Below are positions 1-64,000 of a stretch of 64,000 nt of DNA, piece after piece. Both the position numbers and the translations under genes were made by a program. Under the pieces are notes generated by a model. The model did not search any database. It had not been told where the DNA came from and was given only the letters and a program-made list of their open reading frames with translations. Origin of the DNA: Halichondria panicea (Eukaryota; Porifera; Demospongiae; Suberitida; Halichondriidae); assembly GCF_963675165.1 (NCBI RefSeq), contig NC_087380.1, positions 4,641,371 through 4,705,370 on the forward strand, written 5' to 3'. The stretch's first letter is position 1, and every line of letters starts with the position of its first letter.

Positions 1-245
1 TAATCTCTCGATCCGCACTTTGGGGGTGGTTAAGCATGATACCAATACGTTTTTACGGAAGACCAACTGACAACAATTTCCGATTTGTTGTTGTTGGGTA
101 TGACGATCTGCCACTGCCTTTAGACATGCACACATTGTAGGAGGTAATTTTGTCTAAAGATACATCAGAAATCCCATACTGAACGATTTTTCTTCTGATT
201 GTTCGAGTGGAAACATGGAAAAAACGTGCCAAATCTGACATGCCA
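1..245 (-). pseudogene. Scrap of a transposon-type HTH protein N-terminus
   Basis: The minus-strand frame from 241 reads MSDLARFFHVSTRTIRRKIV and continues QYGIS. That is a compact helix-turn-helix of the kind found at the N-terminus of animal integrase-core (DDE) element proteins, where a 'VSxRTxxRRxxxxGxS' helix precedes the catalytic domain. No integrase catalytic motifs follow: the frame stops at 53, and other frames near 1-50 give nothing clear. The window edge cuts the rest. Family assignment is inference from this short motif; a chance HTH-like frame is possible. Confidence 0.33.
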
Positions 246-316
246 AAATGTAATGCTTCTAGTTGAATGAAAATTTGCTGAGTTTGATAACTGTGATATA
301 ATAATTATTCTAGTTA

Positions 317-680
317 AACTGACTAGAAAACCATTTGCAATGTGAAAAATTTGTGAAAAATTAAAAGCGTGGAAACAAGAAATCAGACGAGAGAGCATAA
401 CTCCAATCCGTTACAACATGTACTGGTAGTTTCCCCATGTTTTCCCAGTTTTTTACTGGTGGAGTGATGAGGTGCCTATATATTTATTTATTATCCATTT
501 TGGAGTGTGCGGGCACATAATCATGATGTTCCTAATAGCACAGTCCATTTATGCGTACCGTACTGGTGACCTGCATGGACCTGCATGGAATGATGTGACT
601 ATGTGTTCATGACGTTGTAACGGATTGGAGTGCATTTCTTGTTTCCACACTTTTTTGTGGTTCCCCTGGCCAATCCTAGA
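317..680. mobile_element. Non-autonomous inverted-repeat element, copy 1 (decayed)
   Basis: The left arm (317-412: CTAGAAAACCATTTGCAATG, then AAAGCGTGGAAACAAGAAAT) is inverted and repeated at 612-679 (TTTCTTGTTTCCAC, GGTTCCCCTGGCCAATCCTA). The same arms occur at 9828-10333, which defines a family. There is no coding capacity; the small minus frame at 165-398 lies in the arm and resembles the frame at 9704-9919 only because the repeat is shared. Boundaries are approximate and no target duplication is clear. Confidence 0.6.
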
Positions 681-724
681 TCCGAAGTGCCTTGTCATTG
701 TGAAATGGCTTTTTGCTATATCTT

Positions 725-820
725 ATACGTAGAAAGGATCAGACATCGTTGCCATGGTTACTGGCATATTGTGTGCGTTACCTGTGACCATTAATTTTAA
801 ACAACTCTTTTCAGAATGCA
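725..820. repeat. Dispersed repeat with core CATCGTTGCCATGGTTACT
   Basis: The core GACATCGTTGCCATGGTTAC, followed by CGTTACCTGTGACCATT, recurs at 4465-4535 (CATCATTGCCATGGGTTACT) and 6940-6975 (CATCGTTGCCATGGTTACTA). It is a short dispersed non-coding repeat, probably part of a short inverted-repeat element whose ends I cannot fix. Confidence 0.5.
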
Positions 821-879
821 GCCTCCAATACACAATTTATTAATTTTCTCTATTTTTATCAATTAAGTTACTTTAATCA

Positions 880-2150
880 TAGATAGTCTAGATAGTCTAG
901 AACGAGGGATTGGAAACGGATCGCAATCGTCGGGCAGTCCAGGCTGCGCAGGAAGATAATAGTTCTTCACATCACCTTGGGATATATGGGATGGCAGCAG
1001 ACAGCATATGAGACTTGAGAAGAGCTAGAGAGCAGTGATGAGGTATAAGTCCAAAATACCAGTCTACATTTGTACAAATTGTATAGCTTGCTTGTCCAAT
1101 TTAATATTGTCCCTTTTAATTAATATTAATTAATACAGAAAAACACTCTACTGAGATCGAGAGAAGCCACTAAGCCTCTGTTTGTGAAGACGAAGGATTC
1201 AAGATATTTAGCAGTGCCAGCATCATGTAACTGCACTGACAAAGTTGTAGCTATGAATGGATGATTTACGAGGGAAATACAATTTAATAGCTTGATCACT
1301 TTAGCGTATTGTGTATTCACACTCTTGTTGATTCGATTCATAATGGTTGTTTGATCACACGTAAAAAAATAATTATGTGCATCAAATAGAAATGTAGTTA
1401 AACACTTCGAGAGGGTTCTAGCCGATTCGCTCACACTTGCGTCAGGGAGGATGAACAGGTCCCCTACCATGTCAATGAATGATTTGACTGCAAAGGGACG
1501 AGGGGATTACAATACACATTGTATTCAGTCCTTGTGGCATCACTACTAAGCTCCTTACGGCTAGATTTGCAGTCGTCCAGGTATTCATTCTCTAACCATG
1601 GGTAAGTAAACAAGACGGTAGTAACATAATAACGTATGACCAGTATATACATGTACGTACGTCAATTTGTAAATATACATGTATACATGTAGACTAAACA
1701 TCACAGCTACTGCCAAAATAAAGCTTTGTTCAGTCAAATAAAGGTGCCCATTCCACAATATACAGTACTCACTAAATACCCAAGACAAACTATAAGCCAA
1801 AGAGAGTACGGAAAGTGAAAAGTGAACATAAATTCCGGTAAATTGATTTATCACATGTTGTGAACTTTCCTTAGTACTTAGCAGTACCAATTCAACACCA
1901 TTCCAATTCAACAAAGTCAACATGGTATGTATAACAACGAAAGATATAGGTACAGAAAGTCATTCCCAGTTGAATATGCCGCGTTACCTTTGTCGAGAAA
2001 ACCTTGTCTTTGGTATCTCTGAACGTGCGTAATTTAGCGCTTGTAGCTGCGTTAATCGAAGCCTGGACTGCCCGCTGGCCTTTGCGTATATTACACACAG
2101 TTGATAAGCCCACGTGATTCCGTTTCCAATCCCTTTCCTACTACACTATC
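880..2150 (-). pseudogene. Unidentified coding remnants between inverted flanks
   Basis: Two minus-strand stretches look coding. One is 1990-2113 (GLSTVCNIRKGQRAVQASIN, ending at a GTAACG donor-like site). The other is 1130-1485, beginning after a CTTTGCAG acceptor-like site (MVGDLFILPDASVSESARTL). The flanks share an inverted string: GGGATTGGAAACGGA plus GGGCAGTCCAGGCT at 905-945, and its reverse complement at 2063-2137, so the block may be one degenerate inverted-repeat element. I do not recognise the protein. An ordinary host gene fragment is the alternative. Confidence 0.3.
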
Positions 2151-3800
2151 TATGCTGTAATCTGAGCTAGAATGACCTCATACCAGATATCACCTTCTTT
2201 TGGTAGTAGTATCTAAAATGTTAGTTAAGGTCAGCCATTTTTGGTCACAGCTAACGGACACAACAAGATAGTTTATCAAATTAATGGTATTTATGTCCAC
2301 AATACATTTTGGGTGAAAAAGGTATTATTGTGAAAAAGGTATTATTGAAATTATTATACAATAAATCTGATGTCTTTTTACAGGAATCAAATGATCGCCT
2401 GGACACCTGAACAGAACCAGAGTTCACACGGGTGCTCAAAAAAAAAGTCAACGGAAGCCTCACTGTAACCTATAGTGAAGCTATTGCTTAACAAACAGTT
2501 GGGTATGTAGTCACTGGGCTGTACTCATTCTTTGAAGGGACTTGTCTCATTAAGTGCTGACATTAAGTGCTGACATTTCCAACACATTTCCAACATCGAA
2601 AGAGGGTGACCTGGGAGTATACATTACCTCACGAACAACTTTATGACCAGCGTCTCAGATAAGTCCAATTCAGATAAGTCCCATCAGGTTTCTGTGGTGG
2701 TCTAATCTCAAGGTTAATCTCAAGGTAAGTTGTAAAAACCTGTAATAACAAACCTGGACAATTCTACAAACACCAAACACAAATATAGTAATAAGCACCA
2801 GCACCTGATGTATGTCTCTTGTACCATGAGCTTGGCATCCCATGCCATCCTCAAATGGAAAAGCTGAGTGAGTCCATAATGGGCCGTACATCTTTACGCA
2901 GGTGCATATTCATGGTAAATTGCTCAGATCCTAACTATTGTTATCCATGCGTGTCACGTACATGCGTGTCACGTACTTTTCTGTCAAATAAGTTGTCCTT
3001 TGTAATGCAGTCGTCTAATAGCAGTCGCTCTAATAGCAGTTGCATTGCATTGCAGGAGGAGCGAGGTGTCTACACTGGGATGCTACAGTCACAAATGCTA
3101 CAGTCACAAAGCACCTTTCCAACTAGATCCTTTTTGAATATTCTGCTGATTGAGAAAGGTGCTGAGAGTCTCTCCTTAACTTTCTTGCCGATGTACCTGT
3201 AAGAAGTGTATAATAATACATGCTGAAAATTAATAATCATACCAATTTTTCTTGCTGTTTGAAGTTTCAAAACAGAGCGCATGTAATCAATTGGAAAGCT
3301 CTCAACAACGCAAATACAACGCAAATACAACGCAAATATACTGAATGTTTATAATAATTATTTTGATAAGTGTTTAGTCAGCACCTTTTTTGTGGTTTCA
3401 GCATGGTTTCAGCAAGACTTGCATGTCTCCTTGTGATAGGGAATGTGTACACCCTTGGTGTAACTTTCACCTGTTAAATTTAGCATCAGTATACTATTTA
3501 TAATCAGCTGTTTGCCCTCATGGGTGCATGTATGACAGCATTGTATTGCACACAGTTTAAAAGGTTTGCTGGTAAATCAGCAACACAGGAGAGTAACCGA
3601 CAGTGTTACACCTGCATGTATGAATGGATATAATTATAAAATCTTAATTGCTTTCACAAAACACTCATGATAACAATCTCTTTGGTTCCAATACAGTCAC
3701 TGGGGGAGCTTTTTTTGTAGAGCACCAAAGTAGGTTAATTTATGCATGGCTGATATTACCTTGAGTGATGAAATGAATTGAACTTCGGAGCCTCGTCAAA
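2150..3800. other. Non-coding stretch rich in short tandem duplications
   Basis: I see no convincing gene. The small frames at 2819-3202 (+) and 3070-3330 (-) overlap and mirror one another across repeats, so I treat them as chance. The stretch holds many direct microduplications, for example 2551-2577 (CATTAAGTGCTGA twice), 2948-2977, 3080-3111 and 3305-3340 (ACAACGCAAAT three times). Confidence 0.6.
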
Positions 3801-3814
3801 GTTCATCGATAGGG

Positions 3815-4285
3815 ATATGTTGTATTCACGTACCACTGAAGAATTTTTTGTACACTTCATCCACAGACGCATCCCTCCATGGGTTCTCGAGAAAAACAAT
3901 GTTTAATCGCTCTACGCACAGTTACACAATTACAAACGGCAAATGTTGCATCTGTTGCTTCAAAAGCTTTGAGAGAGGTATACAAATCAAGACAGCATAG
4001 TGTCCTCCTGTACATGTACATGTTGGATTCGTACAGGAGGTGTTACCTTGTAAGCACTTTAAGCATGATGCACAGTAGCGATCGAAGCGATCGATTGTGC
4101 ATTCTAAGTGAGCAACTTGGAGCAGGGTGTTGACAAAGCTTCCTAAAGCAATTGCAAAACTGTCATCTATGCTTTCATCATCGGTACATTTTCATGAACA
4201 ACTGTCCTCATCAGAGTCAGCTACATTCAACAAAGAATTTTCAAGGTCGGGATTCGTTTGCTTGAGAACTCTCACCACTGTTCGG
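3815..4285 (-). pseudogene. Unidentified two-exon remnant, acidic Cys-rich protein
   Basis: On the minus strand a frame from about 4282 to 4045 reads VVRVLKQTNPDLENSLLNVA, then DSDEDSCS, a single TGA stop, then CTDDESIDDSFAIALGSFVN and CTIDRFDRYCASCLKCLQ. It ends at a GTAACA donor-like site. A second stretch near 3905-3820 gives VFLENPWRDASVDEVYKKFF. The length of sensible reading frame across one stop suggests a real, slightly decayed gene. I do not recognise the family. The overlapping plus-strand frame 3879-4133 is its shadow. Confidence 0.4.
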
Positions 4286-4454
4286 TGTTAGAGCAGAATT
4301 GGTCTGCCAATTTCTTCCTCCAGCGTTAAGAAAGTCAGATATGGCAGGCACGGTGTACAGTTTACTCAACTACGTATATCAACAGAGCTAGAGCTAGAGC
4401 TACTCAGGTAGGTTAAGGTAAGATCAGTGCCACATCATCAATGCATGTTTTCGC

Positions 4455-4540
4455 TCTAGGATCAGTATGATAACATCATTGCCATGGGTTACTGGCGCGT
4501 TACCTGTGACCATTTATTTTAAACATCAAATCAGGGGCTG
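4455..4540. repeat. Dispersed repeat, second copy
   Basis: It shares CATCATTGCCATGGGTTACT and CGCGTTACCTGTGACCATT with 725-820. A third shorter copy lies at 6920-6985. No coding potential. Confidence 0.45.
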
Positions 4541-4648
4541 CCAATCAGCTTCAAACAAAGCACTGCGATACTTTTATACAAATCCCATTGTCTCAGACAA
4601 ATTTTCGTGGCTCTGTTGATTGAACGAAGTGTTGTGCATTAATTTATC

Positions 4649-4798
4649 AACGTACAATATCAAGACGGTGTAGATGATTGCGGCTTGTTCGCCATAGCAA
4701 TGGCAACAGATCTTTGTGCCGGAATTAAGAGATCCATTTATTCGCAAACTCTTATGAGTTTTGAAACGAAAGAAGTTTCCAAAGAAGTTTCCAAGTAG
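4649..4798 (+). pseudogene. Ulp1/C48-type cysteine protease C-terminal scrap
   Basis: The plus frame reads VQYQDGVDDCGLFAIAMATD then LCAGIK, and stops at 4796-4798. The string QxGxxDCGLFAIA contains the catalytic Cys and its preceding Gln of Ulp1/SENP (C48) proteases, which cleave SUMO-type conjugates. In invertebrates this exact form is common in protease genes carried by DNA transposons. The His and Asp part upstream is lost to frameshifts, so it is inactive. The end has a microduplication (GAAGTTTCCAAA twice, 4771-4795). Confidence 0.55.
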
Positions 4799-5240
4799 AG
4801 AGCTATTGGAGAACATGCACTTAATGTTAAAACGTTTATTGTTTATGTAATGGTATGTATGTATTTATAGAACTTCTAGAACTCTCTATTTTGTTGGCTA
4901 TAAATACTGCCATGTGCTTCTTTCTGTACAGTTCTTGATTATGACTCTAGTGAAGCTAGTGCTGATCCCCAACCGCTTCAACCTGTTCTGCCGATGCCAG
5001 ACATGTCAAAACAAATGGTGTGTTGTAGGTGTGTCCCAATTCCCAACGATGTTCTCCAGGATGATGGATGTGCTGGATGTGTGCTGTCAATGTGTGCATA
5101 CGATTCTCACTTTTGTATCTTGTCTTATGTTTAATCAAGATGATGCTGAGCTTAAAGTTCACTGGTGTATATTGAGTATAATTATAAATAGCATTTGACA
5201 GTTTATAATTACATCCTATAATTGTATTATGGTATCTTTC

Positions 5241-5415
5241 AGTGAGGTAATACTTGTTCACTCTACCTGGTGTTTCATTCTTCTTGACGGAACGAATCAA
5301 TCAAGATCCTTTTGAGAAGTTATTTGGTATGCAGAGACAGCGGGGCCGAGTGAATGAAAATCCCAATGTGCAAGAATTTATTAACTCTATATGTGGAAGG
5401 GTCAGCACTGGGCTG
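5241..5415 (+). pseudogene. P-element/THAP9-type transposase C-terminal fragment
   Basis: The plus frame 5254-5475 contains LFTLPGVSFFLTERINQDPF then EKLFGMQRQRGRVNENPNVQ. The 'RxxQDPxExxFGxxRQRGxxNxNP' block is the conserved C-terminal segment of P-element-like transposases (THAP9 group), which cut and paste DNA through an RNase H-like catalytic core. Only this segment survives. A TTTCAG acceptor-like site lies at 5236-5241, suggesting it was an exon. No THAP zinc finger or catalytic residues are seen upstream. Confidence 0.75.
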
Positions 5416-5850
5416 GAAAACACTCCTCTCAACAAAAGAAAAGCATGCTCACTATTATTACTATTGCACGTATAATTATGTTTGTGTGCATGTATGTTAT
5501 GGTTCTGTGATAATCAATTACTCTCTAAGCAACTTGTAATGGCTCCGTGGAGTATTGTATAAAGCATCATCATAGCAAATTAATACACTAATATCAATTG
5601 TATTAAGTTTCTAATTGTATTAAGTTTCTAACTTCTTTCTAAGTGCTTGCAGAAGTCGAAAGTTTTTCTTGTTAGATACTTGTTAGATACTTTGTACTGT
5701 TCCATAGATTTGGCAAATGAAAACCCGTGATACATATATCATATTCCTTGCTCTTCAACTTCAGTTGTCACCAGGAATTGCACGTCTTCGTTTTTGATAA
5801 TAGTTTGGACCCTATTTCCATTCTCATTTGTTTATATTGTTTATACGTAC
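5416..5850. other. No recognisable gene
   Basis: AT-rich spacer with microduplications such as 5590-5628 (TAATTGTATTAAGTTTC twice) and 5670-5692. I see nothing coding. Confidence 0.6.
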
Positions 5851-6283
5851 TTCTCGCCAGCCAGCCCTTCCTCAGGGTAAGGGACTGGCAGAGTTGTGCC
5901 GTTACCTGAATCTGGTAATGACCAATCAGAGTGTAGTATCAGTAGTTTCTTTGTAGTACAATGCATGATAATAACAAAATAATGGATGAGTGCTAGTGCA
6001 AGATTAAGCGACCAAGCAGAGCTTATCAATCAAGCTCCAGTGCCAGTGATTTGCACCACTTGTTTTACATTGGAGAAAATCAAGGGCTAGACCAGTTCTC
6101 ATAGTTTCTTGGTTTCTCTGCCACAAACTAAGCAAGGGGAGCTTATTAGACATTTGCAACCCACGCATGTCAGACCACATGATGATGTCATACATGATGT
6201 CATGCAACTCATAAAATTCCACCGGCACAACTCTTAGATAGGCCAGTCCCTTACCCCGAGGAAGGGCTGGCTGGCGAGAGAAT
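5851..6283. mobile_element. 433-bp inverted-repeat element (MITE-like)
   Basis: The left end CTCGCCAGCCAGCCCTTCCT, then GGGTAAGGGACTGGC, at 5852-5889, is matched by the inverse GCCAGTCCCTTACCCCGAGG, AAGGGCTGGCTGGCGAGAG, at 6241-6280. The arms are about 37 bp with one or two differences. The interior is non-coding; the minus frames over it run through the arms. It is a non-autonomous DNA transposon of unknown superfamily. Confidence 0.65.
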
Positions 6284-7660
6284 GTTTTGATGCTCTTCTG
6301 TAGCAAACCCAGCAACATACCGAAGGGTTCTTCATAGGTAATTTCAGCAGAAGTAGTGGCTAGTTATGATGGCGGTTATGTGCTGAAACGGCCAGAATTG
6401 CAAAGTCAATCCACAAAGATCCACATTTTTTCTCTTTGCGGTTCCAGTAGGTACTAGTTACAAATTGTTCAGCAAAATCGATAGAACTCTCTGGAACTGG
6501 AATCTCATTTACCTAGCTCTCTCTTTTTGCTGACTAGCTCTTTTTGTTTGTTGATACAGATGCAATCATGACATTAGAGAGGTAGTCTCTTTATCGTTAT
6601 ATTAATATCCAGCAGCGGTACTTCCTAAGTTTCCACCTGTACGTGTTTCTTGGGGGATCATCATCACACTGAGCAATATTGTTGACTGCTGGAATGGCAA
6701 AGTTGGATTGACAAAACGTTGGCTGTGTTGTACATATACCGTACATCATATACAAGTCCTAAGTTTTTTCGTTCTTTTTTGACGGATATACTCCAGATAT
6801 ACTCAATTGATTTGCCAACCGTTAAGTATTGAGAAGAAAATACATTACTAAACCCACGTTGTACCCACAACTCTGCCTAGAACTACTCAGGTAGGTTAAT
6901 TAATGTCATTGTGAAATTGCTGCATGTTTTTGCTCTTGGATAACATCGTTGCCATGGTTACTAACATGTTGTGTGCTCTATGTCTGCTTCTCAAACTCAA
7001 AGTGCTTGGAGATGAACAAACTCTTTAATTGGAGCAATGTTAGAAAGCGGAAAAAGACAACATCCAAGACCACTAGACCACTAGACCACTAAGTAAAAAG
7101 AAAGTAAAAGCTTCAGCAGTACAAGCTCTGCGTGTGTGCGTGTGCGCAGGTGCCCAAGTAATTTTTATAGTAATCACAATTATAATTATTATAATCACAA
7201 TTATATATTAAATATAATAATATATCACTCATTAAGGCTCACTAAAGGAAGGCTCTGAGAATTCTTAACGCATTCTTAACGCATAACGTATAGTAGTCTG
7301 TTGGGTTTGTTTGTGATAGCCGATTAAATTAAACTTTTGTTGTTAAATAAAAGCTAAGAAGTTGAACTTGCAGCTACGTGGTTCGAGGTACCCTACGTAT
7401 TTACAAACAATGGCAAAGGGTCACTACAATAGAAAGCTAGAATTGTGTCATGGTGACTATGACAAGTGCTAATGTAAACGAGGTTCCAACAGTGCCGCTC
7501 TTAAATAGAAGCCTCAATGAACTCTAGGCAACGATCGTGAGGTGTAAAAATTCGCGTTGCGGATGGGAGAAACGGATGGGAGAAACTTGGTAGGTGTGGT
7601 TTCCTGGAAAATATTAATAGCGAAATTCATCGTGAAAATTCCGTCTGATATTTGATGTGG
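6284..7660. other. No recognisable gene; AT-rich spacer
   Basis: It contains a third copy of the CATCGTTGCCATGGTTACT repeat (6920-6985), a triplicated GACCACTA (7069-7091) and a very AT-rich patch (7150-7240). The minus frame 6664-6870 shows no known motif. Confidence 0.55.
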
Positions 7661-8018
7661 GATGACCCCCTCCCACTAGGTGAAATCCATACGGTATATA
7701 TTTTTGGTACTTTTTTTTAATGCAGTACACTTCAGTCAACAAAAGGAAAAATCGACATACACTTTCTGTATTCAAAAAACCATTATTACTATACACAGGT
7801 GATAGTTGTGATGTGTCACACTTGCTCAAGTGTTGAGCTTCTGTAAGTATCCTCCTATGGGTTTTCGTGATGACCCCCCTCCCACTAGGTGAAATCCATA
7901 CGGTATATATTTTTGGTACTTTTTTTTAATGCAGTACACTTCAGTCAACAAAGGAAAAATGACATACATGATGTTCATTGACTTTCTGTATTCAAAAAAC
8001 CATTATTACTATACACAG
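7661..8018. repeat. Direct duplication of about 135 bp
   Basis: The segment 7661-7799 (starting GATGACCCCCTCCCACTAGG) is repeated at 7870-8018 with small indels. The second copy has an extra C in the C-run and a roughly 14-bp change (ACATACATGATGTTCATTG) in the middle. About 70 bp separate the copies. It is a segmental tandem duplication much larger than the microduplications elsewhere. Confidence 0.8.
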
Positions 8019-8550
8019 CACAGGGCCAGAAGTGGTAGTTTACAGCTTGTAAACTATGTTTGTACTTGCGAGTGTACATCATAGTTTACAATGTTGTTGA
8101 ATTTTAGTTCATCTACAATAGTTTCCTTCATAGTTTACAAAGAAAGTTGATAGTGTACAATGTTGTATACTTCTGTAAATGACCTGTTTTGTTATAACGA
8201 ATGACCTCGAATGACCTCGTTGCTATGTATACAGATAGTTTATATTGAAGAAGTTCAGAAAGTTGTTGAGGTGTTAGGTTGCTTGGAACCAGTCTATTCC
8301 GTTATAAATAATTACACATGTAACAATTAATTTTACTGCTATAACTTAAATAAAAAAAAGTGCATGAGGTACTACCTCAAATATAATAATTATTTATGAA
8401 CCAGGGGCGTACACAGGGTGGTGCTTAGGGTGCTCCAGCACCCCCATCCAGACTCCAGCACCCTATCCAGACTCAGAGAAGCTCAAGTAGATAGTTTAAC
8501 CATCACTGGCTGGCTAGAAGGAAGATACACTTAACTGCAGCTATATACCA
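8019..8550. other. Palindrome-rich spacer and a transposon-end motif
   Basis: 8038-8165 repeats CATAGTTTACA/TGTAAACTATG in both orientations. At 8404-8470 GGGGCGTACACAGGG and GGTGCTCCAGCACCCCC match the repeated motif at 43214-43318, a likely end sequence of a dispersed DNA element. No gene seen. Confidence 0.45.
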
Positions 8551-8551
8551 G

Positions 8552-9020
8552 TTAGATCTGGCCTAAAAAACTTCGATTGTTACTAGGATGTCCATGGGAA
8601 CTAGTAAAGAAATTAGTCCCTTTTAAGTTATTTTCAATGCGAAAGGTTGCGAAAGGTGAATGTACGTACTTGTAGGTTATCGTACATAGTGTATGCACTC
8701 GAAAGACTCCTGCCAGCAGTACCACAGTGAAGAAGTTCACTTTCTGTACGATGTTGCTTGTACTCTTCACCGCCATCTTAAGGTTGGTTACCAACACTAT
8801 CTACTTCTTTTGCTCGTTTCATTCATATGGACACAAACTTGACTGTCAGGTGTGTATATAGTACACAATTCCATAGTTTCAGTATAATCCCAGAAACCTG
8901 AATGGCTTTGCACTGACGGACGGAGAGGTTGTGGTCATACCTCAGAAGATTTTGCAGGATGACAAAAGAGATGCGCCGAATCGACTCTTTTGCATTATGC
9001 ACAACGGCATCTAGCACCAT
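8552..9020 (-). other. Two candidate minus-strand exons, unidentified
   Basis: 8897-9018 reads MVLDAVVHNAKESIRRISFV then ILQNLLRYDHNLSVRQCKAI. It sits after a TTACAAG acceptor-like end and before CAG/GTTTCT. 8640-8776 starts ATGGCGG and reads MAVKSTSNIVQKVNFFTVVL then LAGVFRVHT, a hydrophobic N-terminus that could be a signal anchor. The reading is coding-like but no family is recognised, and whether the two belong together is unknown. Confidence 0.25.
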
Positions 9021-9826
9021 GTCTTGTAATCATACTTATAATTATAGCCATGAAAGTTTAACAAGACTCAAAGAGTGAGCTGGAAAAACTAATGAACAAC
9101 TCAACTCACTTGGTATTAGTAAAACCAGTAGGTTTTACATAGGATTGGCAGTCCGTGTTTAGCAATATTTCAATTATTTTGACTCTATCTCTGCAGGGAA
9201 AGGCCACATCAAGGCCTTTTCTCTCTTTGTATCTCTCATTTCATAATCCATGAACATTTTAATGAATGAATATTGTCATTTTAAAAATTGCACTATTTCA
9301 AAGTTTCACCGCTCTTTGTCTGACTGACTAAGTGAGTAAGTAAGTAAGTTTCTTGCCCTCCAAGTACAGCCATCTCCAGGACATTCTGCACAGGGTTTCC
9401 AAACGACTACAACCTGGATTACAAAGCGCTTGCTTCCAGTCTCTATTATTTCTCTTACCTAGACAATTCCGCCATCTTTAATGACTCAGCAATTGCGTTG
9501 TGGCAATTGATAGGCGTGGCTAATAAACCGTGCGCCTAAAATCAGCAGTGCAGAGCCTGAGGTGTTGCTTTTCTTCACACTGTTCAGCTCTAGCTCCCTT
9601 TCTCTGACAGGCATGCTATATGCATTATGCACTGGCTAGATATCATGCTCTTAAAATGGCTGTCATTTAATACTGATTCACAAATTCAACATATCAAGCA
9701 ATATTACTCATTACTAGTCCAGCTAGAAGACATCGGATTAGTCCTGTCTTCTCTTCTTGAACTTCTGTACTGCCTCTTGACGTTCCACTTATGCATGTCA
9801 TGATACGTAAACTGTACTGAAGGGAA
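9021..9826. other. No recognisable gene
   Basis: Spacer with a GTAAGTAAGTAAG run near 9330 and a TGACTGACT run near 9315. A short plus frame near 9340-9480 has no known motif. Confidence 0.5.
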
Positions 9827-9827
9827 T

Positions 9828-10333
9828 CCAACTAGAAAAACATTTGCAATGTGAAAAATTGGCAAGGGGAACCACAAAAAAGCGTGGAAACAAGAAATCA
9901 GACGAGAGCATAACTCCAATCCGCTACGTCATGAACATGTACAATGCATAGTATATAGACTGTGTTCCAGATCCATTTACCAGCTTCCATCCACCACAGC
10001 ACCAGTACGGTCCGTGCATGTTATTCGTGCATGTTACTACGCATGGATGGACTGTGTGTACCTGTGACTGCATGTATTAGGAACATCAATTCAGTATAAA
10101 TCATCATGATTATATGCATGTATAATAAATATACAGGGATTGCATGGTCATCACTCCACCAGAAAATTGCGTGGCATAATTATTGGCTGGGAAAACATGG
10201 AAAACTACCAGTATACATGTGATTGACGTTGTAACGGATTGGCTCTCGTCTGATTTCTTGTTTCCACGCTTTTTTGTGGTTCCCCTGGCCAATCCTAGCA
10301 ATTTTTCACATTGCAAATGTTTTTCTAGTTGGA
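9828..10333. mobile_element. 506-bp inverted-repeat element, copy 2
   Basis: It begins TCCAACTAGAAAAACATTTG and ends with the inverse (CAAATGTTTTTCTAGTTGGA, 10314-10333). The arms extend about 95 bp and include AAAAAAGCGTGGAAACAAGA and its inverse at 10259-10276. The left arm lacks about 14 bp (GCTAGGATTGGCCA) present in the right arm. It belongs to the same family as 317-680. Non-coding and non-autonomous. Confidence 0.75.
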
Positions 10334-10589
10334 TGATTATGTGGTGGTGTACTCATCTGTTACCTATAGTGAAGTTTACGTACCAAGAAGAATGTGAGCC
10401 ATCACATTGTCAACGTAAGTGTAGTAGTGATTTATGATTTGAGTGACATGTACATACATTTAGAAGTGCAAGAAAGTAATTGGGAAGTGAAATACTTCAC
10501 TACTCTGCAAATGTACTACACTGCTCGGTAATTGGTGGTTATAATATGCATGAATAATTATTATTATGTGTTTTTTTGTAGTGCTTCCA

Positions 10590-11290
10590 ATCGCATTCAA
10601 GCCGGAAGTCAGCGACTAATCAGGTGGGGACTAATCACCTGAATGCGAGGTTTTATAAAAATTAATGTTATAATGTTTCAGAATTGACGCTGAGTCATTG
10701 ATATTGATTACGATGTATTTAGGGACTACGAGAGGCTAACCGGTGATATTGAAACATGTGCAAGAGAACGTTGGTTTCTTTTAAACCTAAAAGCCAAGTT
10801 TGCAGGTACGATACAATTTCACCTAATCTCAGATGGTCAATACATGTCCTCTCGTCTGTCTAGAGGTATCAACCAGGAAACATTTAATACTATCCCTGGT
10901 GGAAGGAACATCACATGGGTAGAAGTCTATCCAGTTCGACTTTCCATCAAAACACATCGACAGTGATTCCTAGAAACATAAGGCTTGCAGCATCATCATC
11001 TTGCTGATGAAGATATAAACGTTCTTCGTACTGAAATGCGAGCCACCTTCAACTTTTTTCTGGATGATTGGAAGCATCTATCATCTGTTGTCACTGAGTT
11101 GAAATCAAAACCGTCCACAAAATATTAGCCTGCCTCAAGTGTGAAAGTTTACTTTTGGAAATGAAAGCCCTGAGCTGCCAGTTGATTCGTTTAATATGTC
11201 GGATGTCGGATGTGTCTCTTCCAATACCCCCACATGCTGATGAACTTAGCATTGAAGATGTTAATATGTTCTTTATAGCAACGTCAAGAT
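10590..11290 (+). pseudogene. Unidentified decayed gene, plus strand
   Basis: An open frame with no internal stop runs 10694-10966 (VIDIDYDVFRDYERLTGDIE, later ISDGQYMSSRLSRGINQETF and ITWVEVYPVRLSIKTHRQ). After a shift it continues near 11000-11128 (LADEDINVLRTEMRATFNFF) and 11140-11288 (CQLIRLICRMSDVSLPIPPH). A short upstream exon-like piece at 10581-10621 (FKPEVSDQ) ends near AATCAG/GTGGGG. The pieces are collinear, so this is probably one broken protein. I do not recognise the family. Confidence 0.42.
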
Positions 11291-11940
11291 GAGCCATTAA
11301 TAACGATAAGTCTATGTGTATAATTGAATGTCTCATTATTCTGCATTTATATACATGTGCTTATTCAGCTGCACATCAGGTGAAGCAGAGAGGCTTCTTG
11401 CACCGGGATAAGACAAGACTGAGAAAAGTTTTAGAATATGACATTGTATCATTCCTAATAATAATTATATGACATATGCACCCACTCACTCAATATCAGA
11501 GAATGAGTGGGTGCCCTCAGCTATGAACTCTTGGTGCATGCAGTTCCTTGATGTGCTGCGCTGCATGTTCCAACCACAGCTATATATATATATATAGTGC
11601 ATATCATGCATATTATTATGAGTCGAAGTTGTAGACACACGTACACACACATGCATGCGTACGTCTTTTCATTGTGCATGCGTACGTCTTTGTCATTGTA
11701 AAATGATTGTATGTACCACATCAGTATAGGATGTTCAGAATTATAGATCCTTGAACACACAGAATTCAGATCATAACAATAATTTTTGGTATCACAACAT
11801 CACAACATCACTTCATTAGAAATCAGGTTGCAAATGTAGGTTGCAAATGTTACATACACTAATCATAAATTCGGAGGTAAACTATGTTTTACGAGTCAAT
11901 TTACGAGTCAATTTTAGAGGCCATGCAACCTTTGGCTAAG
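11291..11940. other. No gene; hairpin and microsatellite
   Basis: 11479-11514 contains a hairpin (CACCCACTCACTC ... GAGTGGGTG). 11579-11597 is a TA run, and 11660-11697 duplicates CATGCGTACGTCTTT. The minus frame 11521-11760 runs through this simple sequence and is rejected. Confidence 0.55.
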
Positions 11941-12890
11941 TCTTCATCGGTCCCTCTCACTTGCTCACAGTCACTCGAATAAAGCCGTCAGGGATGTCAT
12001 GGCAGTGCACCCTACTCGTTACACCAGTGCCGACTGGTGCGTACGACTGTTGCGTACGACTCGGAGAGAAGTTGAACAGTCGCACCAAAAATACAGTTTG
12101 ATGTTGTCTCTGATAATGCAACGTCATCCTCAGCCCCTTTTTTTGACAAAGTTGTGTACCCTTGTGTGCTAGACTGTCGTACACGTGTAGGAGTGTTCAG
12201 TCTCAGTGTACAATGGCTTTAGAGGCACACCTGGAATAAAAAGCACTACCGTAAGAGTATGGAACAAGAAAGAGTCTTTTCTTATTAATTGCAATGACAT
12301 TGTGTACATTATTTTACATGTAAGTATACAATGTAAATCACATACCAACAAGCTATTGTAAACAGCTTCCAGACTTAGATTTGAAGGATGGGTCAGAGAT
12401 ATCCCAGGAGGCATGCAGGCTTTGTATGGTACCCTTGCTTGTGAATCTCCAACAGCAAGAGCTAAAAAGCTGACAGACATACTTGTACATGTACTACTCT
12501 AATGTCACAGTACATAATTATGTATACTACACACATGTAGTTACTTCTACCGGATACCGGGTTTGATAACTCACAATATTTAGCACTAAGCTGCTGCTGA
12601 ACCAACACCAGATGGCTCAGGAGGTACGGGTGTGACACCTGACATAAGGAACATAATGTTGTACCATTATCATAATTATAATGATCAAATTTTAGCATAC
12701 CGGGTTTAGTGAACGATGTGGGGATGTGCGGATTAGATTCCAAGTACTCTCGCCCACTTTGGAACCTTCCACATAGTTTTCTTTTCTTGTCATTGCACAC
12801 AATGTACGGACACCAAATTTTTCTGACACTGCATTGCGATAAAAATGTACATGCATGCGGCACGCGGCACACGACACACACACGCACACA
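11940..12890 (-). other. Candidate multi-exon gene, minus strand, unidentified
   Basis: Coding-like blocks alternate with splice-like borders. They are: 12827-12700 (KIWCPYIVCNDKKRKLCGRF, between ATGCAG and CCCG/GTATGC); 12634-12560; 12475-12352 (ALAVGDSQARVPYKACMPPG then ISLTHPSNLSLEAVYNSLL, ending at GTATGTG); and 12238-11960 (GVPLKPLYTETEH, then after a shift SLAHKGTQLCQKKG and VGTGVTSRVHCHDIPDGFIR). The implied introns are about 80-115 bp. No known domain is recognised. A decayed element gene is the alternative. Confidence 0.33.
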
Positions 12891-14099
12891 AAAAAGTGGA
12901 CTTTGCTATTATAATTATACTAAGAATAACAAGTTGTTTTGAGTGTATGTACAGCTCAACACCTATGTACAGCTCAACACCCTTTGTGTTTCATGTCACT
13001 TGTCATGGTGGGTGCTTGGTCCAGGAGCAGATGACTCGGTGGGAATCTGTTGTTCATACCTTCCATTTCACAGAAGCAGCACGATTCTCTTCTCTTCTCT
13101 CCTCTCCCAGATCAGAGATTGCCGTACCTTTCGTCACATTGAAATTCCAATGTTTCCTTTCACAGGAAAAAAGTCATGCTTTTTGAAGCCACGTGTACGC
13201 ATAGGGGGCTTTCCAAACACGCTCAGAACACGCTCAGAAGCAAATAATCAGCCACCTGAGGTGTGGTGGTGAGGTACGTACGTGAAGTCAGGATGGACTG
13301 TCACAGCAACTGTCATGTGTAGACGCATACATCTTACTTGTGCCATCTGCCCATGCTTAACACACATCCCACCCACATTCAATACAGTTCATTAAACAGA
13401 AGGCACAAGCGTTTCAAACGTGTCATTTAGTGCAAAAATTGAAAAGAGGTGTGGTCAAGATTGAAGAAGTTTCCTGTGTAATGGTAGTGACTTTAATGGT
13501 AGTGACTTTACTTCATTTTTGTGCTCTATGTCACATGTCATTTATTTTTGTGTAGACACAATAAACATGCATTTGTCTGATATACTATCACAAATGCGCA
13601 TGCTTCAATCAAAACTGTTGGAACTGGGCCAGCCTGTGTTGTCAGACATCTTTATTGGTGAACTACTGATACTTGACATCCTGTCAATTGCACGTGAGCA
13701 ACTCGCAATTGATGACGTTTGTGTATAATAATGCAACGCACAGAAGTCAATCAACTTGACCTATTTAGACGATTTTTGTGAAGAGATCGTCTCCTATCGG
13801 GCAGCTCTAGAACGTTGAACGCGAACAACTAGCTAGAATTGTACCACAACCCTAAAAAAAACATTTACTAGGAGATTACAAGATTACTACAATACTTATC
13901 ACGTGTGAGTCATAGTACTTTGTGCACATGCAGTGTTTGTTTTGTGTAGAAGTATGACTATGGCGTTATTTGGACACTGTCACAGGAACACTAACCAACT
14001 GCGTGTAAACGCAAAATGTAAGGCAATGAGGTAAAAGACAGAAGACAGATCGTAGTGAGACTGTAATAAGCAAAAACATAGTACCGTGAGACCTCGATT
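12891..14099. other. Mostly featureless; one candidate exon
   Basis: The plus frame 13534-13727, after a TTTGTGTAG acceptor-like end, reads NMHLSDILSQMRMLQSKLLE then LGQPVLSDIFIGELLILDIL. It faintly resembles the helical core of copia-type gag, but this is too short to call. The plus frames 12845-13272 show no motif. A microduplication (TGTACAGCTCAACACC twice) lies at 12948-12981. Confidence 0.3.
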
Positions 14100-14185
14100 G
14101 TGTGTGGAGGGAAGTGTGTGTGTGTGTGTGTGGAGTGTGTGTGTGTGTGTGGAGGGATGGGAGTATGTGTGTGGTGTGTGTGCGA
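14100..14185. repeat. (TG)n microsatellite with GGAGGGA interruptions
   Basis: TGTGTGTGTG runs are broken by GGAG and GGAGGGA. The minus frames 13966-14321 translate the repeat (TPHTHTH) and are rejected. Confidence 0.85.
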
Positions 14186-14437
14186 CCCTCCAAATATGCG
14201 ACCTCAGCGACAATATATTTTTTTGAGCCTTTAAGCGGCCTAGTCTGTAGAGCTTCCAATTAGATGCGACCCAATTAGATGCGACCCGACCCGTGACACC
14301 AGGACTTAACATAATTTTCAACCTCCAAATGAAAAAGTGTGGCTTAAAATCTATGCTTTAAATCGAGGTATTGCGGTGTTTACAGGTCCAAATACAAACC
14401 TTGATCTCATTCTCTTCCTTTTGTAGGGTACGAGCTA

Positions 14438-14786
14438 GCTCTGGTAAGTAGTATAGTATAGCTAGAATATATCAGTAGTAAGCTAAAATAGAATTAGCAG
14501 TGAGCTTGTAAATTTCATAGATCGTTCACCGGCTGAGCCCTCTGATGTCAAGAGCACTAGCTTAGTCAACCATATGATAGGAATTTTTTTGGATTTTATC
14601 TCACCGCTGGTCGGGCATTTAAAAAATGATAAAAACAGGTGGGCGCAATAACCGTGGTTGCTATGGCAACACATGTTGCACCATTTTATTCCTTGTTGTA
14701 TGGGCATTCTATTATGGGCATTCTATTGGTATATGGTTGCGGCATTTTATTGCTCCCGATAGAGAATTTACAGACATTTCTAGGGG
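14438..14786 (+). mobile_element. piggyBac-like TTAA element, 3' part (copy 1)
   Basis: It matches the 3' half of the complete copy at 42026-42825: AAGTAGTATAGTATAGCTAG, TTTTATCTCACCGCTGG, GGCAACACATGTTGCACCAT and TTACAGACATTTC are shared. It ends in AGGG next to TTAA (14787-14790). The terminal repeat itself is shortened. A microduplication (CTATTATGGGCATT twice) lies inside. Confidence 0.7.
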
Positions 14787-14940
14787 TTAAATTTCAGAAA
14801 TGCAAACTCCGTTTTCCATAGTACTTCGCTCCAGCCCTTTTTTGAGAGGTGACAAGGCACCGTGCACATCTGCACTGGTGGATGGCTCTTCTTCGAAATC
14901 TGTCACAATCCTGGGCCTTTTTCTCGCCATCTGCACCCGC
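14787..14940 (-). pseudogene. N-terminal exon of an unidentified nuclear-type protein
   Basis: Starting at an ATG near 14935, the minus frame reads MARKRPRIVTDFEEEPSTSA then DVHGALSPLKKGLERSTMEN. It has a basic start (RKRPR), an acidic patch and an 'HGxLSPLKK' string. It runs straight into the TTAA end of the piggyBac-like copy at 14786, so that insertion probably truncated it. No function is assigned. Confidence 0.35.
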
Positions 14941-14944
14941 ACCA

Positions 14945-15045
14945 TCGAATCAGCAACACCAACAGCAACCGCAATCGAATCAGCAACAGCAACAACAGTA
15001 CAATCAAACAGCAATCAGCAACAGCAACAGCAACCAGTATCTGCA
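14945..15045. repeat. CAG/CAA-rich trinucleotide tract
   Basis: Interrupted CAG, CAA and CAT triplets on the plus strand would code Gln/Asn in one frame (plus frame 14849-15064) and Ala/Val or Leu on the other strand. It lies directly upstream of the minus-strand MARKRPR start, so it is more likely 5' flanking sequence of that gene than a polyQ protein. Confidence 0.7.
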
Positions 15046-15239
15046 AACAGTTCTTTTCACATAAACCACAAAAACCAGCAGTATGCACTACTCGCTTCAC
15101 ACGGTATTACCCGTGTACTGTATTACCCGCGTACTGTCGGGTCTAGGCATAATAGGATGACATCATCCATCTAGCAATTTCCATGGCTACTATAGGCCAA
15201 ATCCAGTGAATATACTATAGCCAGCAGAAAAGCTAAGGT

Positions 15240-15350
15240 AGAAGAAGAGCTGTTGAAAGCGTTCGAGGGGGGTATAAAGATAGACTCCCTAAAATTCAGG
15301 AGCTAGCTCGTGCCCTCCAAAAGGAGATCAAGGTTTGTATTTGGACCTTT
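15240..15350 (+). pseudogene. Short exon-like remnant and inverted partner of 14385-14440
   Basis: The plus strand gives RKAKVEEELLKAFE and, after a one-base shift, IQELARALQKEIK followed by a GTTTGTA donor-like site. The segment 15298-15347 is the inverse of 14388-14438 (GTCCAAATACAAACCTTGAT shared), so both are pieces of one dispersed element lying in opposite orientation. The protein is not recognised. Confidence 0.3.
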
Positions 15351-15351
15351 C

Positions 15352-15706
15352 GCTAGCGTCTATAGGTCTATGTCATGCATGTCCTCAGTCCCAGACAGTT
15401 CATCAGCGTCTGGCATAAAGCTGGTTACTATCCCTTCTCCTTCATAGGCACCAGAGGAGACATCGCCATGAGGAGACATCGCCATTGCTGTCCTCATCGT
15501 GCAGTAAGATGCTAATCAGTAAGATGCTAATGAAATTTTAACATAGCAACGTGGCTTGGAAAATTCTAGACTAAATTGCACGTGATTCTACAGCTCTTCC
15601 TCTATACTGCGTAGTTCGAGCTACTTCCTAAGTAACGCAGAATTAGAATTTCGCAAAAAAAGTCACTTATTGCGGGCCACAATCGTGGCCCGTGACAGTT
15701 AAAGGG
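15352..15706 (-). mobile_element. piggyBac-like TTAA element, 5' part (copy 2, inverted)
   Basis: It ends CGGGCCAC, CGTGGCCCGTGACAGTTAAA, GGG, followed by TTAA (15707-15710). Reading inward on the minus strand it shares AACATAGCAACGTGGCTTGG (inverse) with the copy at 42026. It then reaches a short frame SFMPDADELSGTEDMHDIDL. The acidic peptide resembles the N-terminal part of piggyBac transposases, but no catalytic domain exists in any copy here. Confidence 0.7.
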
Positions 15707-15710
15707 TTAA

Positions 15711-16285
15711 GGGGTTAAGGGAAATATTGAGTTGAAGTGTGCGAAAAGAGAAGATGAGCTTGAGATCGTAATGAAATCAAATACGGTATTCGTCATGTGA
15801 AAGACAAGTGTGTATTTGATACTGTATCGGTGAAAGTGTTGTTCTCAGTGATGGTAGTGTTATGATTTTTGCTGATTGAAACGAAACTACAATTGGGGAG
15901 ACACTTCAAGTTTTATGATAAAAGAATTCAATGGGATGCAAGCTATCACTGAGCTGTGAAGGTGGATGTGTACGTTTTGGAGAACTGAACGATGCGATAG
16001 TGAACAGGAGTAGTTGAATTTTCAACAATGTAATGGGCCTGATGGTGCTAGTGATTGTGGCCGCTGTAGAACCATGTGGCTGTTTGCACGACTCATGTTG
16101 GTAAATGTTGGTAAGATTTAGCACAAATCTACTCTGCATTCCGTGACCACTGCATTCAAGATTAATGGTGAGATTAATGGTGAAGAAAAAAGCGTGGAAA
16201 AGATTATCGAAACATCTGTTGATGTATACTCTGATTTGAACTGAACTGATTTTGACATTCATTTGACATTAGATCTAAATTGACC
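15711..16285. other. No identified gene
   Basis: A plus-strand fragment at 15770-15850 (RHVKDKCVFDTVSVKVLFSV) and one near 15930-16020 (KLSLSCEGGCVRFGELNDAI) look coding but are isolated. I see no known motif. Confidence 0.35.
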
Positions 16286-16289
16286 TTAA

Positions 16290-16871
16290 CCCTTTAACCG
16301 TCAGATTCTTAATTAACAGTGAAGTGAAATGTCTGTAAATTCTCTATTGGGTTTCCAGAGCAATAAAATGCCTAGCAACCATATACCAATAGAATGCCCA
16401 TACAACAAGGAATAAAATGGTGCAACATGTGAGTTATTACGCTCCACCGTTTTTATCATTCGGCCAGCGGTGAGCCAAAAATTTTTTTTATGGATCAGCC
16501 TATCATAATTATGGTATAAAGTAAGCTTGATTTTCACATCATAATATGAAGTGCTAAGATATATCAATTTGAAGTACAATACGTACATGTATACTATATC
16601 GGTATGTATACTATATCGGTGAACGATCTATAGCTCACATAAAGACTGTTCATTACTGCTAATTATTTTAGCTATACTATACTTACACTACTGATATTCT
16701 AGCTATACTATACTACTTGCCAGAGTCACACAGTGAGCCCTCTCCTGGTCTTTCACCGTCCTGGTCCATAGTGCTAGCGTCTAGGTCCATGTCATGCATG
16801 TCCTCAGTCCCAGACAGTTCATCAGCGTCTGGCATAAAGCTGGTAGCCTTTGGGAGGTATCCTACTATCCC
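16290..16871 (-). mobile_element. piggyBac-like TTAA element, internally deleted (copy 3, inverted)
   Basis: It starts at TTAA (16286-16289) with CCCTTTAACCGTCAGATTC, the inverse of the 3' end of the 42026 copy. It reads through AATAAAATGGTGCAACATGT into the inverse of the DADELSGTEDMHDMDLDA coding block (16717-16850). It stops at TACTATCCCG (16871) without the other terminal repeat. Confidence 0.75.
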
Positions 16872-19800
16872 GCAATATAATATCTACAAATACAAGTACA
16901 ATAATATTATAGTAACACATTATTGTGCATACTGTTGGTCATACTGTTGGAAATCTGCAGTGTAAGTAGGAAGCCGTGCATAAGTATGGGAGGCATTAAA
17001 TAATAGTATTTAAATAATAGTATAAGATACTTACAAGAGTGCACAACTTACAAGAGTGTACAACTTTTGCACACTGTACAAAGGTAAAACGCGTGAGATG
17101 GTGGTCATCTTGCTCAGTGGGGTAGTGAGTGGGGTAGTGACACCCAGGCAGTGACACCCAGGCAGCAACAACAAAAAAGTTTAAGGTCTGAGTTTCTGAG
17201 CTTCTTTGCATATCATGATCTCGCATGGAGAACACGATAATTATAATTATAGTGATAGACTAACTTATAGTGATAGACTAACAGACATTCAGGACACAAT
17301 TTACTTAAGGCTTACTGAACGATATTCTACAGACGTAGCTAAGGGAATGGAGCAGAGAACTGCATCGTGATCCGAGTAGTACACCGAACACGCTCTGGTG
17401 CTAGGCTATTGCGGTCTAGTGGTGCACTAAGTTGAGAATAACCGTGACGAAAGCATTAATACTTCTTGTGAATTAGTGTTAGTTAGAATGTCCTAGGACA
17501 ATAGATACATTAAAGCTTTTTAGATGCTGCAACAGGGGATGCATGTAGCCTAATAAATCCCTAATAAATCGATACACTTTGGAGATCGGTACACAAGACC
17601 ATTAGGTAGTTGAAGCAGAGCACAAGTTGAAGCAGAGCACATAGCATTTCTATTGCAACACATAAGAGTTCAGTATTTCTATATTTTCAGGCAAACTAAT
17701 CACTTAAACATTTGTGACAGTGCCAATGAAAACGGACCTTAACGTAAATTAATTATCATAGCTACTTTCTAAACGGGCCTTCTGCTAAATCCTTCTTCTG
17801 TCGTCACCTATATTGGGTATAAATAATATTATTATGGCATTATAATTATTAAACATCACAGTGACACACGTGTACCTGCTCTTTATTGAGACCTATTTAA
17901 CACAGGCGTAGGACAAAGGAAAATTAATAGTAGACAGATATAAATAGTTACCAGTCCTTCAATCTGCTCAAGTGTGTCCAAGGAAAAGCCATGCAGGAAA
18001 AGCCATGCAGGGACGGAACAACAGCATGTGGCCTGCTTTGCGCATGCCTATAGGTACTGCTGCTTTGCGCATGCCCATAGTAACACCATGCTTCAAATTA
18101 TTTGCGCGCCGGTAGTGCAACTGTAATTGCTATATATTGCAAATTTCAAACAATACTTCACAGCCAGACCTTACAAAAAAATTTTCATTTCATGTTCTTC
18201 AAACAGATTAGTCTAGGGATCACAAATACCGCAGTTGGCAGCCAGTGCGCTATAAATGTGCTGAGTCGGCGCTATTCAGCCTAAGAGCCTAAGAGAGGAT
18301 CCGGAGGAGCACCTACACGGAGGAGCACCTACGCGCCAGACTCCTCATCAGACTCCTCATCTCCGTAGATCTAGAGAAACCTTAGTTGAGATTTTTAAAT
18401 CAGAGCGCATGTTTCATTTATTCCGGGCTGAAATTCTTTCATTCAATTCACACATTTCAAAATATATACAGTGGCACTGAGTTGTCATGCATCAAGTCAT
18501 GTGGGAGCTACCTATTGAGTTTCGGTCGTTTGACTGACAGCTTTGTGTTCCTCCGGTGTACCTTTGAGCTGCTAGCGTATCCGAAAGAAAAGAAATGAGT
18601 GCACCGTAATATTCCATCAAAATCATCAATACCATATTGCTTTTAGCGATTGGGCTGTGATTGGGCTGTATTATGTAACAACCCAACTTATGCTTTCGTG
18701 CATACGATCCTATTGGATTAGGCAATTATTTGTAAGGCGTCCTTGTTCAATCTGAAAAGACTTCCATCACAATAATCGTCAATAATCGTGGATCACTAGG
18801 TCGATTAAAGTTAAGTTCTTGCTGAGCAGCACAATGATTTGATTCTTTTAACAGTTTTGTTTGATTTTTAAACGCCCACTAACTACTTCCTGTATAGCTT
18901 CTGCAGTGCTGAGCTGGCAAGCCCTTTTACATTGAAGCCATTGTAAGCGCCTCCTCTGCATTCTGCAATGCATGCGCTATTAGTGCTACACGAAGTAAGA
19001 GCTGGTTTTTGTCCCAGAGAGTGTTTGTCAACTATCAGCTGGTACATACAGTATAGCAATAGTAAAAACAGTTTAGTGAAAGAAAGTAACTAAAAAAAAT
19101 AGTTGAAATTCTGGGGTAACCATTTACAAAATATTCGTGGTTCAGCGATCAATGTTGGGGTGATGTACAGCTTGGGGTGTGAAAGAAGTCAGACAGCTCA
19201 TGAAACTGTTGACACATGATCCTAACTTCCTTCCTAACTTCCATAACCATAACAATGTATATTATTTCCTTTCAGTGACCCATGGAGGCCCGCCTGAGAA
19301 GTGCGTACAGATTGTGGATTGTGGTGCTACAACATCGTGGTCTTACGGCTATGGCGTGGTCCAAAATAAATGCTGTCACGAAATGAAATTGCGACCCTCT
19401 AAATGACATGCACCTCTTCTGTCTTCATTATGTGTACACATAAATAGGGCCCTGGGTTTTGGAAGATGCCACGCTATTCATGCCCTTCGTATGCGCCAGT
19501 TGAGTGAGTATTCTGATTAGAGAAATTTCTGTTCTTTATCACAATCGTTCAATAAGATAATATAATTATGGAGTAGACGTAGAGTTAGGAAAAAGAAGAG
19601 CCTGTATCGGGAAGTCGCGTGAGGGTAGAAGGGTGGTAGAAGGTAGCGTGGGCATACTGAGCTAGAGATGTTGGACTGCTCAATAAAACTTTGCCTGCAG
19701 CAAGTACTATAGCTTAGCTAGATGATCTACTAGCTAGATTGTGTGTTTATGTTTAGACTATTGTTTAGACTATTCTTGTGTCTTTCTATAGTAACTTTGT

Positions 19801-19956
19801 TCATAAATTTAATGCTCACATATAAATTATACTCACATATAGTTGTTTGTCAGTTTGTATTATTGTGTATGTGATTGATCCTGATGATCGCATTAAGCAT
19901 GATGAAAATTGCAGTGGCAGAATCCCAGGAATCGTACTCTGGCACTCTGGCATTGT
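16872..19956. other. Long stretch with no convincing gene
   Basis: Weak frames exist: 16996-17235 (-), 18102-18284 (+), 18386-18598 (+), 19274-19406 (+, after a TTTCAG acceptor-like end). None shows a known motif. Microduplications abound (17120-17165, 17250-17282, 18290-18352, 18649-18668). It is AT-rich and probably intergenic or decayed repeats. Confidence 0.45.
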
Positions 19957-20175
19957 TGTTAAAAACGATCGATGACAAACCTTCCACGATAATGGTCCCT
20001 GTGCCGTGATAAAAAGTATTCCCCATCCCTATCTAACCCATTGAGGTTAAAATTATCAGCAGAGCCTCTCACGTGAAGTTGGGTAAGGCAGCTAATATAG
20101 TCTGGTGAAGATTTTGAAGTTCCTTCAGATTTAGCTAGGAAGACAGCGGACTGCTGAGAGTGATGCTGAGTGATG
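19957..20175 (-). other. Candidate minus-strand exon, unidentified
   Basis: After a CTCTCAG acceptor-like end the frame reads SAVFLAKSEGTSKSSPDYIS then FNLNGLDRDGEYFLSRHRDH. Composition is coding-like. No family is recognised. Confidence 0.25.
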
Positions 20176-20179
20176 CTAA

Positions 20180-20400
20180 CATAAAAAAAATTTAATGGAA
20201 AATTTTTCGATTTTTGAAGATCGATTTCTAATAATCGATTTGATTTACACGTGGACAAATTCGATTATTGATATCTGCTAATGGTAAACGAAATTCGATT
20301 TTTGCTAATCGATTTATCGATTTATTTTTTTTTTGTATCACTTCGATTTTTGCTAATTGAAAATCGATTATGAAAATCGATTTTAAAAAATTGAATTTTT
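20180..20400. repeat. Degenerate TCGATTTT repeat tract
   Basis: More than ten copies of AATCGATT/TCGATTTTTG-like words occur on both strands within 220 bp. It is strongly AT-rich with possible stem structures. It may be an element end (subterminal repeats) or a decayed satellite. Confidence 0.65.
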
Positions 20401-20439
20401 TTTTTGTGATTCTTATGTGAGAATCCGTGTCCACACACA

Positions 20440-21085
20440 CTACACAGCTGTCACAGACAGTTCTGGAGCGTCTTATTGATGCGACACCTCCCTCAACATC
20501 AACAACTGCCTCAACAAGTGCTCCATCAACAACTCTAATAAAGGATTGTAAATTAAAATTGCATTGACATAATCAACCATTCATGTAGCTTGCTGACGAC
20601 ATGTTAAAGCGTATGAAGGCAGGAACACGAACACGTATGCTGACCGTATTCGAGACGGAAAAAGAAAAGCAAAATCTGAAGTCCACAAACTATTTAATTA
20701 CCCCACTCAAGAAAAACGCAAGAGGCCTGTCGTGCATTGAAAAGGATGATCTTTTAAAGGCTGAAGGCTGGATTAGGAGAGAAAGAAATAATATTTGAAG
20801 ATGTCAATATTTGAAGATGTCATAAAGACAAGTGTGATCAGTTCCCCCAGTTGATAGATGCTGGCAGCTGTGCAAATGCAAGCCAAACACAAGATGTCTA
20901 GAAGTTCTCTCCCACTGAGGGTAGGGACTGCTATATTCGTCCTCTACAATCAATCTTTGAAACAAAATTTAATAGTCAATTTTTGTGTGCATAATTATGC
21001 AGATCTAGCATGAAGGAGGGTATTTACAACCTCTACTGCCTGGGCCTCAGACAGCAGGTTTTCCTGCCGCTGGAGCCTGAAGGTA
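20440..21085 (+). pseudogene. Multi-exon remnant, G2E3-type N-terminal region
   Basis: The plus-strand pieces in order are: LSQTVLERLIDATPPSTSTT then ASTSAPSTT (20445-20535); YADRIRDGKRKAKSEVHKLF then NYPTQEKRKRPVVH (20635-20740); AGLGERK, IIFEDVNI and FPQLIDAG (20765-20865); and EGIYNLYCLGLRQQVFLPLE (21011-21080), ending at GTAGAATC. The order Ser/Thr-rich segment, basic 'EVHKLFNY' segment, 'AGLGxRKxxF' and 'FPxLxxAG' matches a region I know upstream of the HECT domain in G2E3-like genes of fish, corals and sponges. The duplicated AATATTTGAAGATGTC (20790-20822) breaks the frame. No HECT domain follows. Confidence 0.42.
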
Positions 21086-21754
21086 GAATCTGTCATACTT
21101 TCTCCAACTAACTTTCTCCAATTAATTCTATTTCCCATTACAGTCTTCTGTCTGTGTTGAATCTAATGACTAATTACTTCTGTATTGTTTGTTTAGTTTT
21201 CCGTATGAGTTTGTTTCTTCTGACTTGACGGCTGAGCTTAGAGCGTGTGCCATAACTATTAAAAGTAGTTTCGTACATCGGCTGGGGAAGGCGTTGGTTT
21301 TCTGCTGGCCAGATGTGTCCATTCTGATTAAATAGGTGTCCTTTTGGCGCCATTTCCTAGGGTAAGCAAAAGGACCTAAACCTATCGTCGTACATGATTT
21401 TTTAGCTCAGCATTATCCGTTGACTATCGAGAGTAGTTGCAGTTGCTATGTGATACGACTTTAATTATTATTATCTTTCAAGATTCACAGTTTGATTTAG
21501 TATGATTCCAACACATGTAATAATTATAATTGTGTACGTCTTATAGCGTGTATTACATAGTTTGTAACATTCATTATGTGATATGGTATGATAATGAATA
21601 CTTTACTTCACTCACAGTTGTCTTCACCTGCATACTTTAGGCTCATTTTATAATAATTGCCACCTTATATACGTGGGCTGGGCAGCACAGCAATAATTCA
21701 GCCACACCCCTCTATTAGGCTAAGATTGTTTCAAGCTATTCTTACCGATAATCT
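21086..21754. other. No recognisable gene
   Basis: AT-rich spacer; nothing coding is supported. Confidence 0.55.
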
Positions 21755-22091
21755 AAAGTGACCCAGGTTTTGAAAGCTACACACTCCAAGGGACCTGAAG
21801 CGGGCGGGCGGCTTTTCTCATTTGTATAATTATGTGACAGGCTTTTCCCAGACATTTGGAGCAGGAGCAGACTAAAATTTCGTTGATTAATGATTAATGT
21901 ACCAAGTGATAGAGCAGAGCATTGCCTAGCATTGCCTACATAACTTAGTGTTCTATCTAGTTTCATACCCGAGTTATGCGCGTTAGAAAGATTGGCGCTT
22001 CGATGGAAAGAGTTGGATTTTACTTTTAAAATCTCAACTGTAGGCACAAATTTAGCTGTACTCAATACCAAATTCTGCCCAGAGCCTGTAG
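21755..22091 (-). mobile_element. Inverted-repeat element family AGGCTCTGGG, diverged copy
   Basis: On the minus strand it shares CCAACTCTTTCCATC, AACGCGCATAACTC and the end CAGGCTCTGGG with the copies at 29932-30341 and 45650-45918. It is more diverged than those and only one end is clear (CCCAGAGCCTG at 22080-22090). Confidence 0.5.
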
Positions 22092-22299
22092 CTTGTCTAT
22101 GCGTTACTTAGATCACCTCTGGAGCTTGTATTATTAAAAGTGTACTGGAGTAGTAGATGAGTTGTCGCGGTTTCGTTGGTGTATATACTATACGTGTACA
22201 CGGTTGTGTATTCAATTGGTACGTCTAACTACAGTGACAGTGCTATTCAGCAGTTTATAGGGTTATTAACCCTTTCCCTTTCCCCGTTTTAATTAAAAC

Positions 22300-22730
22300 A
22301 AGAAAATACAGAATAAATAACAATTTTCTTTAAAAATTTGTATGCCATGAACCATACACTTGTAACTATTTCCTACAGGTAGCCCAGACCCCAGAGGTAT
22401 CTTGACACCATCTTCGTTACCTAGCAACTGACCACCCCCACTAATTAGCAATTGTTTACAAGCATTCACAACTATGTACACAAATAATATTGTATGAAGG
22501 CACGGAGTGCTAAAGACACACGCCCTTTTCCCGGGAAATGTTTTCTTCACCTACACACAGGTTTACAAGTTCAATGGTGGCGCTCATGATGTCCACTGCT
22601 GTACTAACTACACTGTTGTACTAACTAGCCTAAATACAGTGCTATCAAGACTAAAGATGCTACCAGATCCAAGAGATATTTTCTAGCTTGAGGTAGCTTT
22701 TTATCTAGCTATGATCCTAGTCACACAGTC
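22300..22730. repeat. Dispersed non-coding repeat (three copies in window)
   Basis: Shared strings with 62300-62700 and 63130-63420 include AGTATCTTGACACCATC-like, CGTTACCTAGCAACTGACCA, CCCTTTTCCCGGGAAATGTT and CTTCACCTACACACAGGTTT. The minus frame 22293-22550 lies over it and is rejected as a gene. Element class unknown. Confidence 0.65.
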
Positions 22731-22934
22731 GGATGGCCAAGGACCGTTTTAATTAAAAACAGGAAGCAATTCCTGACAGCGTCTTGCTCTTGCTTCCGTT
22801 TTTTATCCTTAAACAGACCTAGCTTCTTTACTGCTAATGCTGCGAGGTTCTAACCTGTCCTAAACTCTTTTCTTGGAGTAGAGTAGTACTAGTACTAGTT
22901 AACGCACTGTTTCTTCCTACAATCTTGCCTGATT

Positions 22935-25900
22935 CTATGCTACTGATTCTCTAACAGAAGTCAACTTGTTAGGTCTGTCGGCACTAAAGCAATATGGAAA
23001 CTTTTCAGGGTTACTCATAGCCTCAAAATTAGTGTCAGACATTATGTACAATGGCCTTTGGTTTTCACCCGGTGCTAGGCACACTATCTCAGCAAACGCT
23101 TCAGGGTTTTCAATGGACATCATACTAGCTGTAGGACCACCTGTAATGTGTCTGGTTTGCTCATCTCCTTCATCAAATGTTTTATCATCTATTTCAAATT
23201 CAGGAGATACAGTATCATCATCATCACAACTAGTAGCAGTACCGGTAGATACAGTATCATCATCACAACTAGTAGTATCATCAACAGTACTGGTAGATAT
23301 ACATGTACCCTGTGCGAAGTATGAGATGAACCTGCAGATGACCCCAAGCTGATAGTAGGCTCACTTAGCTTGGTTATCACATCAAGGCCTACGAAGTGCC
23401 ATTGTAGTATAAGTCCAATGTTAACTTCAAATAAAGTAGACCCATTTTGAGGCTTAACTGTAAGAATATTACATCTTTTTCATTCGCAGCTTGATGGTAA
23501 CAGAGAAGATGTCAGCTATTGCTGCTATACATAGGTTATCTCCCCAGGCACCGTGTCTAAGCCTTTCAAGATATCTAGTCCACCTGGCTAGTAACTGCAA
23601 ATCAGGATCAGCCATACTATCAATGCAAGCATCCTCAATAGTGGGAGCCTCTGTATCATTGTCATACTGTATCATTGTCATATGGGTTACTAGAGGGTAT
23701 GGGTTACTAGAGGGCAGCTAAAAAGTTGCTGAAATGGTCACCATGGTTTTCCATGTAAGAGGCTACCATCTGTCTCAGGTTTCAGGGGCACTAATACTGC
23801 ACACAGTCTTGGTATTTAGCACTGACCAGAATAAACAGTTGCCATCTCCTGGCACATTATGAATAGTCAAATTACAGCCAGAGGCAAAACTCTCTAAATA
23901 TTTAGAAGCATCCCATATACAGGGAGTTAACCCAAACAAATTACTATATTGGTGGGCACTATGGGATTTTAAATCTGTGGTGGCCACTCTATCTCCAGGC
24001 AAGGAGGTGCTAACACCCTTCAAAGAGCTTTTATCTGGGAAAGTACTAACACCACAAAGGTCGCTAGAAAGGTCACCAGAAGAATCACTAACTGTATTTT
24101 TCATCATCCAACTCTTCTGAATGTTTGGACCAGTCAGAATTAATCTTAATGCTAGCATAATTGGGGTGGTTTGCTTTAAGCCAGTCTAGGGCACTGAAAA
24201 TCTTTTCTGGAGTAACGTATTCGTACATATAGTGGCCTTTGTATTCTAATTTTCTTTTGAATTTTAGTGGGACAAGCTGACTTTGATCAGGTAACCCAGG
24301 CAATGTTTGAACAACACTGTCAAGGTTTATAGGAACATTTACAGCGGGACCATGGATACACCTTTGTTTACCAGATGGAAGGGCAACCATTTTCATAAAA
24401 GCCACCCTAAGACATAGCAATCTTGTCTCTAGTTTGTTCAAACAGGCAAGCTCAGGGGGTACAGAAGCTAATGACAAATTGTTTGCTATGGACTGTATAG
24501 GCATGGATCCTTTAGACAGGGTACGATCACACGTAAGACATATCCAGTATTTACCGTTAAAACTGGCATACAAAGTAGTATCACCTACTACTGTATTTAA
24601 CAAGGACGTTTTTGCCTTTGTGTACTTATTCTTAGAAAACGATATAACGATATCACATTTTGTCTATACATAAGTCTATGACAAGATACACACACAAAAT
24701 CGGGTCCTCGTTTAGTTTTATTGAGAAATAACTGGATAGCGTTATCTATAGACACATTTGAGCGTCTAAAAGCTGTGCGTTCAGATTCAAGCTTTAAACG
24801 CTTTAGAGTTGTCTCGGGCGATTCTAAGGCACGATTTTTGATAGCGCGTTCACAATCAAGCTTCCTACGTTTCCGAGTTGTCTCGGGTGATTTGATGCTT
24901 CGGTTTGTGATAGCACGGTCATGCTCAAGCTTTCTACGCTTCACAGGTGATTCTAAGGAGCGGTTTCTGTTGGCACGATCGTTGTCCAGCTTTCTACGCT
25001 CCCGAGTTTTTTCTAGAGGTTCATAGCTTCGATTTTTGGTAGCACGGTCACACTCCTGTTTAAGTCGATTTTGAGCTTTGCTTGATGTTTCTAAAGCTCT
25101 ATATGCAGTTGTAGACTCACAAGCCACTCCCTTTTCTCTGATTGGACGGGGGCGGGAGAAAAGGGACTGGTGACTCTGGGCTACAGCTTGTTAAATATTA
25201 ATGTCACGTGCAAATTATCCAATTTATTCTGATGCGTCAAAAGCTAAAGACACACAGAAGACAAGTATACAGATCTATCTAGCCAGCCTTTTGATTTTAT
25301 AGATCCTTGTACCAGTGTCTGTTGTGCCACAACTTGTGGATTAGCATGGAACAGCTGATGAACGTAGAAATCTTGGCAGTCCTTCTTTGAACCGAGGAGT
25401 GGCAGCGATTTAAGACAGCTTGTACGAGTCTGACTACTCTCAATTCAACTGCTGCCGTCTGCCATTATCTGTCTTGTATTGTACAGGTTATTAAAAGCTT
25501 AGGCAACCAATGACTTTCGGCTGCCAGTTCTCATCACGTAAAACTAAAACAAGCTAATCTCTGCTGGTGTCTTAGATGACTATATCCTAGCTGAATGCCT
25601 GATGATGTTATTACTCCATCATCTTCTCTTTTCTAGCACTAGCATCCATTCTTAAACTGTAGCTAAGAAGCCCGCGATCACTTTTGCAGGCTACGCAATT
25701 CTACTTAACCTCACGCAATTTTTGGATCACGTGGAAAAATCAATGAATAATCTCTACCCAAATTCTGGTAGAGACACAAAATGTGTCCCAGAGTCACCAG
25801 TCCCTTTTCTCCCGCCCCCGTCCAATCAGAGAAAAGGGAGTGGCTTGCGAGTCTAATGCAGTTGTAGATGCTGCATTGCGCTTTCTACGTAATCTCTGAT

Positions 25901-26006
25901 CTACAGTAACAGTAAGGGACTGTAGAACATGGTCACAATGTGGACACCTCAGTGTCCTGATGTGAACCTTACCCCCACATTGGGGACAAGGTTTCGAGAA
26001 GGGCAT
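22935..26006 (-). pseudogene. Helitron-family protein, N-terminal part (zinc ribbon, DUF6570, OTU)
   Basis: From ATG at 26006 the minus strand gives a zinc ribbon (MPFSKPCPQCGGKVHIRTLR, CPHCDHVL). After the inserted element at 25116-25855 comes a basic repeat region (RKLxxxRAxxNRSLESP, 24750-25110), then FVCVSCHRLMYRQNV and a DUF6570 region (24088-24603: LPGLPDQSQLVPLKFKRKLE). The OTU cysteine-protease domain follows (24158-23480) with catalytic VPGDGNCLFWSV and a later RHGAWGDNLCIAAIADIFSV. Next are an acidic repeat (DDDTVST) and CLAPGENQRPLYIMSD, the start of the Helitron-like N domain. The HUH replicase and helicase are missing beyond 22935. It is broken by microduplications and a frameshift near 24100. 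Helitrons move by rolling-circle replication. Confidence 0.78.
25116..25855. mobile_element. 740-bp inverted-repeat element inserted in the Helitron gene
   Basis: The left end CTCACAAGCCACTCCCTTTT then CTCTGATTGGACGGGGGCGG (25117-25157) is inverted at 25787-25855. The arms are about 72 bp and nearly identical through CCAGAGTCACCAGTCCC. The 13-bp word ATGCAGTTGTAGA flanks both sides (25103-25115 and 25856-25868). These lie 753 bp apart, a multiple of three, so removing the element and one flank rejoins the Helitron frame. The interior is non-coding. Superfamily unknown; 13 bp would be a long target duplication. Confidence 0.75.
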
Positions 26007-26440
26007 TTCTTCAAGTGTTCAGTAGTCTTCCAGATCCAGATAGATGAGAGTAGCTCTGCATTGGTAGAGTGAACTAAAACCACGTGGATGGGCTTGGTTA
26101 TCACCATGCGCATGTGTAGATGATCATTAAAACTGTTTCGAATAAGAGCCGCGTGTAACAGTGTTAGCTAGCTAGCTAGCCAGGTAACGTGAAAGTTCCA
26201 AGTTCCTTAGCTTTTATTCTACAACAAGCTTTAACATAGAATATTAAAACTAATAACTTATTGTGTGAAGGCTAGGCTATCCATGCTGTAAACGCAGTGC
26301 TGTGGCAGCCAGGTGAGCAGATCCTGAACTTACAAACAGACAAACAGACGAACCAAACGACTACTATACCCGTAACCGCCCACGCGCGCCTCGGGTAATA
26401 ATCTAGGAATAGTTGAGAGATCAAATGTAATTTATTACAA
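26007..26440. other. Upstream of the Helitron gene; no gene
   Basis: Contains GTTAGCTAGCTAGCTAGCC (26162-26180) and GACAAACAGAC (26337-26347). Nothing coding is seen. Confidence 0.5.
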
Positions 26441-26445
26441 GGTCC

Positions 26446-28870
26446 TAGATCAGAGATGCGATGACAACCAAACCCTACTTAGTGTGATCAATGATCTCTA
26501 TACTGAGTTTATTGTCACCAAGAAGCAAACTATGGTTCTACAGAAGGGGATCAGGCAACATATGAGCGATTGCAATCACTCAAGGCTGAGTATGGCAGTG
26601 ACCTTTCATGGTGCATTCCTTTTCCAGGTAACTGGCATCAGGTAACTGGCATCTATTAAAAAATTACCAAGAAGACCTTGGTAGGTCCAGTGGTTACAAC
26701 ACCCCCAATTCCATAACGTCAAACTTTAAGAGGACTCACCATTTTCTGATGGATGTTTGGGAATCTCTATATCGATTTATTCTGTCCCTTTTCCGAGGTG
26801 ATTCCAACAGACTTTCTTCAGACTGCCTCAGACCGGGTGAGAAATCTCCCCCCTCCGAGACCCAAGATAGCACACTGAGGGAGTTGCTAGAAGACCTAAA
26901 TGAAAAGTACAATGTACAGCATGACAACTTAGAACAAACAAGTAATGACACCATGACGTTTTGGAATTGCTTGGCATATATGCTCTCTATATGGCTATGA
27001 GAAGTAGCCTAAGGGTAGCAGCAATTAAAGAGATGGCACCGTGCGTTTGACAGGCCTAAGTACCAAAAACTAATTCCTCAGCACATTAGAGACCTACTAA
27101 GGATGTCTTGGCCAATCTGGAGAAAGGCGGTTTCACTGTCAGCTTGCTTGGAAGACCAGGTCACTCTGTGGGCGTAGATGAAGCCCACGAGATGTGTGTT
27201 AATCGTGAATGCAAAGAGTTTATCACCCATCCATCATCGGACAACATAAGCAGAACATCTCTGTTCCTGCCAATAAGATCAAGAGCAATGAACAACTTGG
27301 AAGAGCATCTTTTTCCTGAAAGAAACAAAGAAAGTGTAAAAACAATCACTTCACTGTTTGCTACTGACATAGAGAGCAAAAAGTTAGAAAGCAATATTAG
27401 GAAACAGGTGACAAGTTACAATCTAGCAACTTTATCACCACTGGACTCTTCAAGACTAAGCAACTAACTCCCCAGCAAACACATGACCTCATCAACTTTA
27501 GGGCTATTGGTGAAAGTGAGTACAACAACCGTGTGGAGCCCCAGTGGCCACCGAAGCACCGCAAAAGGCTACAGAAAAAAATTGCAAAAAGGGTCTGAAA
27601 TTGGGAAGCTTTAAAGCTTTAAATAGAATGTTCGAAAAAAAGAGCTGCAGTACCGGATCACAAATGCAGTAAATTATGAGCAGTGCTTGGAATTACCAAG
27701 CTAGTTCTGATGGAGCACCAATGAAAGGATCCAAGTCGAACACTACTAATGTGCGGTACGAGAAGGCAGAAAATGCTATTTTCTCAACATCACTGAAACC
27801 AAGCTGGGTACCACATGCAATGGTAATGGAAGGGATGTTCCTAATAAACATTAATAAACATTACACCATGGAGTGCCCACCAGAACATGGGTGACTATGC
27901 CACACATATACTAGAAACGGATCTGTTTGATGATCCTGATGTGTTCACCTGAGCCCAAAGTATTTCGAAAGGTTGCACCGAGACAAAACCACGCACTGCA
28001 GTCAGTTCACAAGCGATATGATTATCCCTGAGAAGCGACATTTTGAGCTGCAGAATATGCAAACTTGTATGTTTCCTTTCGACGTACTTCCTAACAAAAA
28101 TTCAGCATAAGCTCAATCCACAACAGATGTTCGTCACGGCTGGAGGGTTTCGTGGAGACCAGTCAACAAAGCTTTCTTTGTAACGTCAGCATTTGAGCCG
28201 AATCGCAATGCAGAGGAATCAGACACACGTATCTGGTTGCATGTGATCAATTCTACAGGAACTAAAAAGCTTGTGCTTAGCCCGGATACTAAGACGTGTA
28301 TCATATTGGCTTACCAATAATTTCTGGTACAGAGCTTGAATGTGTAGTCCGATTAAGCTCTCTAGAACACAAATTTCTGGATTTACAGGAACTTATCACA
28401 GCCTTCCAGCCCTTCCAGAATGATCCAAGCCTTGCTGCAGTGGAACAACCATCTGTAATGCAGATGCTGTATATATGTATTGGCTGTGACTTTTTTACAG
28501 GATTTGGAAAGGCAACATTCATGGCTACATCGTTCGAATATTCAGATTTTATTTGTTCAACTACAGCTCACACTCCAGGGACGTTATCAGCCTTCAGTAG
28601 GTTGGTAGGATGTGCTTACTTTAGAAAGCACAAAGCAGTCTTCTTGCCATCTTTTCCCACACCAGCAACTTTGTTCAACTCGCTCCTTAAAGATGGTCAG
28701 GATGCAAAATCCCATCACAGTGCCTGGCTTGCCCTGATAGAGAGAAAATAGAGAGAAAATATGGGTAAGAATTAAGTACGAAGAAGAGATGATCCCGTCC
28801 GATGATGCACTTAACAAGCACTGGAAACGTTCGTGCTGGGTCAACATTAAACAATATTGCTTTTTTTTGC
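26446..28870 (+). pseudogene. Large element-type protein with EESDT/SPDT acidic motifs, decayed
   Basis: Collinear plus-strand blocks are: LQSLKAEYGSDLSWCIPFPG (26560-26632); LEKGGFTVSLLGRPGHSVGV, DEAHEMCVNRECKEFI (27112-27230); a middle part (27680-27900); NAEESDTRIWLHVIN then KKLVLSPDT (28205-28290); and YHIGLPIISGTELE through VGCAYFRKHKAVFLPSFPTP (28296-28751). The last recognisable piece is EEEMIPSDDALNKHWKRSCW (28780-28840). This order matches a large, highly repeated family in corals and sponges. Acidic E-[ES]-DT and SPDT(D) motifs recall PIN/FEN1-type nucleases (inference). Here the second Asp of SPDTD is lost at a frameshift, so it is inactive. Microduplications (26628-26653) add shifts. 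Confidence 0.6.
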
Positions 28871-28889
28871 ATTCTATCACAGGCTATTA

Positions 28890-29010
28890 AAGATATCATA
28901 TTATACCATGTGAAAGAGCAGCACATGCGCTGGTACCTACAGTGTGTACATAGCTCCAACACAGTGGGCACAACGCATTTTTGAAAATGACCACTAGAGT
29001 GGCCGTCATA
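28890..29010. repeat. Dispersed repeat shared with 62810-62945
   Basis: Both carry ATACCA(C/T)GTGAAAGAGCAG, GCTGGTACCTACAG, CTCCAACACAGTG and TTTTTGAAAA. It cuts off the 3' end of the preceding pseudogene, so it probably inserted there. CGTCATATGACGG (28997-29019) is palindromic. Confidence 0.6.
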
Positions 29011-29931
29011 TGACGGCTAAAGGGTAAGTTATGGTTTATGTTAGAAATCCTTGTGCCGTAGAACAGTCCACTAGCTGGCTTGCATAGTATCACTTGGATT
29101 TTTTTATGCAGCAGATAAGGGGCCAAGCGATCAGTGACAAGAGTCGGGAGAGTAGAGTGGTCGGAAGAGTAGAGTGGTATCGACGAATTGATCACGTGTG
29201 ATCTTTGAAGTGATGGTAAGTAGCATTGATGGGTAGGCATTGATGGGTGGGTAGGTAGCATTTTAAATACTGTACGCTTGTCTCATCCACAATGTATTTT
29301 ATTTGGGCCCAACATAATTATTGATGACGGGAGTCCTTGGGCATGCTTTAGTATAAGTATGATGTGCACAATTATAAGCAGGTATAGGTTAAGAAGAGTG
29401 CAATAATAATGGATTAATAGCCAAGCAATGGTAAGGTTATACTAACCTTGCCAGTGCTGTCCAAAAGATTCTTCTTTTGACCTTATGTCTCTGCATATGC
29501 ATGGCTTGCCTGACATGCATAATGCAGGAGTTCATATGAATGTTATAGAAACTGTATCCCTGCTTATTAATTATCCCTGCTTACTTTTGTTATTGTAGCT
29601 AGATTGCTTCATTAAAAAAATAGATAGCTACATTAATTAAATGTAAGTTACTTAAGAGATTTGATACCGTAGTTTGCAATTAAGTCATTGCAATTAAGTA
29701 CTTGCAATTAAGTACTTGTTCAAAATCAGACATTGCATTGCTTAGCTGCTACAGTACCTGAGAGCAATTAATGTACGATCTATATATAAATAATTATACT
29801 GACCTACCTATAAGGTCCATAGAATATTCAGTATAGGCATTTCTATAGACTTGTAATTAGATTTTCTAAATAATAATGCCCGTTTAAATTATAGATAATT
29901 TTTATTATTATACCTCAGAGATTTGTAAGTT
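29011..29931. other. AT-rich spacer without gene
   Basis: Includes microduplications at 29150-29180 and 29225-29255 (GCATTGATGGGTA) and triplicated GCAATTAAGT(A/C) at 29680-29717. Nothing coding. Confidence 0.55.
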
Positions 29932-30341
29932 CAGGCTCTGGGAAAACAGACCAATTGGAGCAGATATTGGTATTGAGCAATAGCCAGATTTATGGACTGC
30001 AGTGTATAATCTCAAAAATTTTTTCTTGGCTTATAGTTATCTACAGTCTTTCTACTACCTCTCTGCAAAGTCTGATGCTCTGAATCCAACTCTTTCCATC
30101 AAAGCGCTTTGTCTAAGCAGCCACCATTACCTTACTTTTCCCAATTTAGCAATCTTTGAGTGGGCGTTTCTCAATACTGCTGTTTTACAACTTCGAGTTT
30201 CCAACGCACATAACTCAGGCATGGAACAAGATATGTGCACACTAAGCATATCAATGCGTAGGCAATTCTTTGCTCTATCATCTGGTATATAGATCGCAAA
30301 AATTATAGCTTGCGCCAATTGGTCTGTTTTCCCAGAGCCTG
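29932..30341. mobile_element. 410-bp inverted-repeat element, family AGGCTCTGGG (copy A)
   Basis: It begins CAGGCTCTGGGAAAACAGAC, CAATTGG and ends with the inverse CCAATTGGTCTGTTTTCCCA, GAGCCTG (30318-30341). The terminal repeats are about 27 bp and perfect. The interior shares CTGTTTTACAACTTCGAGTT and AACGCACATAACTCAGGCAT with copy B (45650-45918). The plus frame 30002-30292 lies inside and is not a gene. Confidence 0.85.
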
Positions 30342-30439
30342 TCACATTTTGTATACTAATTTCAACAATGTAGTGTACTGTGTTCAGTATAGTGCAGTTA
30401 CTATAATAATAAAAAAAAATATATTATTAGTGTCAGTTT

Positions 30440-31225
30440 AAGACGTGGAAATTAACATGTGTTGCTGGTAGTTCTGTGTTAACATCAATAAGTAGCTGGA
30501 ATCGATCTTGAGCGAAAGTGATGCAGCTGCGGCCCTGCTCTTTGTAGTCTTCTTCATTGGTGCCATCAAAAAATTCCACACCCAATGGCCGAATCCAAGT
30601 AATCGCTGAGCTTGGTAATGCGCTGAGTGCCGGTCCATTATTTGTTGTAAGCTGTAGGTTTTGCCAAAGTTAAAATCTTTGTTTGCTTGTTGAAAGATTC
30701 GTTCGTGTTGTTCGGTGTTGCTATCCTAAACAGTAGTGCAGCATGGCTGGCATGAGAGTGGTTGTGATAGTTTGTGGCTTTTCAAAGAGATCTGTGCACT
30801 GGTGAGCATGTAGAAAAGTGCGGTTGTGTAGACAGAATATGCTTTTAGGTGTACGTTCAGAATCGTGTGTGTAGCTTGGTTCAGCTAGCACAACACACAA
30901 CACACACCACTGTATAAATATATATATACCTTGCCATGCATGCCACCGCCACCACCGCTTGCATGCATGCACATCTCGTGAGTTCATAGGGCAGGTCCTG
31001 CAAGTGCTCCACATTATCACGAATACTTGGGAGGCCATAGAATATATGCGTTCAATAACGGATACCCTGTTGTATCCATTGTAGTCTTGTTTGTCTGGTA
31101 CATACAACAAGTCATTTCGAGACTCTAAAAACTGGAATGACTCTGGTGACCTATTCCGTGGGCACGATCCTTGAAGGACAGAATAAATTGAAGGACAGAA
31201 TAAAACTGTTTCATTAAGATGCACT
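30440..31225 (-). pseudogene. Unidentified minus-strand gene remnant
   Basis: From an ATG at 31230 the frame reads MRVHLNETVLFCPSIYSVLQ, then NRSPESFQFLESRNDLLYVP. Further on are TPKSIFCLHNRTFLHAHQCT (about 30860-30790) and HERIFQQANKDFNFGKTYSL. After a shift, ITWIRPLGVEFFDGTNEEDY and RSCITFAQDRFQLLIDVNTE lead to a stop near 30442. The last blocks are strongly coding-like. A possible intron lies near 30950-30900 (AAG/GTATATATA). I do not recognise the family. Confidence 0.4.
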
Positions 31226-32003
31226 CGCATTTTGCTGGGCGCACATAGGGACCATGTTTTTTGTTTATTTTTGCAGAATGCACTTTTGAGCTGGAGTAAT
31301 GCAAATATGTCTATGCACCAGCATTATACACGAGTTTTTTTTTACATAAGGAATAATCAATACTCACGAGTATACTTTTGTCAGGAACAACTGTCTCCTG
31401 CTATCAACGAACTGGCCTTCCCACTCTTCATTTTCAGTTACAAAACATTTATTCTCTTTTCTTGTAGCAAAGGTTACTTAAAGATATTAACACCGTGTTT
31501 GTAGTAGCTGCACTAGAACGCTAGCTATTGGTACCTGCGCAGATTACCGTTTGCTGCATGCTCTTGACATCGACACTTGGTTGTAGTTTTATCTGAGTAC
31601 AGCTAAAAATTTCCAGCCACACCCATATATCCCCTTCCTATGATAATAGTCAGAAGCCTTGATCCATGAAGCCTTGATCCATATTTGACCAGGAACATCC
31701 GGAATTGTAGTGACCTGATTTAGTGACGTGAGTTGTCATAATAATATGTCTTATTCAAGACCACCAAGCAACCACACATCTCCTTAATTGTTTGTTTGCT
31801 TGCTTGCTTGCTTGTGGTGTATATAATGTTTGAATTGCAGATGTTCTGTGTCGGTGCGTACATATATACGTATACATTTAGCCCTAGTTTGAGGTACTAG
31901 TTTGAGGTATGAGGTATGTATAAGTATATGCTCGGAGGATATAATTTTTGCATATCCTCCTCTTATAGGTTTGGTATAATCCTATGTATGCTACTTTTAT
32001 ACT
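31226..32003. other. Spacer left of the copia element
   Basis: GCTTGCTTGCTTGCTTG lies at 31796-31812. AGTTTGAGGTA and GAGGTATGA duplications lie at 31888-31918. The plus frame 31232-31504 has no motif. Confidence 0.5.
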
Positions 32004-32008
32004 GAATC

Positions 32009-32232
32009 TGTTGGAAAAGTACACTTCTATTATGGACTTCCTGTTTACTTATCTTTATTCTTATTCTGTTATGTAATCATTTATTGTTATGTAATCATTT
32101 ATTGTTATGTAATCATATAGAACATTCTAGAATGTCACATGATCTTTTGTGTAGCTGTGAGATTGGTTATGTTATCACATTTCAGTCCTTGCTTTTTGTT
32201 CAATTCGATTTGATAAAACTTGAATTTTAACA
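32009..32232 (+). repeat. 5' LTR of copia element
   Basis: 224 bp, TG...CA. Compared with the 201-bp 3' LTR it carries extra tandem copies, notably TTATTGTTATGTAATCAT three times (32066-32118) against two in the 3' LTR, plus other small changes (near 32040-32060 and 32155-32185). Otherwise the LTRs are very similar, so insertion is fairly recent. Confidence 0.95.
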
Positions 32233-32247
32233 GGTTATGGGCCCAGC
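32233..32247 (+). promoter_or_regulatory. Primer binding site, internal initiator tRNA-Met
   Basis: GGTTATGGGCCCAGC lies directly after the 5' LTR. It is the exact complement of the anticodon arm (GCTGGGCCCATAACC) of animal initiator tRNA-Met. Priming from a cleaved internal tRNA-iMet site is known for Drosophila copia and yeast Ty5. Confidence 0.85.
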
Positions 32248-32301
32248 TCTAAGGATTGTCTATGCTCCTATAGTGAACTATTAGGTAAACATAGCTGAGT
32301 C

Positions 32302-32902
32302 GTGATTTTCAAGAATGGCAGAATCGAGGTGGTCCCTCTAAAGTATGGTACATGGAAAATCCAATGCAAGATGGCATTGATAAAAGAAGGACTCTGGAGT
32401 AATGTCGATGATATTGTCGATGAAACAGAAACGGCACCTGTAGACGAAGGTGCCTTGGCGAAGTTTGTGGGGAGAAAGAACAAAGCCCTTGTGACAATTG
32501 TATTGTCAATGGACCCGGGTTTGTTATATGTGGTTGGTGCTGATCCAACGGATCCCAGTGTCGTGTGGAAGGTTCTGGCTAACCAGTTTGTGAAACTGGA
32601 ACTGAAGCGGAAGTTGTTCTCAATCAATGAGATTGGCCGAAGGAGATTGGCCGAAGGAGGGTCAGTACAAGCCCATGTCAAAGCAATGACTGAACTTTGT
32701 GATGAAGTAGTTGGAGAACCAGTTAAGGAAGAAGACCGTGTCCTTCTAGCAAGTTTGCCAGAGAGTTACAATGTCTTAGTAACGGTGACAGAGCGTCTGC
32801 TACATGAAGAAGTCAAGAAGAAAAATTCTCGATCGAGTGAGGAAGGAGGTTTGGTTGCCCACACTAGCCTCCTCCACAGGCCTCCTCCACAGGCCACCTT
32901 GA
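32302..32902 (+). pseudogene. gag: copia gag, N-terminal two thirds
   Basis: The frame from 32302 gives a UBN2-type gag capsid region: YGTWKIQCKMALIKEGLWSN, then VVWKVLANQFVKLELKRKLF, VQAHVKAMTELCDEVV and LASLPESYNVLVTVTERLLH. Gag forms the particle in which reverse transcription happens. The reading starts a little upstream of 32302 without a clear ATG. A duplicated GAGATTGGCCGAAG (32628-32657) and a 13-bp duplication at 32879-32904 sit in it. The frame is then cut by the inserted element. The zinc knuckle lies beyond the insert at 37141. Confidence 0.85.
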
Positions 32903-33064
32903 GAGGCCTGCTACAAGTTGCACACGCATGCGCGTAATTTTTGCATTCTTCTTCCGTAAAATGCACAGTAAATCCAAAAATTTTTAATGAAAATATACAA
33001 AAAATAAACGGCACAAAATTACAAGGTATTACCGCACGTGCGCATCATTATCAAAGATTTTAGA

Positions 33065-35354
33065 ATGGCTTCAAGAATGGCTTCAAACAAATGTATTGTT
33101 TGCAGATTTTGCAACTGCACAGTAGCTTCAAAGCAGCTGCAGCTGTACGTTGCTGTAGGTCGTGTATGCAGAAATTTCGTGCTGCAGAGAAGTTTGTTGC
33201 CTCTGTGAAGCTTTGTTACGATAGTAGGCATGTCTTCCATAGGCTTGGTTAAGTCCACAGTTTATAGTGGTCGGAAGAGGGTGAAAAACACAAGTGGGCC
33301 CGAAGTGTCACCAGGTACCTTCCAGTCCCAGCCCTTGTCAGTCCCAGCCAGTTTCAACCATATAAAAATATAGTACAGAATGACTCACTTGATGGCAGAC
33401 CTAAGGATCCTGCGAGAGCACCACCTTGTGACTTGAGGCAGGCGTCTGTCTGTGGAGCCACCCAAACTCAACCAGATGACTTGCCTAATCACCTAGGTAT
33501 TTTGATTTAAAAAGTGAGTATATATACACGTACGTACTTCTAGAAGCTGAAAATTGCAGAAGCACAACTGTGAAGGTAATGTTGAATTTGCGGTACATGT
33601 ATGTAGATTTGGACAGTAACCAAGGAGATCAGAGAGAGTTTCAGAGAGAGTTTCAGCAAGGTTGCACGAGCGCTGGCTGGTGGTCACCCTCCCTCTATCG
33701 CTAGGGCAGTGTTTTCAGAGCCATCCTTGAAAGCGTGCATCATTGAGAAGGTTATCAACATCCTCAACGATGAGTGTGCAGCTCTCTGTAAGAAAGTGAA
33801 CCCTCCATCTCTGTTTCGCAAGTTCCCCATACACAAAGCTGACTTGTTCTCCTGGGACCTTTGCGTTGAAGAGCTGGTTGTGAAGGCCTTCTGAAACTGC
33901 TGTCTTTTATTGTCAGCCGATCTGATCACAGGAACAAAGTTGAGGCAATTTTGATCGTTTAACTCACGGCAATTCCAGGTGAAAAAAAGGAGACAAGCAC
34001 ACTCCTGGAATATGCACAGCTGTCAGCATTCTGTTGAAGGAGCGGAATATGGGAATGAGTGGACCCCAGACGTTCACGTCACTTGTACTCTTCTCTGCTA
34101 GGGTTAGCCAGAAGGTGTGTGTGTGTAGCGTGCACATGTACAGTACATATGAAGATGTGCATTAAGTGGAATATATTGGTATATGGCGCACACAGTGCCC
34201 TCGGGACGCAGGCACATGGCTGATGGAGACACACCCAGGCAGAAACTCGAGCTACTTGAGCCAGTGACAGAGGACTGGCATGCCCTGATGAATTACCTAA
34301 TAGTGAGATTAAAAAATAAACTCATTATTTTACTTACGTTGTGTTCCAAAACAGAGTGTGTGGAAGAATCTCTTCAAGGTCAGCTCCTCGAATTTTGGCA
34401 CCTTAAGTCACCTGTTCCTCCGAATCGGACGTCTCTCATATGCCAAGGACCCCAAGAAGGATATGCACGCCGCCTTTGATGCTCTAATGACAGTATTCAA
34501 GGGTCATCTTGTTGCAGCAGCCTGTGTTGAACTAGGGATCGACAACCCTGATGGTGACTTCCCTTTCACAACCTCCAACTTGTGTGATGTAGCGACAAAT
34601 ATTGTTGAGAAGTTTACTGTTGTGTCGGAGGCAGTATTGGGTCTTCCTCTTCCAGACTGTCAGGATCGAGTGTACAATTATGCCCGAGTCTTGTGCCACA
34701 CAGCATCTCTGGCCATGGAGTTTACCGCGATGCTGGAAGGTCCATTTCCATGCTGGTAGGAGATCAAAGTATGCACTGGAGGCTTTACGAATTCAGATCC
34801 AGCTGGCGACCCTCTCACCGGACCTAGTACATCAGCTGACTTGGGAGAGCTCTCACGGAGGCAAGGGTCGTAACATTCCGTGTGACCTGCACAATGAGAA
34901 GTTATTCAAAGAGATCAAGAATATGGGAGCTAATTTCACCGAGGTTGCCAGCACACGAGTGGCAAGGGCTGTAACTACAATTGAACAGGTGGTAGAACTG
35001 TTTGACTCTGAAACGGGCATTCATCCACAGACATCAACTCACTCAAGAAAGTCTGATGACGAGGATGTCAAAAAGGTTGTGAAGGCACTATTGGAGCAGA
35101 ATATCTTGACTGTCCAGTCCACCCCGAGAAGCCACGCAGCCTTCAGCAACATGACAGCTAACCCCCCACAGTCCCTCAATCGCCACAAGCTCGAGGAGTG
35201 GATCGCTGTCAAACTGAAGCTTTTTAGCAAAAGGTGTGCACGACATCAAGAATCAGACGACGAAGAATCCAGCGAGGAATCCAGCGATTGGTCTCAGCAT
35301 TATGAGGACTCCATTATGAGGACTCCATGTAGCGTTCTAACACAAGATGTTTAA
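33065..35354 (+). pseudogene. DUF6589-family protein gene with introns, frame-broken
   Basis: The N-terminus at 33065 (MASNKCIVCRFCNC) and, after a shift, RSCMQKFRAAEKFVASVKLC form a paired-Cys finger resembling ZAD types. Then come SFRESFSKVARALAGGHPPS, LNDECAALCKKVNPPSLFRK and FPIHKADLFSWDLCVEEL (33640-33890). ERNMGMSGPQTFTSLVLFSA (about 34040-34098) and KLELLEPVTEDWHALMNYL (34242-34302) precede a 52-bp intron (34303-34354, GTGAGA...AACAG). The core follows (VWKNLFKVSSS, FEGHL-like region, HNEKLFKEIKNMGANFTEVA). It ends in an acidic Ser-rich tail at 35354. A frameshift near 34735 and stops in the N-terminal half inactivate it. Family function is unknown. Confidence 0.75.
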
Positions 35355-35544
35355 CTATAATTATGAATATGAATATACAAATTTATTGACCTTACAGTGT
35401 ATATGCACCCTCAGTGACGCAGAGGGAGAGAGAGAGACTGTCGAGGGACCCAACGGACCCTCAGTGACCGGGACAGAGAGAGACTGTACCTGACATTATC
35501 ATTAATACACCACTAATAAAACACACTTACAGCGTCACTGCAGT

Positions 35545-36924
35545 TATCACAGCATGTCAACCGATTACGCGAGCGAATATTCTGAGCAAGAATTGGATCA
35601 GAGAAGTCTAGTAGGAAGTACCTTCGACAAATTTTCCTGTTCTCCACGAACCTATAAAAAAAATTATGTGTGTTTGCCAAACAGTATTATTTTACTTGCG
35701 CCATACCTACGGACAGTAGCAACCTCAGCCTCAGCCTTCTTGTGGTCACTGGTCACTCAGATCCTTGTGACAGGGAACATCTGATGGGCGCCAGTATATT
35801 GTGGATGTTGACGGTTGTCCTCCTCTGCCTGCTCTCCCACTCTCCCACTCTCTTGAAAGTAATCGTCGATAGACCTTGGCGCCCCGTGGTGGATCGTTTC
35901 GCTCAATCCCACACAGTCGATTCCCATTCCCAAGGCCATCGTTGCAAACACAACACGTACCACTCCTTCCTTCTCTGTCAAGCTCTTCAGTATGACATCC
36001 TTATTGTGTTGAGGAGTCTTGGAGTGGTACATTCCGAAGAGCCTGTAGTTGCTGAGGTGTGGGGACCCAGGAGGATAGTAGCTCCTCTCATTCAAGCATT
36101 CGTGGAAGTGGGCATAAAGATCGGCACACATATCTAAGGAACGGCAATACACAAGTACTTGTCTTCCTCTCACACCGCCTTCTCTCAGACTCTCAGACTC
36201 TCAACCAGTTGAGCAAAATCATCCTCGAGAATCGATCGCCGCTTGACAGAGTAAAAGATGTTCGGTTTGTTTGGTGACTCTGAAACAACACGACACTCCC
36301 TAGATGATGCTTCGGCCTAGATGATGCTTCGGCGAACAGAGTCAGTAACGGTGGCTGTGAGAGGTGGGACAAATGCACGAATCTCATGAATGTGGCCATA
36401 CACAGGTCTAAAGTCATCACTCCTACATGTAAATAGAAAATAGATGTTATGATTTAATGAATTTTTACACTTACCACTTGTAAACACAATGCGCTTCGTC
36501 TACAGCCACTGCCACAACTGTGTGACACAATGGAGGTTCCAACAGACACTGTTTCCACAGAAGCCTGAAACACCCAGACTTGATGTCAGCCTCACTAGCA
36601 AGATATTGCTTGTCTACACCAGCATTGCCAGACAATATGGCCCTCAACTGCGTAAGGATGGTCCACCATGAGAGCGAGTAGAGGTGATATTACAATTACA
36701 CAACACCGATGTGTGTCTTGGGCTTCGGTACTGCCACGCCTGAAGTCGAACATGAATTGATAGCAAAGGCTTTTGCCATATCCAGTAGGGAACCATACGA
36801 AAGTGTCGCTGCCATTGTAGACTGCCTCCAACACTTCCACTTGCTTTGGCTTAAGAACAAGGTCTTTGTTGTTGATACACGCCAGAGCGTGCACCAGAGA
36901 AACTTGACTGACTACTAGCCATCA
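35545..36924 (-). pseudogene. RecQ-like DNA helicase gene with introns, frame-broken
   Basis: Minus strand, in order: LVLKPKQVEVLEAVYNGSDT; Walker A FPTGYGKSLCYQ; VIVISPLLALMVDH; LASEADIKSG; DEAH box AVAVDEAHCVYKW ending at a GTAAGTG donor (36473). A 50-bp intron follows, then SDDFRPVYGHIHEIRAFVPP, LTATVTDSVRRSI, VLVYCRSLDMCADLYAHFHE, VVRVVFATMALGMGID and HHGAPRSIDDYFQESGRVGE (motif VI, with GR where RecQ has GRxGR). After a second intron (about 35717-35657) comes a Cys segment (CRRYFLLDFSDP, CC). Duplications at 36183-36203 and 36299-36333 break the frame. RecQ enzymes unwind DNA 3'-5'. It converges with the DUF6589 gene. Confidence 0.85.
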
Positions 36925-37097
36925 CAAAACAGGCACTAGCTAGCTGAGCTTGCACATAAATATAAAACGGACAATGTGGTTTCAGAATACTGTAAGTGGT
37001 GCGGAACTGTTATGTAATAATTTTACTGATATTTTACTCCTGATTCCCAGAAATTCTGGGAATGGTTGCGCATGCGTATGCAACTTATACCAGGCCC

Positions 37098-37360
37098 AGA
37101 AGTATGAGGGGCCTGGATTCGAGGCTATGCCCACACATACAAGAAAAAACCAGTATGTTTCTTTTGCCAAAAACCAGGTCATTTTAAAAGAGACTGTGAC
37201 CTGTGACGAGTTTGCAAAGGTTAAAGGCCAAAGCAGCAAGCCTCATGGCAGGAAGAAAACAATGGGGGCGTTTAAAGTAACTATCTCAGCTGAAAACGAA
37301 AGTGACTCTGAAGACGAAGGGGGCTGGTGGTGCAACATGCATTGTCTGTGGATATTCACG
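37098..37360 (+). pseudogene. gag: copia gag C-terminus, CCHC zinc knuckle
   Basis: Past the insert the frame reads KKPVCFFCQKPGHFKRDC (37144-37197), a CX2CX4HX4C RNA-binding knuckle. The next bases (GACTGTGACCTGTGAC, 37192-37207) contain a tandem duplication that puts a stop in frame. The rest continues as DEFAKVKGQSSKPHGRKKTM then an acidic SDSEDEGG in another frame. Confidence 0.85.
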
Positions 37361-40075
37361 CTCATGATCAATGGATCTTAGATTCGGGAGCATGTGCAAC
37401 ACTGAAGCCATGTTCAGTGAAATTCAAGCCTTGTCAAAGCCTCTAAACTCGATGACGGTCGAACTCTCAAAGGTACAGGTCGTGGGAAGGTCGTGGGAAG
37501 GTCATACTCACACTACAGTTACCCCAAGGAAAGAAGGAGACCTGTACAGTTCATGACGTACTGCTAGTGCCGAAGCTAGCATACAGTGTGACAGCAGCTG
37601 CAAAGAGAGGAAAGGTGACAACCTTCTCAGAAGTACGATGCGAGATTAGTCGGAAGCAGAAATGGAAGTCTCTACTACCTCGATTGTGATAGCCATGCCC
37701 ATCAGTCAAATGTAGCCACCGATAGCAACGGAACACTCTGGCATCGGCGACTTGTTCATTTAAGTGTCCAGGGCATGCAGACCCTGCTGAGAGATAAGAT
37801 GGTAACCCGCCCCTCACTCTGTGTTGAAGGAAAAAGCCACAGGTTACCGTTTCAACAGATTGTTGCCAAAAGAAAGACTCAACCACTAGAACTAATACAC
37901 AGTGATGTTTGTGGGAAAATTGGCAAGCAATCCCTTGGTGGGGCTGAATATTTTGTCACCTTTGTAGACGATTGTTCGAGGTATATACCCTGAAACACAA
38001 GAACGAGGTATTTAAACGATTCCAAGAGTGGCAAGCAGCAGTGGAAAAATCGAGTGGACTTAAAGTCAAAACGCTTCGATCAGACAACGGTGGGGAGTAT
38101 ACTTCTATTGAGTTTACAGAGTACCTAACCAAAGAAGGTATCAAGCAGGAGCTAACGATCCCTCATACTCATACTCCGCAACAAAATGGACTTGCAGAGA
38201 GAGAGACTAAACCGTACGTTGATCGAGGGTGTACGAACAATGCTGGCCGACTCCAAACTTCCTCGTAGCAGCATATCTCCGAAACCGCAGCCCGACGAAG
38301 TCAGTGGGTGGAATGACCCCCTACGAGGCATGGAATGGATCTAAGCCAAATGTGAGTGCTCTCCGTGTGTTTGGATGTAGTGCCTATGCACATGTGCCCA
38401 AAGTCCAAAGACGCAAATTTGATCTCAAATCGTCATGGTGGGATATCGATTGTATGATCTTAACAATTTAAGGTTCATTCATAGCCGAGATGTTGTTTTT
38501 GATGAAGAAAACTTACCTGGTATTCAACGTGAGAAGGAGTCGTCTAGCGTACCTGTCGAACTTGAAGTTGAAGATGACTGCTCTCAAACCGAAGATGAAT
38601 CTACCGAAACACCTTCTCCCACCCTCTGAGTTGCGTAGATCAACGCGTGAAGTTCGGAAGCCTGATCGATATGGTCACAACATCTCGACAGAAGACTTCA
38701 TCAGTAGCGGAAGCTATGGCTGCTCCAGACAAAGCGAAGTGGGAGATCGCTTGAAGCTCCAGACAAAGCGAAGTGGGAGATCGCTATGGAGAAGGAAATG
38801 GAGTCACTTCGAGAAAACAACGTCTGGGAATTGATTGAACTACCGTTAAATCGAAAAGTTGTGGGAAGTAAATGGATATTCAAACGAAAGATCGATGTGA
38901 ATGGATCTGTTGAAGCTCGTCTAGTGGCACATGGTTGTGACTATGAAGAGACATTTAGTCCCGTTGTACGCTTCGAGTCAATTCGGTACCTTGTTGCACT
39001 TGCTGCTCAAAATAAGCTACAACTTGACCAGATGGATGTATCTGAAGTTTACATGAAGCAGCCTACTCAGAAGCACATTTGGTTTGCCGTCTGAACTGCA
39101 GTATATATGGACTGAAACAAAGTCCAAGGTGCTGGAACCATGCCCTTGATAGTCGACTGAAAGAAATGGGGTTCAAGCAGGCCTTAAGTCTCATTGTGGC
39201 AGTATACGTTGACGACATTATCCTTGCATGCCCATCTGAAGTCAGAATGAAACAGGAATTGTGTAAAACGTTTCAGATGAAAGGTCTCGGATCGTTACAT
39301 CATTTTCTTGGTGTGAAGATCATACCAACTGCTCAGCAAATTTCAATCAGCCAACCAGTGTATACAGAGAAAATACTGGAAAGATTTGGCATGGCGGACT
39401 CGAAACCTGTTCGGACACCTATCAGTCCTGAAGCGAAACTCACCGTCTGTGAAAACCCTGAGAATGTTTGCAATCAACAGCAATATCAAGCAGCTGTTGG
39501 AATCAAGACCAGACCATTGCATACGCTCGTCGCTCGTTTTTGTGCTAAGCCGACAGACGGTGCCTTGAAAAGAATCCTGAGGTACTTGCGTGGCACTACA
39601 TGTTTTGGTCTGAGTTACAAAGAAGCTACGTCCCTTGAGGCTATTTGGATGCTGACTGGGCAGGGGACGTTGGAGATCGGAAATCCACCTCAGGATATGT
39701 ATTCCTTCTAGGAGGAGCTGCAATTAGCTGGAGAAGTCACAAACAAACCTGTGTGGCTCTCTCGACAGCTGAATCAGAGTATATCGCTCTTTCTGCTGCA
39801 GCTCAAGAAGCGGTCTGGATTCAACAAATGTCGAGTGAGATATCGGGAGAAAACATTCGAGAAATAAACATTCTTGAAGATAATCAGTCAGCCATTTGTT
39901 TGGCCAAAAATCAGCGAGCTCACCAAGCACATAGACATAAAGTATCACTTTATCCGAGACTTGGTTGAATATGGTAAAATCAAACTTACCTATTGCCGAT
40001 GTGTTTACCAAAGGACTGTCCTTTGGTCAGTTTGAAAAACTTCGAGAACTCTCTGGAGTTCAGGAACTTACCTGA
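37361..40075 (+). pseudogene. pol: copia pol: protease, integrase, RT, RNase H
   Basis: Protease is WILDSGACAT (about 37370-37399). The integrase zinc region is LWHRRLVHLSVQGMQTLLRD (near 37740-37800); its core has HSDVCGK, a second aspartate in LRSDNGGEY and the glutamate in NGLAERE. Downstream is AYLRNRSPTKSVGGMTPYEA. RT begins WELIELPLNRKVVGSKWIFK, ETFSPVVRFESIRYLVALAA, with catalytic VAVYVDDIILAC (39206). RNase H is [20 protein letters not shown] and [19 protein letters not shown]. The stop is at 40073. A 30-bp duplication (38722-38751, 38756-38785), a gap before DYEETFSPVV and other indels split the frame, so it is inactive as assembled. Confidence 0.93.
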
Positions 40076-40092
40076 CTGAGATTGAGAAGGAG

Positions 40093-40293
40093 TGTTGGAA
40101 AAGTACACTCTCTGTCATTCTATTATGGACTTCCTTATCTTTATTCTATTCTGTTATGTAATCATTTATTGTTATGTAATCATATAGAACATTCTAGAAT
40201 GTCACATGATCTTTTGTGTAGCTGTGATTGGTTATGTCTTTTTCAGTCCTTGCTTTTTGTTCAATTCGATTTGATAAAACTTGAATTCTAACA
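40093..40293 (+). repeat. 3' LTR of copia element
   Basis: 201 bp beginning TGTTGGAAAAG after the purine tract GAGAAGGAG (40084-40092) and ending TCTAACA. It is followed by GAATC, the target duplication. Confidence 0.95.
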
Positions 40294-40298
40294 GAATC

Positions 40299-40863
40299 AA
40301 CTTGAAGCTGGCACCGGGACAGCACAGTCACACCTAGTGTGAAAGCTGTACCCTCACTATGAGAATGCATTCTTATTTTACGGCAATGAAGTGTATTGTT
40401 TTGTTCATGTATATAATTAGCTCATGCCGGATCCACACCATGCAGGAACCAGATAATTATAAAATTATTAATATTTTTTCGACATTCATAAATCACACAA
40501 AAATGTACAGACTGATATATTTGATATATTGTCCATTAATTTGGGTATCCTACTCAACTTTGGACCAGTTGGAACTTTGGACCAGTTGGGATCCCCTGCT
40601 AACCACGGCCATACAACTGCCCCTGAGCTAGAGCAAACGTTAATAATTAATGTCCCGGAGTTAATTATTAGTGACCACTTGCTTGAGGGACAGCTCCCGA
40701 TCATTGTAAGTAGGTCTGTAAGTAGGTCTGTTGATGGGGTCACGCCGGGAAGGTTAAACGTAGTTAATGGTGACGGTCCTGCCATATCGCGAGGGCGTAT
40801 CACGGGGGGAAGCCTTCCCCCTTTTATAATTTCCGTCCGAGGTTCTGAGTTGCTTTTTACAGG
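40299..40863. other. Ambiguous open frames on both strands
   Basis: Long frames overlap: plus 40529-40927 and minus 40486-40914. The minus frame (MLEQLEDRCLLWVMTVVPVK) starts inside the piggyBac-like fragment and could be part of that element's lost coding sequence. The plus frame has no known motif. Duplications at 40500-40525, 40557-40590 and 40710-40733 complicate both. I cannot choose. Confidence 0.3.
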
Positions 40864-41051
40864 GACCACTGTCATCACCCAGAGGAGACATCTGTCCTCA
40901 AGCTGTTCAAGCACATCGGCAATCTAGCCATAGCTTTGTGCGGTAAGATGCTAATGAATTTTAACATAGCAACGTGGCTTGGAAAATTCTAGACTAAATT
41001 GCACGTGATTCTACAGCTCTTTGCTACTTCCTAAGTATCCGTGACGGTTAA
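40864..41051 (-). mobile_element. piggyBac-like TTAA element, 5' end fragment (copy 4)
   Basis: It shares TTTTAACATAGCAACGTGGC, TTGGAAAATTCTAGACTAAA and the end CCGTGACGGTTAA with the complete copy, inverted. It lacks the CGGGCCACG palindrome. Confidence 0.65.
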
Positions 41052-41500
41052 ATCACTTTTGGAATAGACCGAGTATTTAGCGCCAGGGTAGCCCATTGCC
41101 ATTCTGCAAAGAAAATTGCCAATACTGGAGACCACAACCTGTCGATTGGAGATATCGTGACAAGATGGCCACGAGAGGGGTCGAGGGGTCGCCAACAGAC
41201 TCTGCTGCATTGACCGATCCAAACTATACCGCCAACTAACTGTGGAAACTCGACAAAGAACAACACACGTTGCAGCCGATGAACGCAGAAAGGAAGTTCA
41301 TGAACTTATCCTGACCATGTTTGGTCAACGGGGGGAGTGTGTTGGAAATATTGTGCCACTACGCATTATGTCATCAGTATTGTGGTCAGACACATGTTGT
41401 GAGAAATAAATAAAATGAACAAGAGTCAATCCAATTGAATCCTGTAGTATAGCGATAATAATAGCATAACAGTTTGTACTTACATTTTTAAAGCAGTGCT
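41052..41500. other. Possible end of an unidentified retroelement
   Basis: 41330-41345 has a purine-rich GGGGGGAGTGTGTTGGAAAT, which looks like a copia-style polypurine tract plus LTR start. A coding-like plus frame precedes it (41230-41330, ending THVAADERRKEVHELILTMF). It is not the copia element above. The evidence is thin. Confidence 0.25.
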
Positions 41501-41508
41501 TGGAGATT

Positions 41509-41672
41509 GTGTACTGATGGCGAGCAAGGGGCAGGGCATAACGACATTCTGTACTGATGGGCGAGCAAGGGGCAGGGCATAACGGCATAACGACATTCTG
41601 TACTGATGGGCGAGCAAGGGGCAGGGCATAACGACATTGTGTACTGATGGGTGAGCAAGGGGCAGGGCAGAC
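41509..41672. repeat. Tandem minisatellite, 41-bp unit, about four copies
   Basis: The unit TGTACTGATGGGCGAGCAAG, GGGCAGGGCATAACGACATT(C/G) repeats at about 41509, 41549, 41599 and 41640. One copy has an extra GGCATAAC. The minus frames across it (repeated CPAPCSPIST) are products of the repeat. Confidence 0.9.
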
Positions 41673-41703
41673 AAATGGAGTTGCCATAACGTTTCAGGTG
41701 AAT

Positions 41704-42010
41704 TAAGGACTGGTCCTGCTGATTCAGCTAAAATGAAGCTCCGCCCACGCTGGATCTCAAACTCCTTGAATATGTGGAAGGAGCAGTAGCTATTTCCTTC
41801 CGCATATTTACTGTACTAACTAAGAACTAGTTAAGAACAAACTCCTTGAATATGCGGAAGGACCAGTAGCTTCCGCATATTTACTGTGTACTAGCCTGAA
41901 CTAGTTAAGAACTAGTAAGTACTTCAAGGAGCGTCCGGATATGCACAATTGCTGGTAAAAAGCGTGGGCGGAGCCTTGTTTTAGCTGAATCAGCAATCAT
42001 TGATCCTTAA
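41704..42010. mobile_element. Inverted-repeat element GCTGATTCAGCTAAAA, copy 1
   Basis: The left CTGCTGATTCAGCTAAAATG, AAGCTCCGCCCACGC (41718-41750) is inverted at 41959-41997 (GCGTGGGCGGAGCCTTGTTT, TAGCTGAATCAGCA). The interior has a duplicated block CTCCTTGAATATG(T/C)GGAAGGA (41762-41785, 41841-41864). A second family copy is 59866-60266. It abuts the next element. Confidence 0.8.
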
Positions 42011-42025
42011 ATAATTGATCCTTAA

Positions 42026-42825
42026 CCCTTTAACCGTCACGGGCCACGATCGTGGCCCGCAATTGTGACTTTTTTTATTCTGCGATACTTAGGAAGTAGC
42101 TCGAACTTACGCACATCCCTGTATAGAGGAAGAGCTGTAGAATCACGTGCAATTTAGTCTAGAATTTTCCAAGCCACGTTGCTATGTTAAAATAGGTGTG
42201 CCGATGTGCTTGATCTCCTCTGGTCTCCTCTGGTGATGACAGTGCTTATGGGGATAGTAGGATACCTCCCAAAGGCTACCAGCTTTATGCCAGACGCTGA
42301 TGAACTGTCTGGGACTGAGGACATGCATGACATGGACCTAGACGCTAGAGCTATGGACCAGGACGGCGAAAGACCAGGAGAGGGCTCACTGTGTGACTCT
42401 GGCAAGTAGTATAGTATAGCTAGAATATCAGTAGTAAGTATATACTTACTATAGCTAAAATAGAATTAGCAGTAATGAACAGTCTTTATGTGAGCTTGTA
42501 AATTTCATAGATCGTTCACGTACGTATTGTACTCAAATTGATATATCTTAGCACTGTTACATTCATATGACAAGCTTAGTCAAGCCTTTATACCATATGA
42601 TAGGCTGATCCATAAAAAAAAATTTTTTGATTTTATCTCACCGCTGGCCGAGCATTTAAAATGATAAAAACGGGTGAGCGTAATAACCGTGGTTGTTATG
42701 GCAACACATGTTGCACCATTTTATTCCTTGTTGTATGGGCATTCTATTGGTATATGGCTCTGGAAACCCATTTACAGACATTTCATTTCACTTCACTGTT
42801 AATTAAGAATCCGACGGTTAAAGGG
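42026..42825 (+). mobile_element. Complete 800-bp piggyBac-like TTAA element (copy 5)
   Basis: It is flanked by TTAA on both sides (42022-42025, 42826-42829). It starts CCCTTTAACCGTC and ends GACGGTTAAAGGG, a perfect 13-bp terminal inverted repeat, with a subterminal palindrome CGGGCCACGATCGTGGCCCG (42040-42059). A short plus frame (SFMPDADELSGTEDMHDMDL, 42280-42340, to a stop at 42407) resembles an acidic transposase N-terminus, but no catalytic core exists. It is an internally deleted, non-autonomous element. TTAA targets and CCC ends are piggyBac hallmarks. Confidence 0.88.
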
Positions 42826-42829
42826 TTAA

Positions 42830-43520
42830 TTCACCTGAGCATGCATTAAGTACAACACAGTACCAATACTAACATGTAGCAGCTACAACTAAAGCTGTGT
42901 TCGCGTGATTTTTACAAACAACCATAGCCTGCATATCAGACCATTGTCTGCCTGCAATACCACAAGTAATACATACCAAAATGGTATTTCATAAGGTGAA
43001 ACATGAAATTCATAATTAGTGATTTTTTCAAAGCTCACAGACCATTTACTGACCCTGTGTATTAACTCAGACTCAAAGTTAGCTCGTTCTGAATAATCTC
43101 GCATCTGATGCAAAACTGCTTTGCAAACACCATTCTGGGAGGACGAATGTAACTCGAATGTAACTCTAAGTATATGTGTGTGTGTGGGAGGGTGTGTGTG
43201 TAGGTCTGTGTGTGTCAGTGGTGCAGTGGTGTGTGTGTCAGTGGCGTACAGGTGCTCAGGGTGCTGGAGCACCCCCGTGTCAGTGGCGTACGGGTGCTCA
43301 GGGTGCTGGAGCACCCCCTTATCTCAAGCTACCTTACCTCCATGAAGTTCAGAACTAGCTAGCTAATGGTCGACGTAACTATGCTAAGCTCAGTAGCTTA
43401 GCTATACTAGCATAGTTACGTACACAGTACTTAAAAATTTAATATGAAGTGTAAAATGATTGCAGCACAGTAGCAAGAAATAAAACAAGGTAAACCACAC
43501 ACACACACCTGTTCAAAGCT
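42830..43520. other. Spacer with GT tract and duplicated element ends
   Basis: (GT)n at 43175-43230. At 43232-43276 and 43277-43320 a 43-bp unit (GTCAGTGGCGTACAGGTGCT, CAGGGTGCTGGAGCACCCCC) is tandemly repeated; the same motif is at 8404-8470. Frames through it on both strands are rejected. No gene. Confidence 0.55.
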
Positions 43521-43529
43521 TCCTTGATT

Positions 43530-45165
43530 GGCACTGAGTTAGCAGGGAGAGTTGAGAAGAGAGGCAGCTGCTGTAGTGAAGTCCGATAGCATTGAGCATG
43601 GAGGATTTGACACTCTCGGGATCGTTCACTGCTCGCAATACGGCTGTACTATTTTTTGGCTTCATTAGAACAATCATGTAAGCAGCTGCCATATCAGAGC
43701 TACTGTACCCAGGTACTCCGTTCGCATAATATCTTCATGGGATAAGGTGTTCTTGGGAAGGCGGCGTGTGTTCCTGTGCACCCTTGGCACAAGATTGTCC
43801 AGTGTACTGTTGATGGTGTTTTGAATTATTTTTATGTAATCCCTCACCAACAGTGTTGAGGAACCGGTACATAAGAGCGTGCCCTTGATGATGGTTAGCA
43901 CCCGGTGCGCCGATTCCGTTACCACCTGTTCCGACCTGTTCATTGAAGCCATCAGTTGCCCCAAGTCCAAGTCATGCTCAAAACAACTACATCGCATTCG
44001 CTAGCAGGTACTTGATGGTGTAGTGTAGTGTTTTGAACAGTCAGTTCCTTTGTTTTTGTGGCACCCATGTCTACCTTGAATGAAAATTTCCACAGCCTCA
44101 GTGAGTGCCCTCGGTGTGGTTGGAGGATCATCTAACTGCGTCCTCATCCTCATCACTAACGCCTGAAAAAATGTTTCATGTCACTTATTGCATTTAATAG
44201 GAGGCTCATCGCCACTGGCACCTGAAACAAAGTTTGTTGCACCTGTTACTTATTGCATTTGTTTATTTGCCTGATGAGGGTCCGTAGCCACGTCCAGTCA
44301 TCTAATTATGAATTATTATTTTTTTTGTTAGCATACGTTGGGAAGTTGGGACTCGATCATGAGATGGTTCATCTTCTATTATTGCTCTCTTGTAATGCTG
44401 TCCCAGTCCCCAGTCCATCAAATAGTCCTTCTGATTGGCATGCCAAGCGCTAGAAGAAGTTCGCACAAACCTTGAATTTTAGCCGCGGGGAATTCCCCTT
44501 GACGACGGAATACTTCCGAATATTTCTCCGTGTTACGTGACGTGAAGTCCAGCATAATAATTATAACAATATTTATGCTAAAAGTGGCCTTTAAGGCGGG
44601 GAGAAACCAGTGTGGAAAGAGAGACCCCTCCATCATCAGATACCCAGCAGTACAACTCCTCCTTTGGTAGAGACCCTTCCGTCATCGTGACAGTGGTACA
44701 GTGGTACGATGTGTACAGTCGGCAAGCACAAACCTTGCATGGGCTCGAGCAGGCCCTGACATAATCGTCAGCATCCTTGGTGACGAATTGCATGTCTGGT
44801 TTTTTTTCATTGACGTTATGTCTACGTGTCTAGCTTGAAGCCCACACAATTTGTCCAATGGCCCTGCTTCCACCAAACTTTCCCTCAAGGATAAGTTTTT
44901 GTAGTTGCTCAAGACTTGTAAGATAATATAATGAGAGTGAGATATAATGAGAGTGTCTATGAGAGTGTCTATGCATCCACACTCCCCACACACCTGGTAC
45001 CAACGCTCAAACTGTTGAGCAGGAATCTGATTTTGTCTGTGACTGGGATACCTTTTTCGTCGTAAAGTGGTTGTGATAGCTCTGTCGGGAATTAATGCAA
45101 GCTGGTCTGCTAATGAGGAAGTGCTTGGGGCTATCATATGAATCATTGGCCTCTGTCAGAAAAAT
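43530..45165 (-). other. Candidate multi-exon gene, minus strand, unidentified
   Basis: Coding-like exons with fitting splice signals are listed here. 45150-44993 (MIHMIAPSTSSLADQLALIP, IPAQQFERWYQ/GTGTGT); 44915-44705 (EQLQKLILEGKFGGSRAIGQ, MQFVTKDADDYVRACSSPCK); 44690-44585 (TMTEGSLPKEELYCWVSDDG); 44164-44076 (ALVMRMRTQLDDPPTTPRAL, TEAVEIFIQ/GTAGAC); 43999-43700 (LDLGQLMASMNRSEQVVTES, STLDNLVPRVHRNTRRLPKN); 43700-43540 (MAAAYMIVLMKPKNSTAVLR, DPESVKSSMLNAIGLHYSSC). It is the best candidate in the window for a host-like gene. I do not recognise the protein. A low-copy element gene is the alternative. Confidence 0.45.
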
Positions 45166-45306
45166 GCACTAAAATGCACTATTATAAATTACTTTAACAG
45201 CAAACAGACTTTAACAGCAAACAGACTAGGCTGCGTGTTCCTTGTTAAGGTTAAGGCAGCTACCTTTTTCTTTAACGTGCTAGAGTTAGAAATTGAAAAG
45301 TCGTCA

Positions 45307-45649
45307 CCTGGGTCAGGCACTAGTAATGTTATTTTGCACATGGCATCAATGTATTTGCTTAGCTAGCTGCTAGAACGATTATCTTTGGCAACAAATACGG
45401 CAGACAACAGTAGCCCTCAAAAGATAGAGTATGTTGTTATGATTATGAAAATGTCCTGCTAGCAGGTAGGCTATTTTGTGTATCTCAAGAATACTACAAT
45501 AACTTACTCTTCCCATCAAGGATGAGTCTAGCCTTGTTTTTTAAGCTTGATCTTGGCATCTAGCTTCGTATCATCTTCAACGCCTATCTTTCTGAAAGTG
45601 GCATGACGTCATCACTGACTAATTAGCATAATTGAATTAAGCTAATTGT
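45307..45649. mobile_element. Fragment of the TTAA inverted-repeat element also at 50198-50873
   Basis: It shares CCTGGGTCAGGCACT, ATGTATTTGCTTAGCTAGCT, CTCAAAAGATAGAGTATGTT and ATGACGTCATCAC, ending AATTAAGCTAATT where copy B of the AGGCTCTGGG family begins. It lacks the terminal GGGTCCAG end. Confidence 0.75.
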
Positions 45650-45918
45650 GGGCTCTGGGTAAACAGACCAATTGGCCTTGACTTGCTTATAGTTATCTAA
45701 GAGTCTCTGCAAAATCTGATGCTTTGAATCCAACTCTTTCTTTACCTTACACCTTACTTTGCAATCTTTGAGTGGGCGTTTCTCAACACTGCTGTTTTAC
45801 AACTTTGAGTTTCCAACGCACATAACTCAGGCATGGAACGAGGTATGTGCACACTAAGCATTCTTTGCTCTGTATATAGATCGCAAAATTATAGCTTGCG
45901 CCAATTGGTCTGTTTTTT
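45650..45918. mobile_element. Inverted-repeat element, family AGGCTCTGGG (copy B)
   Basis: It begins GGGCTCTGGGTAAACAGACC, AATTGG and ends CCAATTGGTCTGTTTTT, with the same interior as 29932-30341 but about 140 bp shorter. The right outermost bases (CCCAGAGCC) are missing. It lies against the preceding element fragment. Confidence 0.75.
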
Positions 45919-46479
45919 TATGTCGTTGTGAGAAGTGAAGAGAAGTGAAGAGATATGAACACAATTATGAATGTACTGATGGAGGATCATGAATCGGTAT
46001 GTATGAAGTTGCCCACAGAAATGCAAAACACACGCACTGAATCTCGCTGTTCGTGAGCTTCCTAAGCTAAACTGGCAAGCCAACTGGTAGATTTGTTCAT
46101 AAAGGGTACCTACCAGTCCTTAACCCAAAGCAATCACACACTCAGTACTGTCACTAGAAGCTGGAGTCCGAGTTTTGTGTGATTTTCTTGTATCTTATTT
46201 TGGCCAATTAGCTGTTTATAACTAAACCATACTGACGGTGGTTCGATGAATCTCATCATACCCAGTGAAACTAAGTGAAACTATTCCCTAGGCACATTTC
46301 TTCTAGATCTAGGTCTTGGTCTTGAGGTCATGGCCTTTGGTCTTGAAGAATAAAAGCTGAGTTGTCATACGCGTTCAGAGATTCTACACTAGTACAGAGC
46401 TAGACTGATGCTAGAGAGATGACTAGTGAAAATACGCATATGGTCTGAGCAAGTGGTCACATGATATGCACATGGTAAA
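45919..46479. other. No recognisable gene
   Basis: Duplications at 45938-45955 (AGAAGTGAAG) and AGATCTAGATCTAGATC near 46494. Nothing coding is supported. Confidence 0.5.
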
Positions 46480-47430
46480 GTGGCATGGTGTGCTAGATCT
46501 AGATCTAGATCAAAGAAGATGTGCAATGGAAACGGTTCCATTGTCAGCATTGTAACGAGAAAATCAGCAAGACTTTGTATTATAAACACTTGTCGAATAC
46601 ATGGATACCTCGAGATGTTCAAAGCACAAGCACAGCCAGTGTATCCTGACCACTGGCAGATGCAGAATTTCACATTTTCAGATGAAGAATCAAGGGCAGT
46701 GTACTAGACTGTAGATTTACTAGTGGTTCTAAATGTCATTTTCATATCTGTGCGTTTAAGTATCATGCATTCTCTAGTGGAGACAACTCAGACGAGTCAC
46801 TGGAAGATACCACGAGAGTTGACGATTTCAATATGGACATATCTGAGGTAGGTGTACTTTAGACCAGCCTTCATCTGAACACATATACATTTTTATTCAG
46901 GAAGGGCTGAAGACGATTTTGGTTATAGATTTCAACTATTGAAGTTGTATGTCATGTTTCTACTAAAGTGGCAAACCGGTGTCAGACAAAGGCGTAAGCA
47001 TCCTCTTTTCCTAAGTTTTTTGCTTTGTTGATCTGAGTATTTGTGGTCAAGAGCAAGGACATTGAAAAAATGGCTTCAATGCTCCCAGCAACGTCATTGA
47101 AGCTTGAACTTACTTCTGACACTTTTACCAAATACGTTAGCTGTCATAGTTTGTACTCGGTTGACGTCAGAAGGCCAGGTGGAATGTTGGCTGTGCTCTC
47201 ACGTCAATTTCCCACTTCACCCTCAACAACAGCCTTGCAGCACTTTGTTAATGAAAACAATTCGAACATCTGCTGGTACAAATGGATGTATTGAAAAAAC
47301 TGAGCAATGGAGAGCAATGGAGAGATATGATGGTAACGTGTGGAGATCTGTTCCCTATAACTTTGCGTTAATACTTAATATAGACTACCGTTTCAGCACA
47401 GTGTTTTTCAATTGCAATATACGTAGCTGA
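46480..47430 (+). pseudogene. CACTA/tnp2-type (Transposase_21) transposase fragment
   Basis: An acidic exon SGDNSDESLEDTTRVDDFNM lies at 46775-46847 (CTCTAG acceptor, GAG/GTAGGT donor). 47050-47160 reads SDTFTKYVSCHSLYSVD. After a shift come CWLCSHVNFPLHPQQQ, CSTLLMKTIRTSAG, IEKTEQWRA, YDGNVWRSVPYNFALILNID. A Cys-finger followed by 'DGxxW...LxxNxD' is the layout around the first catalytic Asp of tnp2 transposases in animal CACTA-like families. The rest of the core is missing and a duplicated GAGCAATGGA (47301-47322) is present. Family call from memory of related proteins. Confidence 0.5.
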
Positions 47431-48640
47431 CAACGTTCTGGCGCCCAAATTAAATACAAACACCTATTTGAAACCGCGGCATGGTTTAACAATGAAAAGA
47501 TGCCTTCGCACTTATCTGTATTTCATACCAGCCCGAAAAGTGTCCCTTTCGTCTTGGTGTCTTAAAGCCTTCCCTACAAATGCGGTTCTGACCGCACTAA
47601 CCTCGCATAATGGAGATTCATTGTACCTTTGCGTAAGCAAATAGAGCGAGAGCAAGTATTCTGTACTTTTAGAGCTACCATACTTTGATGTGATCCCAAT
47701 GCACTACTTCTTGGTGGGAAGACAAATCACACTTTGATAGTTTTCAGGATACCCCAAGTGAGTAACCCCAAGTGAAGAAGTTGGTCGTATACTAGAATTT
47801 CATCCGGGTTTTCTGGATTTACTGGAGGAATTGAATTCTAATTTACTCACTATAATTTACTCACTTCACTATGTTGCTATGATTGCTGGCTTCGCATTGG
47901 AAAAAGGTGATGGGAGAACTCTATGGAAAGACTCCGCCACATTAAAGATGGACCAATTCCTTGCAGACGTTATACTTCAGGCCAGAGTTTTAAAACTGGC
48001 CGTGTGATTCCAATTCCATTGCTTGGTGCATTGCTTGGTCCACTCATCTTCGTGCTGGCTCATTACACGAAGCATTGCAGTTCAATGAACATAAAAATCT
48101 TATTTGCTTGGGAGAGCACGTTTTGTTATCAAGTCGATAGTAGGACATGACCAGTTGATCTCTACCAAAAAGGTAATGGTTACCCACCCTGATCATCTCC
48201 ATCTAGCCAAAATTGAATAACTGTTAACCGATTATACGCACATTGTTGCGGCAGCTTTTTGCAATATCTCGAGAGGACCTACTGAAGGTAAAAATTTTGC
48301 ACAAATTCAGTTTGAATATAGACAGATAAACAATACATGCAAATTAACTGATTCCCCGCGGTTGACGCAAATTTGCGTGTTAACCGGCGGATTACTCTAC
48401 TCTTTTGTGGTAAGTTCCTGAGCTCCACATATTTGCAAGGCTTCGGTCCAGAAACCCTGCAGAAAGTGTAAGACGCATTCACACATAAGACGCATTCACA
48501 CAGCCTAGTACAAAGTCAGCAAACTAGGACGGGTACACCAGTGACAAACTAACGGAGAGCAGAGCAGAGTCTTATGATATGCATTCTGTCATGGGTACTT
48601 GGTTCAGAAGTGGACCTGTAAAATGTGTAACATCAGACTG
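47431..48640. other. No identified gene
   Basis: A frame near 47890-47990 (MIAGFALEKGDGRTLWKDSA, DQFLADVILQARVLKLAV) reads as coding but ends after a duplication (TTGCTTGGTGCATTGCTTGG). No family is recognised. The rest is spacer. Confidence 0.35.
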
Positions 48641-48714
48641 TATACGTAATTCTACGAAAGTGGTGGGGTATGTACAGGTGGGGTATGTACACTAATATTA
48701 AACACTGCGTACTA

Positions 48715-49330
48715 ACGTGATACTGGTACTTGGGATGCATGAAAATCAGACTACACATACATACACACATACATACATACACACATACATACACACTACA
48801 CATACATACATACACATACATACAACACACACAACCCAGTCAGCATAACAGGCTAACTGACAGAGGCACTACACACCTAACTGACAGAGGGCAGTCAGCA
48901 CTAACTGACAGATGGCACACACACAACGCACATCCCAGTGACACTGAGATGGGACATTCTACGAAGGCTGGGATATGTAGCGTACTAAACATTGCGACTA
49001 AACATTGCGTACTCACTGTCATGGGTGCCTGCAAAATGCATGAAAATCAGACACTACACATACAAAACAAGCTACACAGCACAACAGGCAGAGGGAACAC
49101 AACACAACACACACAGAACCAGTGACGAACATACACAATGACGAACATACACAATAAACACTGCGTACTGGGTACTTGGTTCTTGGTTCGACGTTCCCAC
49201 CTGCAGACACTACACATCCCGAAGTCAGCGAGGGCACACGAGCACAAAAGGCTAACTGACAGAGGGCACACAACACCAGTGAATTCGGAATTCACAGGCT
49301 AACGGCACACAACACACAAGCTAACTGACA
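48715..49330. repeat. Degenerate satellite-like tandem repeats with (ACATAC)n
   Basis: Three imperfect units share GCGTACT...GATGCATGAAAATCAG (48710-48752; 49004-49052; 49158-49180 partial) and TAACTGACAGAGG(C/G). (ACATACATAC)n fills 48755-48825. The frames on both strands (HIHTYTHTY, CVYVCMC) are repeat translations. Confidence 0.75.
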
Positions 49331-49617
49331 CAGAGGAAAAGTACATGCAGGCAGCTGGGGTACGTATCACAGGACCTAGCCACTGATATTAAGTAAGGGA
49401 AAAATTTTAAATACATTCTATACTCTCTTTTAACAGCCCAAGCATTTTAACAGCCCAAGCAGGAGCATCAATTGGGGTTTCCCAAAAATTCGCACCTTTT
49501 TAGCGACGAGTCTGAACTCATCTAATTCTGCAAAAATAGAATACTGTTAATTGTTATGCTTCTTTGACCAACTCAAGACACACTACTATAGGTTGTCTTC
49601 CTCGTCAGAGTCATATA

Positions 49618-49645
49618 CAGTGCATCCAGTCTAAAGAGTAGAATA
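49618..49645 (+). repeat. Left terminal inverted repeat
   Basis: 28 bp, identical to the inverse of 54055-54082, preceded by TA. Confidence 0.95.
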
Positions 49646-49983
49646 GTATATCTCATTCATTTGTGCAAATTCATGAAATTTGTGATGATATTTCAATTTA
49701 GTTCGCATGCATAAGCCCAGCCAACAGTATGAAAACGCTGTAATGAGGCTGAGGAGCGCAAACACTACTTTTACCTGCAGTTTGCAGTGAGCGGCCATCT
49801 TGAATGTGACGTATGCAATAAATTGGAAAATTTTGAGACGTCACAACACTGAAAAATGCACGTGAGCCCCTCGCCCCCACATGCACAATACAGGAAAATT
49901 TAAATAGAAAAGCAGCACAGACACATTACTCTAATAACTAGACAGAGTTCCAGTTGGAGATACAAGCCAGTTGGAGATACAAG
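49646..49983 (+). promoter_or_regulatory. Likely 5' flank/promoter of the transposase
   Basis: 338 bp of non-coding sequence between terminal repeat and ATG. It contains AGCGGCCATCTTGAATGTGACG (about 49790-49811; a YY1-like AAnATGGC on the reverse strand) and a CRE-like GAGACGTCAC (49835-49844). Motif matches only. A microduplication (CAGTTGGAGATACAAG twice) lies at 49951-49983. Confidence 0.35.
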
Positions 49984-52445
49984 ATGATATCAAGTGCAAG
50001 TGCAAGTGCAAGTTCTACTTCAACCAGTTCTTTTCAGGACAAATCTCTACCCAGAAAGAGGCAATCTGCTGACCAACAGCTGACTGATGTCAGCAACCAA
50101 CTACCAGCCAAAAGGCACTGCAGTAGCCGAGCTGTAGTGTCCATAACTCAGGAGTTGAAACGAAAATCTCCAAGAGGTGATTCCTCTGCGCAGTTAAGGC
50201 CTGGGTCAGGCACTGATAAGATTAATTTTATTCATTGCCAACATTTTATGTAGATCATGTAGATCGTGTAGTGTTAATGAAAATTCATAATGTTTATTAA
50301 TGTTATTCATTGCATGTGACGTCATAAGGTCAATGTATTTGCTTAGCTAGCTGCTAGAACTATTATAGATTATCTTTGGCAACAAATACGGCGGACTTAA
50401 ACAAGGTAAGAGTAGCTGTTTAGGCCCTCAAAAGATAGAGTATGTTGTTATGATTATGTTTCCTTGATGGGAAGTAAAAATGTCCAAAACTTTCTTAGCT
50501 ATGCTAGCTTCTTTAGCTCTGACAGCCACTCTAGAGGTAGGCTATTTTGTGTATCTCAAGAATACAATAACTCCTACTCTTCCCATCAAGGATACTAGTA
50601 CCTAGCTATGAGATGTTCATCTAGCCTTGTTTTTGAAGCTTGATCTTGGCATCTTCAACACCGTATTTGCACTTCTCTCTCTGAAAGTGCCATGACGTCA
50701 TCACCATTTATGGGACTAATTAGCATAATTGAATTAAGCTAATTAGTTTTTTGGAAAAATAAAACATTGAGCTTCATTTTGGATCATTTTGATGCAGCAT
50801 ACACTGTATATTGCAAATAATACAGCAGTATGAACATAGTGTAAATTTTGGTGTTGAAATCTGGACCCGGGCCTTAAGTGCGCAGAGTCTACTAAGGCCA
50901 ATGAAGTACGACACACCTTTAAGCAGCAGGTGACCCGAGTAAGTACTGCAGAGGCGGACTGCAGCAATCTGAGGTCAATGAAGCGCGGTGTATATAAAGA
51001 AGGTGGCAGAAGACTCGAACAGTATATCGACAAAAACACCACACTTGAAGTGCAGAAAGCATTTGCACTAGTAATATTTGGGCAATGTATAACCACCGAT
51101 AAAATGGGCATCATTGAGGCTACTAGAGTAGCATGCAAGTTCTCAGGATTTAGTGCTGAAGTAATAAGGAGATGGGCAACGAATGTATTCGATTTATTTG
51201 GGAATGTCTCTTGTGTTGAGGATGTAGACGAAGACGATCTTGTAGAAGTACTGTCCTCCAAAAGGGGTTGTCATTCAAAGGTCATGTCACTCATAAACGA
51301 CGAGCAATTTTGTATTAAGGCCACTAAATATGTCCGGCAGAATGGGTACAGGAAGGGTGAGCCGAATTTGACTTTGACACAATTTTTGTGAGTGGATCGA
51401 GGAAGATCAAAACATCAAAGTTAGTGAGCAAACAGCATCAACATGGTTGCGAAAACTGGGATTTTCATATAAACAGTTTAGCAAAGGGGCGTACTTCGAT
51501 GGAAACAATCGAGAGGACGTTGTTGAAGCACGAAAAAATGATTGCACCTTAATGGAAGAATTGGATCCACGTCTAATAACCTTCGACAGAAGCACACCAT
51601 TGAGTAATGAGCGGCCAATAGTTCGAATATTCCATGATGAGTCAACTTTTTTTGCCAATGCTGATCAGTCCTTCCACTGGGCTGACGAAGGAATGCAATT
51701 ACTAAAACAGAAGTCACTGGGGCAGGCATTAATGGTTTCGGACTTCATTGATGAGGTTGATGGATATTTACGACACAATAGAGAAGAAGCGAGAGAATAT
51801 CTTGAGCATCAACATATGATAGAACAAGTCAAGAAATCTATAAAACCTAACACTACAGCACTATTTATATTTGACAACGCACCATCTCACATGAAGAAGG
51901 CAAACGATGCACTCAACGCAGATGCAATGAACGTAAACCCGGGAGGCAAACAGCCAGTAATGAGACCAACTTTCTATAATGGTGAGGTTCAGGAGATGAA
52001 TCTTCCGAACGGGACGCCTAAAGGAATGAAGATGGTATTAGAGGAGAGGGGAGTCTGTACGCAAGGAATGGTGGCTAGAGACATGACGGCAAGATTAAAA
52101 ACATACGAAGATTTTAAAAGTAGTAAACCGATATTGAGCGAACTAATTGAAAGTAAAGGACATAAATGTGTGTACATACCAAAGTTTCACTGTGAACTAA
52201 ATCCCATTGAGAGATGCTGGTGCGAGGCCAAAAAATACACACGAGCACATGCAAATGGAAGTATTGTACGACTAAGAAAAATAGTACCCATAGGACTGGA
52301 CACAGCAACAAAAGACATGATTAAAAAATTCTTTCAAAAGAGCAAGGACTATGAAACAGCATATAGAGAGGGATATACAACAGAAAATGTAGATAGTATT
52401 GTAAAGTTATACAAGTCACATAGAAGAGTAGGTAGTAAGGACTGA
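49984..52445 (+). pseudogene. Tc1/IS630-superfamily (DDE_3) transposase, near-intact
   Basis: ATG at 49984 starts MISSASASASSTSTSSFQDK, a Ser-rich N-terminus. At 50198-50873 a TTAA element interrupts it. From 50880 it continues (ANEVRHTFKQQVTR, GVYKEGGRRLEQYIDKNTTL, HTH-like FGQCITTDKMGIIEATRVAC). One extra T in the T5 run at 51381-51385 shifts the frame. The rest is open from 51447: FSYKQFSKGAYFDGNNREDV, catalytic Asp in IFHDEST (51636), Asp in IFDNAPSH (51873), Glu in ELNPIERCW (52209). MNVNPGGKQP and LYKSHRRVG follow. The D-D-E triad is complete. The second-Asp-to-Glu spacing is 111 residues, against 34-41 in classic mariner/Tc1. It cuts and pastes the element in the nucleus. Confidence 0.9.
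50198..50873. mobile_element. 676-bp TTAA element inserted in the transposase gene
   Basis: TTAA flanks both ends (50194-50197, 50874-50877). The ends are GGCCTGGGTCAGGC and, inverted, GGCCCGGGTCCAG. The imperfect repeat extends outwards (CTCTGCGCA on the left, its inverse TGCGCAGAG on the right), so part of the symmetry belongs to the target. A partial copy is at 45307-45649. Non-coding. It is younger than the host transposon and breaks its transposase. Confidence 0.78.
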
Positions 52446-52497
52446 TCACATTTTTAATATAATTATAACGCAGCAACAAAAATAATTATGTTTGCAA

Positions 52498-53459
52498 CTA
52501 CACCATTACTTCCATGTACAGACAACGGATCTGGAAGGGACTGGACTCTGTTGCGTCAGAATTAGTTGTATCAGTTTGTCGTGGCCGAGGGGGGGAAACA
52601 ATAAGTATGTCACTGTTAAGTGTTGTAGCGTCATTGTCAGTAGAGTCTAGTCTAGGGGAGGAATCAATAATAAGTACGTCACTGTTAAGTCTCGTAACGT
52701 CACTGTCAGTAGAGTCTAGTCTAGGGGAGGAATCAATAAGTACGTCACTGTCTGTAGAGTCTGGTCTAGGGGGGGGGGAACAATGATTACGTCACTGTCA
52801 AGTCTCTTAATGTCACTGTCAGGGTCTATACGTCGGCGCTTAGGGGATGGAGGTTCTGTAAATTGTTTGTCATCGTCTAGTCTCTGATATTCAGCAAAAG
52901 ATTCTCTTCTGTCACATTCTGATATGGTCACAGTAGGAGGACACGGTGGAGACTGCTGAGGTGATGGAGTGACCAACTGTAATAATATGCTTTTAAAGCA
53001 CTGTTTAAAATAGAAATAATAACAACCTGGACTCCACGCAGTGTAAACAGCCTCTCTCGCACAGTCCTCAGACTGTCTGGCTGACCAAACACAGACACAC
53101 GCACATCACACACAGAAGAAGACCATCTCCGATTTCCGCCCTGACTGTACACAGCTCCAGTAATAACGCTGTGATCAAAACTTCATAAATGATATTCAGA
53201 AATAAAAGTATACTTACCCTGTTGCAAACAAGCCTGATCGTAGCAGGGGAGCTAGGTAAGCAGCATCTTCCCTAGCGAGGTGACCCAACTTTTCACTGAC
53301 ATATGAGGACCGAAGGTAGACTGCCACACAGTTGGGGTCACGGTTGTTGGTCTCTAGATAGAGCACTACCCTCCCACCACCACCCACAGCAGATACAGCA
53401 ACGTCATAAAATCGAACGCCTTTGATAATAGACAAAAAAGTAGCAAGCAGTACTTCCAT
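52498..53459 (-). CDS. HIRAN-domain protein with acidic SIM-like tail
   Basis: Three exons, all in phase: 53459-53218 (donor GTAAGTA), 53168-53027 (after GATCACAG; donor GTTGTT), 52976-52498 (after ATTACAG). Introns are 49 and 50 bp. Exons 1-2 form a HIRAN domain: KGVRFYDVAV, VVLYLETNNRDPNCVAVYLR, KLGHLAREDAAYLAPLLRSG, VITGAVYSQGGNRRWSS. HIRAN domains bind DNA ends in Rad5/HLTF-type repair factors. Exon 3 has a basic SPKRRRIDP (possible NLS), then repeats SDVIIVPPP, SDVLIDSS, SDVLIIDSS, SDILIVSPP. A C10 run (52777-52786) is out of frame by two; with C8 the protein is 286 aa, otherwise about 214 aa. Convergent with the transposase. Confidence 0.82.
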
Positions 53460-54054
53460 TCTTTCTAGCTTTCTATACTACAATCTGGTTTCGCACCAAA
53501 GTAACACGAGGTTACCGCGTACGACGTGACACAAACGTCACATACTCGCGGTTTTGGACCGTGATGTCATGAAAACTGGTTGATTGTACATAAAATTAAT
53601 TATCTCCGGAAATAAAGTTTTTCTGGACAAGTTTTTCTTATCAAAAGTTAGACAATTTATTCAAGCTTACTCTGTGTAATTTTTAGACCTTAGCCGTTAG
53701 ATTTTCTTCAAATCTCTCCCTAACCGAAACGGCACTAAAAACTAGCAATTTTGAGCACTGCGGAGGATGTGTAGATATGTAAGCAATATCAAACCTTCCA
53801 TAAGATGGCCAATTTATCTATAGATGTTGTGACAAAGTCCCAGACCTTAGCCGGAAACCGTTGGTCTTTTCTCTCCCTAACCGATTACCCACTATAACAT
53901 TTGTTTACTGTTTTATTAGTCACTGCAAACCCACCACCTTATGTTTCCATGGAAACAATTGTAGCTTGTTCTTTCACCTACACAAATGGTATCAGTACAT
54001 TTTCTTAAAAATGTTCTAATCATAAGATATTTACAAATATTCATGAATTTGTGG
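53460..54054 (-). promoter_or_regulatory. Likely 5' flank/promoter of the HIRAN gene
   Basis: About 600 non-coding bp inside the right end. They contain CRE-like words (ACGTGACACAAACGTCACAT, 53522-53541) and a direct repeat AGACCTTAGCCG ... TCTCTCCCTAACCGA at 53686-53732 and 53841-53884, which may be subterminal transposase sites. Inference from position. Confidence 0.35.
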
Positions 54055-54082
54055 TATTCTACTCTTTAGACTGGATGCACTG
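54055..54082 (-). repeat. Right terminal inverted repeat
   Basis: 28 bp, the perfect inverse of the left end, followed by TA. Confidence 0.95.
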
Positions 54083-54084
54083 TA

Positions 54085-54780
54085 TTAACTTCCAGTATTT
54101 GTACATTATATTGAAATTCTCCAACAACCTGAGTGTAAATACTGTGAAAAGAAGTGAAACGTGAGTGTACTTGGTATCTATCTAAAGGCAAGCTGGTAAA
54201 GAAAATGCTGCAGAACAACAGAACAACAGGCCAAGTACCGTTCACACCGTATGTTTTGAATATGCATTATTATTGACGAAGCAATGTGTGTGTTCTGAGT
54301 TTCTGAGTCTACTTTTGATCGTGATGAATGCGTGTCCAGGTTCAAAGCTCTTGGTGACCTGATCTACAATCACCTGAAAAGTGGAAAACACATCTAAACA
54401 ATCATGGAAAGAGCACAAGCCTCATACTCACCTTGAGACATATTAGCTCTATATGTACCCATCACCTGCCGATATTGGACGTATCCCTTCAAAAATATCC
54501 TCTCCGCGCGATAAGGGTAGGCCCTGTCACATATACATGTACACAGGTCTTAGATATTATATACACTGAACTCCAATTTTCTCTTTCTTGAGGTACAATA
54601 AATAACAACAATAGATGCATGTAAATAAGTCTTTTCTTCTCAGTGACTTTATATAGATAAACTAACTTTAATATAAAATTTATTATAGAAACTAATATAA
54701 CACTCTAATATGCGAGAGGCATTAGGCATTAGCACAGCGCCAGCTTGAACACTAGTTATGTTACATTCTTCATAATTATG
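54085..54780. other. No recognisable gene
   Basis: AT-rich spacer with short duplications (54220-54237 CAGAACAACAGAACAACAG; 54293-54307). Nothing coding. Confidence 0.55.
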
Positions 54781-54957
54781 ATACCATATGATAGGCTAAA
54801 AATTTTTGGATTTTATCTCACTGCTTTTAAAATGATAAAAAACGGGTGGTTGCTACTATGGCAACACATGTTGCACCATTTTCTATGGGCATTCTACGGT
54901 TGCTAGGCATCGATAGAGACATTTCACTTCATTGTTAATTAAGAATCTGACGGTTAA
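54781..54957 (+). mobile_element. piggyBac-like TTAA element, 3' fragment (copy 6)
   Basis: CCATATGATAGGCT, TTTTATCTCAC, GGCAACACATGTTGCACCAT, GACATTTCACTTCA and the end AAGAATCTGACGGTTAAA match the complete copy. The final GGG/TTAA is mutated to TGG. Confidence 0.7.
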
Positions 54958-54959
54958 AT

Positions 54960-55400
54960 GGTAGCCGAACAGTACTAACAGTACAAGAGAAGAGAAAATG
55001 AGAAAAAAGCGAAGCGAAGGAAATCAAGCCCGGGAAAAGATATGTCTAGAGTATGGCACATTGCATCGGACACGCTCAAGCGGTACATGAAGATTTGCTG
55101 CATGATCCACCAGATGTGACAGAAAGTACTGAAATGTATATTGGTCGAGGATCATTTGGTCTGTTTCGTAATGTAAAAGTGTCCCCCACTCATTACTAGA
55201 CTAGACTATACGATACTAGACTAGACTAGACGATCTTAACAAAAAAACCAAAAATCTTAGCTCGCTTTTCTCACGCAATTTCATCGTTTTGGAACTACAT
55301 TGACAGTTTAAAGAAACTGCCCAACTTATGGAAGCTATTTGCATCACGACTGAACAAGAAAACTGGATGAAAATATGATCTATCGTTGGGCCAACTAAAT
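54960..55400 (+). pseudogene. Possible protein-kinase scrap
   Basis: 55080-55195 reads AVHEDLLHDPPDVTESTEMY then IGRGSFGLFRNVKV, in which GxGSFG resembles the kinase nucleotide loop. A stop and a microduplication (TAGACTAGACTA... at 55199-55230) follow. 55270-55365 gives FWNYIDSLKKLPNLWKLFAS. No catalytic loop is found, so the call is weak. Confidence 0.28.
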
Positions 55401-56279
55401 CATTCTCATAATTTTAATAATTATATTTTGCATAATTATTAATTGACCACGCCCATTAAGATACGGTTCATTAACTTTTGCTACATAAACAACACAAACC
55501 ACTGATTGTCCAGGTTTTCCAACTGTAAAAATATTTACATGTAGAAGCTTAACTCACCTTGGAGAGGTCTTGCATCATGTGATCTTTGCGATCTTTGCAA
55601 CCACATTTATACACCTCTTTCGAATTATTGAGCTGGTTTATCCCCACAGAAAAATCGTAAACTTTCTCTGCTTTACTTGCGGCGACGAGCTACTGGGTGC
55701 AATCATATACACTTGTGGCAGTAAAGAAAGAAAACAGCTTCATCGTATAACACCCATATCGCGAATAGAATGTATCCTGTACAGTTGATATTATGAACTG
55801 TGCAGCTGAACATACAATTATGCACTGTACAAGCAAGTATGGGAACAGAGCAGCATCTCCAATGTCTAGACTTGTCACGTGATATTCCCACAAATTTTTG
55901 CTGAGTCAGGCAAGTTTTTTTACATCACCTTGAATAGCTAGTTTTTAATAGACAAAATTAATTACTCCTCGTTTCAGAGAAGTCGTGTAGCTTCCCTGTA
56001 GCTTCCCAGTATTCCAGTATTATAAGGAACTGGCTTGCCCCGGCCTGCCAGGGCCTGCCAGACATTGTGTTACTAATAGTAGCTCACAAAACTATTTGAA
56101 CTTACAATCTCAAGGATAGCTTCAGCGGTGATGCAAAAGGGCTATTTCCAAAGGTTTGGAATGAGGTAGAAATTCAATCTTGTTACATTGCAAATGCAAG
56201 AACTCTGAAAACCCCTGTAAAGCTGGCTAGAGGGCACATTGAGAGGGCACGCTGACATTGATTCAAAATTGAAGGAGGG
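55400..56279. other. No recognisable gene
   Basis: Spacer. The overlapping frames at 55570-55893 on both strands are mutual shadows with no motif. CCTGCCAGGGCCTGCCAG is a duplication (56043-56060). Confidence 0.5.
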
Positions 56280-56405
56280 AGGTCAGAGTCTTCCAGATCT
56301 AAACTTATCAAAATACGAGATCCTGGATTGCGAACCACTACACGATATCAAAGGTCACCTTGCAAATATGGCAGCTTACAACACCAGGGAGGCTGCAGAT
56401 TTCTA
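56280..56405 (+). pseudogene. Scrap with 'CEPLHDIKGHL' motif of an invertebrate repeat family
   Basis: The frame reads DLNLSKYEILDCEPLHDIKG then HLANMAAYNTREAADF and stops at 56404. A similar 'CEPLHDxKGH' string occurs in a multi-copy family of uncharacterised element-type proteins in cnidarians and sponges. Recognition from memory, function unknown. Confidence 0.35.
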
Positions 56406-57925
56406 ATAGGGAGGAGTTGTAAAGCTGCAAACAGATTTTCTCAAGCTGTTCTCAGTGAATGCCAACAAATTTTGGACACCAAATCGAGTGGCGCTATTTC
56501 AGCTTCATCTCAAACTGATCAGATCAAAAGCCCCAAAATATGTGGTAGAGCTATAGCCTTGCTTGCGCATGCGCTAATATCCCCCCGGGCTTTGGATAAC
56601 ATCGTTTATGCTCAGTAAAACTATGACATCATAACGAAAGGAAGTAGATTGAAGGGAAAGTTTGATTGTAGGTTTCTAACCCATCAGATAGCTTCACAGC
56701 GTGTGGATGACGATCGTCTGAAAGGAGTGACGGCTGATAAGAGCCTATATGGACAAGCCACGCCCATTTAACACTAACTTTGGTGAAAGTCTACTATACT
56801 ACTGCTACTGATTCTATCAGAAGAAAATAGCAGTACAACAGACACAGCTCTGTTTCTAGCTAGCTAGGCTCTGATGTATCCAGTAGTATTATAGAAATAT
56901 TTACGGGAAAAAAATCCAGGCGCATGCGCAAGCAGTCGATAGCAGGCCTTCTTTCAAAGACCGGTGAAGGAGGCTATACTCAAAGAGGTGCCCAAAAACT
57001 GTTCTGTACAATCTAGCATGGCTGCACAACGAACTGTGCATACATCTACTTCAGTCCCAATCACAGACACCCAATCACTGACTAAATCACTGACTACATC
57101 CACGCTACAATATAGTATCTCAACTACCAAATAAAAAGAATTAGCCTACAAACAGAAAAACAGAAAATGTATTGCCTACTGCATACAAGCAAGACAAAAG
57201 AACCACTAGCGACTAAGCAGGTTACTCAAGTATCTCACAAGGTTTCTGCGACTTTGTTAAAACCCGACTATCAAGCTGGCAAGCTCACTTGCAACGTAGC
57301 CGGGAAAAAACATTTGGTGGAAAGACACATCATTTCTTTGACTTTGACTCGATGCTTCCTATCGAACATGCATGATGTTAGCTTGATGTTGAGCTAACAT
57401 CACAAAAGGAGATTGTTCAATCAAAAACAGCACTACCCACATCCCAGCCGGCAGAGAATATGCAGGCACAAGATGAATCAATGAACACTCAAGACTAGAC
57501 TACACAACAAATGTAGACACATTGGAACAGAACCTTACCCGCTAGCTTGGTCCTGACCCAACTGATAGCAGCCCAAACTCAAGCGATGTAACTGCTACGG
57601 CTTTCCTGAAGTGGAAGAACAAGACTGCTCGAGAACGCACGCTCTTTTAACATTCCAAACCCTAAGGTACCAAAGTATGGACCATCAGAAACTCAAAACT
57701 GATTTGCTGGGCAAACTACATATGACCAAGCTTACACAACTTAAGAGGGATATCAAGAAAGAAGATTTCCTGACATCAGCACTACTTCGTCAGAGTTTAC
57801 ACCGCACAAAAACCGTAGCTGGCACCCGTACAATACTGCTACACCACTGGACAGATACAATGGACAGAGACAGATACAATTACACATCTAATTATGTATA
57901 CAGTATAATTATGTATACAGTCTAT
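56406..57925 (+). other. Unidentified coding-like pieces, gag-like composition
   Basis: 57018-57131 (MAAQRTVHTSTSVPITDTQS, a Thr/Ser-rich start after AGC) and 57590-57905 (FLKWKNKTARERTLFNIPNP, QTTYDQAYTT, TPLDRYNGQRQIQL) have a low-complexity Ser/Thr/Gln/Tyr composition like some retroelement gag proteins. Stops divide them. The plus frame 57611-57928 is the out-of-frame reading. I make no assignment. Confidence 0.28.
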
Positions 57926-57926
57926 T

Positions 57927-59862
57927 AAGGACTGGGTCTAGTTAATTGGGCGGAGTCCAACCAACGCTGCGCTCTGGGTTGGGTATCAGTACACAGAGCA
58001 CAGAGGAGCACTTAACCTTTGCTAATCAGGTCTCTAATTGCCGTTGTGTTAATTGCATGCCAGTCTCATGAATTAGCCGCCCTTCCTACCTGAGGGGACC
58101 TGAGGGGGGAGAGACCTTGAGAAGGGCGGCTGATTCAAGAGCCTAACCATGGGTACACAGGAGTGAACAGCTATAAAGATCTCTCTCACTTGCACTGAGG
58201 AGATATCAAGCATTCAAGAGCTTCCACAACTGAAGATGTGAGATGTGGAATGCTTCTTCAGAGGCACATTTTACACTTCTCACCGTCAAGTTCTCCCAAA
58301 CGAATGGATCCCTTGTTGCCATCAATTATTACTGTTTTATCAAATGCCTTCATTTGCGAATAAATATATATGCTACAATGTGCCAGTTGATCATCCTCCC
58401 TCACAAGTCTTCCTCCCTCACAAGTTACTGCAATAAAAAAAATTGGACATTGATAATCATGAGCATTATATTCATGGCTAACAGCTATTAATACTTTGGA
58501 GTCTACTTGGTACAGGGACACTTTCATCAACAAGTACACTTGCTTTTCAGAGTACTTCTGGATATAGTTTTTCCTTAATACATCCGATCACCTTGAAAGG
58601 TAGAATAGTCCGGGGTTCCGTTGGCCGAAAACAAACAGCAATTCCCCTCACTATTATTACTACCACTTCCAAATAACAAACACCTTGCCGTCTTTAATTC
58701 TCAATCTATCGACATTGACCACATTGGCAAACTCAGGTGTGAATACTGAATGCTCGAGCTCATCAAAATCTTGTCGTATCTTGAACTGGTTTGGCAACAA
58801 CAAGATCATTTTGGAGTTGAATGAGTGTCACATGCACATTAACTGTGTGAACGAGAATGGATTATTAAAATGTAAAACAGAGAATAAAACTAACTTGTTT
58901 AGCCTAGCTGCTTTGCGACCACTTTCAGTCAAGTATTGAGCTGCTCCCTCCCACAGTCGAACACAGGGCGGATGAGATGAGATTTTGGCCAGGCTTCTCT
59001 GCATGTAGCATGCATGTACGGTATAAAACTTTATACATATATACATTGTAAAAGGTATACATTGTAAAAGGAGGCCTCAGATCAGGCTCTTTTGCTGTGG
59101 TACATGCATGGTCCTGGATATAACATGGTCCTTCTTTTAATCATAGATGATGGCTTCGCTGTTTTGGAGTATTGATGGTACCGCGTACCGGCAAGCTCTT
59201 TGCTCCAGGCTGATGCTTGTCTCACGAATCAGCCGCCCCTCTCACTTAGGAAGGGCGGCTAATTCATGAGACTGGCATGCAATTAGCACAACGGCAATTA
59301 GAGACCAAGGTTAAGTGCTTCGCGCCTCCTCTGATCAGTACACGTAGCAGTTTTGTTCCACTGGTACTCTAGACAGAGTATGAATATTGTTTAATCTGAC
59401 AACCACATGGCTCAGGGGTGCGATATAAAGAAATCAATTAACTATTTGGATGGCTATTCTATTTTGGAATTCAAGAAACTCTTAGAGAAAGTAGAAGAAT
59501 ACTGTAGCCTGTAATACAAGATTTAGTACAGGCAGAAATAAACTTTTTCATACATCTAGCACAAGGAGAGGTACAGCCAGGCTTCTGGAGAAGAGACCCA
59601 TACATAACACAACACAGGTTTTGTCCAAACTAATGATCTAATCTTATTGGTAGCACAACAATTAAAACAAAGACAATTAAGTAATATACATAATTATAAT
59701 AATACTACTGATAGACTATTTTCTAGTAGCGCATTCAATACAGCAGCTCGCCTTGTCAGCTAAATTGAGCTGTAAGGTTTCCCACTTGAACGCATTGAAC
59801 GCAGCAATCTGATTGGGCTGCAAATTTCGTTTGTTGGACTCCGCCCAACTAGACTGGGTCCT
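57927..59862. mobile_element. 1.9 kb element with long interrupted inverted repeats
   Basis: The outer arms are AAGGACTGGGTCTAGTTAAT, TGGGCGGAGTCCAACC (57929-57963) against the inverse at 59835-59864. Inner arms are GCACTTAACC, TCTCTAATTGCCGTTGTGTT, AATTGCATGCCAGTCTCATG, AATTAGCCGCCCTTCC (58006-58089) against 59243-59323. About 450 bp (59346-59795) in the right arm have no counterpart, probably a later insertion. Each inner arm ends in a small palindrome of AGCCGCCC/GGGCGGCT. In the loop, minus-strand 58830-58660 reads NQFKIRQDFDELEHSVFTPE, FANVVNVDRLRIKDGKVFVI, a coding-like piece of unknown family. Confidence 0.65.
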
Positions 59863-59865
59863 TCA

Positions 59866-60266
59866 ATTATCTGGGTCCTTCAATTATTGCTGATTCAGCT
59901 AAAACGAAGCTCCGCCCACGCTTTTTACCAGCAATTGTGCATAAAAATGGATCTAGCTCTAATTCCGGAGTCTAGTGTAGTAGCTAGTTCTAAGGCAGGT
60001 AGTACACACTTCGGAAGCTGTTCCTTCAACTACTAGCTACATGTAAAAGCCAATAACTTACTCTACGTAGCTGCGTGTACTTGTGTGTACTAGCTAACTA
60101 CTACACTAAAAAGTAAAGTAAGTGCTTCAAGGACTCCGGAATTAGAGCTAAAGCTCCGTTTTTCCGTTTTTATGCACAATTGCTGGTAAAAAGCGTGGGC
60201 AGAGCTTCGTTTTAGCTGAATCAGCGTTTTAGCTGAATCAGCAATAATTAAAGGACCCAGTCCTTA
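59866..60266. mobile_element. Inverted-repeat element GCTGATTCAGCTAAAA, copy 2
   Basis: The left GGGTCCTTCAATTATTGCTG, ATTCAGCTAAAACGAAGCTC, CGCCCACGCTTTTTACCAGC (59873-59930) is inverted at 60168-60262. The right arm has a duplicated CGTTTTAGCTGAATCAG (60210-60243). Same family as 41704-42010. It sits against the 57927-59862 element, sharing the outer GGACTGGGTCCTT word. Confidence 0.82.
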
Positions 60267-62299
60267 CCTGAGCTGTTTGACAAAGACTTCCATTTGTATG
60301 ATCGTACTCGAACTGTATGATTGATCTTCATCACAATTATGTAATCATTTGATTTTTGTCACTATAATATTTTACATTGTACACGACTGTTATTTGCCTA
60401 TAAACCAGGCAAATAAACCATTGGTTTCAAAGTACAAAGTACAAATTACAAAGTACAAATCATGCACGGACACATAGAAAAACAGTTAGCAGCTGTCTCA
60501 CACACAAAAATTAATGCCCACCTAATCAAAATGCCCCTCCACGAGCTATGGATTTGGCAGCATACACTTGGAATCCTTGGCTTGTATCCAATGGTTAACT
60601 GCATGTGCATGCAAGTAAATCATTAGAATATCATAATGTACATTCATATCAGTGCTCACCGCAACGAAACAGTGGATTGTCCGGTGGATTGTCCTGAATT
60701 ACTGCTTGCTGGAATAGTTGAAGACTGGGAAGACTGGATAGACTATCCAGAGCAGTAAACCTCTCATACGTTAAATAGCACATTCTTGCCTCTGTAGTTT
60801 CTGCTTCACCCAATAATGCCTGCTAGTAAAGTAACCACATGCTTTGCTGCTGGGTTGTTAAGATCTCTCCTGCCACAGGCAATGCAGAGTAAAGAAGCAG
60901 AGTAAAGAAGCCTTATACGTGGTTAGTAAAATTTAACCATTATGCGCAGTATTTAACAAAAATCTGAAGATAAACGAAATTTTTACCCCACGAAAATTAC
61001 AAGCTATACGTTACAAGCTATACGGTACTTCCAAGAGCAAAGTCTATTTGTGTTGAGTTTGACGTTGTCATAACTTTGTCATATTTCACTGAAATTCATA
61101 ATAGCTGTTCATATAGCTGACCAGCTAGCATTTTCCATCCAGGGCCAAACTCAACACCTGTACCACCCACACATCTCAAAGTGTACAGACTTTCCAGACT
61201 TTCCACACAACTCAAGGGGATATACATTTACTACTCTACTTAATCACAGTAGTTCTTGAAAAATCTTCACATACGACTTAGTCGGCTTGTTTTTCAAGTT
61301 CTGTTTGAAGCCGCCATGCGTGTTGTATTGTGAGTCAAACTGCGCAGACACTAGATCACGCACTTTGAAAAGTGTGTATAGCCGTCAAAATAATCCACAA
61401 TTACTCTGCCTGTTGCAAGGATTCTGTTACACACAAAAACCAGAGTGTTTAACAAGCACCAGGGTAATTCAAAGTTTAAAGGTTAAGCTTACTTCAGGCA
61501 AGCTTACTTCAACACCATTTACTATTTATGATACAGCAGGCCTAGGATCAGCTGCATTTGGCAGATTGCTGAAAGACGTAATTATTGCCAATATTTGGGG
61601 AGCGGCTCAAGAAGATATTTATAAGCAGTATTATAGTAACTAAAAGTTTTTACCAGTGATAGCAGTAAAACACAAAATGACCACAAGGTCACTGTATAGC
61701 CAACGAATCATGGTATATACTTGACTTACTATTGATGCGTCATACAGTTGTGTGACAACCTAGCATCATCTTGATAGTGCGTGTATATCAACAAAGGAGT
61801 GTGATGTTGATGTTGAATCAATCGAAAACCAAGCTGGTCAGCAAGAAAACACGGACAAGTGTAGACAACACGTAGACTGAGTTTCTTTCCGAAGAAATAC
61901 CACGAGCACCTTCGCCCCACCCCAATGTCACTCTTGCACGACGATTATTATTGCACGATTATTATTGATAAAAGGAAAAGTTCACCGATGTCATTGTTTA
62001 AACGACCGCATTAGTCGCTTCCGGAATTCTGAGTATAAAGCCCAGGACGCGACCTTTGACCCCGGAATTTTCTTTCAGCTCTTATTCTCTTATTCTCTTG
62101 CACTCAGAAGGAATACATTCCAGGTGGTTTTTTCTGTGACAAAAGGACATGTACAATGCTCCAGGTCACGTCATTGGATTTGTCATTATTATATCAAACA
62201 AAATCTGTAATACCATCAGGTGCCTTTTATTGTGTAATTATTAAAAAAAATGTTACCATGTAATAACTGTTACATACTTACTTTCCCGGCTCAAAATAA
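60267..62299. other. Mostly featureless; one weak plus frame
   Basis: The plus frame 61287-61643 ends SLKVKLTSGKLTSTPFTIYD, SAAFGRLLKDVIIANIWGAA; composition is coding-like but no family is recognised. AAAGTACAAA repeats lie at 60427-60458. The minus frame 61729-61920 and plus frame 61965-62210 have no motif. Confidence 0.4.
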
Positions 62300-62700
62300 T
62301 ACAGAATAAATACCATATCTTATGAACCATACATTGAAATCACTCGTAACTATTTCCCATGACATCATCATCGTTACCTAGCAACTGACCACCCCCAACT
62401 AATTAGCGATTGTTTACAAACATTCACAATTATGTATATTAGCACAAAGTGACTATAGACACTAAATAAGTGTTCTCAATGTTCTCACGGTGACATAGTT
62501 CAATCAGGATCTGCCGAAACTTCTCTGCAAGGTCGACGCCCTTTTCCCGGGAAACGTTCTTCACCTACACAAGTTCAATGGTGTCTGTACTACGCTGAAG
62601 CTATCAGAATACAGTATGTTGTACAAATGCTACTTCCCACTCTTTATTTTATTTTTTAGCTTGAGGTAGCTTCCTACCTAGCTACGATCCCAAGTCACTG
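62300..62700. repeat. Dispersed repeat, second copy of 22300-22730
   Basis: Shares ATACAGAATAAATA, CGTTACCTAGCAACTGACCA, CCCTTTTCCCGGGAAA, CTTCACCTACAC and AGCTTGAGGTAGCTT. Confidence 0.65.
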
Positions 62701-62754
62701 TCCTCTCACTGCATCGATATTCGATATTCTCACTGTCTAGCAGCTCTAGAACCC

Positions 62755-62945
62755 CATTGAGGTTGTACTACGAAGATCTTGAAAACGGTCACTTTTCGTA
62801 CTCGTACCAGATGTTGAAAATACCACGTGAAAGAGCAGCTCAATGCGCATGTGCTGGTACCTACAGCGTGCTCCAACACAGTGTGCACAGCAAATTTTTG
62901 AAAAATCTCGGTCCGCTGGACGACCATCAACCCAATGTGTGACGG
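62755..62945. repeat. Dispersed repeat shared with 28890-29010
   Basis: ATACCACGTGAAAGAGCAG, GCTGGTACCTACAG, CTCCAACACAGTG and TTTTTGAAAA are shared. The plus and minus frames over it are not genes. Confidence 0.6.
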
Positions 62946-62999
62946 TTGCTCAGCATCACTGTACGATGAATACCTGAGCTCGATGGTCCACACATTTTA

Positions 63000-63420
63000 A
63001 TGTCTTCATATTCCGGTAGGTACAACATATAATAGCCAGCTCATTTTCATTCTCATTTTAAAAGTAACGTTTTGACGTTTTGGTATGTATGTGAGTGTGA
63101 AGACCCGCCCACATCGTTGCCATGATTTCCGCCCACGCGTCAACGTACCACTCCCGACCCAGAAGTATCTTGACACCATCATCGACCCTCCCTAATTAGC
63201 AATAACATTTACAGTTATGTACACAATTATTGTACAAGTGTTCTCAATATTCTCACAGAGAAGCAGGATCAGCAGGATCAGTTGTCTGTGAGGTATTTTC
63301 CCGGGAAATGTTTTCTTCACCTACACACAGGTTTACAACGTGGCTGTCCACTGCTCTGCATGAGGCTACTACGCGTATAGTGTTCAGTTATACCAAGAAT
63401 GTTGCGTGGACAACAATTTA
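63000..63420. repeat. Dispersed repeat, third copy of 22300-22730
   Basis: Shares AGTATCTTGACACCATC, TTTTCCCGGGAAATGTTTTC, TTCACCTACACACAGGTTTA. A GATCAGCAGGATCAG duplication lies at 63268-63281. Confidence 0.6.
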
Positions 63421-63489
63421 ATTTTCAGTGATACGACTGGAACATCTCCCATCCTTGAAAAATTTTTTGATCGGCAGCAATACCATTAG

Positions 63490-64000
63490 AATAATTATGT
63501 GGGTGGGTGTGTGCACGCCGTTATCTGTTATGTGGGTGGGTGTGCGCACGCCATTATCTGTGGTGGCGTGTGTGTGTGACGCCGTTGTGTGGGGGGCCGT
63601 GTGGGGGATGTGTGCACGCCGTGTGTGTGTTGTAGGGGACGCCGTGTTTGTGTGGTGTGTGTGTGGAAGGGGGTGTGCAGTGGAAGGGGATGTGCACGCC
63701 GTGTGTGTTTGTGGTGTATGTGTAGTATGTGTGTAGTATGTGTGTGTGAGGAAGTGTGTGGTGTGCACGCCGTGTTTGTGTGTATTGTGTGTGTGTGGGG
63801 TGTATGTTGGGGGCGGTGTGTGTGGGGGGGGCGTATTGTGTGCAGGCCGTGTGGTATGTAGTGTCTGCAAGCCGTGTGTGTGTGTGTTGTGTGTGTGTGT
63901 GTGTGTGGTATGTGTGTGTGTGTGAGTGTGTGTGTGTGTGAGCCGTGTTTGCGTGTGTGTGGGACACGCCGTGTGTGTGTATGTAGTGGGGTGTGTGGTG
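63490..64000. repeat. GT-rich satellite-like tract with GCACGCCGT units
   Basis: The plus strand is almost wholly G and T with recurrent GTG(C/T)GCACGCC(G/A)TGTGTGTG units at about 63510, 63545, 63614, 63692 and 63767. All frames here on both strands (CVWCVC, THTHTHTP) are repeat translations. Long alternating GT may form Z-DNA. It runs off the window end. Confidence 0.85.

What the first reader, a model, noticed from the sequence alone, without database searches (positions are those of the whole stretch)
49618..54082. Complete Tc1/IS630-like transposon that carries a HIRAN-domain gene
Seen: perfect 28-bp terminal inverted repeats, TA duplication, a DDE transposase on the plus strand and a three-exon minus-strand gene whose first two exons read as a HIRAN domain. 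The stop codons are about 50 bp apart. Known: Tc1/mariner elements normally carry only a transposase; HIRAN domains bind 3' DNA ends in Rad5/HLTF-type repair proteins. Inference: the HIRAN protein is an accessory factor that may handle excision ends, recruit repair or protect the element. I know of no described Tc1/IS630 family with a HIRAN gene.
Basis: partly seen in the sequence, partly recalled or inferred. Interest (0 to 1): 0.88.

Follow-up and report, generated by a model that had tools for sequence, protein, structure and literature searches.

The report
Transposons carrying a DNA-end-binding accessory gene
A jumping gene here carries, besides its transposase, a second gene for a HIRAN domain (a domain that in repair enzymes grips broken DNA ends), and the same kind of gene turns up in several unrelated jumping-gene families of this genome.

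Summary
Window 49616-54084 is a TA-flanked element with perfect 28-bp ends. It holds a DDE_3/IS630-like transposase gene and a convergent three-exon gene whose first exon passes Pfam's HIRAN cut-off. This copy's genes are broken: an insertion and a frame change in the transposase, a frame change in HIRAN exon 3.

HIRAN belongs to the element. Both long copies found with these ends carry it, as do diverged relatives on C17, C13 and (degraded) C2, in the same place and orientation. It shows purifying selection between copies. Eleven related transposase rows lack it.

HIRAN genes also lie in a Tigger element on C15 (same HIRAN lineage, same intron position), in pogo-like elements where HIRAN is fused to a Ulp1-type protease, and in an unplaced family with 9-bp target duplications. 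Of 29 HIRAN loci examined (32 found), 26 lie in transposon-like settings; none of the 32 is within 200 kb of a SNF2 match.

Best reading: HIRAN is a recurrent, selected transposon accessory that probably grips 3' ends made by excision and influences their release and repair. The function is inferred. Five searches of the PMC library showed no paper linking HIRAN to eukaryotic transposons.

The parts
49616..54084 (.). whole element with its flanking TA duplication
   Evidence: inverted ends and TA on both sides
49618..49645 (+). left 28-bp terminal inverted repeat
   Evidence: dispersed in the genome
54055..54082 (-). right 28-bp terminal inverted repeat
   Evidence: dispersed in the genome
49984..52445 (+). 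IS630-like DDE transposase gene, interrupted (insertion at about 50184-50884, frame change near 51378-51391)
   Evidence: DDE_3 8.4e-12; IS630 model 1e-16 but under its cut-off; C6 copy aligned; ATG and stop checked
50184..50887 (.). insertion with 24-bp inverted arms inside the transposase exon, absent from the C6 copy
53218..53459 (-). HIRAN gene exon 1
   Evidence: PF08797 1.8e-7, over cut-off; ATG and splice site checked
53027..53168 (-). HIRAN gene exon 2
   Evidence: aligned with C6, C13 and C17 copies; splice sites
52498..52976 (-). HIRAN gene exon 3: basic stretch SPKRRR and acidic tail with repeated hydrophobic cores; frame change at 52769-52778 (first frame ends at 52716)
   Evidence: SIM-like motif statistics weak

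Best explanation
The element is a two-gene cut-and-paste transposon of the IS630/Tc1-mariner group. Two genes run inward from the two ends: the transposase and a small HIRAN protein. Shown: the HIRAN gene lies inside the ends, is kept at one place and orientation across families whose transposases are about 50-60% identical, shows purifying selection, and is mirrored by HIRAN genes in other transposon kinds. Inferred: the protein recognises the short 3'-OH ends that transposase cleavage leaves at the donor break or on the excised element. There it acts as an adaptor that helps free the cut ends from the transposase and influences their repair, so that the donor site is closed or refilled and the transposon persists. 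The acidic SIM-like tail here and the Ulp1-type protease fused to HIRAN in pogo-like elements suggest that this works through SUMO or ubiquitin signals; that last step is the weakest.
For: Same gene pair between the same ends in both long copies, window and C6; same order in C17 and C13, and degraded in C2. HIRAN dN/dS 0.007/0.037 (window/C6) and 0.21/1.46 (window/C13). HIRAN-bearing transposases fall in one clan, 100/100. Independent HIRAN genes convergent with Tigger and pogo-like transposases. HLTF's HIRAN has a pocket for one single-stranded dinucleotide (PMC4666394, section 16), and HLTF needs it to clear Cas9 from cut DNA with a free 3' end (PMC11237066, passages). Positions of Arg71, Asn91, Asp94 and His110 are kept (alignment).
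Against: No expression or binding data. Asn90 and Tyr93 of HLTF are replaced (Thr, Arg), Tyr72 is Phe, and it was the Asn90/Asn91 double change that abolished HLTF function, so 3'-end binding may be altered. No SNF2 motor is present, although HLTF's clearing activity needs one. The pogo type with the protease is a different HIRAN lineage, so its function may not carry over. SIM-like motifs exceed shuffles in the window only (0.7%), not in C6 (14%) or C13 (12%). Both long copies have broken transposase genes.
Confidence: 0.5

Rival explanations
1. Counter-silencing: HIRAN brings the accessory protein to transposon DNA or to replication forks, where the SIM-like tail or the linked Ulp1-type protease disturbs SUMO-dependent silencing or host restriction. 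It protects expression of the element rather than helping repair.
For: HIRAN fused to a Peptidase_C48 domain in pogo-like elements, with His, Asp and Cys of a Ulp1-type site invariant in the 3 aligned. SUMO takes part in transposon silencing in animals (recalled, not looked up).
Against: No protease in the window's family. The SIM-like motifs are weak evidence. Nothing here ties the protein to chromatin.
Confidence: 0.2
2. Transposition co-factor: HIRAN is a DNA-binding subunit that recognises the element's terminal DNA, or a regulator of transposase assembly or dosage, without a role in repair.
For: The gene starts beside one end and the transposase gene beside the other (window; similar in C6 Tigger, C15 Tigger and C5 pogo-like elements). 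Two-protein transposons exist (recalled).
Against: Related 2.4-3.0-kb elements do without it. HIRAN is known for ends and single strands rather than for sequence.
Confidence: 0.2
3. Passive cargo: a captured gene fragment with no function for the transposon.
For: Some HIRAN copies are decayed (C13, C2).
Against: dN well below dS between diverged copies; recurrence in several transposon kinds with convergent layout.
Confidence: 0.08
4. Host HIRAN gene into or beside which a transposon landed.
For: The gene has introns.
Against: The same pair lies between the same ends on another contig (C6), and diverged pairs lie on C17, C13 and C2. No HIRAN place is within 200 kb of a SNF2 place.
Confidence: 0.01

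Closest known systems
Sailor (DD82E) of the IS630-Tc1-mariner group (PMC8533490; section 11 and passages seen)
   Same: DDE transposase with a long second-D-to-E spacer (111 here; the paper gives DD78E to DD111E); one sponge element of 4,115 bp is listed in its table
   Different: Here TA and not TATA flanks, ends begin CAGTGC and not GT or CC; the word HIRAN does not occur in that paper
Ciliate Tec and TBE elements (Tc1/mariner superfamily; PMC7325037, passages)
   Same: Tc1/mariner-type elements with extra genes besides the transposase, in Tec one of them on the opposite strand
   Different: Their extra genes are a recombinase, a zinc finger protein or unknown; no HIRAN is mentioned in the passages seen
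Ginger1, Mutator and Helitron elements with Ulp1 or OTU proteases (PMC2836005, passages)
   Same: DNA transposons carrying a SUMO/ubiquitin-type protease; its authors suggest a role in activating repair
   Different: There the protease is a domain of the transposon's own large protein; here (pogo-like elements) it follows HIRAN in a separate gene. The word HIRAN does not occur in that paper
HLTF/Rad5 repair proteins (PMC4666394 section 16; PMC11237066 passages)
   Same: HIRAN domain; several contact positions kept
   Different: No SNF2 motor or RING; a small separate protein encoded by a transposon

Membership tests
IS630-Tc1-mariner group | DDE transposase of this type | tested here: met
   Pfam DDE_3 over cut-off; NCBI IS630 model 1e-16 but 61 of 100 bits needed
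IS630-Tc1-mariner group | TA target duplication and terminal inverted repeats | tested here: met
IS630-Tc1-mariner group | cut-and-paste mobility | not testable with these tools
   only dispersed copies seen
Sailor (DD82E) | second-D-to-E spacer of 78-111 residues | tested here: met
   111 residues; range from PMC8533490
Sailor (DD82E) | TATA target duplication | tested here: not met
   left flank TATA but right flank TATT; C6 and C17 share TA only
Sailor (DD82E) | ends beginning GT or CC | tested here: not met
   ends begin CAGTGC
Sailor (DD82E) | transposase groups with Sailor in a tree | not tested
   no Sailor sequences were at hand
HIRAN domain (PF08797) | profile match over the curated cut-off | tested here: met
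   window exon 1 31.3, C17 33.5, C6 33.0 bits; cut-off 24.7
HIRAN domain (PF08797) | known 3'-end contact residues | tested here: inconclusive
   Arg71, Asn91, Asp94, His110 positions kept; Asn90, Tyr93 replaced; Tyr72 is Phe (alignment)
HLTF/Rad5 family | HIRAN together with SNF2 ATPase | tested here: not met
   0 of 32 HIRAN places within 200 kb of the 83 SNF2 places; the search can miss exons
Ulp1/SENP protease (in pogo-like elements only) | Peptidase_C48 match | tested here: met
   over cut-off in L019 and L024 (23.5 and 23.4; cut-off 20.7); not reported for L022 and L023, nor for an L018 fragment
Ulp1/SENP protease (in pogo-like elements only) | catalytic His, Asp, Cys | tested here: met
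   H235, D253, C290 invariant in the 3 aligned; that these are the catalytic ones is recalled

The most novel reading that the evidence does not exclude
HIRAN genes form a pool of accessory genes shared among unrelated eukaryotic DNA transposons (IS630-like, Tigger, pogo-like, and a family with 9-bp target duplications). They have passed between superfamilies as modules and, alone or fused to a SUMO/ubiquitin-type protease, make up a transposon-encoded system that captures cleaved 3' ends and steers host repair. In this genome HIRAN is chiefly or wholly a transposon domain.
Probability: 0.4. Interest if true: 0.9.

Novelty: new variant of a known kind. Interest (0 to 1): 0.76.

Why it matters
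Cut-and-paste transposons depend on the host to repair the breaks they make, and how they influence that repair is largely open. A transposon-borne DNA-end domain kept under selection, and recurring in unrelated transposons with or without a SUMO-type protease, gives a direct handle on that question. It also suggests that some uncharacterised HIRAN proteins in animal genomes may be transposon products rather than repair genes.

Tried and rejected
Host-gene reading of HIRAN: rejected by the C6, C17, C13 and C2 copies and the SNF2 control.

The C1 rows (T014, T016) as HIRAN-less counterexamples: their transposase matches stop at query positions 417 and 367 of 504 and no element ends were found in the fetched DNA, so their lack of HIRAN says little. 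A test that held only the five HIRAN rows together was rejected (p-AU 1.6e-6), because these two rows fall inside the clan; the clan of seven has 100/100.

Structure prediction of exon 1 alone: mean pLDDT 40, useless; no fold search was run.

Relatives elsewhere: viral contigs with the transposase, with HIRAN-C48 and with its alignment, and genome contigs with that alignment gave none. These are viral and prokaryotic collections, so this says little about other animals.

SIM motifs: weak statistics (the window value joins the tail across its frame change). PDB support for the C48 part is weak (best E 0.1).

Papers: five searches on HIRAN with transposons or transposases and one on Ulp1. Judged by titles and abstract starts, none listed describes a HIRAN in a eukaryotic transposon, but one search listed 30 of 173 papers (many probably by chance word starts) and one search listed 12 of 1,576, none holding 'HIRAN domain'. 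One hit, PMC13237565, is an author's first name. PMC9587614 and PMC2292703 were seen only as listings with abstract starts. The organism was not identified; the sponge remark in the Sailor row is from the paper, not about this genome.

Corrected on checking: the stop codons are 52 bp apart, not 49.
Full report
WHAT IS THERE. The window holds a transposon at 49616-54084: TA, a 28-bp inverted repeat, 4.4 kb, the same repeat inverted, TA. On the plus strand is a transposase gene, about 49984-52445. On the minus strand is a gene of three exons (53459-53218, 53168-53027, 52976-52498). The two converge; the transposase stop and the last minus-strand stop are 52 bp apart. The transposase matches Pfam DDE_3 (8.4e-12) and, under its cut-off, NCBI's IS630 model (1e-16, 61 of 100 bits). 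There are 78 residues between the first two D and 111 between the second D and the E. Exon 1 of the minus-strand gene matches HIRAN PF08797 over the curated cut-off (1.8e-7). A profile of four such genes finds solved HIRAN structures: 3k2y at 0.0011 and HLTF entries at 0.014-0.021.

STATE OF THIS COPY. The transposase exon is split by an insertion with 24-bp inverted arms that the C6 copy lacks. Its frame changes near 51378-51391. HIRAN exon 3 changes frame at ten G. In the C6 copy the HIRAN frames are open, but its transposase is split by about 6 kb of other DNA and holds stops. Neither long copy looks autonomous today.

IS HIRAN PART OF THE ELEMENT? The 28-bp end occurs 130 times in the genome with up to 3 mismatches; 100 places are printed. 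Among those 100, 23 inward-facing pairs lie within 12 kb: 19 of 697-795 bp, two of about 1.6 kb, the window (4,465 bp) and C6 (10,335 bp). I read one short copy and both 1.6-kb copies; they align to the window element only in its terminal parts, so they look like non-autonomous derivatives. Both long copies hold transposase and HIRAN. Diverged relatives carry the pair at the same place: C17 (transposase 49% identical over 455 positions; own ends TACAGTGCAACAACC...; HIRAN 33.5 bits) and C13 (59% over 436; long inverted arms with decayed tips; HIRAN in broken frames). A more degraded one is on C2, seen with my own profile (best piece 9.1e-5) but not by Pfam on the piece tried. In a tree of 18 transposase rows the clan of window, C6, C13, C17, C2 and two truncated C1 rows has 100/100 support. 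HIRAN was found in 5 of these 7 and in 0 of the other 11 (my profile found only matches of E 1 or worse near those 11, apart from the L004 case below). Five of the 11 have both ends in the fetched DNA and are 2.4-3.0 kb long. L004, one of the 11, has a HIRAN of another class about 5.6 kb away, which I do not count as its own.

SELECTION. Window against C6: 5 synonymous and 3 amino-acid changes over 183 codons, dS 0.037, dN 0.007 (few events). Window against C13, only the 60 codons readable in frame: dS 1.46, dN 0.21; a further 24 codons gave 1.84 and 0.44. The gene was constrained while the families diverged.

HIRAN ELSEWHERE IN THE GENOME. PF08797 gives 32 places. I fetched DNA around 29; the other three have the same or nearly the same score and span as fetched ones. 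Of the 29, 14 have a DDE_3- or DDE_1-type transposase beside the HIRAN: 12 convergent, one on the same strand (L025), one divergent (L036). Six have the convergent partner ORF of an unplaced family. Six more lie between matching inverted ends without such an ORF found. That makes 26. The remaining three (L004, L035, L037) show no full setting of their own; L035 and L037 have one matching end each, and all three resemble HIRANs of the 26. The nearest of 83 SNF2 places is 201 kb from a HIRAN place, so no HLTF-like gene was recognised; this search goes exon by exon and can miss matches.

KINDS. (A) The window's family. (T) Tigger: C15:1702747-1706058, ends ATACAGTAGAACCTCGCTAATCC, with a HIRAN gene read as two exons, convergent with a DDE_1 transposase; and on C6, L050+L029 1407-4082, DDE_1 5.1e-39. 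The C15 HIRAN has its intron at the same position and phase as the window's (my reading) and joins family A in the HIRAN tree (100/98; profile match 2.4e-27), while its transposase is of another superfamily and no piece of the window's transposase was found there (best E 1.7). The program warns of long branches in this tree. The C6 Tigger HIRAN sits with the pogo type, a weakly supported group (63/46). So one HIRAN lineage occurs in two transposon superfamilies; on the Tigger side this rests on one copy. (B) Pogo-like: HIRAN followed in the same ORF by a Peptidase_C48 domain. Pfam reports C48 over its cut-off in L019 and L024 but not in L022 or L023, nor in a fragment of L018; tblastn relates the C48 part of L018, L019, L022, L023 and L038 to that of L024. 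HIRAN itself is over the cut-off in L018, L019, L022 and L023 and under it in L024. The best preserved, on C5, has ends TACCGTATAGCG... at 2012-2056 and 4982-5026 of L024+L047, with TA beside them, and both ORFs open: HIRAN-C48 334 aa, DDE_1 transposase 504 aa. (C) A family with ends CAGAGGAGGT and exact 9-bp flank duplications in two copies (L032, L033); its partner ORF has no Pfam match, so that it is a transposase is not shown.

HOW IT MAY WORK. HLTF's HIRAN has a cavity for one single-stranded dinucleotide, bordered by Tyr72 and Tyr93, and loses function when Asn90 and Asn91 are both changed (PMC4666394, section 16). HLTF needs HIRAN and a released 3' end, and its motor, to remove Cas9 from cut DNA, and the isolated domain competes with it (PMC11237066, passages). 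Excision by Tc1-type transposases leaves 2-3-nt 3' overhangs (recalled), which would suit such a pocket. In the window protein the positions of Arg71, Asn91, Asp94 and His110 are kept, Tyr72 is Phe, and Asn90 and Tyr93 are Thr and Arg (alignment, numbered by me from the paper's residues). I therefore favour a 3'-end adaptor that influences release and repair of transposition breaks. Lacking a motor, it would have to work by binding, shielding or recruiting. The SUMO link is suggestive only: the C48 fusions, the earlier proposal that Ulp1 and OTU domains in transposons may activate repair (PMC2836005, passages), and SIM-like cores in the tail that exceed shuffles in the window (0.7%) but not in C6 (14%) or C13 (12%).

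KNOWN OR NEW. Extra genes in Tc1/mariner elements are known from ciliates (PMC7325037, passages); pogo elements are described as having one or two ORFs encoding transposases (PMC7386202, passages); Ulp1/OTU domains are known from Ginger, Mutator and Helitron elements. For HIRAN in eukaryotic transposons I saw nothing in the PMC library. Subscription papers and Repbase reports were not searchable, so an earlier mention cannot be excluded.

Noticed in passing
window 50184-50887: Insertion of about 700 bp with 24-bp inverted arms (CTCTGCGCAGTTAAGGCCTGGGTC) inside the transposase exon, absent from the C6 copy.
   Followed up: partly
L024+L047 2012-5026 (C5); also L018, L019, L022, L023, L038: Pogo-like elements with a gene fusing HIRAN to a Ulp1-type protease, convergent with the transposase.
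   Followed up: yes
L020, L021, L026, L030-L033, L035, L039, L041-L043: HIRAN genes of an unplaced family with ends CAGAGGAGGT and 9-bp target duplications; in six loci a convergent partner ORF (TT[DN]DVEC...) without a Pfam match.
   Followed up: partly
L053 and the pairs: 19 short copies (697-795 bp) with the window element's ends; the one read (L053) derives mostly from the HIRAN-side end and stops short of the HIRAN start codon.
   Followed up: partly
L027 1634-2580: A 947-bp unit with pogo-like ends (TACCGTACC...) that holds a HIRAN reading frame and no transposase.
   Followed up: partly
L003 6775-7500: Tandem repeats of about 40 bp (GATGGTATTAGAGAGATTCGCAGTGGAAACTCTTCCATA) inside the C17 element, between transposase and HIRAN.
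   Followed up: no
L036 3254-4301: Long cysteine/valine-rich low-complexity repeat joined to the frame of a pogo-like transposase fragment.
   Followed up: no
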